NCBI RefSeq assembly: GCF_036248255.1
Contig: NZ_CP109178.1
Span: 6,262,001 to 6,326,000 of the forward strand
Origin: Streptomyces sp. NBC_01717
Lineage (GTDB): Bacteria > Actinomycetota > Actinomycetes > Streptomycetales > Streptomycetaceae
Direction: 5' to 3'
DNA: 64,000 nucleotides
The position numbers were made by a program, and so were the translations under genes. Each line of letters opens with the position of its first letter. Within the stretch, counting starts at the first letter, position 1. The notes under the pieces were generated by a model. That model worked only from the letters and a program-made list of their open reading frames with translations. It had not been told where the DNA came from and did not search any database. Positions 1-64,000 of the stretch are shown here, piece by piece.

Positions 1-565
1 TCAGGTTGGCCGTGTACTGGGTGAGGCCGTGCGTCAGTTCGTGGCCGATCACATCGATGGCGACGGTGAAGTCGAGGAAGATCTCACCGTCCCCGTCGCC
101 GAAGACCATCTGCTCGCCGTCGAAGAACGCGTTGTTGTACTGCTCGTCGTAGTGCACGGAGCCGATCAGCGGCAGCCCGTTGCCGTCGATCGAACGGCGG
201 CCGTACGCCGTGAGCAGCAGTTCGAAGGTGGCGCCGAGCCCCGCGTACGCGCGGTTGACGCTCGCGTCCTGCGTCGGCTGCTCCCCTTCGGAGCGGACCT
301 TGAAGCCCGGCAGCTGCGTGCCGTGCCGGCAGTCGTACAGGATGCGCTCGGGCTTGTCGGACTCCGTCCCCGTCGCCACGGTGGGCACGGAGGGGACGAG
401 GGTGTTCATCTGGCGGCGGGTGCGCCGGGCGGCGTCGCCCTCCAGGGTGCGGCGGGCCGGACCGGAGAGACCGGGGTCGTCGGCCTGCGACAGCTTGTCG
501 AGAACATGGGGCGGCACGATCGTGCAGAAGACGGGGTGGAACCCGTGCTGAGGTCGAGGCTGCAT
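1..565 (-). CDS. M4 family metallopeptidase, protealysin-like (partial, C-terminus outside window)
   Basis: This is a zinc-dependent neutral protease of the thermolysin (M4) family, running off the left edge. The translation from the ATG at 565 begins MQPRPQHGFHPVFCTIVPPH and continues with VLDKLS, the short propeptide motif typical of protealysin-type enzymes rather than the long propeptide of thermolysin. Near the edge it reads AIDVIGHELTHGLTQYTANL, which holds the HELTH zinc-binding and catalytic motif. There is no obvious signal peptide, which also fits the protealysin group. These are often cytosolic or exported without a Sec signal. The third zinc ligand (a downstream Glu) and the rest of the domain are outside the window. 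It is transcribed away from leuA. Confidence 0.85.
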   Translation of the reverse strand, partial: MQPRPQHGFHPVFCTIVPPHVLDKLSQADDPGLSGPARRTLEGDAARRTRRQMNTLVPSVPTVATGTESDKPERILYDCRHGTQLPGFKVRSEGEQPTQDASVNRAYAGLGATFELLLTAYGRRSIDGNGLPLIGSVHYDEQYNNAFFDGEQMVFGDGDGEIFLDFTVAIDVIGHELTHGLTQYTANL

Positions 566-723
566 GGGTTCGACTGTTGCACCGCGTCACCGTCATGTCA
601 CTGGTTGCCATCCGGATTGACGAAATGGAGTGATTGATCACTGTTTACCCGTTACCGGCACCCGGTCCCGCATACTGATACGGACCGACGTCCCAGGCTC
701 CCCTCGGTTAGTCTCGTTGCATC

Positions 724-762
724 ATGCGTTACGGGCTGCTTCTTCTTAGCTGCCGCGGCGAG

Positions 763-771
<9 letters not shown>
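724..771 (+). CDS. leuA leader peptide (leucine attenuation)
   Basis: A 15-codon open frame encodes MRYGLLLLSCRGEGL. It contains four consecutive leucine codons, three of which are CTT, a rare codon in this GC-rich genome, plus a fifth Leu at the end. It lies 88 bp before leuA. A short leader with clustered codons for the pathway's end product is the classic sign of ribosome-mediated attenuation. When charged leucyl-tRNA is scarce, a stalled ribosome would change the RNA folding downstream. It is too short for ordinary gene finding. Confidence 0.8.
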
Positions 772-2646
<1,875 letters not shown>

Positions 2647-2680
2647 CCCGACGCCCGAAAGGGCGCACACGCGCGTGATC

Positions 2681-2720
2681 GCCGAACCCTGTCCACCGGT
2701 TCCCGGGGGCGGGGTTCGGC
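2681..2720. terminator. Hairpin after leuA
   Basis: GCCGAACCC at 2681-2689 pairs with GGGTTCGGC at 2712-2720 around a G/C-rich loop, just downstream of the leuA stop. No T-run follows, as is common in Streptomyces terminators. Confidence 0.5.
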
Positions 2721-2826
2721 CATCTCCCGACGGTTGTGACGATCGAGGTGCTGACGCCACATCGTGACTGTGGTTAACATCACGTCGACACGGCAATGTT
2801 GCCGGAGCGTTACGGAGGTGTGCGAC

Positions 2827-3531
2827 GTGCGGTCAGCCCTGGGACAACGCGCCATGAAGCTGCGTATCTGCGGCATCCGCACCATCTGGGACGCCGTCGC
2901 CGACGGCGAGTTCTTCTGCCCCGGCTGCGGCGGCGACCGCAACTACCGCCGTCTCACCGGCCGTCGGCGCTTCACCGTGCTCGGGGTGCCGCTGCTGCGC
3001 CGCGGCACCGTGGGCCCCGTCGTCGAATGCGCCGCCTGCCGCACGCACTTCGACACGGACGCGCTGGACCACCCCACCACCACCCGGTTCTCCGCGATGC
3101 TCCGGGACGCCGTCCACACCGTCGCCCTCGGCGTCCTCGCCGCCGGTGGCACCACATCCCGTACGGTCCTGGAGACCGCGGTGGCCACCGTGCGCAGCGC
3201 CGGGTTCGACGACTGCACGGAGGAGCAGCTCTCCACCGTCGTCGAGGTGCTCGCCGCCGACATCGGCCACGGCTCCGCCTTCGACGCCGCGGCCGAGGCG
3301 TGCGGCGCCGCCCTCGCCATCGAGCTCCACGAGGCGCTGGAACCTCTCGCCCCGCATCTGGCGCCCGCCGGACGTGAATCGATCCTGCTGCAGGGTGCCA
3401 GGATCGCGCTCGCCGACGGCCCGTACGGCCAGGCCGAGCGCGAGGTGCTGACCACGGTCGGTGCGGCGCTGCAGCTCTGCGCGGACGACACCGCCCGGCT
3501 GCTCGCCGCGGCAGCGCGTACCCCGTCCTAG
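2827..3531 (+). CDS. TerB-like tellurite resistance domain protein with zinc ribbon
   Basis: Cytoplasmic protein of about 234 residues. The GTG start at 2827 is chosen because GGAGG lies 8 bp before it. An upstream ATG in frame at 2764 has no ribosome site. Residues about 28-75 carry two CxxC pairs (FFCPGCGG and ECAACR), a probable zinc ribbon. The remainder is an all-helical segment with acidic repeats resembling TerB/DUF533-type domains (e.g. ALADGPYGQAEREVL near the C-terminus). TerB domains are associated with stress and tellurite responses, but the actual role here is unknown. It lies alone between leuA and recO. Confidence 0.7.
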   Translation: MRSALGQRAMKLRICGIRTIWDAVADGEFFCPGCGGDRNYRRLTGRRRFTVLGVPLLRRGTVGPVVECAACRTHFDTDALDHPTTTRFSAMLRDAVHTVALGVLAAGGTTSRTVLETAVATVRSAGFDDCTEEQLSTVVEVLAADIGHGSAFDAAAEACGAALAIELHEALEPLAPHLAPAGRESILLQGARIALADGPYGQAEREVLTTVGAALQLCADDTARLLAAAARTPS

Positions 3532-3689
3532 CGCCTGCTCCCTGTGCCCCCGGCGCGCCGCCCCGACCGAACGCTCCGCGTGCTCCGGGCGGCGCAGTAC
3601 GCGGTACCGGCCGGGGGCGCGGCAAAGCCGAACCGTACGGTCTTCGGGGGCGGGCCCGCTCCGGTGCGCGCGTACAGGACAATGGACGC

Positions 3690-4436
3690 ATGAGCTTGTT
3701 CCGGGACGACGGCGTGGTGCTGCGCACGCAGAAACTGGGCGAGGCCGACCGGATCATCACGATCCTGACCCGTGGCCACGGCCGGGTACGGGCCGTCGCC
3801 CGCGGTGTGCGGCGTACGAAGTCGAAGTTCGGCGCCCGTCTCGAACCGTTCTCCCATGTGGACGTGCAGTTCTTCGCGCGCGGCAGCGAACTGATCGGCC
3901 GCGGTCTGCCGCTGTGCACCCAGAGCGAGACGATCGCGCCGTACGGGGGCGGCATCGTCACCGACTACGCCCGGTACACCGCGGGCACCGCGATGCTGGA
4001 GACCGCCGAGCGCTTCACCGACCACGAGGGCGAGCCCGCGGTCCAGCAGTACCTGCTGCTCGTCGGCGGGCTGCGCACCCTCGCCCGGGGGGAACACGCG
4101 CCGAACCTGATCCTCGACGCCTTCCTGCTGCGTTCCCTTGCCGTCAACGGTTACGCACCCAGCTTCGAGGACTGCGCGAAGTGCGGAATGCCCGGACCGA
4201 ACCGATTCTTCTCCGTCGCGGCGGGCGGTGCCATATGCGGCGACTGCCGGGTGCCCGGCAGCGTCGTACCCTCAGCAGAGGCCGTCGCCCTGCTGAGCGC
4301 GCTGCTCACCGGTGACTGGGAGACGGCCGACGCGTGCGAGGCGCGGCATGTCAGGGAGGGGAGCGGGCTGGTGTCCGCCTATCTGCACTGGCATCTGGAG
4401 CGCGGACTGCGCTCGCTGCGTTACGTAGAGAAGTAA
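3690..4436 (+). CDS. recO: DNA repair protein RecO
   Basis: RecO helps load RecA on SSB-coated single-stranded DNA in the RecF(O)R recombinational repair pathway. The 248-residue product starts [20 protein letters not shown], the conserved OB-fold N-terminus. It has the four-cysteine zinc finger CAKCGMP...CGDCR at about residues 168-195. Length and motifs are standard. It is followed 40 bp later by uppS in the same direction, an arrangement common in actinobacteria, suggesting co-transcription. Confidence 0.95.
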
Positions 4437-4476
4437 CCGACACCGGCACAGCAGGCACAGGGAGACGAGACAGCTC

Positions 4477-5304
4477 ATGGCAGTACGCGGGATCCTCGGT
4501 GGCCGTAACAGGCGCGTATACAAGACCCCCGAGCCGCACCCCTCCGGGGCCACACCCCCGAAGATCCCCGGAGAGCTGGTGCCCAAGCACGTCGCCGTCG
4601 TGATGGACGGCAACGGCCGCTGGGCCAAGGAACGGGGCCTCCCGCGCACCGAGGGCCACAAGGTCGGCGAGGGCGTCGTCATGGACGTTCTCAAGGGCTG
4701 CATCGAGATGGGCGTCAAGAACCTCTCGCTGTACGCCTTCTCCACCGAGAACTGGAAGCGTTCGCCGGAAGAAGTGAAGTTCCTGATGAACTTCAACCGA
4801 GACGTCATCCGCCGCCGTCGCGACGAGATGGACGAACTGGGCATCCGTATCCGCTGGGTGGGCCGGATGCCGAAGCTGTGGAAGTCCGTCGTCCAGGAGC
4901 TCCAGGTCGCCCAGGAGCAGACGAAGGACAACGACAAGATGACGCTGTACTTCTGCGTCAACTACGGCGGCCGGGCCGAGATCGCCGATGCCGCGCAGCG
5001 CATCGCCGAGGACGTCGCGGCCGGAAAGCTGGACCCGGCCAAGGTCAACGAGAAGACCTTCGCCAAGTACATCTACTACCCGGACATGCCGGACGTGGAC
5101 CTCTTCGTGCGCCCCAGCGGTGAACAGCGCACCTCCAACTACCTGATCTGGCAGAGCGCGTACGCCGAGATGGTCTTCCAGGACGTGCTGTGGCCGGACT
5201 TCGACCGACGCGACCTGTGGCGGGCCTGCCTGGAGTACGCCCAGCGCGACCGGCGCTTCGGCGGCGCGGTGGAAGCGTCGGAAAAGACGGAACCGACGGC
5301 CTGA
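4477..5304 (+). CDS. uppS: Isoprenyl transferase (undecaprenyl diphosphate synthase)
   Basis: cis-Prenyltransferase adding isopentenyl units to make the C55 lipid carrier for cell-wall synthesis. It acts at the cytoplasmic face of the membrane. The 275-residue product has the signature [16 protein letters not shown] (catalytic Asp and diphosphate-binding residues) at about 43-58. The C-terminal signature [20 protein letters not shown] is also present. The start is supported by GGGAG about 10 bp upstream. Probably in an operon with recO. Confidence 0.95.
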
Positions 5305-5571
5305 CCCTGCGGGTACGACCACGGCTCCGGCCGGTGCTGCAGGATTGCTCGGCGGCGCTCAACGAGCGCAACCGGACGAGTGCGGCGGGCCGGCGGCAGC
5401 AGGTCCTGGGCGCGTGCGCGGGGGCCCGTCCGCCGTGCTCACCCTGGTGGCGGACGGCGACGTCCGCCACCCCTGCTGGTGGCGTCGCTGTCCTGCGGCC
5501 CGGCGCTGCTCGCCGGAAAGCTCATCCGGTGAATGAGGAAAGGGGTCCGGGGGCCGAGCCCCTGGAAGCGG

Positions 5572-6012
5572 TCACCCCGCCGTCGGGCACTCCGCGCACT
5601 CCGCACACGTACCGAAGACCTCCACCGTGTGCGCCACGTTCACGAACCCGTGCTGCGAGGCAATCGTCGCCGCCCACTGCTCCACCGCCGGCCCCTCGAC
5701 CTCGACGGCCTTGCCGCAGACCCGGCACACCAGATGGTGGTGGTGCTCCCCGGTCGAGCACCGCCGGTACACGGACTCGCCGTCGGTGGTGCGCAGAACG
5801 TCCACCTCGCCCGCGTCGGCGAGGGACTGCAGGGTGCGGTAGACCGTGGTCAGCCCGACCGAGTCACCGCGGTGCTTGAGTACGTCGTGCAGCTCCTGGG
5901 CGCTGCGGAACTCGTCCACCTCGTCGAGCGCCGCCGCCACCGCGGCGCGCTGCCGGGTCGACCGGCCGCGTACCGGGGATGCGTTCGTCCCACTGATCGG
6001 CGCCGTCGCCAC
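5572..6012 (-). CDS. zur: Zinc uptake regulator Zur (Fur family)
   Basis: Fur-family repressor that binds DNA when loaded with zinc. It comprises an N-terminal winged helix (QRAAVAAALDEVDEFRSAQE...GLTTVYRTLQSLADAGEVD) and a C-terminal dimerisation/metal domain with HHHHLVCRVCG and a terminal CAECAEC cysteine pair for structural zinc. The start chosen is GTG at 6012, with GGAGG 5 bp before it, giving 146 residues. It ends the znuA-znuC-znuB-zur run, 65 bp after znuB, so repressor and transporter are probably co-expressed. That context and the Zur box upstream of znuA favour Zur over Fur. Confidence 0.92.
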   Translation of the reverse strand: MATAPISGTNASPVRGRSTRQRAAVAAALDEVDEFRSAQELHDVLKHRGDSVGLTTVYRTLQSLADAGEVDVLRTTDGESVYRRCSTGEHHHHLVCRVCGKAVEVEGPAVEQWAATIASQHGFVNVAHTVEVFGTCAECAECPTAG

Positions 6013-6077
6013 AGGTGCCTCCTCGTGTCGCCCGTACATGTGTCGGGCCATTGTGCCAGTCCGCCCGCGTGCCGGGG

Positions 6078-6989
6078 TCAAACCCGGACGTCGTCCGAGG
6101 CCGGTCGGGAAGCCGGTACGTCCGGAGCCTTCCCTTCCAGGGTGCACTGCGCCGTGGCCGTTTCGCTGCGGCGGGCGCGCCGTGCGGCCAGCGGTGCGGC
6201 GAGCAGGGTCAGGGCGACGAAGACGCCGATGGCCAGCAGCACGATCGTCGCGCCGGGCGGCACGTCCTGGTAGTACGAGGTCACGGTGCCGGCCAGGGTC
6301 ACCGCCGTGCCGATGACGACGGACAGCACGAACGTCACCTTGAAGGACTTCGAGATCTGCTGCGCGGCCGCGACCGGCACCACCATCAGCGCGCTGACCA
6401 GCAGCAGACCGACGACGCGCATCGCGATGGTGACGGTCACCGCCGCCGTGACCGCGATCAGCAGATTCAGTGCGCGCACCGGCAGCCCGGTGACCCGGGC
6501 GAACTCCTCGTCCTGACTGACCGCGAACAGCTGGCGACGCAGCCCCAGCGTCACCAGCAGCACGAAGGCGGCCAGCAGACAGATCGCGGTGATGTCCTCG
6601 GACGAGACCGTGGACAGCGAGCCGAAGAGGTACGAGGTGAGGTTGGCGTTGGAGCCGGTGTCGGAGAGGTTGATCAGCAGCACACCGCCCGCCATGCCTC
6701 CGTAGAACAGCATGGCCAGCGCGATGTCGCCGCGGGTACGCCCGTACCAGCGGACCAGCTCCATGACGACCGAGCCGACGACGGCGACGGCCGTGGCCAT
6801 CCAGACCGGGCTGGTGGAGAGCAGGAAGCCGAGGCCGACACCGGTCATCGCGATATGGCCGATTCCGTCGCCCATCAGGGCCTGGCGGCGCTGGACGAGG
6901 TAGATGCCGACGGCGGGGGCGATGACGCCGACGAGTACGGCGGCGAGCAGGGCCCGCTGCATGAAGGGGGGCTGGAGGAATTCCGTCAT
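6078..6989 (-). CDS. znuB: Zinc ABC transporter permease ZnuB
   Basis: Membrane permease of the high-affinity zinc importer, family ABC-3. The 303 residues contain about eight hydrophobic helices after MTEFLQPPFMQRALLAAVLV. The conserved segment RRQALMGDGIGHIAMTGVGL is at about residues 34-53. The C-terminal tail (about 40 residues) is polar. Its ATG overlaps the znuC stop by one base (TGATG), so translation is coupled. Confidence 0.93.
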   Translation of the reverse strand: MTEFLQPPFMQRALLAAVLVGVIAPAVGIYLVQRRQALMGDGIGHIAMTGVGLGFLLSTSPVWMATAVAVVGSVVMELVRWYGRTRGDIALAMLFYGGMAGGVLLINLSDTGSNANLTSYLFGSLSTVSSEDITAICLLAAFVLLVTLGLRRQLFAVSQDEEFARVTGLPVRALNLLIAVTAAVTVTIAMRVVGLLLVSALMVVPVAAAQQISKSFKVTFVLSVVIGTAVTLAGTVTSYYQDVPPGATIVLLAIGVFVALTLLAAPLAARRARRSETATAQCTLEGKAPDVPASRPASDDVRV

Positions 6990-7771
6990 CAGGTCAGCAG
7001 TCCCGTCCGGGCGGGCTCGGAAGCCGCGTGGGGGTGTACGTGGTCGTGGCCGGGCAGCGCGTGCTGGCCCAGGGCCTTCGGGGGCGGGCCGTCATGCATC
7101 ACACAGCCGTCGCGCAGCACGATCGCGCGGTCGATGAGAGGCTCCAGCGGGCCCAGTTCGTGCAGCACGAGCAGCACGGTGGTGCCCGTGGCGACCTGCT
7201 CGCGCAGAGTCTCGGCGAGGATCTCCTGGCTGGCCAGGTCGACGCCCGCCATCGGCTCGTCCATGATCAGCAGCTCGGGTTCGGCGGCGAGCGCGCGGGC
7301 GATGAGCACGCGCTGGTGCTGCCCGCCGGAGAGCGCGCTCACCGAATCCTTCGCCCGGTCGCCGAGGCCGACGAGCTCGATGGCCCGGTCGACGGCGTCC
7401 CGATCCGCCTTGCGCAGCAGCCCCAGCTTCGTACGGGACAGCCGCCCGGCGGAGACGACCTCGCGGATCGTGGCGGGAACGCCGCTCGCCGCTGTCGTGC
7501 GCTGCGGTACGTAGCCGATCCGCGCCCAGTTGCGGAAGCGGCGCAGGGGGGTGCCGAAGAGCTCGACCGAGCCGCTGGTGAGCGGGACCTGGCCGATGAC
7601 GGACCGGACGGCGGTCGACTTGCCGGAGCCGTTGGCGCCGAGCAGGGCGGCGACCTCACCGCGGCGCACGGTGAGGTCGATGCCGCGCAGTACAGGGCGC
7701 GCGCCGAGCGTGGCCGTGGCTCCGCGCAGGGTGATCACGGGGTCGGGCTTGGTGCTCCGGGGCTCGGACAT
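6989..7771 (-). CDS. znuC: Zinc ABC transporter ATP-binding protein ZnuC
   Basis: ATPase of the zinc importer. Walker A is GANGSGKST, the signature is LSGGQHQRVLIARAL and Walker B is LLIMDEPMAGVD. The ATG at 7771 is preferred because GGAG lies 7 bp upstream, giving about 260 residues. An in-frame GTG at 7813 overlapping the znuA stop (GTGA) is a possible longer start but lacks a ribosome site. A His-rich C-terminus (GQHALPGHDHVHPHA) is present and may bind zinc. Confidence 0.93.
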   Translation of the reverse strand: MSEPRSTKPDPVITLRGATATLGARPVLRGIDLTVRRGEVAALLGANGSGKSTAVRSVIGQVPLTSGSVELFGTPLRRFRNWARIGYVPQRTTAASGVPATIREVVSAGRLSRTKLGLLRKADRDAVDRAIELVGLGDRAKDSVSALSGGQHQRVLIARALAAEPELLIMDEPMAGVDLASQEILAETLREQVATGTTVLLVLHELGPLEPLIDRAIVLRDGCVMHDGPPPKALGQHALPGHDHVHPHAASEPARTGLLT

Positions 7772-7809
7772 GAGCGTCTCCGATACTGCTGTGGCGGGTG
7801 TTGCGTGGG

Positions 7810-8763
7810 TCACTTCGCGCCGAGCGCCTTCTGCAGCGCGGCGAGATTGGACTGCATGACCTCGATGTAGTTATCGCCCTTGGACTTGGCGGTGATTCCC
7901 TCGAGGGGGTCGAGGACGTCGGTCTTCAGGCCGGTGTCCCTGGCGACGGTCTTCGCGGTCTTGTCGCTGGCGAGCGTCTCGAAGAAGACGGTGGTGGCCT
8001 TGCTCTTCTCCGCGATGGTGTGGATGTCCTTGATCCGGGCGGGGCTCGGCTCGGCCTCGGGGTCGATGCCGGCGATGCCCTCCTGGACGAGCCCGTAGCG
8101 CTCGGCGAGGTACCCGAAGGCGGAGTGGGTGGTGATGAACGTCTTGGTGGTGGTGGTCCGCAGGCCCGCCTTGTACGACGTGTTCAGCGCGTCGAGCTTC
8201 TTGACCAGGGCGTCCGTGTTGGTGCGGTAGGCCGCGGCGTGGTTCGGGTCGGCCTTCTCCAGGGACTTTCCGACCCCCTTGGCGACCTCGGCGTACTTCA
8301 CCGGGTCCAGCCAGATGTGCGGGTCGGCCCCGGCCCCCTCGCCCTCGTGCGCATGGCCGTGCTCGTCGCCGCCGGTCTCCGTGCCGTGGTCCTCCAGCGT
8401 GGTGAGCTTCGCCGCGTCCACGGAGTTCCTGATCCCGGACTGCGCGATCGCGTCGTCGATGGCGGGCTGGATCCCCTTGAGATACAGGATGTAATCGGCG
8501 TCGCCGAGCCCGCCGATCTGCCGCGGGCTGAGCTCCAGGTCGTGCGGCTCGACGCCCGGCTTGGTCAGCGTGGTGACCGAGACATGGTTCCCGCCGATCT
8601 CCTCGGCCAGGAACTGCATGGGATAGAACGAGGCCACCACATCCAGCTTGTCCCCGTTCTTGCTCTCGGCGGCGTCGGAGGTGGAGCAGGCGGAGAGCGT
8701 GGTGAGACCGAGGGCCACGGCCCCGGCGACAGCGGCGGTGGGTATGAGTCGGCGTACGTTCAT
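7810..8763 (-). CDS. znuA: Zinc ABC transporter substrate-binding lipoprotein ZnuA
   Basis: Extracytoplasmic zinc-binding protein of the cluster 9 family (ZnuA/TroA). It begins with a lipoprotein signal peptide ending LGLTTLSACS, where the Cys is lipidated. Mature features include the metal-binding GVEPHDLELS, a His/Asp/Glu-rich loop (GGDEHGHAHEGEGAGADPH) followed by HIWLDP, and TTHSAFGYLA. The His-rich loop is typical of zinc rather than manganese binders. The start is placed at the ATG at 8763; ATG at 8772 and TTG at 8781 are in frame. First gene of znuACB-zur. Confidence 0.93.
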   Translation of the reverse strand: MNVRRLIPTAAVAGAVALGLTTLSACSTSDAAESKNGDKLDVVASFYPMQFLAEEIGGNHVSVTTLTKPGVEPHDLELSPRQIGGLGDADYILYLKGIQPAIDDAIAQSGIRNSVDAAKLTTLEDHGTETGGDEHGHAHEGEGAGADPHIWLDPVKYAEVAKGVGKSLEKADPNHAAAYRTNTDALVKKLDALNTSYKAGLRTTTTKTFITTHSAFGYLAERYGLVQEGIAGIDPEAEPSPARIKDIHTIAEKSKATTVFFETLASDKTAKTVARDTGLKTDVLDPLEGITAKSKGDNYIEVMQSNLAALQKALGAK

Positions 8764-8784
8764 GACACTCATTTTCAACAAAAG

Positions 8785-8799
8785 TGGAAACGATTGTCA
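8785..8799. promoter_or_regulatory. Zur box upstream of znuA
   Basis: TGGAAACGATTGTCA is a 15-bp near-palindrome close to the known Zur/Fur consensus (TGAAAACGATTTTCA-like). It sits 22-36 bp upstream of the likely znuA start. Binding of Zn-Zur here would block the whole znuACB-zur operon. Confidence 0.75.
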
Positions 8800-8918
8800 A
8801 CAAGCTCGGTGAGAGGCCCTGCTCACCATCTGTCCGCGCACCGATTTGATCCAGGGGGCGTGCCCGCCGGTAATCTGAAGCATTCGCCGTTCGTCGTCGT
8901 CGTAATGAAGAGAGCACC

Positions 8919-10301
<1,383 letters not shown>

Positions 10302-10310
10302 CCCATGGCG

Positions 10311-10344
10311 AAGCCCCCGGTTCCTTGTACGGAACCGGGGGCTT
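10311..10344. terminator. Terminator after glyS
   Basis: A perfect 14-bp stem, AAGCCCCCGGTTCC against GGAACCGGGGGCTT, with a 6-base loop. It lies 10 bp after the glyS stop. Confidence 0.85.
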
Positions 10345-10390
10345 CGTTGCACACTGGGCACACGCGACAACGCGTCAACAGGAGGCTCGG

Positions 10391-10594
10391 ATGCCGTCCA
10401 TGACCACCAGCAAGGTCAGCAGATGGGATCAGCATGGCCGTGAACACGTCGTCCATGTACGGAAGTCGGGGATCCAGCGGCAGCTGAGCTGCGACACCTG
10501 CGACTGGCGCAGGGGCGTGCAGTTCCTGCCCTGGCTCAAGGCCGAGGAACACCTCGCCGAGGCCCACCAGGCCACGGTCGACCCGACGGCCTGA
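10391..10594 (+). CDS. Small conserved protein with possible zinc finger
   Basis: A 67-residue protein beginning MPSMTTSKVSRWDQHGREHV, preceded by GGAGG at good spacing. The middle contains CDTCDWRRG and the end contains HLAEAHQ, a C2H2-like arrangement that could bind zinc. Such short proteins are common beside glyS in Streptomyces, but no function is known to me. It is probably transcribed on its own, since the glyS terminator separates it from glyS. Confidence 0.7.
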   Translation: MPSMTTSKVSRWDQHGREHVVHVRKSGIQRQLSCDTCDWRRGVQFLPWLKAEEHLAEAHQATVDPTA

Positions 10595-10647
10595 GCCCGA
10601 CGGCTGTCCGGCGGCCTGCCCCGTGGCCGGCTCCGTGCGCAGCGCTG

Positions 10648-11232
10648 CTACGCGCGCAGGCCGCGAAGCAGCAGGTCCGAGACGGCGGTGAACTCGGCCC
10701 CGATCGCGGGGTTCTGCCACTCGGCCGCGTACGCCGGGTCGTGGAAGCGCGCCGTCGCGTCGAAGACCGCCTGCGCGGCTACCGCCGGATCGTCGACCGC
10801 GAACTGCCCGCCGCGCACGCCCTCCTCGACGATCTCCCGCAGCTGGCCGACCAGTTCGCGGATGTGCGCCTCGACGACCGTGCTCTCGCCGATCAGCACG
10901 ATGTAGGTGGCGAACAGCTCGGGGTCGTCACCGGCCTTGTGGCGCTTGGCCTCGAACAGCGCCGTCAGCCAGTGCTGCAGTTTCACCGGGGCGGGCTCCG
11001 CCGACGTGTTGATGATCTCCGTGAGGGCCACCTCGGTCCGGGTCAGCCAGCGAGCGGTCACCGCCTCGCGCAGCTCCGACTTCGTACGGAAATGGCGGTA
11101 GACGCTGCCGTGGCTGACGCCGAGCGCGCGCGCCACGTCGACCACCGTCGCCTTGGCGGGGCCGTAGCGGCGCAGCACGTCCTCGGTGGCCTCGAGAATG
11201 CGCTCGGGGGTCAGTGGGTCGGCTGACGGCAT
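10648..11232 (-). CDS. TetR family transcriptional regulator
   Basis: A 194-residue repressor-type regulator with an N-terminal helix-turn-helix (RILEATEDVLRRYGPAKATV, then DVARALGVSHGSVYRHFRTK) and a variable ligand-binding C-terminal half. The start is at ATG 11232. It lies 81 bp downstream of the aldo/keto reductase gene in the same direction, so the two may form a bicistronic unit. The perfect inverted repeat upstream of the reductase (12373-12402) is a good candidate for its operator. The ligand is unknown. Confidence 0.88.
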   Translation of the reverse strand: MPSADPLTPERILEATEDVLRRYGPAKATVVDVARALGVSHGSVYRHFRTKSELREAVTARWLTRTEVALTEIINTSAEPAPVKLQHWLTALFEAKRHKAGDDPELFATYIVLIGESTVVEAHIRELVGQLREIVEEGVRGGQFAVDDPAVAAQAVFDATARFHDPAYAAEWQNPAIGAEFTAVSDLLLRGLRA

Positions 11233-11313
11233 GGTGTCTGTGCTGCCTTTCGGACGGCGGCCGGTCGGGGAGCTGCCCGACGGGGGCCGCACCCCGACGA
11301 CCGTACCCGGAGC

Positions 11314-12321
11314 TCAGCGCTCGCTGTCGAGGTGGGCCATCTGGTTGTCCGGGTAGCGCGCACCGGCGGCCGCACCCGCCGGGACAGCCTCCTCGATCGC
11401 GGCGAGGTCGGCGGCGTCCAGCGTGACATCCAGGGCACCGAGAGCCTCGGTGAGCCGGTCGCGGCGGCGGGCGCCGACGAGCGGCACGATGTCCGTACCC
11501 CGGCCGAGCACCCAGGCGATGGCGATCTGGGCGACCGAGACCCCCTTCTGCTCGGCGATCTTGCGCAGGGCATCGACCAGGTCGAGGTTGTGCTGGAGGT
11601 TCCCGCCCTGGAAGCGGGGGCTCATGGCGCGGAAGTCGCCGGGGGCCAGCTCGCGGTCACGGCTGAAGTGCCCGCTGATCAGGCCGCGCGACAGCACCCC
11701 GTATGCCGTGACGCCGATGCCCAGCTCGCGGCAGACCGGCAGGATCGCGTCCTCGACGGACCGGGAGATCAGCGAGTACTCGATCTGCAGATCGGAGATG
11801 GGGGCCACCGACGCCGCGCGGCGGATCGTGTCCGCGCCGACCTCGGACAGGCCGATGTGGCGCACATGGCCGGCCTCGACCAGCTCGGCGATGGCACCGA
11901 TGGTCTCCTCGACCGGCACATCGGGATCGACACGGGCGATCCGGTAGATGTCGATGTGGTCGGTGCCGAGTCGCTGGAGCGAATACGCGGCGAAGTTCTT
12001 CACGGCGGCAGGGCGGCCGTCGTACCCCGTGAAGGCGCCTTCGACCGTACGCAGCGCGCCGAACTTCACGCTGGTCAGCGCCTGTTCGCGAGCGGTGCCG
12101 GAAGCGGTGCGCAGCGCCTCGTTGATCAGCAGTTCGTTGTGACCCATGCCGTAGAAGTCGCCGGTGTCCAGCAGGGTGATGCCCGCGTCGAGCGCGGCGT
12201 GGATGGTGGCGATCGACTCGGTGCGGTCGCTCTCGCCGTACAGCGCGGACATGCCCATGCAGCCGAGGCCCAGTGCGGAGACCTGTGGGCCGGTGGAGCC
12301 GAGCGTGCGGGTGGTGGTCAT
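11314..12321 (-). CDS. Aldo/keto reductase with substituted catalytic histidine
   Basis: NADPH-dependent oxidoreductase of the aldo/keto reductase superfamily. The 335-residue TIM barrel begins MTTTRTLGSTGPQVSALGLG and has GDFYG (Asp and Tyr of the catalytic tetrad) and VKFG (Lys). The usual catalytic His in the Y-x-x-H-R-x-D-P segment is Ala here (IYRIARVDPD), which may alter activity. The C-terminal cofactor motif includes VPLVGARRRDRL. The start at 12321 has GGGAG upstream. In-frame codons reach 12420 but cross the operator region. Substrate unknown. Likely controlled by the downstream TetR gene. Confidence 0.88.
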   Translation of the reverse strand: MTTTRTLGSTGPQVSALGLGCMGMSALYGESDRTESIATIHAALDAGITLLDTGDFYGMGHNELLINEALRTASGTAREQALTSVKFGALRTVEGAFTGYDGRPAAVKNFAAYSLQRLGTDHIDIYRIARVDPDVPVEETIGAIAELVEAGHVRHIGLSEVGADTIRRAASVAPISDLQIEYSLISRSVEDAILPVCRELGIGVTAYGVLSRGLISGHFSRDRELAPGDFRAMSPRFQGGNLQHNLDLVDALRKIAEQKGVSVAQIAIAWVLGRGTDIVPLVGARRRDRLTEALGALDVTLDAADLAAIEEAVPAGAAAGARYPDNQMAHLDSER

Positions 12322-12372
12322 GAGGGACTCCCATGGGAAAGAGAGGGCGGGTCGTACGCAACTGTGACACGA

Positions 12373-12402
12373 GGGCTGACAGATTTCAATATCTGTCAGC
12401 CC
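12373..12402. promoter_or_regulatory. Perfect 12-bp inverted repeat, candidate TetR operator
   Basis: GGGCTGACAGAT and ATCTGTCAGCCC flank a 6-bp AT-rich spacer (TTCAAT). Both arms match completely. It lies 52-81 bp before the aldo/keto reductase start, where a repressor would block the promoter. Confidence 0.7.
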
Positions 12403-12601
12403 ATTGTTGTGATGCTTCACCCGGACGGGCCGAAAACCGGGTGCTGGGCCCGGCGCGGCCGGGGTACCGTTCCCGTATGTATTCGTTCTTCCAGATCTAC
12501 GAGTGAGAGCGCGGCGGGCCCGGAATCTCTCCGCCCGCCGCCCATCGGATCGATCCCAGGTCGCTCACGACCTCACGACTCACCACGAATGGGAGAACCC
12601 C

Positions 12602-12820
12602 GTGGCCAAGAGCCGCAACAACCTCCTCGGCGTCGGCGGACAGCGCAAGAAGCTGTCCCGCGCCGAGCAGCAGGGCGCGGGCACCGCGCGCAACGCCGAC
12701 CGCAAGACGGCTGCCGACCAGAAGCAGGAGCTGCTGCGCAAGATGCGGGAGCGTGCGCAGTCCGCCGAGTCCGCACAGTCGGACGACTCCCCGGAGCAGG
12801 AGCAGCAAGCCCAGAGCTGA
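12602..12820 (+). CDS. Small lysine/glutamine-rich protein (DUF6243-like)
   Basis: A 72-residue basic protein starting MAKSRNNLLGVGGQRKKLSR and ending in a Gln/Ser-rich acidic tail. It is predicted to be largely helical or disordered. The GTG start has GGGAG about 8 bp before it. It resembles a short Streptomyces family I recall as DUF6243, with no known function. A strong bidirectional hairpin follows directly. Confidence 0.7.
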   Translation: MAKSRNNLLGVGGQRKKLSRAEQQGAGTARNADRKTAADQKQELLRKMRERAQSAESAQSDDSPEQEQQAQS

Positions 12821-12838
12821 CGCCTTCTCATCACCCGT

Positions 12839-12885
12839 ACGAGCGTGGGCCCGGATCACATCGAGTGATCCGGGCCCACGCTCGT
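12839..12885. terminator. Bidirectional terminator, 21-bp stem
   Basis: ACGAGCGTGGGCCCGGATCA pairs with TGATCCGGGCCCACGCTCGT around a short loop (ATCGA plus flanking C/G). It lies between two genes that converge on it, so it probably ends both. Confidence 0.85.
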
Positions 12886-12904
12886 TCCTGAACCGTCCCC
12901 GCAC

Positions 12905-14374
12905 TCACGCCACCGCGCGCGGCAGCCGCAGGCTCAGCAGCGTCGTCAGCGCCACCGCCGCCAGCTGCACGAGCAGCGCCACGATCAGTGCGTCCCGCAT
13001 GCCCGAACCGGGGACCAGGGCGAGGAACAGCGTCCCGAGGGTGGCCACCCCCAGGGCCAGCGCGGCCTGCTGTGTCGTCGTCATCACTCCGCCGCCCACC
13101 CCGGCCCGCTCGGCCGGCACGTCGGAGAGCACGATGCGGAACAGGACCGGCAGTTGCAGCCCCTGGCCGAGGCCGGCGATCGCGACGCCCGGCAGCAGGG
13201 CCGGGAGCCCCAGGTCGGGCCAGCCGAGCCACACGGTGAGCGCGAGCACCGTGACGCCCGCGCCCTGGATCAGCCCGCCCGCCGTCACGACTCGGCTGCC
13301 GAACCGCCGGACCAGCCGCGGACCTGCCAGCGAGGCCGCGAAGAAGGCCACCGCCATCGGCGCCAATGCCAGCCCGGCGGCCGCCGGACCCATCTTCAGG
13401 CCCTGCTGCAGCGCCACCGCGATGACGAACATGAAGCCGCCGAAGCCGAGCGAGAACGGCAGCACCAGCGCCAGACCGCGCCGCAGCGAGTCCAGCCGCA
13501 GCAGGCTAGGCGGGATCAGCGGGATCTGTCCGCGCCGGTCGGCGCGCTGTTCGACCCGGTAGAAGGCGGCCGCGGCGATCGGGAACAGCGCGAGGGAGAT
13601 CCAGGTCCACACCGGCCAGCCCGCGGCCCGTCCCTCCGTCAGCGGCGCCAGCAGCGTCACCAGCGAAACGGCCAGCAGCAGCGTCCCCGGTACGTCGATG
13701 GGCGCGGGCCGGTCCGAGCGGGTCTCCGGCACCGCACGCGCGGCCAGGACCAGCCCCACCGCCGCCACCGGCACGTTCACCAGGAAGACCGACCGCCAGC
13801 CCGCGCTCTCGCCGAACACCGACGACAGCGGAGCGGCGGCGACCAGTACGCCGCCGAGGATCTGGCCGGCGACCATCGACAACCCGGCCGTCGCCCCGTA
13901 GAGGCTCATCGCACGCGCCCGCCGGTGTCCGGAGGTGGCGGCCTGGATGGTGGCGAGCACCTGAGGCAGCATCAGCGCCGCCGAGGCGCCCTGCGCCACC
14001 CGTGCCCCGACGAGCGTCCAGGCATCCGGGGCGAGCCCGCAGGCCAGTGAGGTGAGCGCGAAGGCCGCCATGCCGGTGAGGAAGAGCCGGCGCCGCCCGG
14101 CCATGTCGCCGAGCCGGCCGCCGAGGACGAGCAGGACGGCGTACGCGAGTCCGTAGCCCGCCACGACCAGTTCGAGCAGTGCGGGGCCCGCGGCCAGATC
14201 CTTGTCGATCGTCGGCAGGGCGACATTGACGATGAAGAAGTCGATGAGCGGCAGGGCCGCACCGATCAGCACGGTGAACAGTCCGAGCGTGCCGAGTACC
14301 GGGATGGGATGGTCGTGCCGCACCACACCGGTGGTGAGGGCGGCTGTCTGCGTCCGTACGGTGGATTCACTCAC
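12905..14374 (-). CDS. MFS drug transporter, 14-helix (DHA2) type
   Basis: A proton-driven multidrug efflux-type membrane protein of 489 residues with about 14 hydrophobic segments. The motif A region LGGRLGDMAGRRR follows helix 2, and the motif C region is at GLSMVAGQILGGVL. The GTG start at 14374 gives VSESTVRTQTAALTTG before the first helix; an upstream in-frame extension would run through the regulatory region. It is divergent from the MmyB-like regulator at 14475 with about 100 bp between, suggesting local control. Substrate unknown. Confidence 0.85.
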   Translation of the reverse strand: MSESTVRTQTAALTTGVVRHDHPIPVLGTLGLFTVLIGAALPLIDFFIVNVALPTIDKDLAAGPALLELVVAGYGLAYAVLLVLGGRLGDMAGRRRLFLTGMAAFALTSLACGLAPDAWTLVGARVAQGASAALMLPQVLATIQAATSGHRRARAMSLYGATAGLSMVAGQILGGVLVAAAPLSSVFGESAGWRSVFLVNVPVAAVGLVLAARAVPETRSDRPAPIDVPGTLLLAVSLVTLLAPLTEGRAAGWPVWTWISLALFPIAAAAFYRVEQRADRRGQIPLIPPSLLRLDSLRRGLALVLPFSLGFGGFMFVIAVALQQGLKMGPAAAGLALAPMAVAFFAASLAGPRLVRRFGSRVVTAGGLIQGAGVTVLALTVWLGWPDLGLPALLPGVAIAGLGQGLQLPVLFRIVLSDVPAERAGVGGGVMTTTQQAALALGVATLGTLFLALVPGSGMRDALIVALLVQLAAVALTTLLSLRLPRAVA

Positions 14375-14400
14375 GGTATGACGATCGCCGGAATCGCAGC

Positions 14401-14432
14401 CTGGTACCAGAGTGTCTTTATCCTGGTACAAG
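14401..14432. promoter_or_regulatory. Tandem CTGGTAC repeats between pump and regulator
   Basis: CTGGTACCAG (a 10-bp palindrome, 14401-14410) recurs as CTGGTACAAG at 14423-14432, 22 bp (two helical turns) later. The pair lies in the divergent promoter region of the MFS pump and the MmyB-like regulator, so it is a likely operator. Confidence 0.55.
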
Positions 14433-14474
14433 CGGCACCTGGCACAGGGCCGGGTCATTCGGCACGCTGGGAGC

Positions 14475-15383
14475 ATGACGACGATGGTGACCGATGTGCA
14501 GCAGATGCCCCACGGTCCCGGGCCGGCCCGTTCGGCCGAGCCGCCGGAGACCGAGGTCCGGCGGCATGAACTCGCGGGCTTCCTGCGCAGTCGGCGCGAG
14601 CGCATCACCCCCGAGCAGGTGGGTCTGCCGCGCGGCCGCCGCAGGCGTACCCCCGGGCTGCGCCGCGAGGAGGTCGCCCAGCTCTCCGCCGTCGGCGTCA
14701 CCTGGTACACCTGGCTCGAACAGGCACGGGACATCCAGGTCTCGCCGCAGGTCCTGGACGCCCTCGCCCGCGCCCTGCTGCTCGACCGGAGCGAGCGCAC
14801 GCATCTCTTCTCCCTGGCGGGCGCCGTCGACCCCGCTCCGGGTACGGAGTGCCCGAGCATCACCCCGGCGCTGCGCGAGATGCTGTGGCAGCTGGACCCG
14901 ATCCCGGCCTGTGTGCAGAACAGCCGGTACGACATCCTCGCCTACAACAGGACCTACGGGCGGCTGCTCTGCGACCTGGACGCCGTCGCCCCCGAGAACC
15001 GCAACTGCATGCTGCTGTCGTACACCGACGAGAACTGGCGCGCGTCCGTCGTCGACCTCCCCGAGACGAACCGGGTGATGGCCGCCAAGTTCCGCGCCTC
15101 GATGGCCGAGCATCTCGCCGAGCCCGCCTGGAAGGCCCTGCTCAAGCGGCTGGAGACGGCCTCACCGGAATTCCGGGAGATCTGGGCGCGCCACGAGGTG
15201 GTCGGCCCCGGCGGCCGGACCAAGCTCTTCCGCAACGCCCGGGTCGGACTGGTGCGCCTGGACCACACCGACCTCTGGCTCGGCCCGTCGACGGGTCCGC
15301 GCATGGTGACGTACGTCCCCGCCGACGAGGAGTCCCGGGAGCGGCTCGAGCGCCTTCACGCCTTGGCGCTCGCCGAAGCCTGA
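14475..15383 (+). CDS. MmyB-like helix-turn-helix (XRE) regulator
   Basis: A 302-residue regulator. The N-terminal XRE-type helix-turn-helix includes RRTPGLRREEVAQLSAVGVT and WYTWLEQARDIQVSPQVLDA. The C-terminal MmyB ligand-binding domain has the NRTYGRLLCD and GLVRLDHTDLWL region. MmyB-type regulators in streptomycetes often sit beside oxidoreductases or pumps and may sense fatty acids; the link here is to the divergent MFS gene. The ATG at 14475 has GGGAG close upstream. Its last 28 bp overlap the end of the convergent MFS gene at 15356. Confidence 0.9.
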   Translation: MTTMVTDVQQMPHGPGPARSAEPPETEVRRHELAGFLRSRRERITPEQVGLPRGRRRRTPGLRREEVAQLSAVGVTWYTWLEQARDIQVSPQVLDALARALLLDRSERTHLFSLAGAVDPAPGTECPSITPALREMLWQLDPIPACVQNSRYDILAYNRTYGRLLCDLDAVAPENRNCMLLSYTDENWRASVVDLPETNRVMAAKFRASMAEHLAEPAWKALLKRLETASPEFREIWARHEVVGPGGRTKLFRNARVGLVRLDHTDLWLGPSTGPRMVTYVPADEESRERLERLHALALAEA

Positions 15384-16846
15384 CCTCCGTACCCGGCCCC
15401 CGCCCCGGCTGGGGCCTCCAGCCGTGCGGCGGTGCGCCGCGCCGTCTCGCGGGCCCACCGCCCACTGGTCAGCGCCCCCACCACCAGAACGGCCAGACCG
15501 CAGCCGGTGATGATCCACCAGGCGGGCTTGCTCGCGTCCACGAAGGCGGTGGCATACCCGGCGCCGTGCGGGGAACCGCTGCCCGCCACCCCCGCCGCCA
15601 GCACCGCGCCGATCACGGCGACGCCCAGCGTCCCGCCGATCTGCCGGCTGGTCGAGGCGACCGCCGCCGCCACGCCCGCCTGAGAGCGCGGCATCCCGGA
15701 GACGGCGGTGTTGGTGATCGGCGCGTTCACCATGCCGAAGCCGAGACCGAACAGCACATAGCCGGTGAACAGCAGCACGTTCTGCGTCTCCGCGTCGAAC
15801 GCCGCGAACATCAGCCCGCACGCGGTCATGGCCGCACCCGCCACCAGCAGCGAGAGCCGCGGCCCCCGGCTGCCGACGAGCCGTCCCGACAGCGGGGCGC
15901 AGACAAAGGTGAGAGCGGCCATCGGCAGCATGTACAGACCGGCGTGCAGGGCGCTCAGACCGCGCACGTTCTGCAGATACAGCGTGTTGAGGAAGAGGAA
16001 GCCGCTCAGGGCGGCGAAGGCGCAGACCGCGATGGCGGTGGCGCCGCTGAACGGGGCGCTGCGGAAGAACCGGAGGTCGATGAGGGGCTCGGCGCGCCGG
16101 GGCTCGTACAGCAGGAGCCCGATCAGGGCGCACGCGGCGAGCGCCACGAAGCCCAGGATCCGCGGGGAGGCCCAGCCGGCCGAGGGCGCCTCGATGATCG
16201 CGTACGTCAGTGAACCGAGCAGCGCGATCACCAGCAGCTGCCCGACGGGGTCGGGGCGGCGTGGCTTCGGGGCGCGGGACTCGGGGACGTACCGCCAGGT
16301 GAGCAGCAGCGCGGCCAGACCGACCGGCAGATTGATCCAGAAGATCGACCGCCAGCCGACCGTGTCCACCAGCAGGCCGCCGACCACCGGTCCCGCCGCC
16401 ATGGAGATGCCGACGACACCGCCCCACACACCGATGGCCCGGGCGCGCTCGCGCGGGTCGGTGAAGGTGTTGGTGATGATCGACATCGCGACGGGGTTGA
16501 GCATCGAGCCGCCGACCGCCTGCACCATCCGGAAGGCGACCAGCGACTCCAGGTTCGGCGCGACGGAGCAGAGCACCGAGCCGAGGGTGAAGAGGACGAG
16601 CCCGATCTTGAAGACCTTCGCCCGTCCGATCCGGTCGGCGGTGGAGCCCGCCAGCATCAGCAGTGAGGCGAGGACGAGGGTGTAGGCATCGATCGTCCAC
16701 TGCATGCCGGCGACGGTCGCGTGCAGCTCCCGCTGCATGGAGGGCAGAGCGACATTGAGGACGGTGTTGTCGAGACTGACGATCAGCAGACTCATGCAGC
16801 AGATCGCCAGAACCAACTGCCGTCGGCGGTGGGTGAGCTCAGGCAT
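15356..16846 (-). CDS. MFS transporter, EmrB/QacA (DHA2) type
   Basis: A 496-residue membrane efflux pump with 14 predicted helices. Helix 1 carries DNTVLNVALPSMQRELHATV, typical of the EmrB/QacA group. Motif A is LMLAGSTADRIGRAKVFKIG. It probably exports small toxic or antibiotic molecules by proton antiport. It overlaps the end of the MmyB regulator gene tail to tail, so the two transcripts would be antisense at their 3' ends. Confidence 0.88.
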   Translation of the reverse strand: MPELTHRRRQLVLAICCMSLLIVSLDNTVLNVALPSMQRELHATVAGMQWTIDAYTLVLASLLMLAGSTADRIGRAKVFKIGLVLFTLGSVLCSVAPNLESLVAFRMVQAVGGSMLNPVAMSIITNTFTDPRERARAIGVWGGVVGISMAAGPVVGGLLVDTVGWRSIFWINLPVGLAALLLTWRYVPESRAPKPRRPDPVGQLLVIALLGSLTYAIIEAPSAGWASPRILGFVALAACALIGLLLYEPRRAEPLIDLRFFRSAPFSGATAIAVCAFAALSGFLFLNTLYLQNVRGLSALHAGLYMLPMAALTFVCAPLSGRLVGSRGPRLSLLVAGAAMTACGLMFAAFDAETQNVLLFTGYVLFGLGFGMVNAPITNTAVSGMPRSQAGVAAAVASTSRQIGGTLGVAVIGAVLAAGVAGSGSPHGAGYATAFVDASKPAWWIITGCGLAVLVVGALTSGRWARETARRTAARLEAPAGAGAGYGGQASASAKA

Positions 16847-17007
16847 ACATAGATAGTACGGTTAACTAACGACTGCTGCCGCAGGGAGACCCCGACCGGC
16901 GCCCCCGGTGCATCCGTCCGGCGTCATCGCGGGTACGGACTGCCCCGCCCGTCGTCCGTACCGCAGTGCCTGCCGAAGCTGCTTCCGCCGTACGCGACAA
17001 TGGAGCA

Positions 17008-18156
17008 ATGACCACGCTCGCCCCCTCGCCCCCGCTGCTCCGGATCGGCCCGCACACCGTGCAGCCACCGGTGGTGCTCGCACCCATGGCCGGCATCACC
17101 AACGCGCCGTTCCGCACCCTGTGCCGGGAGTTCTCCGGCGGCAAGGGGCTGTTCGTCAGCGAGATGATCACGACGCGGGCGCTGGTCGAGCGCAACGAGA
17201 AGACCATGCAGCTCATCCACTTCGACGCGAGCGAGACCCCGCGCTCGATCCAGCTGTATGGAGTGGACCCGGTCACGGTCGGCAAGGCCGTCCGCATGAT
17301 CGTCGACGAGAACCTCGCCGACCACATCGACCTGAACTTCGGCTGCCCGGTCCCCAAGGTGACCCGCAAGGGCGGTGGCTCGGCGCTCCCGTTCAAGCGG
17401 CCCCTGCTGCGCGCGATCCTGAACCAGGCGGTCTCCAATGCGGGCGACCTGCCGGTCACCATCAAGATGCGCAAGGGCATCAACGACGACCACCTCACCT
17501 ACCTAGACGCGGGCCGGATAGCGGTGGAGGAGGGCGTCACGGCCGTCGCGCTGCACGGCAGGACCGCCGCCCAGCACTACGGCGGCACCGCCGACTGGGA
17601 CGCGATCGCCCGCCTCAAGGAGCACGTCCCGGAGATCCCCGTCCTCGGGAACGGCGACATCTGGTGCGCGGACGACGCCCGTCGGATGATGCGCGAGACC
17701 GGCTGCGACGGCGTGGTCGTGGGCCGCGGCTGTCTGGGGCGCCCGTGGCTCTTCGGCGACCTGGTGAGCGCCTTCGAGGGTACGCAGACGCGGCAGGCGC
17801 CGACGCTGCGGGAGGTCGCCACCGTCATGCTGCGGCACGCGACGCTGCTGGGGGAGTGGATCGGCGACGAGACCCGTGGCGTGATCGACTTCCGTAAGCA
17901 CGTGGCCTGGTACCTCAAGGGCTTCTCGGTCGGCTCCGAGATGCGCAAGAAGCTCGCGGTCACCTCGTCGCTGGACGAGCTGGGCGCGCAGCTGCACGAG
18001 CTCGACCTGGACCAGGCGTGGCCGGACGGGGCCGACGGGCCGCGCGGGCGCACCTCGGGCAACAACCGCGTGGTGCTGCCGGACGGCTGGCTGAAGGACC
18101 CCTACGACTGCTCGGGCGTGAGCGCGGACGCGGAGCTCGACACGTCGGGCGGCTGA
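17008..18156 (+). CDS. dusB: tRNA dihydrouridine synthase DusB
   Basis: FMN-dependent enzyme that reduces specific uridines in tRNA D-loops to dihydrouridine. The 382-residue product has the FMN barrel start APMAGITNAPFRTLCREF. The conserved catalytic-Cys segment LNFGCPVPKVTRKGGGSAL is at about residues 110-128. GNGDIW and VVGRGCLGRPWLFGDL in the FMN phosphate site are also present. The C-terminal RNA-binding helical domain follows. ATG at 17008. A strong terminator hairpin lies 21 bp after the stop. Confidence 0.93.
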   Translation: MTTLAPSPPLLRIGPHTVQPPVVLAPMAGITNAPFRTLCREFSGGKGLFVSEMITTRALVERNEKTMQLIHFDASETPRSIQLYGVDPVTVGKAVRMIVDENLADHIDLNFGCPVPKVTRKGGGSALPFKRPLLRAILNQAVSNAGDLPVTIKMRKGINDDHLTYLDAGRIAVEEGVTAVALHGRTAAQHYGGTADWDAIARLKEHVPEIPVLGNGDIWCADDARRMMRETGCDGVVVGRGCLGRPWLFGDLVSAFEGTQTRQAPTLREVATVMLRHATLLGEWIGDETRGVIDFRKHVAWYLKGFSVGSEMRKKLAVTSSLDELGAQLHELDLDQAWPDGADGPRGRTSGNNRVVLPDGWLKDPYDCSGVSADAELDTSGG

Positions 18157-18177
18157 GGCGACGGCTCCGGTTCGGAC

Positions 18178-18217
18178 GGGGCCCCGCGGGGGTGTCACTC
18201 CACCCCCGCGGGGCCCT
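18178..18217. terminator. Terminator after dusB
   Basis: GGGGCCCCGCGGGGGTG pairs with CACCCCCGCGGGGCCC around a short loop and is followed by TTTC. Confidence 0.85.
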
Positions 18218-18780
18218 TTCGCATCTCCGGTTTTCAGGCACCGGGTGCCCTCGCCTCGCCCCTGCTCATCTGAGCGCAGATCGAGTGCGGGTTGTAGGCG
18301 AACCGAGCGGTGCGGGGTGCCGTGTCAGGCGATCGAGGCGCCCTGATCCCAATTTGCTCGCCCTGCGCGGTCGCTCCGTGACCATATGTAGCTCTCGGGG
18401 TGTCCGGATGATGACATCTGAGCGCCCGGTGCGGCGTGATTCTCGCCACCCCTGAGGCACTCATTGCTCAGATGAGCGAGATTTTGGGTACTGCATTTCT
18501 CAAATGATGGCACTCGGTGCCACTTGACTTTACTTTGATCGATCGACGCATCCACTACACAGCGTGCCGAATATCCATCTTCTTCGGCGCCCTGAGTAAT
18601 TATGAGTTCAAGAGTCGAATGACTGTGTCCGGGAGGCGGAACCGTACGCAACTTTCGATCTGCTGGCGGACGAGTGGTTAAGGCCGCATGACGCGCAAGT
18701 GGACGTACCCAGGCACCTTCGATCTGGGTATGTTCCTGGCCGTCAGGGCAGCCACCCGCGTCCTCGAGGAGTCGAGACCC
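18218..18780. other. Long upstream region of ppdK with repeated GCTCA-n2-TGAGC motifs
   Basis: No convincing gene is seen in these 563 bp. The stretch 18450-18650 is markedly richer in A/T than its surroundings, as expected for promoter DNA. GCTCATCTGAGC (18264-18275) and GCTCAGATGAGC (18466-18477) are the same inverted-repeat motif in opposite centre orientation. CATCTGAGCGC occurs at 18268 and again near 18416. A TTGACT hexamer occurs near 18525, but I could not assign a matching -10. Confidence 0.5.
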
Positions 18781-21519
<2,739 letters not shown>

Positions 21520-21600
21520 CCTGAACCCACCCCGGACTCCAGGGCTGTCGCCGGCTCACCCGGACCCTCACCGACTCGACGACAACCCCGGACGACCCGG

Positions 21601-21637
21601 AAGCGGCGGCACCCTGTGCGGGGGGTGCCGCCGCTTC
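21601..21637. terminator. Terminator after ppdK
   Basis: AGCGGCGGCACCC pairs with GGGTGCCGCCGCT, a 13-bp stem with a G-rich loop, about 80 bp after the ppdK stop. Confidence 0.8.
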
Positions 21638-22126
21638 GCCATGTCCGGCAGCCGCCACGGCGGGTGCCGGGTTCGGTAGGGCGGATGGTGTGCGGAAACG
21701 GTCGGTCGTGAGTGGCCGTGGGTGAATGGGTCACCCGGCCTCGCACAAAGAAAAAGGCGCGTAAGCGCTTTCGGTGTTCACCGTTCGCTCATCGGCCCAT
21801 TGCATCGTTCAATACGCAAAGATATAGGCGCTGAACGGACCGGGGTGCGGCCCCTGGATCCCCATCCATGGGCCGCACCCGGCTTACCCCCGTCGGACAC
21901 GGAGCCGCACCGTCCGCCGACCGCCGCCGAACGAGCAAAACCCCCCACGGCCTTCACTCGCTCTTCCGGTCGGCTCAGGTTTCGTGCCCGACGTCGTACA
22001 GCTTTTCCGGTGACGGTGGGGTTCGGCGAGACGTTTCACCTCTGGCCGAAACCCCGTGGTGACGTCCTGTGACGGTGCGCATACCCTTGGGCGGGGGAAA
22101 TTGCGGATGCAACAGATGGGGGTTCG
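21638..22126. other. Intergenic region with a second hairpin
   Basis: No gene is supported in these 489 bp. GGGTGCGGCCC (21843-21853) pairs with GGGCCGCACCC (21870-21880), a perfect 11-bp stem with a 16-base loop, possibly a terminator or an RNA leader element. The run AAAGAAAAAGGCGCG near 21746 is unusually A-rich for this genome. Confidence 0.45.
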
Positions 22127-23236
22127 GTGCTGCGTATCCATGTGTCCGGGATGGACCTTTCCAAGGTGCGGATGGCCACACGGCCGGACGCATTGTGGGA
22201 AACCATTCTGAGTTTTCACCGGCTGAGGGACCGGCGCGCTTCCACGGTGTTCGGGAAATGGCGTACGGAAACCCGGCCCCGGTTGAACGGTGAGACACGC
22301 CTGCTGGCAGCCCTCGTGCCACCCCGCGGCTATTTCCCGGACTTTCTGACGCCCTCCCGGGACGGCAGTGAGCCGCACGGCTTCGATGCCGGAATGGAGG
22401 CGCTGCGCGACACCCCTGCCGAGCGGCTCCACGCCGAACTGGGCCTGCTGCGCGCCGACCGCCGTGAGCCCGGACGGCCGTTGTCGCTGGGCGGGCGACA
22501 CGGCGGCGGGCACGGCTCCGGGCGCGGGGCGCGGTCCGGTGGCGTACGGCCCGCGGGCGGACGGCCGGGGGACGGCCGGCCGGTGCCGCCCGTCCGGCTG
22601 GACGCGCTCTCCGAAGGGCGGACCCAACCTCTCGGGCGGCTCATCACCACCCTGCGCGGCTACCACCGCGCCGCCGTCGAGCCGTACTGGCCGCACATCC
22701 AGGCCAGCATCGAGGCCGACCGGGCCGTCCGTGGCCGCGCCCTCCTCGACGGTGGCGCCGACGAACTCCTCGCCTCCCTCCCGTCCATGATCCGCTGGCG
22801 GGCCCCGGTGCTGGAGGCGGACTATCCCGTCGACCGCGAACTGCACCTGGACGGGCGGGGGTTACTGCTCCAGCCATCGTTCTTCTGCCGGTCCACCCCG
22901 GTCGTCTACCGCAACTCCAAGCTCACACCCGTCCTCGTGTACCCGGTCACCCACTCCGCCGCCCCGGTCTTCGCCGAGCCGGGCCCGGGCCCCTGGCTCG
23001 GCAGGCTCCTGGGCAACACCCGGTCGACGGTCCTCCAGGCCATCGGCACGGGCTGCACGACCAGCGAGCTCGCCCGCCGGGCCGGGGTGTCCCTCGCCTC
23101 GGCCAGTCAGCATGCGTGCGTGCTGCGCGAGGCGGGGCTCGTACGCACCCTGCGGCACGGCAGCTCGGTCCTGCACACGCTCACCCCGCTGGGCGGCTCG
23201 CTCCTCAGGGGAGGCGCACCGCTCGCGCTCTCATGA
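22127..23236 (+). CDS. Winged-helix (ArsR-type) regulator with a TTA codon
   Basis: A 369-residue protein. The N-terminal two thirds (VLRIHVSGMDLSKVRMATRP...) is a domain common to a Streptomyces family of ArsR-like regulators. The C-terminal winged helix reads STVLQAIGTGCTTSELARRA and GVSLASASQHACVLREAGLV. A Gly/Arg-rich low-complexity linker (GGRHGGGHGSGRGARSGG) sits at about 123-140. Codon 246 (22862-22864) is TTA, the rare Leu codon read by the bldA tRNA, so expression may be limited to later growth. The GTG start has GGGGG upstream. Targets are unknown. Confidence 0.75.
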   Translation: MLRIHVSGMDLSKVRMATRPDALWETILSFHRLRDRRASTVFGKWRTETRPRLNGETRLLAALVPPRGYFPDFLTPSRDGSEPHGFDAGMEALRDTPAERLHAELGLLRADRREPGRPLSLGGRHGGGHGSGRGARSGGVRPAGGRPGDGRPVPPVRLDALSEGRTQPLGRLITTLRGYHRAAVEPYWPHIQASIEADRAVRGRALLDGGADELLASLPSMIRWRAPVLEADYPVDRELHLDGRGLLLQPSFFCRSTPVVYRNSKLTPVLVYPVTHSAAPVFAEPGPGPWLGRLLGNTRSTVLQAIGTGCTTSELARRAGVSLASASQHACVLREAGLVRTLRHGSSVLHTLTPLGGSLLRGGAPLALS

Positions 23237-23398
23237 CGGGTGGAGGCGGGCGGCTCGGCGGGTGGGGACACTCCGCCCAACGGGTGGGGCGGAGTGCTCC
23301 GGATGATTTCCTCGCCCGTCGCGATGAGTTCCGCGCCGACCCGCCGTCTACCCTTCGACCGCGCTCACATGGAGCGCCGCCGAGGAGGAGAGACGGAC

Positions 23399-23809
23399 AT
23401 GACCCAGATGATCTTCGTGAACCTGCCGGTCAAGGACCTGGAGAGGACCAAGGGCTTCTTCGGAAAGCTCGGCTTCTCGTTCAACCCGCAGTTCTCCGAC
23501 GAGACCACCGCCTGCCTGGTCATCAGCGACACCATCTTCGCCATGCTCATCACCGAGCCGCGCTTCAAGGAGTTCACCAAGAAGGAGATCGCCGATGCCT
23601 CGAAGACCACCGAGGCGATCATCGCGCTCAGTGCCGAGAGCCGCGAGGAGGTCGACGAGCTGGCCGATACGGCGCTCGCCTCCGGGGGCTCGCCCGCCAA
23701 CGAGCCCATGGACCACGGGTTCATGTACGGCCGGTCGTTCCAGGACCCCGACCACCACATCTGGGAGGTCGTGTGGATGGACCCGGCCGCAGTCCAGAGC
23801 CAGGACTGA
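23399..23809 (+). CDS. VOC family protein (glyoxalase-like)
   Basis: A 136-residue single-unit vicinal oxygen chelate fold protein beginning MTQMIFVNLPVKDLERTKGF. The C-terminal part, GRSFQDPDHHIWEVVWMDPA, carries the metal-ligand-like His and Glu pattern. Members include glyoxalases, dioxygenases and antibiotic-binding proteins. This subfamily (PhnB/lactoylglutathione-lyase-like) is mostly uncharacterised. A GAGGAGGAG ribosome site precedes the ATG at 23399. Confidence 0.85.
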   Translation: MTQMIFVNLPVKDLERTKGFFGKLGFSFNPQFSDETTACLVISDTIFAMLITEPRFKEFTKKEIADASKTTEAIIALSAESREEVDELADTALASGGSPANEPMDHGFMYGRSFQDPDHHIWEVVWMDPAAVQSQD

Positions 23810-23849
23810 GCCGTCCGGGGCCGAGCCGCGGCGCTCGCCCCGGGACCGC

Positions 23850-24779
23850 TCAGGACTTGAGGCCCGGCCAGGTCACTCCGGTGAGCTGCTCGGACGCCAC
23901 CCACAGTCGTTCGCCCGCCACGTCGTTCAGCGTCCAGCGCGCCCGCCAGGACGGGGCGGGCGCACCCCGCCAGCCCAGCAGCTTCGGGCCGGTGAACGAG
24001 TCGGGACGCACGCCGGGCGCGGTGGCCGCGTACAGCGTCGGCAGCGCACCGGACGACGCGGGCTGGGCAACGATCCGGTTGCCCAGTTCGAAGACCCGTT
24101 CCGCCGCCTTGCGGTTCTCCATCCGTACGCCCGCGGTCTGCAGATTGGTCGCCGCGTAGCCGGGGTGTGCGGCGGCGGCCACGATGCCCGAGCCGGACGC
24201 CGCGAGCCGGCGCGCCAGCTCATGGACGAAGAGCAGGTTCGCGGTCTTCGAACGGCCGTATGCGATCCAACGGCGGTAGTTGCGCTCGCTGTTGAGATCG
24301 CCGATGTCGATGTTGGACGCGGCGTGCATCGCGCTGGACACGCTCACCACCCGGGCCCCGGGGGTGTCGAGCAGCTTGGGCAGGAGCAGGCCGGCCAGAG
24401 CGAAGTGCCCGAGGTGATTGACGCCGAACTGGGTCTCGAAGCCGTCGGCCGTCCTCCCGTACGGCAGGGCCATCACACCCGCGTTGTTGATCAGTAGGTC
24501 CAGCCGGTCGGACGGGTACGCCGCCGCGAACTCCCGTACGGAGGACAGGTCGGCCAGATCCAGGGCTGCGAACTCCACCCGTGCGCCCGGCACTGCAGCC
24601 AGGATGCGCGACTCGGCCTCCTTGCCGCGGCTCTCGTCCCGGCACGCCAGCAGCACCCGCGCGCCGCGGCGCGCCAGCTCCCGTGCGGTGACGAGTCCGA
24701 TACCGCTGTTGGCTCCGGTGACCACGGCCGTGCGGCCGCTCTGGTCGGGGATGTCGCTCGCGTTCCAGCCCTGGGTCAT
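23850..24779 (-). CDS. Short-chain dehydrogenase/reductase
   Basis: NAD(P)-dependent oxidoreductase of 309 residues. The cofactor motif TGANSGIG is at about 20-27, and NNAG at about 91-94. The catalytic Ser region is VSSAM, and Tyr/Lys lie in YGRSKTANLL. Overall it resembles the retinol dehydrogenase/WWOX-like branch of the SDR family that streptomycetes carry in many copies. Substrate unknown. Transcribed toward the VOC gene. Confidence 0.88.
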   Translation of the reverse strand: MTQGWNASDIPDQSGRTAVVTGANSGIGLVTARELARRGARVLLACRDESRGKEAESRILAAVPGARVEFAALDLADLSSVREFAAAYPSDRLDLLINNAGVMALPYGRTADGFETQFGVNHLGHFALAGLLLPKLLDTPGARVVSVSSAMHAASNIDIGDLNSERNYRRWIAYGRSKTANLLFVHELARRLAASGSGIVAAAAHPGYAATNLQTAGVRMENRKAAERVFELGNRIVAQPASSGALPTLYAATAPGVRPDSFTGPKLLGWRGAPAPSWRARWTLNDVAGERLWVASEQLTGVTWPGLKS

Positions 24780-24855
24780 GGATCAAGCGTACGGCCGGGA
24801 TCTGTTGGCCGGAATCGGCTGGGGCGCGTTCCTGGCCCGGTCTTCGCGGAACCCG

Positions 24856-25215
24856 TCAGGCGGCGCGCACCGCGAAGACCGGGACGCGTACCTCGTCGTC
24901 GTCCAGGCAGGCGCCCGTCGCCAGGTCGAAGCGCTGCTTCAGCAGCGGCGAGGCGACGAACGGGCGCCCCTCGACGGACCCGACCAGGCCGCGCGAGAGA
25001 ACGTACGCCCCGGTGAACGGATCGCGGTTGTCGATCGCGTACGCGCGCCCTGCGCGGTCGACGAAGAGCGCGACCTGCCGGCCGTCCGGAAGGAGTGCGG
25101 CGATGCCGCGCCCGGGAATCAGCCGCGACAGCTCACAGACCGTGAACCAGTCGGTCCCGTCGGTGAGTTGAAGCACCGGAGTCTGCTGTGCCGTCTCCAT
25201 CGTCCGTGCGGTCAT
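24856..25215 (-). CDS. nirD: Assimilatory nitrite reductase small subunit NirD
   Basis: A 119-residue Rieske-fold protein (MTARTMETAQQTPVLQLTDG) ending in the VPVFAVRAA strand. The segments LFVDRAGRAYAIDNRDPFTG and VSSV-like GSVEGRPFVASPLLKQRFDL match NirD. The Cys/His iron-sulfur ligands of true Rieske proteins are absent, as normal for NirD. Its ATG overlaps the nirB stop (ATGA), so translation is coupled. It assembles with NirB in NADH-dependent reduction of nitrite to ammonium. Confidence 0.93.
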   Translation of the reverse strand: MTARTMETAQQTPVLQLTDGTDWFTVCELSRLIPGRGIAALLPDGRQVALFVDRAGRAYAIDNRDPFTGAYVLSRGLVGSVEGRPFVASPLLKQRFDLATGACLDDDEVRVPVFAVRAA

Positions 25216-27800
25216 CGGGAAGAGGTCCCTTCGAGAGTGCGGACAGCGAGCACCGGACCGGCGAGGATCTCCAGGTCGGGCTTGACCTGGTCGCGTTCCG
25301 GGACGAACTGCACCGACGGGTCGGGTGCATCGGGTGCGTTGACGAAGGTGACGAACCGCCGCAGCCGCTCCGGGTCGTTGATGGTCTCGGCCCACTCGTC
25401 GCGGTAGCCGGCGACATGGTCGGCCATCATCCGCTCCAGCTCCGCGCAGAGCCCCAGTGAGTCGTGGACGACGACGTCCCGTACGTGGTCGAGGCCGCCC
25501 TGGATGCGGTCCAGCCAGGTCGAGGTGCGCTCCAGACGGTCGGCGGTCCGGATGTAGAACATCAGGAACCGGTCGATGAGGCGCACCAGTTCGGCGTCGG
25601 AGAGGTCCTGGGCGAGCAGGTCCGCGTGGCGCGGTTCGGCGCCGCCGTTGCCGCCCACGTACAGGTTCCAGCCGCCCGCGGTGGCGATGATCCCGAAGTC
25701 CTTGCCCCGAGCCTCCGCGCATTCCCGGGCGCAGCCGGACACCGCCGACTTCAGCTTGTGCGGCGAGCGCAGCCCGCGGTAGCGCAGCTCCAGGTCGATC
25801 GCCATCCGCACCGAGTCCTGCACGCCGTACCGGCACCAGGTCCGGCCCACGCAGGACTTGACCGTGCGCAGCGACTTTCCGTACGCGTGCCCGGACTCGA
25901 ATCCGGCGTCCACCAGACGCGTCCAGATCAGCGGCAGCTGGTCGACACGGGCGCCGAACATGTCGATCCGCTGGCCCCCGGTGATCTTCGTGTAGAGGCC
26001 GAAGTCGCGGGCGACCTCCCCGATCACGATCAGCTTCTCCGGGGTGATCTCGCCTCCCGGGATCCGCGGCACGATCGAGTACGAGCCGTTGCGCTGGAGG
26101 TTGGCCAGGAAATGGTCGTTGGTGTCCTGCAGGGCCGCCTGCTCGCCGTCCAGCACATAGCCGCTCGCGCCGAGCGTCGGAGCCAGCGACGCGATGATCG
26201 AGCCGACCGTCGGCTTGCAGATCTCGCAGCCGTCCCCGCCGCGCGCGGCCTCACGGCCGTGCGAGTCGAGCAGTTCCGCGTACGAGGTGATACCGAGGGT
26301 GCGGACGATCTCGTACAACTCGCTGCGCATGTGCGAGAAGCAGCCGCACAGGCCCTTGTCCTGGCTCTGCGGCAGCAGCTGCCCGATCACCTTCACACAA
26401 CTGCCGCAGCCGGTACCCGCCTTGGTGCACTTCTTCACCTCGGACAGTGTGGTGTGCTCGCAGATCGAGCCCTTGGTGACGTTGTGGCAGGAACAGATCA
26501 CCGCGTCGTCCGGCAGCGCGGACGGGCCGAGTGTGACCGGACCGCCCGCACCGGCCGGCAGCACCAGCTGCTCCGGGGCGACCGGCAGGACCGTCCCGGT
26601 CATCGGCCGCAGCGTGCCGTACTGCTCGGCGTCCCCGACCAGCACCCCGCCGAGCAGGGTGCCGTCCCGGCCGATCACCAACTTCTTGTAGACGCCGGTG
26701 CGGGAGTCCGCGTACACCACGTCGAGGCAGCCCTCGGCCGTGCCGTGCGCGTCGCCGAACGACGCCACGTCCACCCCGAGCAGCTTCAGCTTCGTCGACA
26801 GATCGGCGCCGGTGAACGCCGCCGTCCCGCCCGTGATCACCTCGGCGGCCGTCTGCGCCATCTCGTAACCGGGCGCGACGAGTCCGTACACCCGGCCGTC
26901 CGCGGCCAGTGCGCACTCGCCGATCGCGAAGACCGCCGGGTCGGAGGTGCGGCACTCCTCGTCGACGATGATGCCGCCGCGCGGTCCGACCGCCAGACCG
27001 CAGTCGCGGGCCAGCTGGTCCCGGGGGCGGACCCCCGCCGAGAAGACCACCAGGTCGGTGGCGAGCGACGAACCGTCGGAGAGTGCCATGCCGGTCACCG
27101 CGCCGTCCTCGCCCGCGGTGACCTCCTGCGTACCGACACCCGCGTGCACGGTGAGGCCCATGGACTCGATGGTGCGCAGCAGCGCCGCGCCACCGCCCTC
27201 GTCGACCTGCACCGGCATCAGCCGGGGCGCGAACTCCACGACGTGCGTGTCGAGCCCGAGCCCCTTCAGAGCGCCCGCCGCCTCCAGCCCGAGCAGCCCG
27301 CCGCCGACCACCGCACCGGTGGTCGCCGTCCTCGCGTACTCCTCGATGGCGAGGAGGTCCTCGATGGTGCGGTAGACGAAGCAGCCCGCGGCGTCCTTGC
27401 CGGGGACCGGCGGCACGAAGGGGTACGAGCCGGTGGCCAGCACCAGCGTGTCGTACGTGAAGGTCTCCCCGGAGCGTGCCGTGACCGTACGGGTCTCGCG
27501 ATCCACGCTCTCGGCAGGGTCACCGAGACGCAGCTCGAAGCCGTGCCGGTCCATGAAGTCGGGTTCGGCGAGCGACAGCTCGTCCGGGGTCCGCCCGGTG
27601 AAGTACGAGGTGAGCTGGACCCGGTCGTAGGCGGCGCGAGGCTCCTCGCAGAGCACGACGACCCGGGCGGTGCCTGAGGTCGCGGTCAGTCCGCGGTCGG
27701 CAAGCGCCTCCAGGAACCGCTGGCCGACCATGCCGTGTCCGACGACCACGATCGTGGGCACCGGGGCGGTGTGGTCGGTCGGGGGAGTGGACACCGGCAT
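25212..27800 (-). CDS. nirB: NADH-dependent nitrite reductase large subunit NirB
   Basis: Cytoplasmic siroheme enzyme that reduces nitrite to ammonium. The 862-residue protein has an FAD/NAD(P)H domain (VVVGHGMVGQRFLEAL at about 20). Next come BFD-type [2Fe-2S] cysteines (CSCHNVTKG...CTKAGTGCGSC) and a second Cys pair (CGCFSH...CEICKP). The siroheme/4Fe-4S domain follows, with CVGRTWCRYG and SGCARECAEARGKD. The ATG at 27800 has GGAGG 8 bp upstream. It follows the FAD reductase gene by one base and overlaps nirD, forming one operon. Confidence 0.95.
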   Translation of the reverse strand: MPVSTPPTDHTAPVPTIVVVGHGMVGQRFLEALADRGLTATSGTARVVVLCEEPRAAYDRVQLTSYFTGRTPDELSLAEPDFMDRHGFELRLGDPAESVDRETRTVTARSGETFTYDTLVLATGSYPFVPPVPGKDAAGCFVYRTIEDLLAIEEYARTATTGAVVGGGLLGLEAAGALKGLGLDTHVVEFAPRLMPVQVDEGGGAALLRTIESMGLTVHAGVGTQEVTAGEDGAVTGMALSDGSSLATDLVVFSAGVRPRDQLARDCGLAVGPRGGIIVDEECRTSDPAVFAIGECALAADGRVYGLVAPGYEMAQTAAEVITGGTAAFTGADLSTKLKLLGVDVASFGDAHGTAEGCLDVVYADSRTGVYKKLVIGRDGTLLGGVLVGDAEQYGTLRPMTGTVLPVAPEQLVLPAGAGGPVTLGPSALPDDAVICSCHNVTKGSICEHTTLSEVKKCTKAGTGCGSCVKVIGQLLPQSQDKGLCGCFSHMRSELYEIVRTLGITSYAELLDSHGREAARGGDGCEICKPTVGSIIASLAPTLGASGYVLDGEQAALQDTNDHFLANLQRNGSYSIVPRIPGGEITPEKLIVIGEVARDFGLYTKITGGQRIDMFGARVDQLPLIWTRLVDAGFESGHAYGKSLRTVKSCVGRTWCRYGVQDSVRMAIDLELRYRGLRSPHKLKSAVSGCARECAEARGKDFGIIATAGGWNLYVGGNGGAEPRHADLLAQDLSDAELVRLIDRFLMFYIRTADRLERTSTWLDRIQGGLDHVRDVVVHDSLGLCAELERMMADHVAGYRDEWAETINDPERLRRFVTFVNAPDAPDPSVQFVPERDQVKPDLEILAGPVLAVRTLEGTSSR

Positions 27801-27801
27801 G

Positions 27802-29025
27802 TCAGTAGCCTCCGTCGTTGGTGAGCAGATGGAGCAGGGACGTTTCGGCGGGGAGCGGTTCGTCGTCCTCCCAGGTCCGGGCGAGGGTGCCGACCGCGGC
27901 GAGATCGCCGAGCAGCACACCGCCCGCCAGCCGGTCGCCGCGCACGACGACCGAGCGGTACGCGCCCCGCGTGGCGTCGGCGAGCCGGACGACGTCGTCG
28001 CCGGGCAGTGGCCGGGACTCCCCGAACGCGGCCAGATCGAAGGGGCCCGCGGGGCCGGCGGCCGGACCGTGCAGAGTGAGCCGGGTCAGGGCGCGGGTCC
28101 CCTCGTAGCGGGCGGGCCGCCCGGCCAGCACCTGGGCGAGCACATCGGCCTGCTCCTGCGCCGGGCCCGCCAGGCCGTACACGGTGCCGCGGTGCTCGGC
28201 ACAGTCGCCGACCGCATGGATGTACGGATCGGAGGTACGCAGCTCGTCGTCGACGACGATGCCCCGGCGCACGTCCAGGCCGGCCGCCTGCGCGAGCCCG
28301 GTCCTGGGACGTACCCCGCAGGCCAGCACCGTGATCTCGGCCGCCAGCTCGTAGCCGTCGGCGAGCTCCACCGCCCGCACCGCGCCGTCGGCGCAGCGCA
28401 GCCCGCGCACCCGGCACTCGGTGTGCACCTCCACGCCGAGACTCTCCAGATGGCGCCGGAGCAGCCCGGCCGATTCGGCGTCCAGCTGCCGTTCCATGAG
28501 GTGCTCGCCCTGCTGGGCCAGCACCACCTGCGCACCGCCTGCGGCGAGCGCCCGGGCGGCGGACACACCGAGCAGTCCGCCGCCGATGACGACGGCGCGC
28601 ACACCCCGGGTGTCGGCACGCACCGCTTCCCGCAGCGCAAAGCAGTCGTCGAGCGTACGGAACGCATGCACCCCGTCCGGCATCGTGGTGCCGAGTCCGC
28701 GGAGCGGCGGCAGCACCGGGTTCGACCCGGTGGCCAGCACCAGCCGCCCGTACCGCACGACGCTTCCGTCGTCGCAGTGCACCAGCCGGTCCGCCCGGTC
28801 GATCCGTACCACCCGCACCCCGCGCCGCACCTCGGCCGGGGGCAGGGCGATGACCTCGGCCGCGTACCGCCCCGCCAGCACCTCCGCCAGCAGCACCCGG
28901 TTGTACGGGGCGTGCGTCTCCTCGCCGATGACGGTGACGCCGGGCACCCGGGCGGCGAGCCGCGCGCCCGCCATCCCGGCGCCGATCACCACCACACGTG
29001 CCGCGTCCGCCGTCTCTGTCGTCAT
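27802..29025 (-). CDS. FAD-dependent NAD(P)H reductase of the nitrite operon
   Basis: A 407-residue flavoprotein (MTTETADAARVVVIGAGMAG) with the FAD GxGxxG motif, a second NAD(P) dinucleotide fold (AVVIGGGLLGVSAARALAAG at about 147-166) and the C-terminal FAD segment SDPYIHAVGDCAEH. It resembles the N-terminal flavin module of NirB without the iron-sulfur parts. It is first in the operon, one base before nirB. It may supply electrons to NirB or to the nitrate reductase at 36266. The true partner is not shown by sequence. Confidence 0.85.
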   Translation of the reverse strand: MTTETADAARVVVIGAGMAGARLAARVPGVTVIGEETHAPYNRVLLAEVLAGRYAAEVIALPPAEVRRGVRVVRIDRADRLVHCDDGSVVRYGRLVLATGSNPVLPPLRGLGTTMPDGVHAFRTLDDCFALREAVRADTRGVRAVVIGGGLLGVSAARALAAGGAQVVLAQQGEHLMERQLDAESAGLLRRHLESLGVEVHTECRVRGLRCADGAVRAVELADGYELAAEITVLACGVRPRTGLAQAAGLDVRRGIVVDDELRTSDPYIHAVGDCAEHRGTVYGLAGPAQEQADVLAQVLAGRPARYEGTRALTRLTLHGPAAGPAGPFDLAAFGESRPLPGDDVVRLADATRGAYRSVVVRGDRLAGGVLLGDLAAVGTLARTWEDDEPLPAETSLLHLLTNDGGY

Positions 29026-29048
29026 GGTGAGCAGCCTGTGCGGCGGGT

Positions 29049-29086
29049 GTTACCCGACCGGATCCTCGCTGTTTCCCGGGAGGAAC
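29049..29086 (-). promoter_or_regulatory. GlnR-type box upstream of the nitrite reductase operon
   Basis: Read toward the operon, four 5-mers each separated by exactly 6 bp are found: GTTCC, GAAAC, GATCC, GTAAC. This fits the known GlnR pattern gTnAC-n6-GaAAC in tandem. The box ends 23 bp before the ATG at 29025. nirB is an established GlnR target in S. coelicolor, from memory. Confidence 0.75.
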
Positions 29087-29144
29087 CTTGCGCTCAGCGT
29101 CTCCGGAAGCCGTCTGTGAGGGTGCTGCGGTGCGGGAACCTCAG

Positions 29145-29183
29145 AGTTGGCTCAACTTTCCGCGGATCCGGACGGGAAAGTTG
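29145..29183. promoter_or_regulatory. AGTTG/CAACT repeat cluster upstream of TSUP permease
   Basis: AGTTG (29145-29149), CAACT just after it, and AAGTTG (29178-29183) form two nested inverted repeats. One of them is CAACTTTCC (29153-29161) paired with GGAAAGTTG (29175-29183). They lie 36-74 bp before the permease start, a likely operator. Confidence 0.55.
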
Positions 29184-29218
29184 GACGGGACACGTATCTC
29201 GTCCTTACAGTCGCGACC

Positions 29219-30004
29219 ATGCCCGACATCACCCTGACCACCCTTGTCGTCCTCTGCCTCGCCGCTGCCGCCGCGGGCTGGATCGATGCGGTGGTCGGCG
29301 GCGGCGGACTGCTCCTGCTGCCCGCGCTGCTGCTGGGCCTGCCGCACGTCCCGGCCGCGCATGTACTCGGCACCAACAAGGCGGTCGCGATCGTCGGTAC
29401 CTCGGGCGCCGCCGTGACCTACGCGCGCAAGGCGCCGGTGAAGGTCGGGACGGCCGTCCGGATCGGGCTCATGGCGCTGGCCGGATCGATGACCGGCGCC
29501 TTCTTCGCTGCCGGGATCAGCAGTGACGTGCTGCGTCCGGTCATCATGGTGGTGCTGCTGGCGGTCGCGGCGTTCGTGATGCTGCGGCCCCAGTTCGGCA
29601 AGGAGGCCGCCGGGGCCACGGACCGCAAGGTCACCCGGGCCCGTACCGTCACCGCGATCGTGCTGGTCGGCGGCGGTATCGGCTTCTACGACGGGCTGTT
29701 CGGGCCCGGTACCGGTACGTTCCTGGTGCTCGCGCTGACCGCCGTGCTCCACCTCGATCTGGTGACGGCGTCCGCCACCGCCAAGATCGTCAACGTCTGC
29801 ACCAACGGTGGCGCCCTCGCGATGTTCGCCTACCAGGGCAATGTGATGTGGCAGCTGGCCGCGCTGATGGCGGTGTTCAACCTGGTGGGCGGGCTGCTGG
29901 GCGCACGGACGGCGCTCCGGAAAGGGAGTGAGTTCGTCCGGGGCGTACTGCTGGTCGTGGTGTTCTCACTGGTCGCGCGACTCGCCTTCGACCAGTGGTC
30001 GTGA
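29219..30004 (+). CDS. TSUP family permease (TauE/SafE)
   Basis: A 261-residue integral membrane protein with about eight helices in two repeats. The first repeat opens with AAAAAGWIDAVVGGGGLLLL and the second with GGGIGFYDGLFGPGTGTFLV, the paired G-rich signatures of the sulfite/organosulfur exporter family. The ATG at 29219 is chosen as the first residue of the family's usual N-terminus. It is divergent from the nitrite reductase operon; whether it moves nitrogen or sulfur anions is unknown. Confidence 0.9.
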   Translation: MPDITLTTLVVLCLAAAAAGWIDAVVGGGGLLLLPALLLGLPHVPAAHVLGTNKAVAIVGTSGAAVTYARKAPVKVGTAVRIGLMALAGSMTGAFFAAGISSDVLRPVIMVVLLAVAAFVMLRPQFGKEAAGATDRKVTRARTVTAIVLVGGGIGFYDGLFGPGTGTFLVLALTAVLHLDLVTASATAKIVNVCTNGGALAMFAYQGNVMWQLAALMAVFNLVGGLLGARTALRKGSEFVRGVLLVVVFSLVARLAFDQWS

Positions 30005-30019
30005 GGGTGCGGGCGGGGG

Positions 30020-30643
30020 TCACCGCACGCCGGTGAGGTGCGCGTACGCCACCACATTGCCCTGGTAGCCGGTGGTCTTCGAGAAGCCGCCGCCGCAGGT
30101 GATCAGCCGCAGCGAGGCGTTCTGCGAGGGGCCGTACACCCTCTGGTCGGGGAAGTCCTTGTTCGCGTACACCTCGATGGCGTCGAGCGAGAAGACGGCG
30201 GTGTGCCCGTCCCGGCGGTCCACCTCGATGGTGCTGCCCTTCGCCAGGGATCCCAGGTTGTAGAAGACCGATCGCCCCTGCGCGTTGTCGACATGACCGG
30301 CGACGAGCGCGGTGCCCTTGGCGCCGGGCGGGGTGCCGTCCTTGTACCAGCTCACGACGTTACGGTTCTCGGCCGGCGGCACGGCGAGACTGCCGTCGGA
30401 CCTGAGCCCGAGCCGGATCATCGGGGCGTCCACCCTGATGCTGGGGATGCGGAGGCGGACGGGTGTCGAAGGTCGCAGCGGTTCGGCGACCGGTGAGCCG
30501 GGCTGCACTTCGGGACCGGCCGCGAAGGCCTGGGCCGCGGTCGGCTGCGGCGGCATCAGCTGGGTTTCGGAGCCGTTCCGGATCAGCCAGATGCCGACGA
30601 GCACTGCGGCGGCGACCAGCCAGCCCTTGGCCTTCTGGGGCAC
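30020..30643 (-). CDS. Class F sortase
   Basis: A membrane-anchored cysteine transpeptidase of 207 residues. The N-terminal signal anchor is WLVAAAVLVGIWLI at about 8-21. A linker follows, then the sortase barrel with the catalytic His in VAGHVDNAQGRSVFYNL and the catalytic Cys in RLITCGGGF. Class F sortases are actinobacterial and mostly without known substrates. The GTG start has GGAGG upstream. It lies 104 bp after the Gly-rich surface protein gene in the same direction, so that protein is a candidate partner. Confidence 0.9.
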   Translation of the reverse strand: MPQKAKGWLVAAAVLVGIWLIRNGSETQLMPPQPTAAQAFAAGPEVQPGSPVAEPLRPSTPVRLRIPSIRVDAPMIRLGLRSDGSLAVPPAENRNVVSWYKDGTPPGAKGTALVAGHVDNAQGRSVFYNLGSLAKGSTIEVDRRDGHTAVFSLDAIEVYANKDFPDQRVYGPSQNASLRLITCGGGFSKTTGYQGNVVAYAHLTGVR

Positions 30644-30746
30644 AGTTGTCCTCCGGGGTGGAGAAGGTGGGAATGGGTCCCGTCCCGGTGGCGCGAGGCC
30701 ACCGGGACGGAATCCTGGCGGTGACGGGGGCGTGGATACGCCCCCG

Positions 30747-31655
30747 TCAGCTGCCGGCCTGCGTGCCGCTCGCCCGACGACGCAGGAGCCAGGCTCCGCC
30801 GACGGCGGATGCGGCGAGAACGCCGACGCCCGCCGCGATCTGGGTGGTGTCCGGGCGGACGGAGCCGCCTACACCAGTTTTGACGTGCCCGGAAGGACCG
30901 CTGGGCGAGTCGTAGCTGTCGCCGCCACCGTCCCCGTTCCCCGTGTCGCGTCCGCCGTTTCCGTTTCCGTTCCCGGTGTCGCGTCCGCCGTTTCCGTTTC
31001 CGTTCCCGGTGTCGCGTCCGCCGTTTCCGTTTCCGTTCCCGGTGTCGCGTCCGCCGTTCCCGTTTCCGTTCCCGTTTCCGTTCCCGGTGTCGCGTCCGCC
31101 GTTCCCGTTCCCGTTTCCGTTCCCGTTCCCGGTGTCGCGTCCGCCGTTCCCGTTCCCGTTCCCGGTGTCACGTCCGGTGTCGCCCCCGGTATCGGATTGC
31201 CCGCTGGAGGTGCCGAGCCCGAAGGGGTTCGCGTTCCCGAGGAGGTTCTCGCCCCTGGCGGCAAGGTCGTCCAGGGAAGGCACGCTGGACCCGCTGCCCG
31301 GGTCGTCACCGGAGGCGTCGTCCTGCCCGGTGTCCGTACTGTCGTCCTGTCCGGTGACCTTTTCCGCACCGGTCTTCTCCGGCACCCTGAACGTGTCGGC
31401 GAGCACGTCCTTCTCGGTGGCCGGTGCCAGTGTGAGTACCCCTGCCTTCAGGGAGTTCGCATGCCCGGTGGCCCTTGCGTCGCTCCCGGAGGGCATGGTT
31501 CCGACCGGGTCCCCCGAAGCCGCGGCGGCCGGAGATATCTCCGGTGAACCGAGCTCTCCTGCGTACGCTGACGGCGCGGCGGTGAAGAGGCCGATCGCAG
31601 CAACGGTGAGAGCTGCGGCGGCGGTGCCGGTCACGAGGCGGGCAGGACGGGGCAT
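30747..31655 (-). CDS. Secreted repeat-rich surface protein with C-terminal membrane anchor
   Basis: A 302-residue exported protein. The Sec signal peptide (MPRPARLVTGTAAAALTVAA...) has a probable cut after SAYA at about residue 32. An acidic region, a run of about seven GGRDTG(NG)n repeats at about 160-240, and a C-terminal tail follow. The tail has a hydrophobic helix (AAGVGVLAASAVGGAWLL) and RRRAS, like a cell-wall sorting signal but with no LPxTG-type motif that I can find. The ATG at 31655 has GGAGG 8 bp upstream. Its neighbour is a class F sortase. Function unknown; it may be a flexible wall stalk. Confidence 0.8.
   Translation of the reverse strand: MPRPARLVTGTAAAALTVAAIGLFTAAPSAYAGELGSPEISPAAAASGDPVGTMPSGSDARATGHANSLKAGVLTLAPATEKDVLADTFRVPEKTGAEKVTGQDDSTDTGQDDASGDDPGSGSSVPSLDDLAARGENLLGNANPFGLGTSSGQSDTGGDTGRDTGNGNGNGGRDTGNGNGNGNGNGGRDTGNGNGNGNGNGGRDTGNGNGNGGRDTGNGNGNGGRDTGNGNGNGGRDTGNGDGGGDSYDSPSGPSGHVKTGVGGSVRPDTTQIAAGVGVLAASAVGGAWLLRRRASGTQAGS
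30930..31180. repeat. Coding minisatellite, 27-45 bp units
   Basis: About seven imperfect units built from CCGTTTCCG/CCGTTCCCG hexamer-like steps and GGTGTCGCGTCCG lie inside the surface-protein gene. Unit lengths differ by 6-bp (NG) steps, the mark of slippage expansion and contraction. All changes keep the reading frame. Confidence 0.85.
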
Positions 31656-32098
31656 GGGGGGTTCCTCCGAGCGAAGGCGCTGGCTGGTGTCTCCTGACTC
31701 CGAGCTAACGGGCGGCCCGCCGTCCACGCCTGCTGACGTCGAGTCAGCTTTCACTCGATCGGCCCGGCCCTGCCTCCTTGCCGGGCGGTATATCTGCAGG
31801 TCAAATCCCTGTTTGAGGAGGGGGCGACCCGTCCCGCGACACGCCGTGCCGATTGGGTGACGACCTTCGGGACATGAGTGGTGTACGTCACATGCATGAC
31901 CTCGTCGGCCCCGGGCACACGCACATCACCCCCCACGGGACGGCTTCTTCGGCCGCCCGGCCGCCGTCCCCATCGGACCCACTCCCCCCTGGGTCCGATG
32001 GGGACGGCCTCCTTTTCGGGGTGAAGCCGAGCGGCCCGGCGGCCGCAATTGCAGTCGGCCGGGTGGTCGAGCGCCCTGGAGCCGCCGCGTGGGCGACC
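31656..32098. other. Intergenic region with strong hairpin
   Basis: No gene is supported. GCCGTCCCCATCGGACCCA (31963-31981) pairs perfectly with TGGGTCCGATGGGGACGGC (31990-32008) around an 8-base loop. TCCTTTT follows on the + strand. This is a probable terminator for the minus-strand aminotransferase gene that ends at 32099. The rest should hold the promoter of the surface-protein gene. Confidence 0.8.
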
Positions 32099-32890
32099 TC
32101 AGACGGTGTCCCAGGGGGCGCCCTCGTACGCCAGCCCCACCTGCTTCATCAGTTCCTCGTCGACGGTGAACTCCGCGTCGTCGATCCGCCGGATCGGTGC
32201 GATGCCCTGCGAGTTGGTGAGGAACGCCGATCGGAAGGCGCCGATCCCGTCCAGCGTCACCGGTCGCCGTACGGACGCCAGTCCGGCCCCCGGAAGTTCC
32301 TGTTCCAGCAAGGCCATGGTGACGCCGCGCAGCGACGGTGCGGCGGGCCAGACGACCGAAGCGCCGTCCCAGAAGGCGATGTTGGTGATCGCGCCCTCGG
32401 TCACCGCTCCGTCCGGCGCGGTCAGCAGTGCCTCGTCGAAGCCGGCGCGTGCGGCGAGCCGACCGTAATACGTCTGGCCGAACTCGCCGGGGCGCTTGAT
32501 GTGTGGCGCGGTGCGGACGTACGGAACGGACATCAGGCTGTGCGGTTCGGGGGACTTCTGCGCCGGTCCGCGCACCGTGACCATGACCGTCGCCTCCGTG
32601 TCGCCGGGCGGCAGGAAGGCGTACACCCGGGTCGAGGCGTCCCGTGCCCCCGCACCGTCGAGTGCGTGCCGGATCAGCTCGCGGATCCGTTCGCCGTCCA
32701 GGCGGTGGTCGAACAGTTCCTGGTTCGCGGCGTCCAGCCGGGCCAGGTGGAAGGCGAGGCCACGCACCCTTCCGTCCCTGACCTGCATGGCCGTGAAGTG
32801 GCCGTAGTTGGAGAAGGCGGGGATCAGGAGATCCGCCTCCGTTGCTGCGTGTCCGTTGAACTCGGCGTACAGGGGTGCGGCGGTCGTCAT
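32099..32890 (-). CDS. Class IV aminotransferase-like protein
   Basis: Fold-type IV PLP enzyme of 263 residues, related to branched-chain aminotransferases and 4-amino-4-deoxychorismate lyase. Recognisable parts are FTAMQVRDGRVRGLAFHLAR (N-terminal domain) and TYYGRLAARAGFDEALLTAP. GAVTEGAITNIAFWDG is the conserved E-x-x-x-S/T-N-x-x cofactor region. SLRGVTMALLEQ is also present. The usual catalytic Lys position cannot be confirmed by eye (K in HIKRPGEF is the candidate). The ATG at 32890 has GGTGG upstream. Substrate unknown. Confidence 0.8.
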   Translation of the reverse strand: MTTAAPLYAEFNGHAATEADLLIPAFSNYGHFTAMQVRDGRVRGLAFHLARLDAANQELFDHRLDGERIRELIRHALDGAGARDASTRVYAFLPPGDTEATVMVTVRGPAQKSPEPHSLMSVPYVRTAPHIKRPGEFGQTYYGRLAARAGFDEALLTAPDGAVTEGAITNIAFWDGASVVWPAAPSLRGVTMALLEQELPGAGLASVRRPVTLDGIGAFRSAFLTNSQGIAPIRRIDDAEFTVDEELMKQVGLAYEGAPWDTV

Positions 32891-32930
32891 GTGTTCCACC
32901 GTATGCCGAAGGGGTGGACGATGCGGCTTG

Positions 32931-32950
32931 ACCTCAACCTTGGTTGACGT
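32931..32950 (+). promoter_or_regulatory. MerR-type operator upstream of flavin reductase
   Basis: ACCTCAACCTTGGTTGACGT centres on TCAACC-TT-GGTTGA (32934-32947). This is the dyad typical of MerR/SoxR-family operators that sit in the spacer of an activated promoter. It ends 14 bp before the ATG at 32965, so the transcript would be leaderless or nearly so. No MerR gene is in the window. Confidence 0.6.
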
Positions 32951-32964
32951 ACGAGTCTCGCTGC

Positions 32965-33582
32965 ATGGACCTCATGACACCTGCCCCGGTCGCATCCGCC
33001 ACCACCGCACCCCTGAAGGTCGCGGTCATCCTGGCCAGCAACCGCGAGGGCCGCTTCGCCCCCGTGATCGCCGACTGGTTCCTCTCCCGTACCGCGGACC
33101 GCCCGGACATCGAGACCGACCTCATCGACGTCGCCGACCTCGTTCTCCCGTACACCCTCTCCCGCCGCCCCGGCCCCGACGTGACCGCGCAACTGGCCGG
33201 GGTCTCGCCCCGGTTGGCTGCCGCCGACGCCTTCGTCGTCGTCACCCCCGAGTACAACCACTCGTTCCCTGCCCCGCTGAAGAACCTCATCGACTGGCAT
33301 CACGCCGAATGGCAGGCCAAGCCCGTCGCCTTCGTCTCGTACGGGGGAGTGTCCGGCGGTCTGCGGGCTGTCGAGCACCTCCGTCAGGTCTTCGCCGAAC
33401 TGCACGCCGTCTCCATCCGCGACACGGTGTCGTTCCACAACGCGGGCGTCCTGTTCGACGACGACCGCAGGCACAGGGATCCGGCGGCCGTGGACGCGGC
33501 GGCGAAGACACTGCTCGATCAGCTCGTCTGGTGGGGGCAGGCGCTGCGCGAAGCCAAGGCGGTGCGCCCATACGGTAATTGA
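32965..33582 (+). CDS. NADPH-dependent FMN reductase
   Basis: A 205-residue flavodoxin-fold reductase (MDLMTPAPVASATTAPLKVA). The phosphate-binding loop is LASNREGRFAPVIADWF, and VVVTPEYNHSFPAPLKNLID is the family's central signature. Likely role is quinone, azo-dye or flavin reduction in redox defence. The upstream MerR-type dyad suggests induction by stress. ATG at 32974 is an alternative start. Confidence 0.88.
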   Translation: MDLMTPAPVASATTAPLKVAVILASNREGRFAPVIADWFLSRTADRPDIETDLIDVADLVLPYTLSRRPGPDVTAQLAGVSPRLAAADAFVVVTPEYNHSFPAPLKNLIDWHHAEWQAKPVAFVSYGGVSGGLRAVEHLRQVFAELHAVSIRDTVSFHNAGVLFDDDRRHRDPAAVDAAAKTLLDQLVWWGQALREAKAVRPYGN

Positions 33583-33641
33583 CGGTAGATCAAGCCGGTG
33601 CAGGTCCCGGAGCGGGCAGCCGCTCCGGGACCTGCGCCAGG

Positions 33642-35291
33642 TCAGCCGACCGACACTGCCGACCAGGCCGTGGCCACCGCGTTCTGCTCCGCGCTGCCGG
33701 CTCCGTACAGGTCCTTCGCCGCGTTGAGCGTCGCGGTGCGGGCGCCCGCGTACTTGGTGGAGGACGTCATGTAGACGGTCAGTGCCCGGTACCAGATCTT
33801 GCCGAGCTTGTCCTTGCCGATGCCGCTCAGCGTCGCCCCGTTGCACGTGGTGCCGTTGTGCTGGACGCCGCCGATGGCCTTCGGGCCGCTGCCCTCGGCC
33901 AGCAGATACGCGAAGTGGTTGGCGACACCGGATGAGTAGTGCACATCCAGATTGCCGACCGAGGAGCTCCAGCAGTCCGCCGAGTTGCCGTCCTTGGAGG
34001 GCTGGTCCATGAACCGCAACGCGGCCTTCCCGAAGCCGGGCTTCACGATTTTCTCGCCGATGAGGTAGTCGCCCGGGTCCTGCGCGTTGTTCGCGTGGAA
34101 CTCCACCAGTGTGCCGAAGATGTCGGAGGTGGCCTCGTTGAGACCGCCCGACTCACCGGAGTAGGTGAGGGCCGCCGTCTTGGATGTCACGCCGTGCGAC
34201 ATCTCGTGCCCGGCCACGTCCAGCGCGACCAGCGGTCCGAACGTCGAACCGTCGCCGTCCCCGTACGTCATGCAGAAGCAGGTGTCGTCCCAGAAGGCGT
34301 TGTTGTAGCCATTGCCGTAGTGCACCCGGTTGTACGAGCCCTTGCCGTCCCCGGCGATGCCGTTCCGGCCGTGCACGTTCTTGTAGTAGTCCCAGGTGGT
34401 GTCCGTGCCGTACTGGGCGTCGACCGCCGCCGATGCGCGGTCGGAGGTGCTGCCGTTGCCCCAGTGGTTGTCGGCGTCGGTGAACAGCACCGCGGGCGCC
34501 CGGCTCCAGCAGATGGTGAGGATGCAGCCGTCGGTCTTGTTCTGGGCGTCGCCGGAGTAGGTGTTGCCGCGCGTCGCGTCCTTGAGCTGGTACGTGGATC
34601 CCGACTGGGTCGTCTGCAGCGGGACCGTACCGCTGTACAGCGACCGGCCGTCGCCGGACGCCGTCTCCAGGCTGTCCCAGGCGTCGATCTGCCGGCCCGT
34701 GCGCGCGTCGGTGAGTACCACGCGGGCGACCGGGTTGCCCAGTGAGTCCTTGCCTGCCGCCTCGGTGCGCCAGGCCAGCTTGGGCGCGCCGTGCAGGGCG
34801 TCCACGACGAGCTGCGGCTGTGCGGCGACCTTGCTGAGCTTCAGGCCGCGGTTGGCCGAGCGCAGTGCGGCCGCGCCCAGGTCGGCGGCGCCCGACGCGG
34901 AGAGGGCCGGGGTCACGGTCGGCACGGCGAGATCGCCGCGGACAGCCCGGTCGGCGCTCCGGTACGCGCCGTCGGGTGCGAGGTGGACGACGAAGTCGCC
35001 GCCGAGGACCGGCAGGTTGCGGTAGGTGCGGTCGTAACGCACATGCTGGCTGCCGTCCTTGTCGACGACCACATCGCGCACCGCGGTGTCCTGGGAGCCG
35101 GTGAGGCCCAGTGCGGTGGCGTGCCCGGTGAGCGCGGCCTCGGCGTGACGGACGGCGGCGGCGGGGCTCGGGGCCGGGTGACCGGCCGCGGCGGCGCCCG
35201 TGGTCGCGGTGAGGGCGGAAGCAAGCAGGGTGGCGCCGACGGCGGCTATGCCGAGCGGGGTGAGGCGCGATGCATGCCGAATCGATCTCAT
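33642..35291 (-). CDS. Secreted M4 (thermolysin-like) neutral metalloprotease
   Basis: A 549-residue preproenzyme. A Sec signal peptide (residues 1 to about 36, ending TTGAAAAG) and an FTP/PepSY-type propeptide to about residue 215 are followed by the catalytic domain. Zinc ligands are His362 and His366 with Glu363 as base (GHEMSHGV) and the third ligand Glu in NEATSD about 20 residues later. The C-terminal alpha-helical M4 domain follows with HYSSGVANHFAYLLAEGSG. Likely an extracellular nutrient-scavenging protease. The window's left edge holds a second M4 enzyme of the other (protealysin) type. Confidence 0.94.
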   Translation of the reverse strand: MRSIRHASRLTPLGIAAVGATLLASALTATTGAAAAGHPAPSPAAAVRHAEAALTGHATALGLTGSQDTAVRDVVVDKDGSQHVRYDRTYRNLPVLGGDFVVHLAPDGAYRSADRAVRGDLAVPTVTPALSASGAADLGAAALRSANRGLKLSKVAAQPQLVVDALHGAPKLAWRTEAAGKDSLGNPVARVVLTDARTGRQIDAWDSLETASGDGRSLYSGTVPLQTTQSGSTYQLKDATRGNTYSGDAQNKTDGCILTICWSRAPAVLFTDADNHWGNGSTSDRASAAVDAQYGTDTTWDYYKNVHGRNGIAGDGKGSYNRVHYGNGYNNAFWDDTCFCMTYGDGDGSTFGPLVALDVAGHEMSHGVTSKTAALTYSGESGGLNEATSDIFGTLVEFHANNAQDPGDYLIGEKIVKPGFGKAALRFMDQPSKDGNSADCWSSSVGNLDVHYSSGVANHFAYLLAEGSGPKAIGGVQHNGTTCNGATLSGIGKDKLGKIWYRALTVYMTSSTKYAGARTATLNAAKDLYGAGSAEQNAVATAWSAVSVG

Positions 35292-35364
35292 CGGACTCCT
35301 CGGAGTGCGGGGGGAAGGGGCGATCTGAGCGGTGCTTCTGAGCTCGCCTCAGATTTAAGGGTTC

Positions 35365-35376
35365 ATGACATGTCAT
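35365..35376. promoter_or_regulatory. 12-bp palindrome between protease and cutA
   Basis: ATGACATGTCAT is a perfect palindrome 74 bp upstream of the protease start and 122 bp before cutA. It may bind a dimeric regulator of either gene. Confidence 0.4.
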
Positions 35377-35497
35377 GTCCATACCGCAACGGTGATGAAG
35401 GAGGACACGGCACCGAACCGCCCCGACAATCGACGAGAAGGACACGCCACAGGCACAAGATCCGAAGAGCAGATCCGAAGAGCTGAGGAGACCGACG

Positions 35498-35836
35498 GTG
35501 ACGACGCCGGCATGGCTGACCGTTCTGACCACCACGGACAGCGAGGAGAAGGCCCACGCCCTCGCCCAGGGCGCGGTGGAGGCGCGGCTCGCGGCATGCG
35601 CGCAGATCTCCGCGCCCGTCACCTCCGTCTACCGGTGGCGGAACGCCATCGAGACCACGGAGGAGTGGCAGGTGCTGTTCAAGACGGTGGCCGGGCGCTA
35701 TGACGAACTGGAGGAACACCTCCGGGCGGCGCACGACTACGAGACCCCGGAGATCATCGCGACGCCGGTGGTACGGGGAAGCGACCGCTACCTCGCCTGG
35801 GTGACTGCGGAGACGGCCCCGGTCACGGCCCTCTGA
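35498..35836 (+). CDS. cutA: Divalent cation tolerance protein CutA
   Basis: A 112-residue trimeric ferredoxin-like fold protein. The product begins MTTPAWLTVLTTTDSEEKAH and has the conserved AACAQISAPVTSVYRW and ETPEIIATPVVRGSDRYLAW segments. The family is linked to copper and other metal tolerance, but its molecular job is not settled. The GTG start has GAGGAG upstream. It is followed two bases later by the next gene. Confidence 0.95.
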   Translation: MTTPAWLTVLTTTDSEEKAHALAQGAVEARLAACAQISAPVTSVYRWRNAIETTEEWQVLFKTVAGRYDELEEHLRAAHDYETPEIIATPVVRGSDRYLAWVTAETAPVTAL

Positions 35837-35838
35837 CC

Positions 35839-36306
35839 ATGCCGCGGACCGACCCCGAACTGCCCTTCTTCGTCTACGGCACGCTGCTCCCCGGCGAACA
35901 CAACCATGACCTGTTCCTCCGGGGCCGGGTGATCGCGGAACAGCCGGCCCTGCTGCCGGGCGCCCTGTTGTACGAAGGCCCCGGCTACCCGTACGCGATC
36001 GAGGGCCATGGCACCGTGCGCGGCACACTCGTCACGGCAGCGCCCGCCATGTACGCGGAGCTGCTCGTCCTCCTCGACCGGCTGGAGGAGTACCTCGGAC
36101 CGGGGCACCCGCGCAATCTCTACGAGCGGGTCGCCCTCGAAGTCCGCCTCCCGGGCGCGGTCCCGCCCGCCACCGGAACCGCCCGCGCCTGGGTCTACCT
36201 CGCCGCCGCCCCCGTCACCCGCACCCTCCGTACCGGCGGCATCCCCATCCCCGGAGGCGATTGGCTCACCCGGCGGCCGCCTCCACCCGCACCGCGCACA
36301 CCTTGA
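35839..36306 (+). CDS. Gamma-glutamylcyclotransferase family protein
   Basis: A 155-residue AIG2/GGCT-fold protein. FFVYGTLLPGEHNHDLFL at about 10-27 gives the YGTL substrate-binding loop. Acidic residues in LDRLEEYLGPGHPRNLYERV are characteristic and would include the catalytic Glu. It is probably co-transcribed with cutA. Its 3' end overlaps the convergent nitrate reductase gene by 41 bp. Substrate (gamma-glutamyl amino acid or other) is unknown. Confidence 0.87.
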   Translation: MPRTDPELPFFVYGTLLPGEHNHDLFLRGRVIAEQPALLPGALLYEGPGYPYAIEGHGTVRGTLVTAAPAMYAELLVLLDRLEEYLGPGHPRNLYERVALEVRLPGAVPPATGTARAWVYLAAAPVTRTLRTGGIPIPGGDWLTRRPPPPAPRTP

Positions 36307-38356
36307 ACTCCGGCATCCGCGACACCGGGTCCAGCGCCGGGTTCGTCAGCGTGTTGGCCCGGCCCTCACCCGCCCAGTGGAACGGCATGAAGACGGTGTC
36401 CTGCCGGATCGCACCGGTGATCCGGGCGGGCGCCACCGCCCGCCCGCGCCGCGAGGTGACCGCCACCGGATCGCCCTCCGCCACGCCGATCCGCTCGGCG
36501 AGCCGAGGATGCAGTTCCACGAACGGGCCGGGGGCCGCGGCGTTCAGCTCGTCGACCCGGCGGGTCTGCGCACCCGACTGGTACTGGGCGACCACCCGAC
36601 CGGTCGTCAGCACCACCGGATACTCCCGGTCGGTCTCCTCGGCGGCGGGACGGTGCGTCACGGGCACGAACCGCGCCCGCCCGTCGTCCGTGGCGAACCG
36701 GTCCAGGAACAGCCGCGGTGTACCGGCATGCTGCTCGTCCGGGCACGGCCAGAACACCCCGTTCTCCGCCGCGATCCGCCCGTACGTGATCCCCGCGTAG
36801 TCGGCGGGACCGCCCGCAGAGGCGCGCCGGAGCTCGTCGAAGACCTCCTCGGGGTCGGTGGGGAATCCCTTGCCGTGCCCGAGGAGCGCGGCCAGCCCGT
36901 GCAGCACCTCCAGATCGCTGCGGACGCCGTCCGGCGGGGTGACTGCCCGCTGCCTCAGCAGCACCCTGCCCTCCAGGCTGGTCGTCGTCCCGGTCTCCTC
37001 CGCCCACTGCGTCACCGGCAGCACCACGTCGGCCAGTGCCGCCGTCTCCGACAGCACCACGTCCGCGACCGCGAGGAAGTCCAGCGACCGCAGCCGTTCC
37101 TCCACATGAGTGGCGTGCGGCGCCGACACCACCGGGTTGGACCCCATCACCAACAGCGACCGCACGTCCGTACCCAGCGCGTCGAGGAGCTCGTACGCAC
37201 TGCGTCCCGGCCCTGGCAGCGAGTCCGGGTCGACCCCCCACACCTGCGCCACATGGCGGCGCGCCGCCGGGTCCGTGAGCTTGCGGTAGCCGGGCAACTG
37301 GTCGGCCTTCTGGCCGTGTTCGCGCCCACCCTGACCGTTGCCCTGCCCGGTAAGACAGCCGTACCCGGACAGCGGTCTGCCGGCCCGGCCGGTGGCCAGA
37401 CAGAGGTTGATCCAGGCGCCGACCGTGTCCGTGCCCTTGGACTGCTGCTCAGGTCCGCGAGCGGTCAGCACCATTGCGTCCTGTGCATCGCAGAACATCT
37501 CGACGGCCTCGCGCAGTTGCGGCACCGGCACCCCGGTCAGCCGCTCCACCAGCTCCGGCCAGTGCGCCATGACTCCGGCCCTGGCCTCGTCCCAGCCGTT
37601 CGTACGCTCGCGTACGAACTCCTCGTCCACCCGGCCGGCCGCCACCACCAGATGCAGCATTCCGAGTGCGAGCGCGAGATCTGTGCCGGGCCGGGGCGCC
37701 AGATGCAGATCGGCCTGCTCGGCGGTGCGGGTCCGGCGCGGATCGATGACGATCAACCGGCCGCCGTTCTCCCGCAGTTCGGTCAGAAAGCGCAGCGCGG
37801 GCGGCATCGTCTCGGCGAGGTTCGACCCGACGAGGATCACGCATCCGGTGCGCGCGATGTCCTCCAGGGGGAACGGCAGCCCGCGGTCGAGGCCGAAGGC
37901 CCGCTGATGCGCGGCGGCCGCCGACGACATGCAGAACCGCCCGTTGTAGTCGATCTGCGAGGTCGACAGGACGACCCGGGCGAACTTCCCGAGCGCGTAC
38001 GCCTTCTCGTTGGTGAGCCCGCCACCGCCGAACACCCCCACGGCATCCGGCCCGTGCACGGCCCGGGTGCGCCGGAGTCCGTCGGCGACCGCGGCCAGCG
38101 CCTCGTCCCAGCCGGCCGGCTCCAGCTCGCCACTGACCGCGTCGCGCACGAGCGGTCCGGTCAGCCGTACCCGTGAGGAGAGAACGGCCGGCGCGGTCCG
38201 GCCCTTGCCGCACAGGGCGCCGCGGTTGACGGGGAAATCGGTACGCTCCACGACCTCGACCACCGGGCCGCCGGTGACCGGTCGCAGATTCATCCCGCAC
38301 TGCAGCGAGCAGTACGGGCAGTGGGTCGCGGTGGGGGCGATCTCGGTGCGGGCCAT
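36266..38356 (-). CDS. narB: Assimilatory nitrate reductase (molybdopterin oxidoreductase)
   Basis: Cytoplasmic enzyme reducing nitrate to nitrite for assimilation (NasA/NarB type). The 696 residues open with the [4Fe-4S] ligands CPYCSLQCG and GALCGKGRT, followed by the molybdopterin guanine dinucleotide domains. NGRFCMSSA gives a Cys likely to ligate molybdenum, and VLVGSNLAETMPP lies in the cofactor-binding fold. The C-terminal dinucleotide-binding domain includes LTTGRVVAQYQSGAQTRR. It is shorter than Nas enzymes that carry a BFD domain. A GlnR-type box lies directly upstream. Confidence 0.93.
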   Translation of the reverse strand: MARTEIAPTATHCPYCSLQCGMNLRPVTGGPVVEVVERTDFPVNRGALCGKGRTAPAVLSSRVRLTGPLVRDAVSGELEPAGWDEALAAVADGLRRTRAVHGPDAVGVFGGGGLTNEKAYALGKFARVVLSTSQIDYNGRFCMSSAAAAHQRAFGLDRGLPFPLEDIARTGCVILVGSNLAETMPPALRFLTELRENGGRLIVIDPRRTRTAEQADLHLAPRPGTDLALALGMLHLVVAAGRVDEEFVRERTNGWDEARAGVMAHWPELVERLTGVPVPQLREAVEMFCDAQDAMVLTARGPEQQSKGTDTVGAWINLCLATGRAGRPLSGYGCLTGQGNGQGGREHGQKADQLPGYRKLTDPAARRHVAQVWGVDPDSLPGPGRSAYELLDALGTDVRSLLVMGSNPVVSAPHATHVEERLRSLDFLAVADVVLSETAALADVVLPVTQWAEETGTTTSLEGRVLLRQRAVTPPDGVRSDLEVLHGLAALLGHGKGFPTDPEEVFDELRRASAGGPADYAGITYGRIAAENGVFWPCPDEQHAGTPRLFLDRFATDDGRARFVPVTHRPAAEETDREYPVVLTTGRVVAQYQSGAQTRRVDELNAAAPGPFVELHPRLAERIGVAEGDPVAVTSRRGRAVAPARITGAIRQDTVFMPFHWAGEGRANTLTNPALDPVSRMPEFKVCAVRVEAAAG

Positions 38357-38379
38357 GGGCTCCAGCGTGCGAGCCAGGT

Positions 38380-38417
38380 GTTACGCGGACGCCCGCGACC
38401 GGTTACGCCGCCGGAAC
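38380..38417 (-). promoter_or_regulatory. GlnR-type box upstream of nitrate reductase
   Basis: Toward the gene, GTTCC, GTAAC, CGGGC and GTAAC occur with exactly 6 bp between each, matching three of four positions of tandem gTnAC-n6-GaAAC half sites. The box ends 23 bp before the ATG at 38356, the same offset as in the nitrite operon. Confidence 0.7.
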
Positions 38418-38489
38418 GTGGACCTCAGCCCACCTCCGCCGAGCCCGTGAGGTCGGCCTCCACCGGGCCGGTGAGACCGGTCGGCGTCC

Positions 38490-39203
38490 TCACCGCCCGC
38501 CGGTCGCCAGGGCCTCCCCGACCCCGGGCTCCTCGGGCCCCAGGAAGTGCGGATCCGGCTCGAACATCGCGTCCAGTGCCGCCTTCCCCGCCGCGAACAC
38601 CTCCCGCGTCCCGCCGTAGTACCAGGTCGCGTCGTGCTTGGCGTCGACCCCGACCCCGTAGGCGTCGATGCCCGCCGCCCGGCACAGCGCGATCGCCCGC
38701 CGGATATGGAACCCCTGGCTCACCAGCACGGCCCGGTCGACCCCGAAGATCTTCTTGGCCCGCACACAGGAGTCCCACGTGTCGAACCCGGCGAAGTCGC
38801 TGACGATCCGCTTGTCCGGCACCCCGTGCGCCACGAGATACGCCCGCATGGCATCCGGCTCGTCGTACTCCTCCCGGCTGTTGTCACCGGTCACCAGCAC
38901 GACCTTCACCTTGCCGTCCCGGTACAGCTCGGCGGCCGTGTTCAGCCGGTTCGCGAGATACGGCGAAGGCTTCCCGTCCCACAGCCCGGCCCCGAACACC
39001 ACGGCGACCTGCTGCGCGGGCGCGTCCGCGGTCGTCCGGACACGGGCGTCGGCGACGGAGTACATCCAGGTCGCGGGAGCCAGGCCCAGCACACAGGCTG
39101 CCATCACCCCCTGCACGGCCCACCGCTGACCACGCCGCGTGAGCGGCCGGCGCGGCCGCAGCCGCGCGAGCCACCCCGGCCAATTCGGCCGCTTTCCTCG
39201 CAT
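38490..39203 (-). CDS. DUF218/SanA-like membrane protein
   Basis: A 237-residue protein with one N-terminal helix (AVQGVMAACVLGLAPATWMY at about 28-47) and a DUF218 (YdcF/SanA/ElyC-like) domain. The DUF218 segments are VAVVFGAGLWDGKPSPYLAN, VKVVLVTGDNSREEYDEPDA and VLVSQGFHIRRAIALCRAAG. E. coli SanA and ElyC affect envelope permeability and peptidoglycan precursor levels. By analogy this protein may act in envelope maintenance. A GAGGGA ribosome site precedes the ATG at 39203. Confidence 0.88.
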   Translation of the reverse strand: MRGKRPNWPGWLARLRPRRPLTRRGQRWAVQGVMAACVLGLAPATWMYSVADARVRTTADAPAQQVAVVFGAGLWDGKPSPYLANRLNTAAELYRDGKVKVVLVTGDNSREEYDEPDAMRAYLVAHGVPDKRIVSDFAGFDTWDSCVRAKKIFGVDRAVLVSQGFHIRRAIALCRAAGIDAYGVGVDAKHDATWYYGGTREVFAAGKAALDAMFEPDPHFLGPEEPGVGEALATGGR

Positions 39204-39396
39204 CGGAGTCCCTCGGTCGGTGTCGTTGCGTCAACTGATCGGACGAGTATCAGGTCAAAAGGGTTCTCCACGCCGCGACATTCTTCATCCGGACCGGTCG
39301 CGGCCCGGCACGCCTTCGCCGCCGCGCCGGTGGCATGCGGTGGCAACGCGCGCCGTGCGCACACCGGGCGCGGACCCCGCCCAATAACATCGGCCG

Positions 39397-40224
39397 ATGT
39401 TGCTTCCCCGGCTGATCGCCTCCGACCTCGACGGCACTCTTCTGCGCCGCGACGGCACCCTCTCCTCCCGCACCCTCCGCGCCCTGCGCTCGGCCGAGAG
39501 CGCCGGTGCGGAGATCGTCCTCGTCACCGCCAGACCGCCCAGGTTCGTCGACCGGCTCGCCGAGGCGACGGGGCTGACGGGGACGGCGGTGTGCAGCAAC
39601 GGAGCGCTGGTCTACGACATCAGGACGCGTACGGTCGTCGCCTCCCGCGTCCTGGCCGTCACCGTCGCCCAGCGCGTGGCCACCGCACTCGCCGCCGTCC
39701 TGCCGGAGGTGGGCTTCGCCCTGGAGACCGGCAACCAGATCCTGTACGAACCGGCGTACCGGTTGCGCCTGTCCGAGGACATCGACGCCGAACTGCCCGT
39801 GGGGTCCCTGGCGGACCTGTGGCTGACCGACGTACCCGTCACCAAACTCCTCGCCTGGTCCGACCGGCTCGACGCGGACACCCTGCTGGCCGCGGCCCGG
39901 CAAGGGGCGGGCCCGGCAGGCAGCGAAGTCCAGTTCACCCACTCCGGCGGGCACGGGCTCCTGGAGATCAGCGCGTTCGGGGTCACCAAGGCGGGCACTC
40001 TCGCGGAGCTCTGCGCCGGGCGCGGCATCGACGCCACGGAGGTCATCGCCTTCGGCGACATGCCCAACGACCTGACCGTCCTCGACTGGGCGGGCACCGG
40101 ATACGCCATGGGCAACGCCCACCCGGCGGTGCTCGCCGCCGTACCGTCCCACACGGTGTCCAACGAGGAGGACGGGGTGGCCCACGTCCTGGAGCGCCTC
40201 TTCGGGCCGCCGACCGCGCGGTGA
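39397..40224 (+). CDS. Cof-type HAD family phosphatase
   Basis: A 275-residue haloacid dehalogenase-type hydrolase. Motif I is ASDLDGTLLRRDG (nucleophile Asp and acid Asp), motif II is the Thr in LVTARPPRF, and motif IV is FGDMPNDLTVLDWAG. The Cof (type IIB) cap lies between. Members dephosphorylate sugar phosphates, FMN or similar. The exact substrate cannot be told. 16 bp separate it from a GlnR-like site serving the next gene. Confidence 0.9.
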   Translation: MLLPRLIASDLDGTLLRRDGTLSSRTLRALRSAESAGAEIVLVTARPPRFVDRLAEATGLTGTAVCSNGALVYDIRTRTVVASRVLAVTVAQRVATALAAVLPEVGFALETGNQILYEPAYRLRLSEDIDAELPVGSLADLWLTDVPVTKLLAWSDRLDADTLLAAARQGAGPAGSEVQFTHSGGHGLLEISAFGVTKAGTLAELCAGRGIDATEVIAFGDMPNDLTVLDWAGTGYAMGNAHPAVLAAVPSHTVSNEEDGVAHVLERLFGPPTAR

Positions 40225-40241
40225 GCCCGTGGCAAAGACCC

Positions 40242-40268
40242 GTCACCCCTGCGCAACGACCTGGCAAC
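40242..40268 (+). promoter_or_regulatory. GlnR-like box upstream of sirohydrochlorin chelatase
   Basis: GTCAC, GCAAC and GCAAC follow one another with exactly 6 bp between. GTCAC matches the gTnAC half site perfectly, and each GCAAC is one base from GAAAC. The element ends 22 bp before the ATG at 40291. Confidence 0.5.
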
Positions 40269-40290
40269 CTGCGCCCGCCACCATCGGTCC

Positions 40291-41226
40291 ATGACGGAGT
40301 CGGCATCGGCACAACCCCGTGAGTCCCTGCCTCTCGACAGCACAGCGCAACTGTTGACCCGCATCACCGCCCAGCTCGGCGCCCAGCTCAGCCATGTCTC
40401 CCTGAACGGAACGCGCAGACCCATGCCCCACCGCACCGGCGGCTCGGCACCGGGCTCGGCGGCCACCACCCGTGCCCCCGCCCTCGTCGCGGTGGCGCAC
40501 GGCAGCCGCGACCCGCAGGCGCTGCGCACGGTCATGAAGCTGCTGGACCGGGTGCGGGAACTGCGCCCGGGGCTGGACGTCCGGCTCGGCCACATCGAGC
40601 TGAACGAGCCGCTCCTGCCGGCATCCCTGTCCGGCCTGGGGTCCGCTGACGCCGTTCTCGTACCGCTGCTGCTCGGCCGCGGCCACCACGTCAAGCGGGA
40701 CATACCTGCGGCAGCCGCCGCCGCACCGGCCCTGCGGGCCACGATCGCCGCGCCGCTCGGGCCGCACCCCCTGCTCGTCGAGGCGCTGTACGGGCGGCTC
40801 GTCGAAGCGGGCTGGCCGACCGAAGAGGGCGACAGCTGCGGCTCCGCCGTGGTCCTCGCCGCTGCCGGTTCGCGCGACCCCGATTCGGCCGCCGACACCC
40901 GCCGCACCGCACGGATGCTCAGCGAACGGCTCGGCGGGGTGCCCGTCGTCCCCGCGTACGCCTCCGCCACCGCGCCCACCGTCCCGGTCGCGGTGCGCGC
41001 CCTCGCCGCCCGTGGCCGGCACCGGGTCGCCGTCGCCTCGTACTTCACCGCACCCGGCCGTTTCGCGACGGCCGCCGCCGCTGCCGCCCCCGGCACCGCC
41101 GCGGCCCCGCTCGGCGCGCATCCCGCGATGGCGCGGCTGCTCCTGCACCGGTACGACCAGGCGCTGACCGGCGCGCTCCCGGCACATGAAGTCGCGAAGA
41201 ACGACCATCTCCTGGCGTCCGCCTGA
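40291..41226 (+). CDS. Sirohydrochlorin chelatase-like (CbiX) protein
   Basis: A 311-residue protein with two chelatase half-domains. The first begins at about 65 with ALVAVAHGSRDPQALRTVMK and contains HIELNEPLLP and LLLGRGHHVKRDI. The second begins at about 190 with VVLAAAGSRDPDSAADTRRT. Insertion of Fe2+ into sirohydrochlorin makes siroheme, the cofactor of NirB, which fits the neighbouring nitrite/nitrate genes; cobalt insertion for B12 is the alternative. The first roughly 60 residues are extra and may indicate a later true start (e.g. ATG at 40423). Confidence 0.85.
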   Translation: MTESASAQPRESLPLDSTAQLLTRITAQLGAQLSHVSLNGTRRPMPHRTGGSAPGSAATTRAPALVAVAHGSRDPQALRTVMKLLDRVRELRPGLDVRLGHIELNEPLLPASLSGLGSADAVLVPLLLGRGHHVKRDIPAAAAAAPALRATIAAPLGPHPLLVEALYGRLVEAGWPTEEGDSCGSAVVLAAAGSRDPDSAADTRRTARMLSERLGGVPVVPAYASATAPTVPVAVRALAARGRHRVAVASYFTAPGRFATAAAAAAPGTAAAPLGAHPAMARLLLHRYDQALTGALPAHEVAKNDHLLASA

Positions 41227-41262
41227 GCCTTCTTGTCGGTTTGGCCGTTTACTGTCGGGACC

Positions 41263-42573
41263 ATGGACGGTACGCGGGGCACACAGGAACACGGCATCAC
41301 GCCCTATGGCGCGGCCGACACCGAGCGCTGGGACACCGAGCCCGACAAACGACCGGGCCGCACCGCCTTTCAGCGGGACCGCGCCCGCGTGCTGCACTCC
41401 GCCGCGCTGCGCAGACTCGCCGGGAAGACCCAGGTCGTCACGCCCGGCACCCGCAGCCTCGCCTGGGACGCCAGCCCCCGGACCAGACTCACGCACTCCC
41501 TGGAATGTGCCCAGGTCGGCCGGGAGCTAGGGGCCGCGCTCGGCTGCGACCCCGATCTGGTCGAGACGGCCTGTCTGGCGCACGACATGGGCCACCCGCC
41601 GTTCGGGCACAACGGTGAGCAGGCGCTCAACGACTTCGCCTCCGACTGCGGCGGCTTCGAGGGCAACGCCCAGTCGCTGCGGCTGCTGACCCGGCTGGAG
41701 CCGAAGCGGTTCGTGCGCGATGTGCGGACCGGTGAACTGGTCAGCGTCGGGCTCAATCTGACCCGGGCGGCGCTGGACGCCGCCACCAAGTATCCGTGGC
41801 CGCGCGGTGGCCACCCCACCGAACCCGGCTCCCGGAAATTCGGGGTGTACGAGGACGACCTGCCGGTCTTCGAGTGGGCCCGCAAGGGCGCCCCGTCGCA
41901 CCGCAAGTGCTTCGAGGCCCAGGTGATGGACTGGTCCGACGACGTCGCCTACTCGGTGCACGACTTCGAGGACGGTCTGCACGCCGGCCACATCGACCCC
42001 AACTGTCTCTTCGCGGAGCCGGAGCGGCGCGAGATCTGGGACGTGGCGATCGGGCGTTACGTCCCGCCCGACACCGACCCGCAGGAGCTGGCCGACGCCC
42101 TCGACCGGCTCGTCGGCCAGGAGTGGTGGCCGCACAACTACGACGGATCCGCCGTCGCCCAGGCCCGGCTGAAGGACGCGACGAGCCAGCTGATCGGCCG
42201 GCTCTGCCTCGCCGCCGAGACCGCCACCCGCCAGGCGTACGGAGCCGGTCGCCTCCGCAGGTACGCGGCCGAACTCGTCGTCCCGCGCGAGGCACGCAAT
42301 GAATGCGCCGTCCTGAAAGCGGTGGCCGACCGCTATGTGATGCAGCGCGCCGAACAGGAAGCGATCCGTGCCGAACAGCGGATCGTCATCGCGGAACTCG
42401 CCGCGGCGCTGACCGCGCGCGGCCCGGACGGCCTGGAACCACAGTTCCGCGCGCTGTACGAGCACGCCTGCGACGACCGGTCCCGCAAGCGCGTCCTGGT
42501 CGACCAGATCGCGGCCCTCACGGACGCCTCGGCCCGCTCACTGCACACCTCGCTCACCTCCCCGGGGCGGTGA
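41263..42573 (+). CDS. dgt: Deoxyguanosinetriphosphate triphosphohydrolase-like protein
   Basis: HD-domain enzyme hydrolysing dNTPs (typically dGTP) to nucleoside and triphosphate, thereby adjusting nucleotide pools. The 436 residues include [18 protein letters not shown], then [20 protein letters not shown] (HD metal ligands) and [20 protein letters not shown]. The ATG at 41263 matches the family start. It sits upstream of dnaG, separated by one flavoprotein gene, a conserved linkage in actinobacteria. Confidence 0.93.
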
Positions 42574-43019
42574 GCGACCGGCCCCGGGCGGGTGCCCCGG
42601 GTACGCCCCGGCCCTGAGCGCCCCGCCATCGCGCGTCCTGCCCGGACGCGGACCGGCCGCCCGCGCGCCGGGCCACTTGTGCGTCGTGGGCGACAGGCGC
42701 CCCGATGAGCCGCCGCCCGGGATACGGGTGGTGGCCCCCACACGCGAATTCTCGCCTGGCTGTTCGGCGCCCCGGGCAAGTCCTGCGGCCGTGGGGGCGC
42801 GGCGATGACGGTCAGCAACGGTGCAGGTGATGTGCTGGGAGCACATGCCACGCCGGGCGGCCGCGCGGCTCCGCCAGGGGCCCGTTCCGCGCGGCGTCGG
42901 CCCCGGCCTGCGGCCACCGGGCGTGACCTGATCGGGGTACACCCTCTTTCGCCATCACGCTGCGTGCGGGACGCTCGCAGGTGGCGGCGGAGCGAAGCAA
43001 GCACCGAGGAGGCACCAAA
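42574..43019. other. Intergenic region before flavoprotein gene
   Basis: I see no supported gene in these 446 bp. The sequence is extremely G/C rich with many short inverted repeats such as CGGCCCCGGG...CCCGGGTACG near 42580, which could end the dgt transcript. The last 60 bp should hold the promoter of the gene at 43020. Confidence 0.4.
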
Positions 43020-44279
43020 GTGGTCGACGCACATCGGACGTTCGTCATCGTCGGGGGAGGACTGGCAGGAGCGAAGGCAGCCGAGACACTCCGTTCGGAG
43101 GGTTTCAGCGGCCGGGTGATCCTGGTCGGCGATGAGCGTGACCATCCGTACGAACGACCTCCCCTCTCCAAGGGCTATCTGGCCGGCAAGGAGGCCCGGG
43201 AAAGCGTCTTCGTCCATGAGACGGCCTGGTACGCGGGCGCCGACGTGGAGCTCCACCTCGGCCAGCCCGTCACCGCCATCGACCGTGGCGCGCGCTCCGT
43301 GGAGCTCGGCGACGGCACCGTCATCCACTACGACAAGCTGCTGCTCGCCACCGGCGCCGAACCACGCCGCCTCGACATCCCCGGTACGGACCTGGCCGGC
43401 GTCCACCATCTGCGCCGCCTCGCCCACGCAGACCGGCTGAAGAACGTGCTGTCCGCGCTCGGCCGCGACAACGGCCATCTGGTGATCGCCGGGGCCGGCT
43501 GGATCGGCCTGGAGGTCGCGGCGGCGGCCCGGGGATACGGTGCCGAGGTCACCGTCGTCGAGCCGGAGGCGACCCCGCTGCTCCGGGTCATCGGCCCCGA
43601 GCTCGGCCAGATCTTCACCGAACTCCACAGCGACCACGGCGTCCGCTTCCACTTCGGCACCAGGCTCACCGAGATCATCGGTCAGGACGGCATGGTCCTC
43701 GCCGCCCGCACCGACGACGGCGAGGAACACCCCGCCCACGACGTCCTCGCCGCGATCGGCGCCGCCCCGCGCGCCGCCCTCGCCGAAGCCGCCGGTCTCG
43801 CGATCGCCGCCCGCGGCGACGGCGGCGGCATCGCGGTCGACGCCTCGCTGCGCACCTCCGACCCGGACATCTACGCCGCCGGGGACGTGGCCAACATGCC
43901 GCACCCCCTGTTCGGCACCCGTCTGCGGGTGGAGCACTGGGCGAACGCGCTGAACAGCGGCCCGGCCGCGGCCCGCGCCATGCTCGGCCGGGACGTCGGC
44001 TACGACCGCGTGCCGTACTTCTTCTCCGACCAGTACGACCTGGGGCTCGAATACTCGGGCTGGGCGCCGCCGGGCTCGTACGACCAGGTCGTCATCCGCG
44101 GCGACGCGGGCAAGCGGGAGTTCATCGCGTTCTGGCTGAAGGACCGCAGGGTGCTGGCCGGGATGAACGTCAATGTGTGGGATGTCACCGAGACCGTGCA
44201 GGAGCTGATCCGGACCGGCCGGCAGATCGACCCGGACGCGCTCGCGGACCCGTCGGTGCCGCTGGAGTCGCTGATCTGA
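43020..44279 (+). CDS. Ferredoxin-reductase-like FAD/NAD(P)H oxidoreductase
   Basis: A 419-residue flavoprotein of the oxygenase-coupled reductase family (rubredoxin/ferredoxin reductase-like). FAD motif VIVGGGLAGAKAAETLR is near residue 10, and the PYERPPLSKGYLAG segment follows. The NAD(P) motif is VIAGAGWIGLEVAAAARGYG, and the second FAD motif is TSDPDIYAAGDVANM. The C-terminal reductase dimer domain has FSDQYDLGLEYSGW. It would pass electrons from NAD(P)H to a ferredoxin serving P450s or oxygenases; no partner is adjacent. GTG at 43020 has GGAGG upstream. Confidence 0.92.
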   Translation: MVDAHRTFVIVGGGLAGAKAAETLRSEGFSGRVILVGDERDHPYERPPLSKGYLAGKEARESVFVHETAWYAGADVELHLGQPVTAIDRGARSVELGDGTVIHYDKLLLATGAEPRRLDIPGTDLAGVHHLRRLAHADRLKNVLSALGRDNGHLVIAGAGWIGLEVAAAARGYGAEVTVVEPEATPLLRVIGPELGQIFTELHSDHGVRFHFGTRLTEIIGQDGMVLAARTDDGEEHPAHDVLAAIGAAPRAALAEAAGLAIAARGDGGGIAVDASLRTSDPDIYAAGDVANMPHPLFGTRLRVEHWANALNSGPAAARAMLGRDVGYDRVPYFFSDQYDLGLEYSGWAPPGSYDQVVIRGDAGKREFIAFWLKDRRVLAGMNVNVWDVTETVQELIRTGRQIDPDALADPSVPLESLI

Positions 44280-44430
44280 GCCGTATCAGGACGGTGTTCT
44301 GGCGCCTTCCTCCCCACCGTCTTCTCCGTCGCGTGTTCGGTCGCCGGGCGGTCGTGATCAGGGTCCCGTCCGGCGTCCGCGACGACGACCGTGCACTCCT
44401 GCTGTCCGCCCTCACCCGTAGACTTCACCC

Positions 44431-46335
44431 GTGGCAGGCAGGATCAATGACGACGATGTGAAGGCGGTCCGGGACGCGGTCCCGATCGACGCCGTCGTTT
44501 CGGAGTACCTCCAGCTGCGGAACGCGGGCGGGGGCAACCTCAAGGGGCTCTGCCCGTTCCACGACGAGAAGTCGCCCTCCTTCCAGGTCAGCCCGAGCAA
44601 GGGACTCTTCCACTGCTTCGGCTGCCAGGAGGGCGGCGACACCATCGCGTTCGTGATGAAGATCGACCACCTCTCCTTCTCCGAGACGGTCGAGCGCCTC
44701 GCCGCCAAGGCGGGCATCACCCTGCGCTACGAGGAGGGCGGCTACAACCCCTCCCACCAGCGTGGCGAGCGCATCCGGCTGGTGGAGGCGCACAAGGCCG
44801 CCGCCCAGTTCTATGTCGAGCAGCTGGACAGTCCCGAGGCGGAGATCGGCCGGAAGTTCCTCGCCGAGCGCGGCTTCGACCAGGCGGCGGCCGCTCACTT
44901 CGGCGTCGGCTACAGCCCGGCCGGCTGGGACCACCTCACCCGCTACCTCCGGGGCAAGGGGTTCAGCGACCGGGAGCTGATCACCTCGGGCCTCTCCCAG
45001 GACGGCCGCCGCGGTCCCATCGACCGCTTCCGCGGCCGGCTGATGTGGCCGATCAGCGACACGTCCGGCGAGGTCGTCGGCTTCGGTGCCCGCAAGCTCC
45101 GCGACGACGACAACGGGCCGAAGTACCTCAACACCCCCGAGACCGCGATCTACAAGAAGTCGCAGGTGCTGTACGGCATCGACCTCGCGAAGAAGGACAT
45201 CGCGAAGGCCAGCCGGGCCGTCGTCGTCGAGGGCTACACCGACGTCATGGCCTGCCACCTCGCCGGCATCACCACCGCCATCGCCACCTGCGGTACGGCC
45301 TTCGGCGGCGACCACATCAAGATCCTCCGCCGGCTCCTGATGGACAACGGCAGCGCCCGGGTGATCTTCACGTTCGACGGTGACGCGGCCGGCCAGAAGG
45401 CCGCCCTGCGGGCCTTCGAGGACGACCAGAAGTTCGCCGCGGAGACGTACATCGCGATCGCCCCGGACAACATGGACCCCTGCGATCTGCGGCTCGTCAA
45501 GGGCGACGAGGCCGTCCGCGACCTGGTCGAACCCCGCACGCCGCTCTTCGAGTTCGCGCTCCGCCAGATCGTCGGGCGGTACGACCTGGAGACCCCCGCG
45601 GGCCGCGGCGCCGCCCTCGACGAGGCCGCCCCCGTCGTCGCCCGGATCAAGAACAGCTCCTCGCAGCACGAGGTCGCCGTCCAGCTGGCCGGGATGCTCG
45701 GCATCCTCGACACCCAGTTCGTCGTCAAGCGCGTCGCCCAGCTGGCCCGCTGGGCCCGCGACCGCGGCGACCGAGGCCCCGCCCCCGCGCCCACCCGCGG
45801 CGGCCCACAGCACCAGCAGGCCCGGCCCCCCGCCGGCCCGTCGGGCCCGGCGCTCCATCTCCGCAGCCCCGCCCACCGCACCGAGCGCGAGCTGCTCAAG
45901 CTCGCCCTGCAGCGGCCCGCCCTGGTCTCCCCGGCCTTCGACGCCTACGGGGTCGACGAATTCACCGCCCCGCCGTACGCGGCGGTGCGGCAGTGCATCG
46001 CGGAGGCGGGCGGCGCCGAGCGGGGCCTCGCCGACACCCGCGAGTATCTGGTCGGCGTCCTGGGTGTCGCTCCCGACGACACGGTACGCAAGCTGGTCAC
46101 CGAGCTCGCCGTGGAGGTCTTCCACGGAAAGTCCATCGACGAGGCGTACGCGGGCGAGCACCTGGTCAAGGTCCGGCTGCGCGCCGTCGACCGCCGGATC
46201 AACGACGTCCAGGGCAGCCTCAGCCGCCTCGGCAGCAATGTGGCTCCCGACCATCTGGCGGCCGCGCAGAACGAGGTCTGGGTCCTCCAGCAGTACGCCC
46301 AGTCCTTGCGCAACAACGGCGCCGACGCGCTCTGA
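44431..46335 (+). CDS. dnaG: DNA primase DnaG
   Basis: Makes RNA primers at the replication fork. The 634-residue protein has the N-terminal zinc-binding domain (LCPFHDEKSPSFQVSP, FHCFGCQEGGD) and the RNA polymerase core with TOPRIM motifs VVVEGYTDVMACH and FTFDGDAAGQKAAL. A Pro/Gly-rich linker at about 450-475 precedes the C-terminal DnaB-interacting helical domain. GTG start. Ordinary length and complete. Confidence 0.97.
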   Translation: MAGRINDDDVKAVRDAVPIDAVVSEYLQLRNAGGGNLKGLCPFHDEKSPSFQVSPSKGLFHCFGCQEGGDTIAFVMKIDHLSFSETVERLAAKAGITLRYEEGGYNPSHQRGERIRLVEAHKAAAQFYVEQLDSPEAEIGRKFLAERGFDQAAAAHFGVGYSPAGWDHLTRYLRGKGFSDRELITSGLSQDGRRGPIDRFRGRLMWPISDTSGEVVGFGARKLRDDDNGPKYLNTPETAIYKKSQVLYGIDLAKKDIAKASRAVVVEGYTDVMACHLAGITTAIATCGTAFGGDHIKILRRLLMDNGSARVIFTFDGDAAGQKAALRAFEDDQKFAAETYIAIAPDNMDPCDLRLVKGDEAVRDLVEPRTPLFEFALRQIVGRYDLETPAGRGAALDEAAPVVARIKNSSSQHEVAVQLAGMLGILDTQFVVKRVAQLARWARDRGDRGPAPAPTRGGPQHQQARPPAGPSGPALHLRSPAHRTERELLKLALQRPALVSPAFDAYGVDEFTAPPYAAVRQCIAEAGGAERGLADTREYLVGVLGVAPDDTVRKLVTELAVEVFHGKSIDEAYAGEHLVKVRLRAVDRRINDVQGSLSRLGSNVAPDHLAAAQNEVWVLQQYAQSLRNNGADAL

Positions 46336-46386
46336 CGCGCTCTGGTTCTGCCCGGCGGAGCGTGGCCGGGGCCGGCCTCCCCGGGT

Positions 46387-46402
46387 GTAACCGGCCGGTT
46401 AC
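46387..46402. promoter_or_regulatory. 16-bp perfect palindrome between dnaG and sigma factor gene
   Basis: GTAACCGGCCGGTTAC is fully self-complementary and lies 159 bp upstream of the sigma factor start. It reads as GTAAC-n6-GTTAC, so it superficially resembles back-to-back GlnR half sites, but another dimeric regulator is equally possible. Confidence 0.45.
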
Positions 46403-46560
46403 GGAACGGACTCAGAAAGTCCGCGCACGCCCCTCGTGGCGGCGATGTGTCTTCCCCCACACTGGGGGGCGGTGCCTGAGTCATCGGAGCGCGGTCGGCC
46501 CACTGCACGGTGGACCTCCCATCCCCGCGATCCGGCAGCGATCACCTGGAGGTCGCCCCC

Positions 46561-47679
46561 GTGCAGACCCGGACCCTGACCACAACCGAGCGTGTCTCGG
46601 CCGTCCCCGCGCAGAACCGGGCCATGCGTCATCCGGAGGCAGCGGTGGACCCACTGAGACCCGAACAGTCGGAACCGCCCGAGGCGGTCGTCGCAGCCGA
46701 CGCCGTCCTGGAGGAGCAGGCGGAGGTGCCCGAACTCCCGGAGCCGCGCGGCCGCCCCGACAGCGGCGGCCCCTCCTCCGACCTCTTCCGTCAGTACCTG
46801 CGGGAGATCGGACGCATCCCGCTGCTCACCGCCGCCGACGAGGTGGAGCTCGCCCGCCGCGTCGAGGCAGGCCTCTTCGCCGAGGAGCGGCTCGCGAGCA
46901 CCCCGGACCCGGACTCCCGACTCGCCGTCGATCTCGACCGGTTGGTGGTCATGGGGCGGATGGCGAAGCGCCGTCTGATCGAGGCGAACCTGCGCCTCGT
47001 CGTCTCCGTCGCCAAGCGCTACGTAGGCCGCGGACTGACCATGCTCGATCTGGTCCAGGAGGGGAACCTCGGACTGATCAGGGCCGTCGAGAAATTCGAC
47101 TACGCCCGGGGCTACAAGTTCTCGACGTACGCGACCTGGTGGATCCGGCAGGCCATGTCCCGGGCCCTCGCCGACCAGGCGCGGACGATAAGGGTGCCGG
47201 TCCATGTCGTCGAGCTGATCAACCGCGTCGTACGGGTCCAGCGCCGGATGCTCCAGGAGCGCGGCTACGAGCCGACGCCCGAAGAGGTCGCCGCCCAGCT
47301 CGACCTGACGCCGGAACGGGTCGGCGAAGTGCTGCGGCTCGCCCAGGAACCCGTCTCGCTGCACGCACCGGTCGGCGAGGAGGACGACGTCGCGCTCGGC
47401 GACCTGATCGAGGACGGAGACGCGGCGTCCCCTGTGGAGTCCGCCGCGTTCCTGCTGCTGCGCGAGCACCTCGAAGCGGTGCTCTCCACCTTGGGCGAGC
47501 GGGAGCGGAAGGTGGTCCAGCTGCGCTACGGGCTGGACGACGGCCGGCCCCGCACACTCGAAGAGATAGGCCGGATCTTCGGCGTGACACGCGAACGCAT
47601 CCGCCAGATCGAATCCAAGACCCTCAACAAGCTGCGGGACCACGCCTTCGCCGACCAGCTCCGCGGCTACCTGGACTGA
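46561..47679 (+). CDS. hrdA: RNA polymerase sigma factor, group 2 (HrdA-like)
   Basis: A sigma-70 family factor of 372 residues. Region 1.2 is [20 protein letters not shown]. Region 2, with the -10 recognition helix, contains [20 protein letters not shown]. Region 3 is [20 protein letters not shown]. Region 4.2 helix-turn-helix is [17 protein letters not shown]. It lacks the long region 1.1 of the essential HrdB, so it is a group 2 paralogue. Position after dnaG matches hrdA in S. coelicolor (from memory). GTG at 46561 has GGAGG 8 bp upstream. Confidence 0.9.
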
Positions 47680-47695
47680 GGTCGTACCGGGAAGA

Positions 47696-49621
47696 TCAGT
47701 CGACCTCGGCGACCGCCTGCGCGAACTGCGCCGCGTACAGCCGGGCGTAAGCCCCCTGCGCATCCAACAGCTCGTCGTGCGTGCCCTGTTCGACGATCGA
47801 CCCGTTCTCCATCACCAGGATGACGTCCGCGTCCCGGATGGTGGAGAGCCGGTGCGCGATCACAAAGCTCGTACGGCCGTGCGCGAGACGGGCCATCGCC
47901 TTCTGGATCAGCACCTCGGTACGGGTGTCGACGGAGCTCGTCGCCTCGTCGAGCACCAGGATGACCGGGTCCGACAGGAACGCCCGCGCGATGGTGATCA
48001 GCTGCTTCTCGCCCGCGCTGACGCCGGTGCCCTCGTCGTCGATCACCGTGTCGTAACCGTCCGGCAGGGTACGGATGAAGCGGTCGGCGTGGGCCGCCCT
48101 CGCCGCCTCCTCGATCTCCTCCCGGGTGACCTCGCGCGAAGCGCCGTACGCGATGTTGTCCGCGATCGACCCGCCGAACAGCCAGGTGTCCTGCAGGACC
48201 ATGCCGATCCCCGACCGCAGCTCGTCGCGCGACATCTTCGCCACGTCGACGCCGTCGAGTGCGATCCGGCCGCCCGTCACCTCGTAGAACCGCATCAGCA
48301 GGTTGACCAGCGTCGTCTTGCCGGCGCCGGTCGGGCCGACGATCGCGACCGTGTGGCCCGGCTCGACGTTCAGCGACAGATTCTCGATGAGCGGCTTGTC
48401 CGGCTCGTAACGGAACGACACCTTCTCCAGCGAGACACTGCCGAGCAGATCCGCCGGGCGCTCACCCGTCACGGGGTCGGGGCCCTGCTCCTCGGCGTCC
48501 AGCAGCTCGAAGATCCGCTCGGCCGAGGCGACACCCGACTGCACCAGGTTCGCCATCGAGGCGACCTGCGTCAGCGGCATCGAGAACTGCCGCGAGTACT
48601 GGATGAACGCCTGGACGTCACCGATCGACAGCGCGCCCGACGCGACCCGCAGCCCACCGACGACGGCTATCAGCACATAGTTCAGGTTCGACACGAACAT
48701 CATCAGCGGCTGCATGACCCCGCTGTTGAACTGCGCCCGGAAGCTCGCCTCGTACAGTGCGTCGTTCTGCTCGGCGAAGTCCTTCGCGGACTCCTCCTGC
48801 CGCCCGAAGACCTTCACCAGGGTGTGCCCGGTGTACATCTCCTCGATATGGGCGTTGAGCTTGCCCGTCACCTTCCACTGCTGCACGAACTGCGGCTGCG
48901 ACCGCTTGCCGACCTTCGTCGCCACGACCACCGACAGCGGCACCGTCACCAGCGCGACCAGGGCCAGCAGCGGCGAGATCCAGAACATCATGACCAGCAC
49001 GCCGACGATGGTGAGCAGGGAGTTGATGAGCTGGCCCATCGTCTGCTGCATCGTCTGAGAGATGTTGTCGATGTCGTTCGTCGCCCGGCTGAGCACCTCG
49101 CCGCGCTTGGCCCGGTCGAAGTACGACAGCGGCAGCCGCGACAGCTTCGTCTGGATGTCCTCGCGCAGCTGGAACACGACCCGGTTGATGATCCGGATCG
49201 ACAGCCGGGTGGCCACCAGCATCAGCAGACCGGCACCGACGTAGACCGCCAGCGCCGTCAGCAGCACGTTGCCCACCGCATCGAAGTCGATGCCGTGGCC
49301 CGGGGTGAAGTCGACCCCGGAGAGCAGGTCGGCCAGGCCGCTGTTGGTCTTGCGCAGGCCCTCGACGGCCTGCTCCTTCGTCGTGCCCTCGGGCATCCGC
49401 CGGCCGATGACCCCGGCGAACACCAGGTCGGTCGCCCTGCCGAGGATCTTCGGTCCCACCACCGAGAGGCCGACGCTCAGCACGCAGGCCGCCAGCATCC
49501 CGTACAGCGAGGCCTTCTCCGTCGCGAAGCGCTTCAGCAGCCGCTTCGACGACCCCTTGAAGTCCATGGACCGGTCGGTCGGCGCCCCGCCCGCCATCAT
49601 GCGTCCGCCAGGCCCGGCCAT
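47696..49621 (-). CDS. ABC exporter half-transporter, partner B
   Basis: A 641-residue type IV ABC exporter subunit with a six-helix membrane domain (from about residue 35 to 360) and a C-terminal ATPase. Walker A is GPTGAGKTT, Walker B is VILVLDEATSSVD with the catalytic Glu, and the H-loop is AHRLSTI. The signature is VSAGEKQL instead of LSGGQ, a degenerate form. It overlaps the preceding ABC gene by one base (TAATG), so the two make a heterodimer in which one ATP site is weakened, as in BmrCD-type pumps. Substrate unknown, possibly drugs or lipids. Confidence 0.92.
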   Translation of the reverse strand: MAGPGGRMMAGGAPTDRSMDFKGSSKRLLKRFATEKASLYGMLAACVLSVGLSVVGPKILGRATDLVFAGVIGRRMPEGTTKEQAVEGLRKTNSGLADLLSGVDFTPGHGIDFDAVGNVLLTALAVYVGAGLLMLVATRLSIRIINRVVFQLREDIQTKLSRLPLSYFDRAKRGEVLSRATNDIDNISQTMQQTMGQLINSLLTIVGVLVMMFWISPLLALVALVTVPLSVVVATKVGKRSQPQFVQQWKVTGKLNAHIEEMYTGHTLVKVFGRQEESAKDFAEQNDALYEASFRAQFNSGVMQPLMMFVSNLNYVLIAVVGGLRVASGALSIGDVQAFIQYSRQFSMPLTQVASMANLVQSGVASAERIFELLDAEEQGPDPVTGERPADLLGSVSLEKVSFRYEPDKPLIENLSLNVEPGHTVAIVGPTGAGKTTLVNLLMRFYEVTGGRIALDGVDVAKMSRDELRSGIGMVLQDTWLFGGSIADNIAYGASREVTREEIEEAARAAHADRFIRTLPDGYDTVIDDEGTGVSAGEKQLITIARAFLSDPVILVLDEATSSVDTRTEVLIQKAMARLAHGRTSFVIAHRLSTIRDADVILVMENGSIVEQGTHDELLDAQGAYARLYAAQFAQAVAEVD

Positions 49622-51354
49622 TACGCGGCCTCCGCTTCCGTCAGCTGGGAGAGCACGATCTCCCGGTAGGTTTGATTGCCGTCCATCAGCTCGTGATGGG
49701 TGCCGGACCCGACGACCCGGCCCTCGTCGAGCACCAGGATCCGGTCCGCGTCACGGATGGTGGACACCCGCTGCGCCACTATCACCACGGTCGCCTCGGC
49801 CGTCTCCTGCGACAGCGCCCGGCGCAGCGCGGCATCCGTCGCATAGTCGAGCGCGGAGAACGAGTCGTCGAAGAGATAGATCTCCGGTCGCTGCACCAGC
49901 GTCCTCGCGATCGCGAGTCGCTGCCGCTGCCCGCCGGAGACATTGGTGCCGCCCTGCGCGATCGGCGCGTGCAGCCCGTGCTCCAGTTCCTCGACGAACT
50001 CCTTGGCCTGCGCGACCTCCAGCGCGTGCCACAGCTCCTCGTCGGTCGCGTCCGGGTTTCCGTACCGCAGATTCGTCGCGACCGTCCCGGAGAACAGGTA
50101 CGGCTTCTGCGGAACCAGACTCACCGTCTTCGCCAGCAGCGCCGGCTCCAGCGTCCGCACGTCCGTGCCGTCGACCAGCACCTGACCGTCCGTCACATCG
50201 AACAGCCGCGGTACGAGGCCGAGCAGTGTCGACTTCCCGCTGCCCGTCGACCCGATGATCGCGGTCGTCTCGCCGGGGCGTGCCACCAGATCCACCGACC
50301 GCAACACCGGCTCCTCGGCGCCCGGGTAGCGGAAGTCCGCGGTCCGCACCTCCAGATGACCGTGAGCGCGCAGTTCCCGCACCGGCTTGACCGGCGGCAC
50401 CACGCTCGAGTCGGTCTCCAGCACCTCCTGGATGCGTTCGGCACACACCTCGGCGCGCGGCACCATCATGAACATGAAGGTGGCCATCATCACGGACATG
50501 ACGATCTGCATCAGGTAGGAGAGGAACGCGGTCAGCGCGCCGATCTCCATCCCGCCGCTGTCGATCCGGTGCGCACCGAACCAGACCACGGCGATCGACG
50601 ACACGTTCACGACCGTCATCACGGTCGGGAACATCAGCGCCATCAGACGCCCGGTGGAGAGCGCCACATCGGTCAACTCGGTGTTGGCGCCGCGGAACCG
50701 CTTCTCCTCGTACCCGTCGCGGACGAAGGCGCGGATGACCCGGTTGCCGGTGATCTGCTCGCGCAGCACCCGGTTCACCGTGTCGAGCCGCTCCTGCATC
50801 GTGCGGAACAGCGGCCGCATCCGCCGCACGATGAGACTCACCGCGATGCCGAGCACCGGCACCACCGCGAGCAGCACCGCCGACAGCGGAACGTCCTGGC
50901 CGAGCGCCATGATGATGCCGCCGACACACATGATCGGCGCCGAGACCATCATGGTGAACGTCATCAGGACCAGCATCTGGACCTGCTGGACGTCATTGGT
51001 CGTTCGGGTGATCAGCGAGGGTGCCCCGAAGCGCCCGACCTCACGTGCCGAGAACGACTGAACCCGGTCGAAGACCGACGCCCGGACGTCCCGGCCCAGC
51101 GCGGCCGCAGTGCGCGCACCGTAGAAGACGGCCCCCGTGTTGCAGACGACCTGGGCGATGGAGACGGCGATCATGATGCCGCCGTACTCCAGGATGTAGC
51201 CGGTGTCCCCTTCGACGACACCGTTGTCAATGATGTCGGCGTTGAGGGAGGGGAGATAGAGGGTGGCGCAGGTCTGCAGCAGCTGGAGAGCCACCAACAG
51301 CATGATCGGTTTTTTGTACGGGCCGAGATAGGCCCGCAGGAGTTTTATGAGCAC
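49621..51354 (-). CDS. ABC exporter half-transporter, partner A
   Basis: A 577-residue ABC exporter subunit. The membrane domain starts at residue 1 (VLIKLLRAYLGPYKKPIMLL). The ATPase has Walker A GSTGSGKST, a canonical signature VSGGQRQRLAIARTL and Walker B IYLFDDSFSALD. There Asp replaces the catalytic Glu, so this subunit contributes the non-catalytic half of the pair. Start at GTG 51354. Its stop overlaps the ATG of partner B. The complementary defects in the two subunits support an asymmetric heterodimer. Confidence 0.92.
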   Translation of the reverse strand: MLIKLLRAYLGPYKKPIMLLVALQLLQTCATLYLPSLNADIIDNGVVEGDTGYILEYGGIMIAVSIAQVVCNTGAVFYGARTAAALGRDVRASVFDRVQSFSAREVGRFGAPSLITRTTNDVQQVQMLVLMTFTMMVSAPIMCVGGIIMALGQDVPLSAVLLAVVPVLGIAVSLIVRRMRPLFRTMQERLDTVNRVLREQITGNRVIRAFVRDGYEEKRFRGANTELTDVALSTGRLMALMFPTVMTVVNVSSIAVVWFGAHRIDSGGMEIGALTAFLSYLMQIVMSVMMATFMFMMVPRAEVCAERIQEVLETDSSVVPPVKPVRELRAHGHLEVRTADFRYPGAEEPVLRSVDLVARPGETTAIIGSTGSGKSTLLGLVPRLFDVTDGQVLVDGTDVRTLEPALLAKTVSLVPQKPYLFSGTVATNLRYGNPDATDEELWHALEVAQAKEFVEELEHGLHAPIAQGGTNVSGGQRQRLAIARTLVQRPEIYLFDDSFSALDYATDAALRRALSQETAEATVVIVAQRVSTIRDADRILVLDEGRVVGSGTHHELMDGNQTYREIVLSQLTEAEAA

Positions 51355-51509
51355 GCGTGTCTCTCGGAGTCGGCAGGAGGTCGGGAGTCGACTCATTTTC
51401 CGGCAAGGCCCGCCGTGACCGCGAACGTTTTTCCTCAAGCCCAGGTCAAAAACGAGACCCGGTCCACCTGCCGGAGACCGAACCTCCGGCCGGCGGACCG
51501 GCCTCAGGA

Positions 51510-51556
51510 CTGTCCCGTGATCCCTGGCGGGCGCGCGACCAGGGATCACGGGACAG
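51510..51556. mobile_element. MITE-like repeat reduced to a perfect hairpin (copy A)
   Basis: CTGTCCCGTGATCCCTGG (51510-51527) and CCAGGGATCACGGGACAG (51539-51556) are perfect 18-bp inverted arms around CGGGCGCGCGA. The left arm plus loop matches the left end of the full-length copy at 62364, so this looks like a copy that has lost its interior. As it stands it may act as a terminator between the xylulokinase-type and ABC genes. Confidence 0.75.
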
Positions 51557-51581
51557 CCCTATGTCGCCCGGAGCGGTCGGA

Positions 51582-53027
51582 TCAGGGCGCGGAGTCGAAC
51601 GCCTCGGGATGGATCTGGTCCCGCGTCGCCCTGTACTGCTGCCGCACCGCCTGACCGACCGGCAGCTCCTCGCCCGGCTCCAGCACCTGCGCCGCCGCGC
51701 CCTGCCAGGCCGGCGGGGTGCGCGGATCGAGCGTCCCCTGCGAGACCCCCAGCGCCCAGGCCGCCTGCCGGGCAGCACCCAGCGCCGCGTACTCGGCCGG
51801 CTGCGGTACGACGACCTGCGTACCGAAGAGCGCGGGCGCAAGTCCCTGCACGGCAGGCAGCTCGGCGGCCGCACCCAGCAGGAACACCCGCCGCACCTCG
51901 ACCCCGCGGCCACGCAGCACATCGAGTGCGTCGGCCAGCGAGCACAGCATCCCCTCGAACGCCGCCCGCGCCAGATGCTCCGGCTTCATCGACTCCCGCC
52001 GCAGCCCGCTCAGCGTGCCCGCGGTGTGCGGCAGATGCGGGGTGCGCTCGCCTTCCAGATACGGCAGAAGTACGAGCCCGGACGCGCCCGGCGTCGACTT
52101 CAGCGCCAGCGCGGACAGCTCCTCCAGACCCTCCAGGCCCAGCATCTCGGCGGTGCCCCGCAGCGCACGCACCGCATTGAGCGTGTACACGACCGGCAGA
52201 TGCATCCCGGTGGCATCCGCGAACGACGTGATCATCCCGGACGGATCGGCCAGCGCCTCGTGGTGCACCGCCATCACCGAACCCGAGGCTCCCAGCGACA
52301 CCACCGCGTCGCCGGGCCCGACCCCGAGCCCGAACGCCGCCGCCATCGTCTCGCCGGTCCCGGCCGAGATCAGCAGCCCCTCCGGCGTCGTCCCTGCCGC
52401 ATCGGCGGGGCCCAGTACCTCAGGCAGCGCAGCCTGGTGCCCGAGCGCGAGCTCCACCAGATCGGGCCGGTACGCACCGCTTTCCGCCGACCAGTACCCC
52501 GTCCCCGACGCGGCACCCCGGTCGGTGGTCCGCCGGTTCGGCCGGCCCAGCAGTTGCCAGACCAGCCAGTCGTGCGGCTGCAGCACCGAAGCGACCCGCT
52601 GCGCCGCCTCCGGCTCGGTCCGCGCCAGCCATCGCAGCTTCGACACCGGTTGCGCGGCCTGCGGCACGGCCCCGACCGCCTGGGCCCAGGCCTGCCGCCC
52701 GCCGAGCCCGTCGATCAGATCGGCCGCGGCGACCTGCGCGCGCTTGTCGTTGCCGAGCAGTGCCGGACGTACGAGGTTGCCCTGCCGGTCGAGCGGCACC
52801 AGACCGTGCTGTTGCGCGGACACGCCGATGGCCTGGACGCCTTCGAGCAACCCGCCGGTGGCCGCCTCACCGAGTGAGAGCAGCCACACCTGCGGATCGG
52901 CCTCGGTGGCCTTCGCCTCGACGGGATGTGCGGCGTACCCCTGCCGGAGTACGGCACCCGTGTCCGCATCGCAGACGACGATGTGTGTGAAGGCCGAAGA
53001 ACTGTCCAAGCCGGCGACTATGCCCAT
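51582..53027 (-). CDS. xylB: FGGY carbohydrate kinase (xylulokinase-like)
   Basis: A 481-residue sugar kinase phosphorylating a pentulose or similar. The ATP-binding N-terminus is AGLDSSSAFTHIVVCDADTG. The substrate segment GVSAQQHGLVPLDRQGN is xylulokinase-like, and the second domain carries VSLGASGSVMAVH. FGGY signature region LPYLEGERTPHLP is present. No xylose isomerase or sugar transporter lies nearby, so D-xylulose is a reasonable but unproven substrate. Confidence 0.85.
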   Translation of the reverse strand: MGIVAGLDSSSAFTHIVVCDADTGAVLRQGYAAHPVEAKATEADPQVWLLSLGEAATGGLLEGVQAIGVSAQQHGLVPLDRQGNLVRPALLGNDKRAQVAAADLIDGLGGRQAWAQAVGAVPQAAQPVSKLRWLARTEPEAAQRVASVLQPHDWLVWQLLGRPNRRTTDRGAASGTGYWSAESGAYRPDLVELALGHQAALPEVLGPADAAGTTPEGLLISAGTGETMAAAFGLGVGPGDAVVSLGASGSVMAVHHEALADPSGMITSFADATGMHLPVVYTLNAVRALRGTAEMLGLEGLEELSALALKSTPGASGLVLLPYLEGERTPHLPHTAGTLSGLRRESMKPEHLARAAFEGMLCSLADALDVLRGRGVEVRRVFLLGAAAELPAVQGLAPALFGTQVVVPQPAEYAALGAARQAAWALGVSQGTLDPRTPPAWQGAAAQVLEPGEELPVGQAVRQQYRATRDQIHPEAFDSAP

Positions 53028-53087
53028 GATGAAGATTCTGCCGCACCGCCGGAGCTTTCCCGTACGGAAGGCGGGCGGCCACCCCTG

Positions 53088-53393
53088 TCACGTGTTGCTG
53101 GTGCCCCAGTCGTCCTCGACACCCCGGCCCTGGCTCCGCTCCCGCACCGACCGCACCCGCTCGGCCACCGAGGCGGGCACCTTGTCACCGACCTTGACGC
53201 TCACCGCGTGGTACGCCTTGCCCGCGAACTCGCGGCTGCTCTGTGCCGCGGACTCGGCGGTATTGCGCACGGCCGGGTTCTGGGCGATCTGACGTGCGGA
53301 CTTCTTCAGCTGCTCGTAGCGCTCGCGTCCGGCCCGTGTGCCGATGACGTAACCGAGGGCCAGGCCGGCGATGAACGTGAGCCGGTACCGCAT
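53088..53393 (-). CDS. YtxH-like small membrane-associated protein
   Basis: A 101-residue protein with one N-terminal helix (MRYRLTFIAGLALGYVIGTR) followed by an amphipathic helical stretch with Ser/Ala/Arg-rich heptads. This is the architecture of YtxH/gas-vesicle-GvpP-like stress proteins. It is common beside other genes in Streptomyces and of unknown function. ATG at 53393 is preferred over an upstream GTG at 53402. Confidence 0.75.
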   Translation of the reverse strand: MRYRLTFIAGLALGYVIGTRAGRERYEQLKKSARQIAQNPAVRNTAESAAQSSREFAGKAYHAVSVKVGDKVPASVAERVRSVRERSQGRGVEDDWGTSNT

Positions 53394-53597
53394 GGCTGCC
53401 ACCCTTCTCCTGCTCCGTGCTTGCTGCGTATGTGCTCGGTGCGACGTGTGCTGCCCGCCTACCCGCCGGGGCCCGAGATCACCCGGGGCGATACCGATTG
53501 GCGGAGCACCCCCCCGCTTGCGCTAATGTATGTGTCGCAGCGAACGCGCGCCGCCCGGCAGCAGCCAGGCAGGTAGGGTTCGGTGCAAACGCAGCAA

Positions 53598-53670
53598 TCC
53601 CCTGTAGCTCAATTGGCAGAGCAGCCGGCTGTTAACCGGCAGGTTACTGGTTCGAGTCCAGTCGGGGGAG
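53598..53670 (+). tRNA. tRNA-Asn (GTT)
   Basis: Full cloverleaf of 73 bases: acceptor TCCCCTG with CGGGGGA, and D arm GCTC...GAGC. The anticodon stem is GCCGG/CCGGC with loop CTGTTAA (anticodon GTT). The T arm is ACTGG-TTCGAGT-CCAGT. No CCA is encoded. A TAATGT hexamer at 53524-53529 could be a -10 element. Confidence 0.97.
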
Positions 53671-53675
53671 CGCGA

Positions 53676-53748
53676 TCCCCTGTAGCTCAATTGGCAGAGC
53701 ATTCGGCTGTTAACCGGAGGGTTACTGGTTCGAGTCCAGTCGGGGGAG
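53676..53748 (+). tRNA. tRNA-Asn (GTT), second copy
   Basis: Begins 5 bp after the first copy and is nearly identical to it. It differs in the anticodon stem (TTCGG/CCGGA, containing a T-G pair) and the variable loop. Same GTT anticodon and T arm. The tandem would be processed from one transcript. Confidence 0.97.
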
Positions 53749-53757
53749 CGGAACGGA

Positions 53758-53781
53758 AGAGGGCCCTTCGGGGTCCTTTTT
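53758..53781 (+). terminator. Terminator after tRNA-Asn pair
   Basis: GGGCCC-TTCG-GGGTCC with five T residues following directly (53777-53781). It is an unusually classic rho-independent terminator for this genome. Confidence 0.85.
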
Positions 53782-53941
53782 CGCGTGCCGGGCCGGAGGG
53801 TGGTTCGACGGCCGGAGCCGGACTCTTTCGTGTCTACGCCACACCGTCCGGAACCGGGCAGCGAGCAGCACAGTCCTCATGGTCAGGCGAAGCCGACCAT
53901 CCGGAGCGAGAGATCGTATGACCGGCTATGCTGCGGCAGAC

Positions 53942-53963
53942 GGCGCGCACACATGTGCGCGCC
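53942..53963. other. 22-bp inverted repeat directly before a tRNA
   Basis: GGCGCGCACA and TGTGCGCGCC flank a 2-base centre (CA). It ends 10 bp before the mature 5' end of the CAT-anticodon tRNA, in the 5' leader that RNase P would remove. It might direct processing or bind a regulator. Confidence 0.45.
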
Positions 53964-53973
53964 ACGCCGAAAA

Positions 53974-54050
53974 GGGGCGGTAGCTCAGCCGGTTAGAGCA
54001 GCGGACTCATAATCCGTCGGCCGTGGGTTCGAGTCCCACCCGCCCCACCA
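53974..54050 (+). tRNA. tRNA with CAT anticodon (Met elongator, or Ile2)
   Basis: Cloverleaf with acceptor GGGGCGG/CCGCCCC, anticodon loop CTCATAA and an encoded 3' CCA. The G1-C72 pair and the absence of the three G-C pairs of initiator tRNA exclude tRNA-fMet. Whether C34 is left alone (Met) or converted to lysidine (Ile2) cannot be told from the gene alone. Confidence 0.93.
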
Positions 54051-54187
54051 CGGCGGCTGCAGCGCAGGAACGTTCCAGCCTTCTGGAAACAAGGATGCAC
54101 ACGCGGCAGCGTCGAATGTGCAAGACACGCTGAAGGCCCTTCGAGGGCCCCCTGTCGGCTCAGCGGCCGACGGATCGGAGCAGGACG

Positions 54188-54217
54188 GAGCCCCGGCCGC
54201 ACATGCGGCCGGGGCTC
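54188..54217. terminator. Strong hairpin downstream of tRNA
   Basis: GAGCCCCGGCCGCA pairs with TGCGGCCGGGGCTC, a stem of 14 bp with a minimal loop. A weaker stem, AGGCCCT/AGGGCC, lies at 54134-54149. Confidence 0.75.
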
Positions 54218-54772
54218 TGTGCGAGGCCTCCCGCGGAGCCCGAACTCCGCACGCACCGACCCGTTTCGTCCGGGCATACGTCAAGTGGGCCGGCTGTCAG
54301 CGGCGTTGAGAGGGCGTGCGGGAGCTGTGGCGTCCCGCGTCTGCCCCCCTGACGCTCAGTACGGGCAATTTCCTTTGCGTTAGCAACGCATTTGACTCAT
54401 CGCGACTCCGCGGCGAGCCCTCGAACGGTAGCGGCCCGCCGTCACGCTCCGGGGCCGCCCCGTCGCGCCCCGCCTGCGCCTGTGGGTATCTGTCGGCCGT
54501 GGACCCGGATCTGCGGGGGCGCGGGGCTGCTGCGGCCGGTTTTCGCCAGGGGCGCTGCGGGTGGGCCCCGTTGTGCCGATGAGGCGCCCTGCAGACCCCT
54601 TTGTGCCCGTGTGTCATGCAGGGCGATACCTCGAATATTTACCGGGAAATGCGGCTTTTGCCCGAATTCGTACGCGTACGACTTGTTGGTCCCGTTAAGG
54701 CGTCGTAGTGTCGGTAGTGCCGCGGCAGAAACAGGGAGCGGCACACCGAACTACTTCCCAAAGGAGGCGAAG
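54218..54772. other. Intergenic region with TGCGTT/AACGCA operator-like repeat
   Basis: No supported gene in 555 bp. TGCGTT-AGC-AACGCA (54376-54390) is a perfect inverted repeat in an A/T-richer stretch, resembling a MarR- or LacI-type operator. It is about 400 bp before the small Gly-rich gene. The stretch 54630-54710 is again A/T richer and likely holds that gene's promoter. Confidence 0.5.
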
Positions 54773-54967
54773 ATGAACGTTCGTGACATCTTCCGCCATG
54801 GGGGTGGCAGGGGTCGTTGGGGCGGCTGGGGCGGCTACGGCGGCTACGGCGGTTACGGCGGCTACGGCTACGGCTTCGGTCGGCGTGGACGCGGCGGCTT
54901 CGGACGTCGAGGCCGCGGCGGTTACGGCGGCTACGGCGGCTACGGCGGCTACGGCGGCTTCCGCTAA
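54773..54967 (+). CDS. Tiny Gly/Tyr/Arg-rich protein (GGY and RGG repeats)
   Basis: A 64-residue protein. After MNVRDIFRHGGGRGRWGGWG it consists of GGY repeats, a GFGRRGRGGFGRRGRGG middle and a second GGYGGYGGYGG block ending FR. It contains no Cys, Lys or signal peptide. A strong AAAGGAGG ribosome site lies 5 bp before the ATG, and a strong terminator follows, so it looks like a real, well-expressed single gene. The composition resembles eukaryotic RGG/GGY RNA-binding, condensate-forming proteins. Alternatives are a structural or bacteriocin-like exported peptide, given the ABC exporter gene next in line. I do not recognise a family. Confidence 0.75.
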   Translation: MNVRDIFRHGGGRGRWGGWGGYGGYGGYGGYGYGFGRRGRGGFGRRGRGGYGGYGGYGGYGGFR

Positions 54968-54999
54968 TCCCCGACCACCCAGAATCCCCAAACCCCTTA

Positions 55000-55044
55000 C
55001 ACGAGGCTGGCCCGCGCGACCGCGCGGGTCACGCCTCGTGGTTT
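55000..55044 (+). terminator. Terminator after the Gly-rich gene
   Basis: CACGAGGC (55000-55007) pairs with GCCTCGTG (55033-55040), with an inner CCCGCGCG/CGCGCGGG stem, followed by GTTTT. Confidence 0.8.
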
Positions 55045-55231
55045 TGGGGCCCGCGCCCCAGGGGCCTCCCGTTCGGATCATGTCGGCCTGCGGCCCCTGG
55101 CAGGCGTTCCGCAGGCGCTCTTCAAGGCTTGAATCACGACGGCATCGCAGATCGCGCTGTGATCCCGCCCCGATCCGGGAGCGGGCTCCGGCCGTTGTCC
55201 GCATTCCGCACTCCTCAGTGATGTGAGGCCC

Positions 55232-57115
55232 ATGCGCCTTCTCGGCCCCCTCGCGCGCCCCGACGAGCCGCCCCCGGAATCGGTGACGGACGTTCCGATC
55301 CGTACCGACCCCATCAGCGTGGTGCGGTCGTTCCGGCGGTTCTGGCCGCTCACCTATGGCGACCGGCGCTGGCTCCTGCTCATCTGCGCCCTCGCCGCCG
55401 TGACCGCGGTCGCGGAGACCATCACCATCCTTCTCTTCGCGGAACTGACCGACAACGCTCTGCAGCAGGGATCCGTCAGTGCCTTCTGGAAACCTGCTGG
55501 TCAGTGGCTCACCGTGGCCGTCATCGGTGCGATCGTGGGGTATCTGTGCAGCTCGCTCGCGGTATGGACCGCCGAACGCTTCGTGATGCGGCTGCGGGCG
55601 CGCGTCTTCAGTCATCTGCAGACGCTGCCGCCCCACTTCTACCAGCGCAATCGCCGTGGTGACCTGGTCGAGCGGCTCACCGGCGATGTGGAAGCCATCG
55701 AAGCCCTCGTGGTCTCCGGCATCGTCGGGGCTGCGACCGCCCTCTTCAACACCTTCTTCTACGCTGCCGCCGCCGCGTGGCTGAGCTGGAAACTTGCCCT
55801 CGCCACCTTTGCCATGATCCCGCTCTTCTACCTCGTCACCCGCGTGTTCACGGGGCCTCTGCGCGCGGTGTCCCGGCGCGGACGTGCGGCGGACGGTGCC
55901 ATCACTGCCGTGGTCGAGGAGACGCTGGTCAACGTCGTCATGACCCAGGCGTACAACAGGCAGCACGACGAGGAGGAACGGCTCCTCGGCAAGGCGCGTG
56001 CCCGGTTCAAGGCAGCGGTGAGAGGCACCCGGCTCGCCGAGCTCTACGAGCAACTCGTAGAGGTCCTCGAAACCGTGTGCGTCCTGGTGATCATCGGTCT
56101 CGGGGCGTGGCAGATCTCCACGGGCGGGATCACACTCGGTCAGCTCCTCGCCTTCGCCGCCTTCATCGGTTCCCTCTACCCGCCGATCCGCTCCCTGGGT
56201 CAGCTCGGTCTGACGGCCACCGCCGCGACCGCCGGAGCCGAGCGGCTTCTGGAGATCCTCGACACCAAGCCAACCGTCACCGACCCGGGCGCGTCCGTCG
56301 CGGCCCCGGCCCGGCGGCGCGCCGTCGGCGAGGTGGAGGCGCAGCAGGTCGACTTCCACTACCCCGGCAACCCTGAGCCGGTTCTCCGCGGTCTCTCGTT
56401 CACTGCGGTCCCCGGCGAACTGCTGGTCATCACCGGCCCCAGCGGAGCCGGCAAGTCGACCCTGGCCGCTCTGCTGCTGAGGTTCTACGACCCGGACGTC
56501 GGCAGCATCCGGCTGGACGGCACATCCGTGGACCAGCTGCCGCTGACCTACCTGCGCCGGAACATCACGCTGCTGCCGCAGGACACTCTCGTCCTGCACG
56601 ACACCATCGAGCAGAACATCGCGTGCGGGCGCACCGATACGACCCTCCGTGACATCGAGGAGGCCGCGCGGGCAGCCGACGCGCACGACTTCATCCGTGC
56701 CCTTCCCGACGGCTACAAGACCGTTGTCTCACCAGGCACGTCCCGCCTCTCCGGCGGTCAGCTGCAGCGCATCGCGATCGCCCGTGCCATGGTCCGCGAC
56801 GCGCCCGTTCTCCTTCTCGACGAGCCCACCACCGGCCTGGACGCACTGGCCGCACAGCGCATCCTCGGCCCGCTGCGACGCCTCGCCGAGGGACGCACCA
56901 CCATCGTCATCACGCACGACCTGGCCCTCGCCACCGACGCCGACCGCATCCTGGTGCTGGACGAGGGGCGTCTGGTGGAGTCGGGCACGCACACCCAACT
57001 GCTGGACCGGAGCGGCCTGTACGCCACGCTGTTCGACGCCAAGCCCTCGCGTCGCAACGGCACCGTGAACGCATACGCCAAGCATGCGCGCCCATCGGGA
57101 ATCCATTGGAGGTAG
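55232..57115 (+). CDS. ABC transporter, fused membrane and ATPase domains
   Basis: A 627-residue type IV ABC exporter. The six-helix membrane domain runs from about 45 to 340 (LLLICALAAVTAVAETITIL first). The ATPase has Walker A GPSGAGKST, signature LSGGQLQRIAIARAM, Walker B VLLLDEPTTGLD and H-loop THDLALA. All catalytic residues are present, so it can work as a homodimer. No peptidase C39 domain is seen. ATG at 55232 follows GAGG; a GTG at 55223 is also in frame. Its substrate is unknown; the upstream Gly-rich peptide is one candidate. Confidence 0.92.
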   Translation: MRLLGPLARPDEPPPESVTDVPIRTDPISVVRSFRRFWPLTYGDRRWLLLICALAAVTAVAETITILLFAELTDNALQQGSVSAFWKPAGQWLTVAVIGAIVGYLCSSLAVWTAERFVMRLRARVFSHLQTLPPHFYQRNRRGDLVERLTGDVEAIEALVVSGIVGAATALFNTFFYAAAAAWLSWKLALATFAMIPLFYLVTRVFTGPLRAVSRRGRAADGAITAVVEETLVNVVMTQAYNRQHDEEERLLGKARARFKAAVRGTRLAELYEQLVEVLETVCVLVIIGLGAWQISTGGITLGQLLAFAAFIGSLYPPIRSLGQLGLTATAATAGAERLLEILDTKPTVTDPGASVAAPARRRAVGEVEAQQVDFHYPGNPEPVLRGLSFTAVPGELLVITGPSGAGKSTLAALLLRFYDPDVGSIRLDGTSVDQLPLTYLRRNITLLPQDTLVLHDTIEQNIACGRTDTTLRDIEEAARAADAHDFIRALPDGYKTVVSPGTSRLSGGQLQRIAIARAMVRDAPVLLLDEPTTGLDALAAQRILGPLRRLAEGRTTIVITHDLALATDADRILVLDEGRLVESGTHTQLLDRSGLYATLFDAKPSRRNGTVNAYAKHARPSGIHWR

Positions 57116-57159
57116 GGACCTAGAGGGAACCGGCTCCGGACCGGTCGTTACCATCCGCT

Positions 57160-58428
57160 GTGACCGAAACGACCGAAGAACCTGTACATCGCACGCGCAT
57201 ACTCGCCGACCTGACGCCGCTGCGTACCTCACCCGACTACCGGCGGCTCTGGTTCGGGAACACGGTCTCCTGGATCGGGCAGGGGATGACGGCGCTTGCC
57301 GTGTCGCTCCAGGTGTACGACATCACCGGGTCCGCCTTCTCGGTCGGGCTCATCGGGTTCTGTTCGTTTCTGCCGCTGGTCGTCTTCGGGCTGTACGGCG
57401 GGGCCGTCGCGGACACCGTAGACCGGCGCAAACTGGGGCTGGCCAGCTCCTTCGGTTCGTTCGTCCTCGCTGTCGCACTGGTCGCCGCGAGCGTCGCCGG
57501 GGTCGAGCAGCTGGGGCTGCTGTACGCGGTCGTCGCGCTGCAGGCGGTCTGCTTCGCGCTCAACTCACCGGCCCGCAGCTCGATGGTCGCGCGCCTCCTG
57601 CCGGCCGAGCAGCTGCCTGCCGCAAACGCGCTCAGCTCCATCACCAGCACCACCGGTGCGCTGGTCGGGCCGATGCTGGGCGGACTCATGGTCGGCTGGT
57701 GGGGGTACCGGGCCGCGTACACCGTCGACGCCGTCACCTTCACGGCCGCGCTGTACGCGATGTGGCGGCTGCCCTCGATGCTCCCCGAGCGCGGGGTCGA
57801 CGCGGGGAGCGAGAAGCGGGCGTCCGTGGTGGGCGGGCTGCGCTTCCTGGCGGCGCGTCCCGTTCTGCGGATGACCTTCTTCACCGATCTGTGCGCCATG
57901 GTCCTCGCCCACCCGCGGGCGCTCTTCCCGGTCGTCGCCGTGCTCTGGTACGGCGGTGACGCGAAGACCACCGGGCTGCTGGTCGCGGCTCCGGCGCTGG
58001 GCGCACTGCTGGGCGGGGTGTTCTCCGGCTGGCTGAGCCGGATCAGACGGCACGGGCTCGCGGTGATCGCCGCCGTGACCTGCTGGGGCAGCGCCATCGC
58101 CGTCTTCGGGCTGACCCGTCAGCTCTGGCTCGGGCTGGTCCTGCTGGCGCTCGCCGGCTGCGCGGACACCGTCTCGATGGTCTTCCGGAACACCATGCTC
58201 CAGGCGGCGGTGCCGGACGAGATGCGGGGGCGGCTGCAGGGCGTGTTCATCGTGGTGGTGGCCGGTGGGCCGAGGCTCGGGGACTTCCTGGCGGGTTCGG
58301 TCGCCGATCTGGCGTCCCCGACGGTGGCGGCCACCGGGGGCGGCATCGCATGCGTGATCGCGGTGTCGCTGCTCGCGCTGAAGTGGCGGGGGTTCGCCCG
58401 GTACGACGCCCGGGATCCGCAGCCCTGA
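57160..58428 (+). CDS. MFS transporter, EntS-like
   Basis: A 422-residue major facilitator with 12 predicted helices. It begins (after a 28-residue cytoplasmic leader) with LRTSPDYRRLWFGNTVSWIG. The EntS/MFS_3 group motif region GAVADTVDRRKLGL follows helix 2. Likely a multidrug or siderophore exporter. The GTG start is 44 bp after the ABC gene, so the two may be co-transcribed. A strong terminator hairpin follows. Confidence 0.88.
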   Translation: MTETTEEPVHRTRILADLTPLRTSPDYRRLWFGNTVSWIGQGMTALAVSLQVYDITGSAFSVGLIGFCSFLPLVVFGLYGGAVADTVDRRKLGLASSFGSFVLAVALVAASVAGVEQLGLLYAVVALQAVCFALNSPARSSMVARLLPAEQLPAANALSSITSTTGALVGPMLGGLMVGWWGYRAAYTVDAVTFTAALYAMWRLPSMLPERGVDAGSEKRASVVGGLRFLAARPVLRMTFFTDLCAMVLAHPRALFPVVAVLWYGGDAKTTGLLVAAPALGALLGGVFSGWLSRIRRHGLAVIAAVTCWGSAIAVFGLTRQLWLGLVLLALAGCADTVSMVFRNTMLQAAVPDEMRGRLQGVFIVVVAGGPRLGDFLAGSVADLASPTVAATGGGIACVIAVSLLALKWRGFARYDARDPQP

Positions 58429-58433
58429 CCGGG

Positions 58434-58468
58434 CCGGGGGCCGGTCCTGCGGGCCGACCGGCCCCCGG
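58434..58468. terminator. Terminator between converging genes
   Basis: CCGGGGGCCGGTC pairs with GACCGGCCCCCGG (13-bp perfect stem), between the MFS gene and the convergent VOC gene. Confidence 0.8.
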
Positions 58469-58485
58469 TGGCGTGGCTCCTCCGC

Positions 58486-59286
58486 TCAGGCGGTCACGTC
58501 GGAGAGCTTCGGCATCTCGCCCTCGGTCGTCTTGACGTCGATCACGGAGAATGCCGCGCCCTGCGGGTCGCTCAGCGCCGCGAAACGGCCGAACGGGCTG
58601 GTCATCGGACCGAACCGGAGAATCGCCCCGCGATCCGTCGCCCTCGCGACCGCCGCGTCGCAGTCCTCGACGGTGAAGTACACATTGAGGTACGGCGGTA
58701 CCTCGGGCGGGAAGTCGTCCGTCATCCTCATCCGGCCCAGGACCGGATCGGCGCCCAGGTCGTAGAGCGCGAAGTCGATCGCGTCGTCCTGCATCTGCTT
58801 CACGCGGTACGGGAAGACGGCGGGGAAGAACGCGTCCGACTTCGCCGGGTCCCGGGTGAACACCTCGGCCCAGCAGTACGCGCCCGGTGTGGCCCTGGCC
58901 TCGAACCCTTCGTGCTGCCCCGCCTGCCACACACCGAAGACCACCCCGCCCGGGTCGCGGGCCAGCGCCATCGAGCCGAAGTCGCCGACCTGCATCGGCT
59001 CCATCAGCACCTCGCCACCGTTGTCACGGATCTTTGCGGCGGTGGCTGCGGCGTCCGGCGACGCAAGGTACAGGCACCATGCCGACTGGCCTTCCTGGCC
59101 GGGCATCGGCGGCACGACGGCGGCCACCGCCTTGCCGTTCGCGTACGCCTGCGTGTAGTTGCCGAACTCCGACGACGACTCACCGAACGTCCACCCCAGC
59201 ACGTCACCGTAGAACCTCTTCGCCCCCTCGAGATCGGTGAACATCGCGTCCGCCCAGCACGGGGTGCCCTCTGGTTCCACAGCCAT
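58486..59286 (-). CDS. Two-domain VOC family protein
   Basis: A 266-residue protein with two vicinal oxygen chelate units. The first is CWADAMFTDLEGAKRFYGDV and DPGGVVFGVWQ. The second is YCWAEVFTRDPAKSDAFFPA and DPQGAAFSVIDV. Such duplicated VOC proteins (27 kDa antigen-like) are frequent in actinobacteria, with roles in glyoxal detoxification or metabolite binding. ATG at 59286 has GGAG at good spacing. Confidence 0.88.
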   Translation of the reverse strand: MAVEPEGTPCWADAMFTDLEGAKRFYGDVLGWTFGESSSEFGNYTQAYANGKAVAAVVPPMPGQEGQSAWCLYLASPDAAATAAKIRDNGGEVLMEPMQVGDFGSMALARDPGGVVFGVWQAGQHEGFEARATPGAYCWAEVFTRDPAKSDAFFPAVFPYRVKQMQDDAIDFALYDLGADPVLGRMRMTDDFPPEVPPYLNVYFTVEDCDAAVARATDRGAILRFGPMTSPFGRFAALSDPQGAAFSVIDVKTTEGEMPKLSDVTA

Positions 59287-59332
59287 GGTTCTGCGCTCCT
59301 GACTCGCTGATTCGGTACGGTTTTTCACGCTA

Positions 59333-59490
59333 AGGGCTGTCCCGTGGTCCCTGGTGGATCGGCGCGCGGCGTCGGATGCGGTGCATCGCAAGGCGGAGGG
59401 GCGTCCTCGTACCGGTCCGTATTCGGGGGTTCCGGCAACGCGGCGAGATGCTGTAGCCGTCGTCGTGCGTCCGCAGGGATGACGGGACAG
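59333..59490 (+). mobile_element. MITE-like intergenic repeat, full-length copy B
   Basis: A roughly 158-bp element with imperfect inverted ends (AGGGCTGTCCCG at left, CGGGACAG at right; CCCTGG/CAGGGA within). The interior (TCGGCGCGCGGCGTCGGATG..., GCGGCGAGATGCTGTAGCC) recurs in the copy at 62364 in opposite orientation. It has no coding capacity and lies between genes. It matches an intergenic repeat I recall as widespread in Streptomyces genomes. Confidence 0.75.
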
Positions 59491-59524
59491 CGTCAGCCGG
59501 CAATCCCGCAGGCCGCGCGGCGAA

Positions 59525-60889
59525 CTACCCGCCGGCGGCCGTGGCCTCCGGGGCCGCTATGCCGCGGGCGACCCCCAGCTCCACCAGGTCCTGGGGGCGC
59601 AGGCGCAACTGGTCGGCCGTGGCGTGCACGGCGTCGGGGGAGCGCTTCAGGATGGCTGCCGCGAGCTCCGGGGCGATGACGGAGAAGTAACTGTCCGGGG
59701 TGACATATGTGTTCTCCGGCGCAGCCAGGGCGAGTGCCCCGCCCGAGCCGCCCTCGCCGATCACCAGGGTCGTCACCGGGACCCGGGCCTCGGCGATCGC
59801 CGCGAACGCATCGGCGATGGCAGCCCCCGCGCCCGCCCGTTCCGCCTCGGCGTCGTTCGCCGCCCCCGGGGTGTCGATCAGAGTCAGTACGGGCACGCCG
59901 AGCCGGTCCGCGAGCCGGATCACCCGGGCCGCGGTGCGGTAACCGGCCGGACGGGTCGCCGTGCCGCACTGGGCGACGTACGCGATCGGCCGGCCGCCGC
60001 GCACCCCGAACCCGCAGAGCAGGCCCGGATCCGTACCGCCGCACCGGTCGCCGCTGAGCGGCAGCAGGTGGTCGAAGTACGCGTCGAGATACGCCCCGGC
60101 ACGCGGCCGGGCCGAGGAACGGGCCTGTCGTACCGCGTCCCAGCCGGTCGCCGGCAGCCCGGTGGCCGCGAGAGCGCCCGGGACCGGCGCGGGGACACCG
60201 GACTCGTCGACGCCTGCCGCCCCCAGCGCGCCCAGCCACCGGCCCAGCGTCCGTGGCAGCTCGTCCGCGTGGACGACCGCGTCGATCTGGCCCGCAGCCA
60301 GCTGGCCCTCCGCGGCGTACGCCGACGGGTCCGCGTCCACCGGCCGCACCCGCGATCCGGCGAACCCGATCTGGGCCCCCGGCAGCGCCAGGATCACATC
60401 GGCGCCCGCCCCCAGCGTGGCCCAGCCGCCGCCGGTCGTCGGATCGCGCACGATCGCGAGCTGCGGCAGCCCCGCCGCCCGCAGCCGTGCCGAGGCACGT
60501 GCCACTCGCTGGAGCTGGGTGAGCGCGATCATTCCCTCCTGCATCCGGCTGCCGCCCGTCGCGACGATCGAGACGAGCGGCAGCCGCCGGGTGAACGCGG
60601 TCCCGTAGGCGGCTTCCAGCAGGTCCCCGGTGCGCTGCCCCAGGGATCCGCCCAGGAAGCCGAACTCGAACGAGATCAGCACACACGGTCGGCCGCCGAC
60701 CGTGCCGAGGCCGTGGACGACGGACTCCTCCTCGCCGGTACGTGCCGTGGCGCGGGCCCGGGCGTCCGCGTAACCGGACCAGGAGAGCGGACCGTCCGCC
60801 GGTATCTCCGCGCCGGCCGGGGTGTTGGACTCGGTGAAGTCCTCGGTGACCGCCGCGATCGCCTGCCGCGCCGTCAGGCGCCTACGCAC
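59525..60889 (-). CDS. Acyl-CoA carboxyltransferase, fused beta-alpha type
   Basis: A 454-residue protein carrying both carboxyltransferase halves. The N-terminal AccD-like part includes FEFGFLGGSLGQRTGDLLEA and GGSRMQEGMIALTQLQR. The C-terminal AccA-like part includes IDTPGAANDAEAERAGAGAA and VIGEGGSGGALALAAP. No zinc finger is seen. It would transfer carboxyl groups to acetyl- or propionyl-CoA with a biotin carrier encoded elsewhere. Its GTG overlaps the malonyl-CoA ligase stop by 8 bp, so the pair is translated together. It may be a decarboxylase rather than a carboxylase. Confidence 0.85.
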   Translation of the reverse strand: MRRRLTARQAIAAVTEDFTESNTPAGAEIPADGPLSWSGYADARARATARTGEEESVVHGLGTVGGRPCVLISFEFGFLGGSLGQRTGDLLEAAYGTAFTRRLPLVSIVATGGSRMQEGMIALTQLQRVARASARLRAAGLPQLAIVRDPTTGGGWATLGAGADVILALPGAQIGFAGSRVRPVDADPSAYAAEGQLAAGQIDAVVHADELPRTLGRWLGALGAAGVDESGVPAPVPGALAATGLPATGWDAVRQARSSARPRAGAYLDAYFDHLLPLSGDRCGGTDPGLLCGFGVRGGRPIAYVAQCGTATRPAGYRTAARVIRLADRLGVPVLTLIDTPGAANDAEAERAGAGAAIADAFAAIAEARVPVTTLVIGEGGSGGALALAAPENTYVTPDSYFSVIAPELAAAILKRSPDAVHATADQLRLRPQDLVELGVARGIAAPEATAAGG

Positions 60890-62351
60890 CGAGCGACCGC
60901 TTCATGATCTTGCCCATGTCGTTGCGTGGCAGCGCCTCCAGATAACGGACTGTGCGGGGGCGCTTGTGCGGGGCCAGCTGGGTCGCCACATGGTCCGCGA
61001 GCTCGGCCTCCGTGGGCGGTGCGGCCGGGTCGGCCGGCACCACCCAGGCGACGATCCGCTCGCCCAGATCCGGGTCCGGCTCCCCGGTGACGGCGGCCTC
61101 GCGGACGCTCGGGTGGTCCAGCAGCGCGTTCTCGATCTCGCCCGCACCGATCTTGTAGCCGCCGCTCTTGATCAGGTCGGTGGCCTTGCGGCCGACGATC
61201 CGTACATAGCCGTCGTCGTCGAGGGCGGCCATGTCGCCGGTGCGGAACCAGCCGTCCTCGGCGAAGGCGGCCGCCGTCGCGTCGGGGCGGTTCAGATAGC
61301 CGGCGAAGAGGTTCGGGCCGCGCACCTGGATCTCGCCCACCGCGCCCTCGGCCGTCGGATCGTCGAGCGGGGTGCCGTCCTCCTCGACGAGCCGGAGTTC
61401 GACGCCCCGCAGCGGTGCGCCGACCGTCCCGGGGCGAGGCTCGCCGTCCGCCCGGATGCCCGTGTTCATCAGGGTCTCCGTCATGCCGTACCGCTCGATG
61501 ACCCGGCGGCCGGTCGCTGCCGCGATGCGTTCGTGGTCATGGACCGGAAGCGCGGCCGACCCCGATACCAGCAGCCGGGCCCCGGTGAGCGCCTCCGCCA
61601 GCTCGGCCGCGGCCGGTGCCGCCGTACCGAGCGCCTCGGCGATCCGGTGGTACATCGTCGGCACGCCGAACAGCATCGTGGCGCCGGACGACAGCTCCCG
61701 GGCCACACCCTCGGTGGAGAACCGCCCCAGGTGCCGCACCGATCCGCCCAGGCGCAGCGGCCCGAGCACGCCCAGGATCAGGCCGTGCACATGGAACAGC
61801 GGCAGAGCGTGCACAAGGACGTCGTCGCCGGTCCATTGCCAGGCGTCCGCCAGCGCGTCCAGCGAGGCGGCGATCGCGCGGCGGGGCAGGATCGCACCTT
61901 TGGGCGGGCCCGTGGTGCCGGAGGTGTAGACGATCAGGGCGGGGGACTCGGGGGAGGGTTCGGGGAAGACGACGCCGTCGGCCGCCGCTGCCGTGTCGAC
62001 ATCCTTGCGGTCCACCGCGGCGAGCACCGGCGGGAGTACGTCACCCGCCCCGGCCAGCACCGCCGACGGGGCGCTGTCGGCCACGATGTGCGCCAGTTCG
62101 CGTGTGCCGCTCTTCGGGTTGAGGGGGACGGCGGGCACCCCGGCCCGCAGCGCCGCCACCACCGCGACGACGGTCTCGGCGGTCGGCGTGGCCCAGACGG
62201 CGACCCTTCCCGCGCCCGCGAGCCGCTCGGCGAGCGCGTCGGAGGCCGCGGCCAACTGGGCGTACGTCAGGGTGGTTTCACCGAACCGGACGGCTTCCCG
62301 GGCGGCCGCGGGGACGGATCCGTCGTGCAGCGCAGGCAGAAGAGAGGTCAC
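60882..62351 (-). CDS. matB: Malonyl-CoA synthetase (acyl-CoA ligase) MatB
   Basis: Adenylate-forming enzyme making malonyl- or methylmalonyl-CoA from the acid, CoA and ATP. The 489 residues include the P-loop VYTSGTTGPPKGAILPRRA, LPLFHVHGL, RYGMTETLM and GWFRTGDMA. The C-terminal swinging domain has GRKATDLIKSGGYKIGAGEI and a catalytic Lys near MGKIMKR. Length and neighbours match S. coelicolor MatB (from memory). It can feed extender units to polyketide synthesis; coupling to the carboxyltransferase gene supports a malonyl-CoA pool function. Confidence 0.88.
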   Translation of the reverse strand: MTSLLPALHDGSVPAAAREAVRFGETTLTYAQLAAASDALAERLAGAGRVAVWATPTAETVVAVVAALRAGVPAVPLNPKSGTRELAHIVADSAPSAVLAGAGDVLPPVLAAVDRKDVDTAAAADGVVFPEPSPESPALIVYTSGTTGPPKGAILPRRAIAASLDALADAWQWTGDDVLVHALPLFHVHGLILGVLGPLRLGGSVRHLGRFSTEGVARELSSGATMLFGVPTMYHRIAEALGTAAPAAAELAEALTGARLLVSGSAALPVHDHERIAAATGRRVIERYGMTETLMNTGIRADGEPRPGTVGAPLRGVELRLVEEDGTPLDDPTAEGAVGEIQVRGPNLFAGYLNRPDATAAAFAEDGWFRTGDMAALDDDGYVRIVGRKATDLIKSGGYKIGAGEIENALLDHPSVREAAVTGEPDPDLGERIVAWVVPADPAAPPTEAELADHVATQLAPHKRPRTVRYLEALPRNDMGKIMKRSLGA

Positions 62352-62363
62352 CCTCCGACCCTA

Positions 62364-62524
62364 AGGGCTGTCCGTGATCCCTGGCGGGCGCGCGACGACA
62401 GCGGGGCGCCTCGTCGCGTTGTCGGAGCGCCCGGATACGCGCCCAGTAGAAGGACGCCTCTCCGCCCCGCGACGCGCCGTATCCGACGCCGCGCGCTGAT
62501 CCACCGGGAGTACGGGACACCCCT
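62364..62524 (-). mobile_element. MITE-like intergenic repeat, full-length copy C (inverted)
   Basis: A 161-bp element between matB and the NarK gene, with inverted ends AGGGCTGTCCGTGATCCCTG and GTACGGGACACCCCT. Its reverse complement aligns with copy B through the interior (GGATCAGCGCGCGGCGTCGG, CTCCGACAACGCG). Its left 40 bp match the hairpin at 51510. No coding capacity. Confidence 0.75.
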
Positions 62525-62526
62525 CA

Positions 62527-63756
62527 TCAGACAGCCGGTTCGGGCATCCTCTGGTCCCGCTGAATGTTCCGCATCCGTCCGTACGCGTACACGCACCCGG
62601 CCAGCGCCAGGTCGGACAGCAGCATGAAGGCGATCGAGTACGAGCCCTTCGCGCTGTAGATCGCACCCATCACCAACGGCGGGACGAAGCCGCCGAGTCC
62701 GCCCATCGCGCCGACGATTCCGGTGACGCTGCCCACCTTCGGCTGCGGTGTCACCTGCGAGACGAGGGCGAAGATGCTGCCGCTCGATGTGCCCAGTCCG
62801 GCCGCCATGCAGAGCAGTGCGATCGTGCCGCCCGGCGCCAGTTTCGGGTCGAAGGCCTGGATGATCGCCATCAGTGCGGCCAGCCCCAGTGCCGCCGAGG
62901 TGACCAGCGCCGGGTGGATGTGGTCCGAGAGCCAGCCGCCGATCGGCCGGAAGACGACGGTGACCAGGGCGAACCCGGCGGCTTTCGTGCCGGCGTCGGT
63001 CGGCGAGAGGTCGTACCAGGTCTTCAGATAGGTCGGCAGATAGACGCCGAACGCCACGATGCCGCCGAAGCCGATCGCGTACAGCGCGGAGAGTTCCCAG
63101 GTGACCCGCAGTCGCCCGGCCTCGCGCAGCCGGTGGCCGAGCGAGTCGGTCGGTACCTTCCGGTCCGGGTGGTCGCTGATCAGCACCGCGGCCAGTGCCG
63201 CGTACACCACCAGCGCACCGGCGACGACGAGGAACGGAAGGTTGTCGCCGTGCTGGGCGATCCGCGGGGTGAAGTAGCCGGAGAGTGCGACACCACCCAT
63301 GCCCATGCCGAACACACCCAGCGCGAGCCCTCGATCGGAGGGTGGGAACCACGAGTTGACCAGCGGGATACCGATCGCGAACGTCGTGCCGCCCAGCCCC
63401 AGCAGAAAGCCCGCGGCGAGCATCGCCCCGTACGAGCTCCTCGCCGGGATCAGCAGCAGAACGGGGACGATGGTCAGCGCCGAGACCAGCGGGAACATGA
63501 GCCGGGCGCCGTACTTGTCGGTGAGCGCCCCCGCCGCGATCCGGCCCAGCGAACCGACCAGCACCGGCACGGCGACCAGCAGCGACTGCTCGAACGAGCT
63601 CAGCCCGAGCCGCTCCTTGTAGTCCCCGGAGAGCGGCGCGATCAGGTTCCAGGCCCAGAACGTGAGTCCGAAGCCGATCGTGGCCACCACAAGATTGCGG
63701 TATGCGGCCGCGGACGGCCGGCCTGTCGGAACGGGGGACTGCTTGACGGCTTCCAC
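62527..63756 (-). CDS. narK: Nitrate/nitrite transporter, NarK family (MFS)
   Basis: A 409-residue 12-helix major facilitator. FWAWNLIAPLSGDYKERLGL in helix 1 and the glycine-rich nitrate-signature region LGLGGTTFAIGIPLVNSWFP then DRGLALGVFGMGMGG identify the NarK group. A second signature is near GAMGGLGGFVPP. It would import nitrate or exchange it for nitrite, supplying the nitrate and nitrite reductases in this window. GTG at 63756 is chosen as the start; there is no good ribosome site, so a leaderless transcript is possible. The symbol is by family only. Confidence 0.87.
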   Translation of the reverse strand: MEAVKQSPVPTGRPSAAAYRNLVVATIGFGLTFWAWNLIAPLSGDYKERLGLSSFEQSLLVAVPVLVGSLGRIAAGALTDKYGARLMFPLVSALTIVPVLLLIPARSSYGAMLAAGFLLGLGGTTFAIGIPLVNSWFPPSDRGLALGVFGMGMGGVALSGYFTPRIAQHGDNLPFLVVAGALVVYAALAAVLISDHPDRKVPTDSLGHRLREAGRLRVTWELSALYAIGFGGIVAFGVYLPTYLKTWYDLSPTDAGTKAAGFALVTVVFRPIGGWLSDHIHPALVTSAALGLAALMAIIQAFDPKLAPGGTIALLCMAAGLGTSSGSIFALVSQVTPQPKVGSVTGIVGAMGGLGGFVPPLVMGAIYSAKGSYSIAFMLLSDLALAGCVYAYGRMRNIQRDQRMPEPAV

Positions 63757-63848
63757 CCTGCAAGTCAAGGACGGGTGGTGTCGGTGGGCCCGTCGGCCTA
63801 CGCCGGCCGAGTCACGGGTCACGGGCCGGGCCGACGCGGGTCTCCGCA

Positions 63849-63873
63849 GTCGCAATCCGGCACAAGCTGCGAC
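63849..63873. promoter_or_regulatory. Inverted repeat upstream of Lrp-type regulator
   Basis: GTCGCA and TGCGAC flank 13 bp and end 9 bp before the ATG at 63883, a plausible autoregulatory site. Confidence 0.4.
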
Positions 63874-63882
63874 AATCGCGGT

Positions 63883-64000
63883 ATGGACCGTCTGGACAGG
63901 GAAATCCTCAGCGTCCTCCAGGAGGACGCGCGGATCTCGTACCGCGATCTGGGGGTACGGGTCGGCCTCAGTGCCAACGCCGCGGCCGACCGGGTGCGGC
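63883..64000 (+). CDS. Lrp/AsnC family regulator (partial)
   Basis: The first 39 codons read MDRLDREILSVLQEDARISY and RDLGVRVGLSANAAADRVRR, the AsnC-type winged-helix N-terminus. The effector-binding (RAM) domain lies beyond the right edge. It is divergent from the NarK-type transporter, with 126 bp between. Confidence 0.88.
   Translation, partial: MDRLDREILSVLQEDARISYRDLGVRVGLSANAAADRVR

Follow-up and report, generated by a model that had tools for sequence, protein, structure and literature searches.

The window analysed here, a 64,000-nucleotide stretch of a 10.2-Mb Streptomyces genome, encodes a 64-aa peptide followed on the same strand by an ABC exporter (Table 1). The peptide ORF runs from an ATG at 54773 to a TAA stop at 54965–54967. 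Its product is 50% Gly and 23% Tyr, Phe and Trp, carries a net charge of +10 and places its Tyr and Arg in GGY and RGG repeats, in agreement with a preliminary description made from the DNA letters; it lacks Ser, Thr, Cys and Glu, and contains a single His and, after Met1, two aliphatic residues. No signal peptide was apparent by eye. The frame stays open 5′ of the ATG, which makes a 191-aa version possible, and the start was set at 54773 because the alignment with relatives places it there. The strong ribosome site pointed out earlier was also found and is retained in relatives. A 663-aa antisense ORF (54695–56686) was judged to be an artefact of GC-rich DNA.

Table 1. Features of the peptide–exporter locus, in window coordinates
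Feature	Coordinates	Strand	Description
Promoter-like element	54683..54711	+	TTGTTG-N17-TAGTGT; conserved in ten-sequence alignment
5′ untranslated hairpin	54717..54744	+	GTGCCGC...GCGGCAC; predicted fold, arms conserved in alignment
Ribosome-binding site	54760..54767	+	AAAGGAGG; 5 nt 5′ of ATG, kept in relatives
Peptide gene, RGG/GGY type	54773..54967	+	64 aa; ORF list, alignment, codon comparison
Constant N-terminus	54773..54799	+	MNVRDIFRH; putative exporter recognition tag; alignments
Variable tail	54800..54964	+	Low-complexity, polycationic; composition, alignments, locus set
Strong intergenic hairpin	54993..55049	+	Between peptide and exporter genes; −44.4 kcal/mol; probable partial terminator
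ABC exporter, putatively dedicated	55232..57115	+	One TM domain and one NBD; GTG at 55223 is an alternative start
Glu62 codon of exporter	55415..55417	+	TM helix 1; acidic in 85/85 linked exporters, 1/10 paralogues, 0/30 control ABCs
Glu157 codon of exporter	55700..55702	+	Third long helix; acidic in 85/85 linked, 0/17 paralogues, 0/30 controls
Glu280 codon of exporter	56069..56071	+	Helix 244–296; acidic in 84/85 linked, 0/17 paralogues, 0/30 controls

Direct protein searches found only the window peptide because the sequence is of low complexity: none of 7963 scored candidates matched the 64-aa query at E ≤ 0.01, and across 150 genomes the query was its own sole match. A 461-base DNA query around the ORF matched mostly Gly-rich repeats, and among the places listed only one besides the window, in genome G075, aligned 5′ of the ORF. 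The RGG form is rare, since a DNA pattern combining ribosome site and N-terminus was present in only 4 of 392 genomes of the genus. Searches of Pfam and NCBIfam with 29 of the peptides returned single chance-level matches only (best E 0.14 and 0.053, respectively), and an Rfam scan detected tRNAs, its other matches lying below gathering scores. Two tRNA-Asn genes and one tRNA-Met gene precede the pair at 53598–54050, a trio that recurs in 8 of the 26 related loci that were scanned; each of the eight has an RGG-type peptide.

Both sides of the peptide gene carry conserved elements. The pattern TTGTT[GA]-N15–19-TA[GA].. of the promoter-like element was present in 30 of 31 RGG- and Arg-type loci, a raw count that carries no chance rate, and a scan of the region for consensus sigma-70 promoters gave no match. 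The stretch 54715–55060 as a whole folds with a z-score of −3.79. The preliminary description had assigned the gene its own terminator, of which the hairpin itself stood: it is strong, conserved among relatives in the ten-sequence alignment, and a comparable fold below −25 kcal/mol was found in 121 of 124 spacers, some of which may hold ABC coding sequence. Because it has no proper U-tract and a strict terminator scan found none, its role as a terminator is a fair guess only.

The protein encoded downstream matched Pfam ABC_membrane and ABC_tran, as expected from the earlier assignment of an ABC exporter as the next gene. Domain, structure-model and fold searches gave it the domain order and fold of type I exporters such as MsbA, Atm1 and P-glycoprotein, with a TM domain followed by an NBD. 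The fold search returns exporters generally, so the absence of a family from its results proves nothing; STE6, the a-factor exporter, was among the tied matches. All NCBIfam matches shown were under their cut-offs, and the closest named relatives were from Streptomyces. Pfam gave no match to a C39 peptidase domain, and membership among class II bacteriocins with a double-glycine leader was accordingly not supported. Further 3′ lies a gene for an MFS_3-type transporter (57160–58428), a homologue of which was found close to the exporter at 8 of 27 loci, in RGG-type context.

Linkage of the peptide genes to one ABC subfamily

Because direct peptide searches failed, homologues were sought through the adjoining ABC gene. 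The first search returned 31 loci, of which 27, Streptomyces or actinobacterial, were kept and L029–L032 (25–36% identity) were dropped. In 26 of the 27 the ABC gene is preceded by a small ORF that has a ribosome site; at the remaining locus (L019) the contig begins inside a GGY/GRGG frame. The ABC gene alone was common to all 27 loci, the next gene cluster being present in at most eight; no modification enzyme is conserved beside the pair or common to these neighbourhoods, and a RiPP is accordingly not supported by the gene neighbourhood.

Co-occurrence, which the preliminary description had proposed to check, was borne out by a profile of the Lys-Pro-Ala peptides (A2). The profile matched 24 places in 14 of 121 genomes, while the ABC protein matched in 29 of the same genomes at E ≤ 1e-150, and all 24 profile places adjoin an ABC match of at least 60% identity. 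At this identity there are 33 ABC places. Profile matches account for 15 and the window and G075 for two more; of the other 16, the 15 that were fetched all carry a peptide and add the tail types Pro/Lys and Asn/Pro, and the last (G032) is cut by a contig end. ABC places at 44–47% identity have MAIF- or MSIL-type peptides in eight of eight cases, mostly His/Gly/Asp- or Arg-rich. An order-wide search found the ABC gene in 60 of 245 genomes and four of eight genera, at 82 places, of which 66 were scanned, 8 were examined elsewhere, G032 was cut and 7 were left out. A peptide was present in 65 of the 66 scanned loci (60 flagged by script; L243, L250–L252 and L271 accepted on reading), and the exception, L230, has merely 79 nt upstream. 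Among non-redundant ABC rows, a peptide was found in 87 of 90 (L151 included), the other three having no upstream DNA, compared with none of eight paralogue rows. These sets overlap and their counts are not to be added.

To compare with other upstream regions, we scored ORFs of 30–75 aa with a hydrophobic third residue, low entropy, a net charge of at least 6 counting His, and a ribosome-site-like motif. Such ORFs were found at 63 of 66 linked loci, compared with 1 of 30 genes of another ABC family, none of 17 paralogues at 30–36% identity and 9 of 122 other genes; the last figure is a weakness, as it puts their chance occurrence upstream of a gene at about 7%. A stricter motif separated 20 of 26 test loci from 0 of 30 controls (26 of 30 loci were used, four giving no blast match). 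It missed five MAIF/MSIL-type loci and L122, and later counts were therefore based on the looser criterion, with controls and reading by eye. With 65 of 66 loci against 1/30, 0/17 and 9/122, adjacency far exceeds the control rates and strongly supports what the preliminary description had offered as its alternative, an exported peptide tied to the ABC exporter. From this sequence comparison, peptide and ABC protein almost certainly form a functional unit.

Peptides with constant N-termini, variable tails and tandem copies

Loci of this ABC subfamily carry one to five genes for short (32–69 aa), mostly cationic, low-complexity peptides directly upstream of the exporter. Most of the peptides share a short N-terminus, MNVRxIF in the window and MSFxKxxP or MAIFxxLxP elsewhere, followed by a tail whose type depends on the clade: RGG/GGY, Arg, Lys-Pro-Ala, Pro-Lys, His-Gly-Asp, His-Lys or poly-Arg. 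The closest clade combines an M[NK][VA]RxIF start with RGG/GGY tails, with the exception of the Asp/Arg-rich L007. The next has a MSFRKVFPRR-like start and Arg-rich tails, some also RGG-like, and further out are peptides of the form MSFHKIxPVKK...RRPVG with Lys-Pro-Ala tails, three of them in tandem at L022. Some His/Asp-rich tails and L027 have little or no net Lys/Arg charge. Further cases outside Streptomyces were found in G514 (Trp/Arg), G530, G537 and G664. Among the relatives listed (120 of 314, plus 46), all are named 'hypothetical' or 'uncharacterized' except one 'Histone H1'.

In six genomes, linked exporters are 45–100% identical to that of the window, and the next paralogues 30–36%. 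A tree of 94 ABC rows splits off the eight paralogues with support 99 and unites the 12 RGG rows in one clade with support 100; the 11 tail labels require 10 changes, the minimum, with labels for L020/L094, L021/L023, L151 and the eight paralogues assigned by hand. The headline of the preliminary description, a eukaryote-like RNA-binding condensate protein, fared less well: RGG/GGY repeats occur mainly in one clade, Pro, His, Lys or Arg being enriched in the tails of the others. With tails that vary in this way inside a single ABC subfamily, RGG/GGY is not a conserved property and a condensate role is not supported as one, though the window member by itself may still have it.

Relatives hold the start, frame and N-terminus constant while third codon positions vary. 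In the RGG group, position 3 differs 86 times compared with 37 and 39 at positions 1 and 2, and single-change codons are synonymous in 75 cases and non-synonymous in 28 (7 non-independent pairs). The ratios, likewise from non-independent pairs, were 3080:2435 for Lys-Pro-Ala and 612:493 for Pro/Lys peptides, and no clear excess was seen for the Arg (18:21), MAIF (23:18) and His-Lys (5:5) types. Selection on the amino acids is thus evident in the window clade and, for the other peptide types, weaker or uncertain. The peptide ORF could in principle be a chance frame in GC-rich repeat DNA, where open frames are common: 72 ORFs of at least 50 aa overlap 50000–60000. The comparative data already contradict this and leave it with a negligible probability, since promoter-like element, ribosome site, start and N-terminus are all conserved, length changes are in-frame and the window clade shows a synonymous excess. 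Both the homologues in related genomes and the synonymous bias, on which the preliminary description had made the reality of the gene depend, were found, and the 64-aa ORF is confirmed as a genuine gene by comparison of sequences.

Fourteen loci have tandem arrays of two to five peptide genes. Their 22 inter-copy spacers fold at −5.3 to −21.3 kcal/mol, compared with −41.8 to −52.3 kcal/mol for the spacer before the ABC gene in 13 of 14 arrays; that of L107 measured only 28 nt. In those 13 arrays, then, a strong hairpin follows the final peptide gene and no other. At two loci, L114 and L258, a gap of only 5 nt separates the peptide stop from the exporter start. Taken together, these arrangements look more like an operon of peptide genes and exporter that contains a partial terminator than like a series of attenuators.

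Outside the class, a phylum-wide search identified 14 loci with an ABC protein at least 54% identical to the Streptomyces His-clade exporter L118, and Arg-rich peptides are encoded upstream at 11 of these; most resemble MAKFSxMxPA and contain long Arg tracts. L289 and L292 have two copies, and L288 has an odd N-terminus. No upstream peptide was found at L284, where the exporter is present, at L296 and L300, whose ABC matches are incomplete, or at twelve loci with 36–45% identity to L118; six places that received no locus are left out of these counts. Because these 36–45% relatives are without peptides and the window exporter is itself only 45% identical to L118, percent identity alone cannot bound the group. 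L118 is 54–63% identical to the exporters of the other class (L284–L296), a pattern that may reflect horizontal transfer. The peptides upstream of the ABC match at L285–L295 contain up to about 14 consecutive Arg, very unusual for a bacterial coding sequence.

Three acidic residues (Asp or Glu) in the membrane part mark the linked exporters and are missing from nearly all paralogues and from the controls, which are 30 members of one other ABC family (Table 1). In the phylum-wide set outside the class, all three were present in 10 of 11 peptide-bearing loci and in none of 12 peptide-less relatives; two loci have lost one or two of them, the exporter of L288, the locus with the odd peptide, having Gln at 62 and 280 and that of L284, where no peptide was found, Gln at 280. 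In an AlphaFold model of moderate quality (25 sequences, mean pLDDT 73, pTM 0.56), positions 62, 157 and 280 lie in helices 30–79, 142–184 and 244–296. The subfamily shares domain order and fold with MsbA, Atm1 and P-glycoprotein but is a distinct group, set apart by these residues and by the upstream peptide gene.

Proposed export of a polycation and its alternatives

From these patterns we infer how the pair may work, from expression level and export to N-terminal recognition and antimicrobial activity. The peptide is likely the cargo of the exporter, judging from linkage and conservation. Our best overall explanation, held with moderate confidence, is an unmodified polycation that would be exported by its dedicated ABC protein and be antimicrobial-like outside the cell. 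A short, probably disordered polycationic peptide would be translated from its strong ribosome site, with the exporter perhaps made at a lower level because of the hairpin, and would leave the cell through the exporter encoded directly downstream, with neither leader cleavage nor modification enzymes. The constant N-terminus would be the mark read by the exporter, and the tail would serve as a polycation whose exact letters matter little, allowing each lineage its own mix. The acidic membrane-part residues suit a cationic cargo, whose path they may line; they could also serve another substrate or a coupling role. By the logic of leaderless bacteriocins, the peptide would outside the cell most likely be an antimicrobial-like polycation, with an extracellular structural or polyanion-binding role as the main variant, and the exporter may protect the producer as well. 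Antimicrobial action taken by itself, argued from analogy, is possible rather than probable. Against this reading count the small or absent net Lys/Arg charge of some His/Asp-rich tails and of L027, the synonymous ratios of the Arg, MAIF and His-Lys types, and the exporter of L284, upstream of which no peptide was found; the peptides also have no known peptide-export signature.

An exported polycation or metal binder with a non-antimicrobial, structural role (cell wall, extracellular DNA, metal capture) would draw on the same linkage evidence, and on the His-rich tails of the MAIF clade. We consider it somewhat unlikely, as the tail classes have no common metal ligand and the window peptide offers one His and neither Cys nor Glu. 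The small ORF might instead be a regulatory leader, in which stalling on repetitive codons (poly-Arg, poly-Pro, poly-Lys) would open the hairpin and turn the ABC gene on. Several tail types translate slowly, and most loci have a strong hairpin separating the ORF from the exporter gene. For the Streptomyces resistance gene lmrC, PMC8546547 likewise describes a small ORF and hairpin ahead of an ABC-type gene under such an attenuator; LmrC, however, is an ABCF protein and not an exporter, whereas the loci here have multiple copies, a constant N-terminus and, at L114 and L258, no room for a hairpin. Arrays of two to five genes have no strong hairpin between copies, and the N-terminal residues are conserved, which makes such a leader unlikely. 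Gly/Tyr and His/Gly tails are also not known to stall ribosomes.

Two further accounts would keep the peptide inside the cell. In one it would bind nucleic acid or another polyanion, as an RGG/GGY condensate or a histone- or protamine-like protein, and be linked to the exporter for some other reason. RGG/GGY, Lys-Pro-Ala and poly-Arg tails do look like nucleic-acid-binding tails, one relative was named Histone H1 by its source, and the tails of the window clade resemble eukaryotic RGG/GGY RNA-binding proteins in composition. Unlike those proteins, the peptides match no RNA-binding domain and shift in composition from clade to clade, RGG/GGY being found mainly in one; such a role does not suit the Pro-rich, Asn/Pro and His/Asp tails and leaves the obligatory exporter unexplained, so that we regard this role as quite improbable. 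In the other, the peptide would act on the exporter from the cytoplasm, as a partner or inhibitor, rather than being its cargo; that the pairing is fixed and the N-terminus constant agrees with this. A regulatory subunit would not usually vary so much in its tail or occur in tandem copies, and this account is very unlikely.

The preferred reading, export of a polycation, can be set beside known peptides. Leaderless bacteriocins, as outlined in PMC11580447, are short and cationic, have no leader and occur in single or several copies per locus, and those of the aureocin A53 type form a helical globule of four to five helices, aureocin A53 having five Trp. The peptides described here are similarly short and mostly cationic, with no leader seen and one to five copies; against that outline, the window peptide, half Gly with two aliphatic residues after Met1, does not by composition fit a helical globule. 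Membership among leaderless bacteriocins was not supported, given this composition and no match to a sequence family. Nematode NLP and CNC (caenacin) peptides, described in PMC2453101 as Gly/Tyr-rich and as products of tandem duplication and diversification, with synthetic NLP-31 active in vitro, share the Gly/Tyr-rich composition and tandem copies. These are eukaryotic, and we claim compositional convergence only, not homology.

In the titles and abstracts of the open-access papers searched, the peptide–exporter pair was not described. A small peptide with a dedicated exporter is an already known type, of which the pair here would be a variant. Besides the Gly/Tyr-rich peptides, animal antimicrobial peptides include His-, Pro- and Arg-rich classes, which the tails likewise resemble in composition. 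We tentatively propose that the loci may represent an actinobacterial class of leaderless, unmodified low-complexity polycations with exchangeable tails and acid-marked exporters of their own, whose tails would have converged on such composition classes. They would then amount to a bacteriocin or extracellular polycation system of a new kind, invisible to homology searches and, in the best-known antibiotic-producing genus, a simple one. Low-complexity proteins escape such searches, and peptides of this kind therefore stay 'hypothetical'; the link to one exporter subfamily provides a handle for finding them across actinobacteria. It also makes testable how an exporter could read a short constant tag yet tolerate diverse polycations, including tracts of ten or more Arg.

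Two minor observations concern the surroundings of the pair. The matched exporter stretches at G011:C9:356245-358026 and L230 (G645) contain an in-frame TAG, possibly from a decayed copy or an overrun of the range. At four of eight loci (L142, L146, L148 and L149), the MAIF-type peptide gene is preceded by the end of a putative gene for an ApbE-type flavin transferase.
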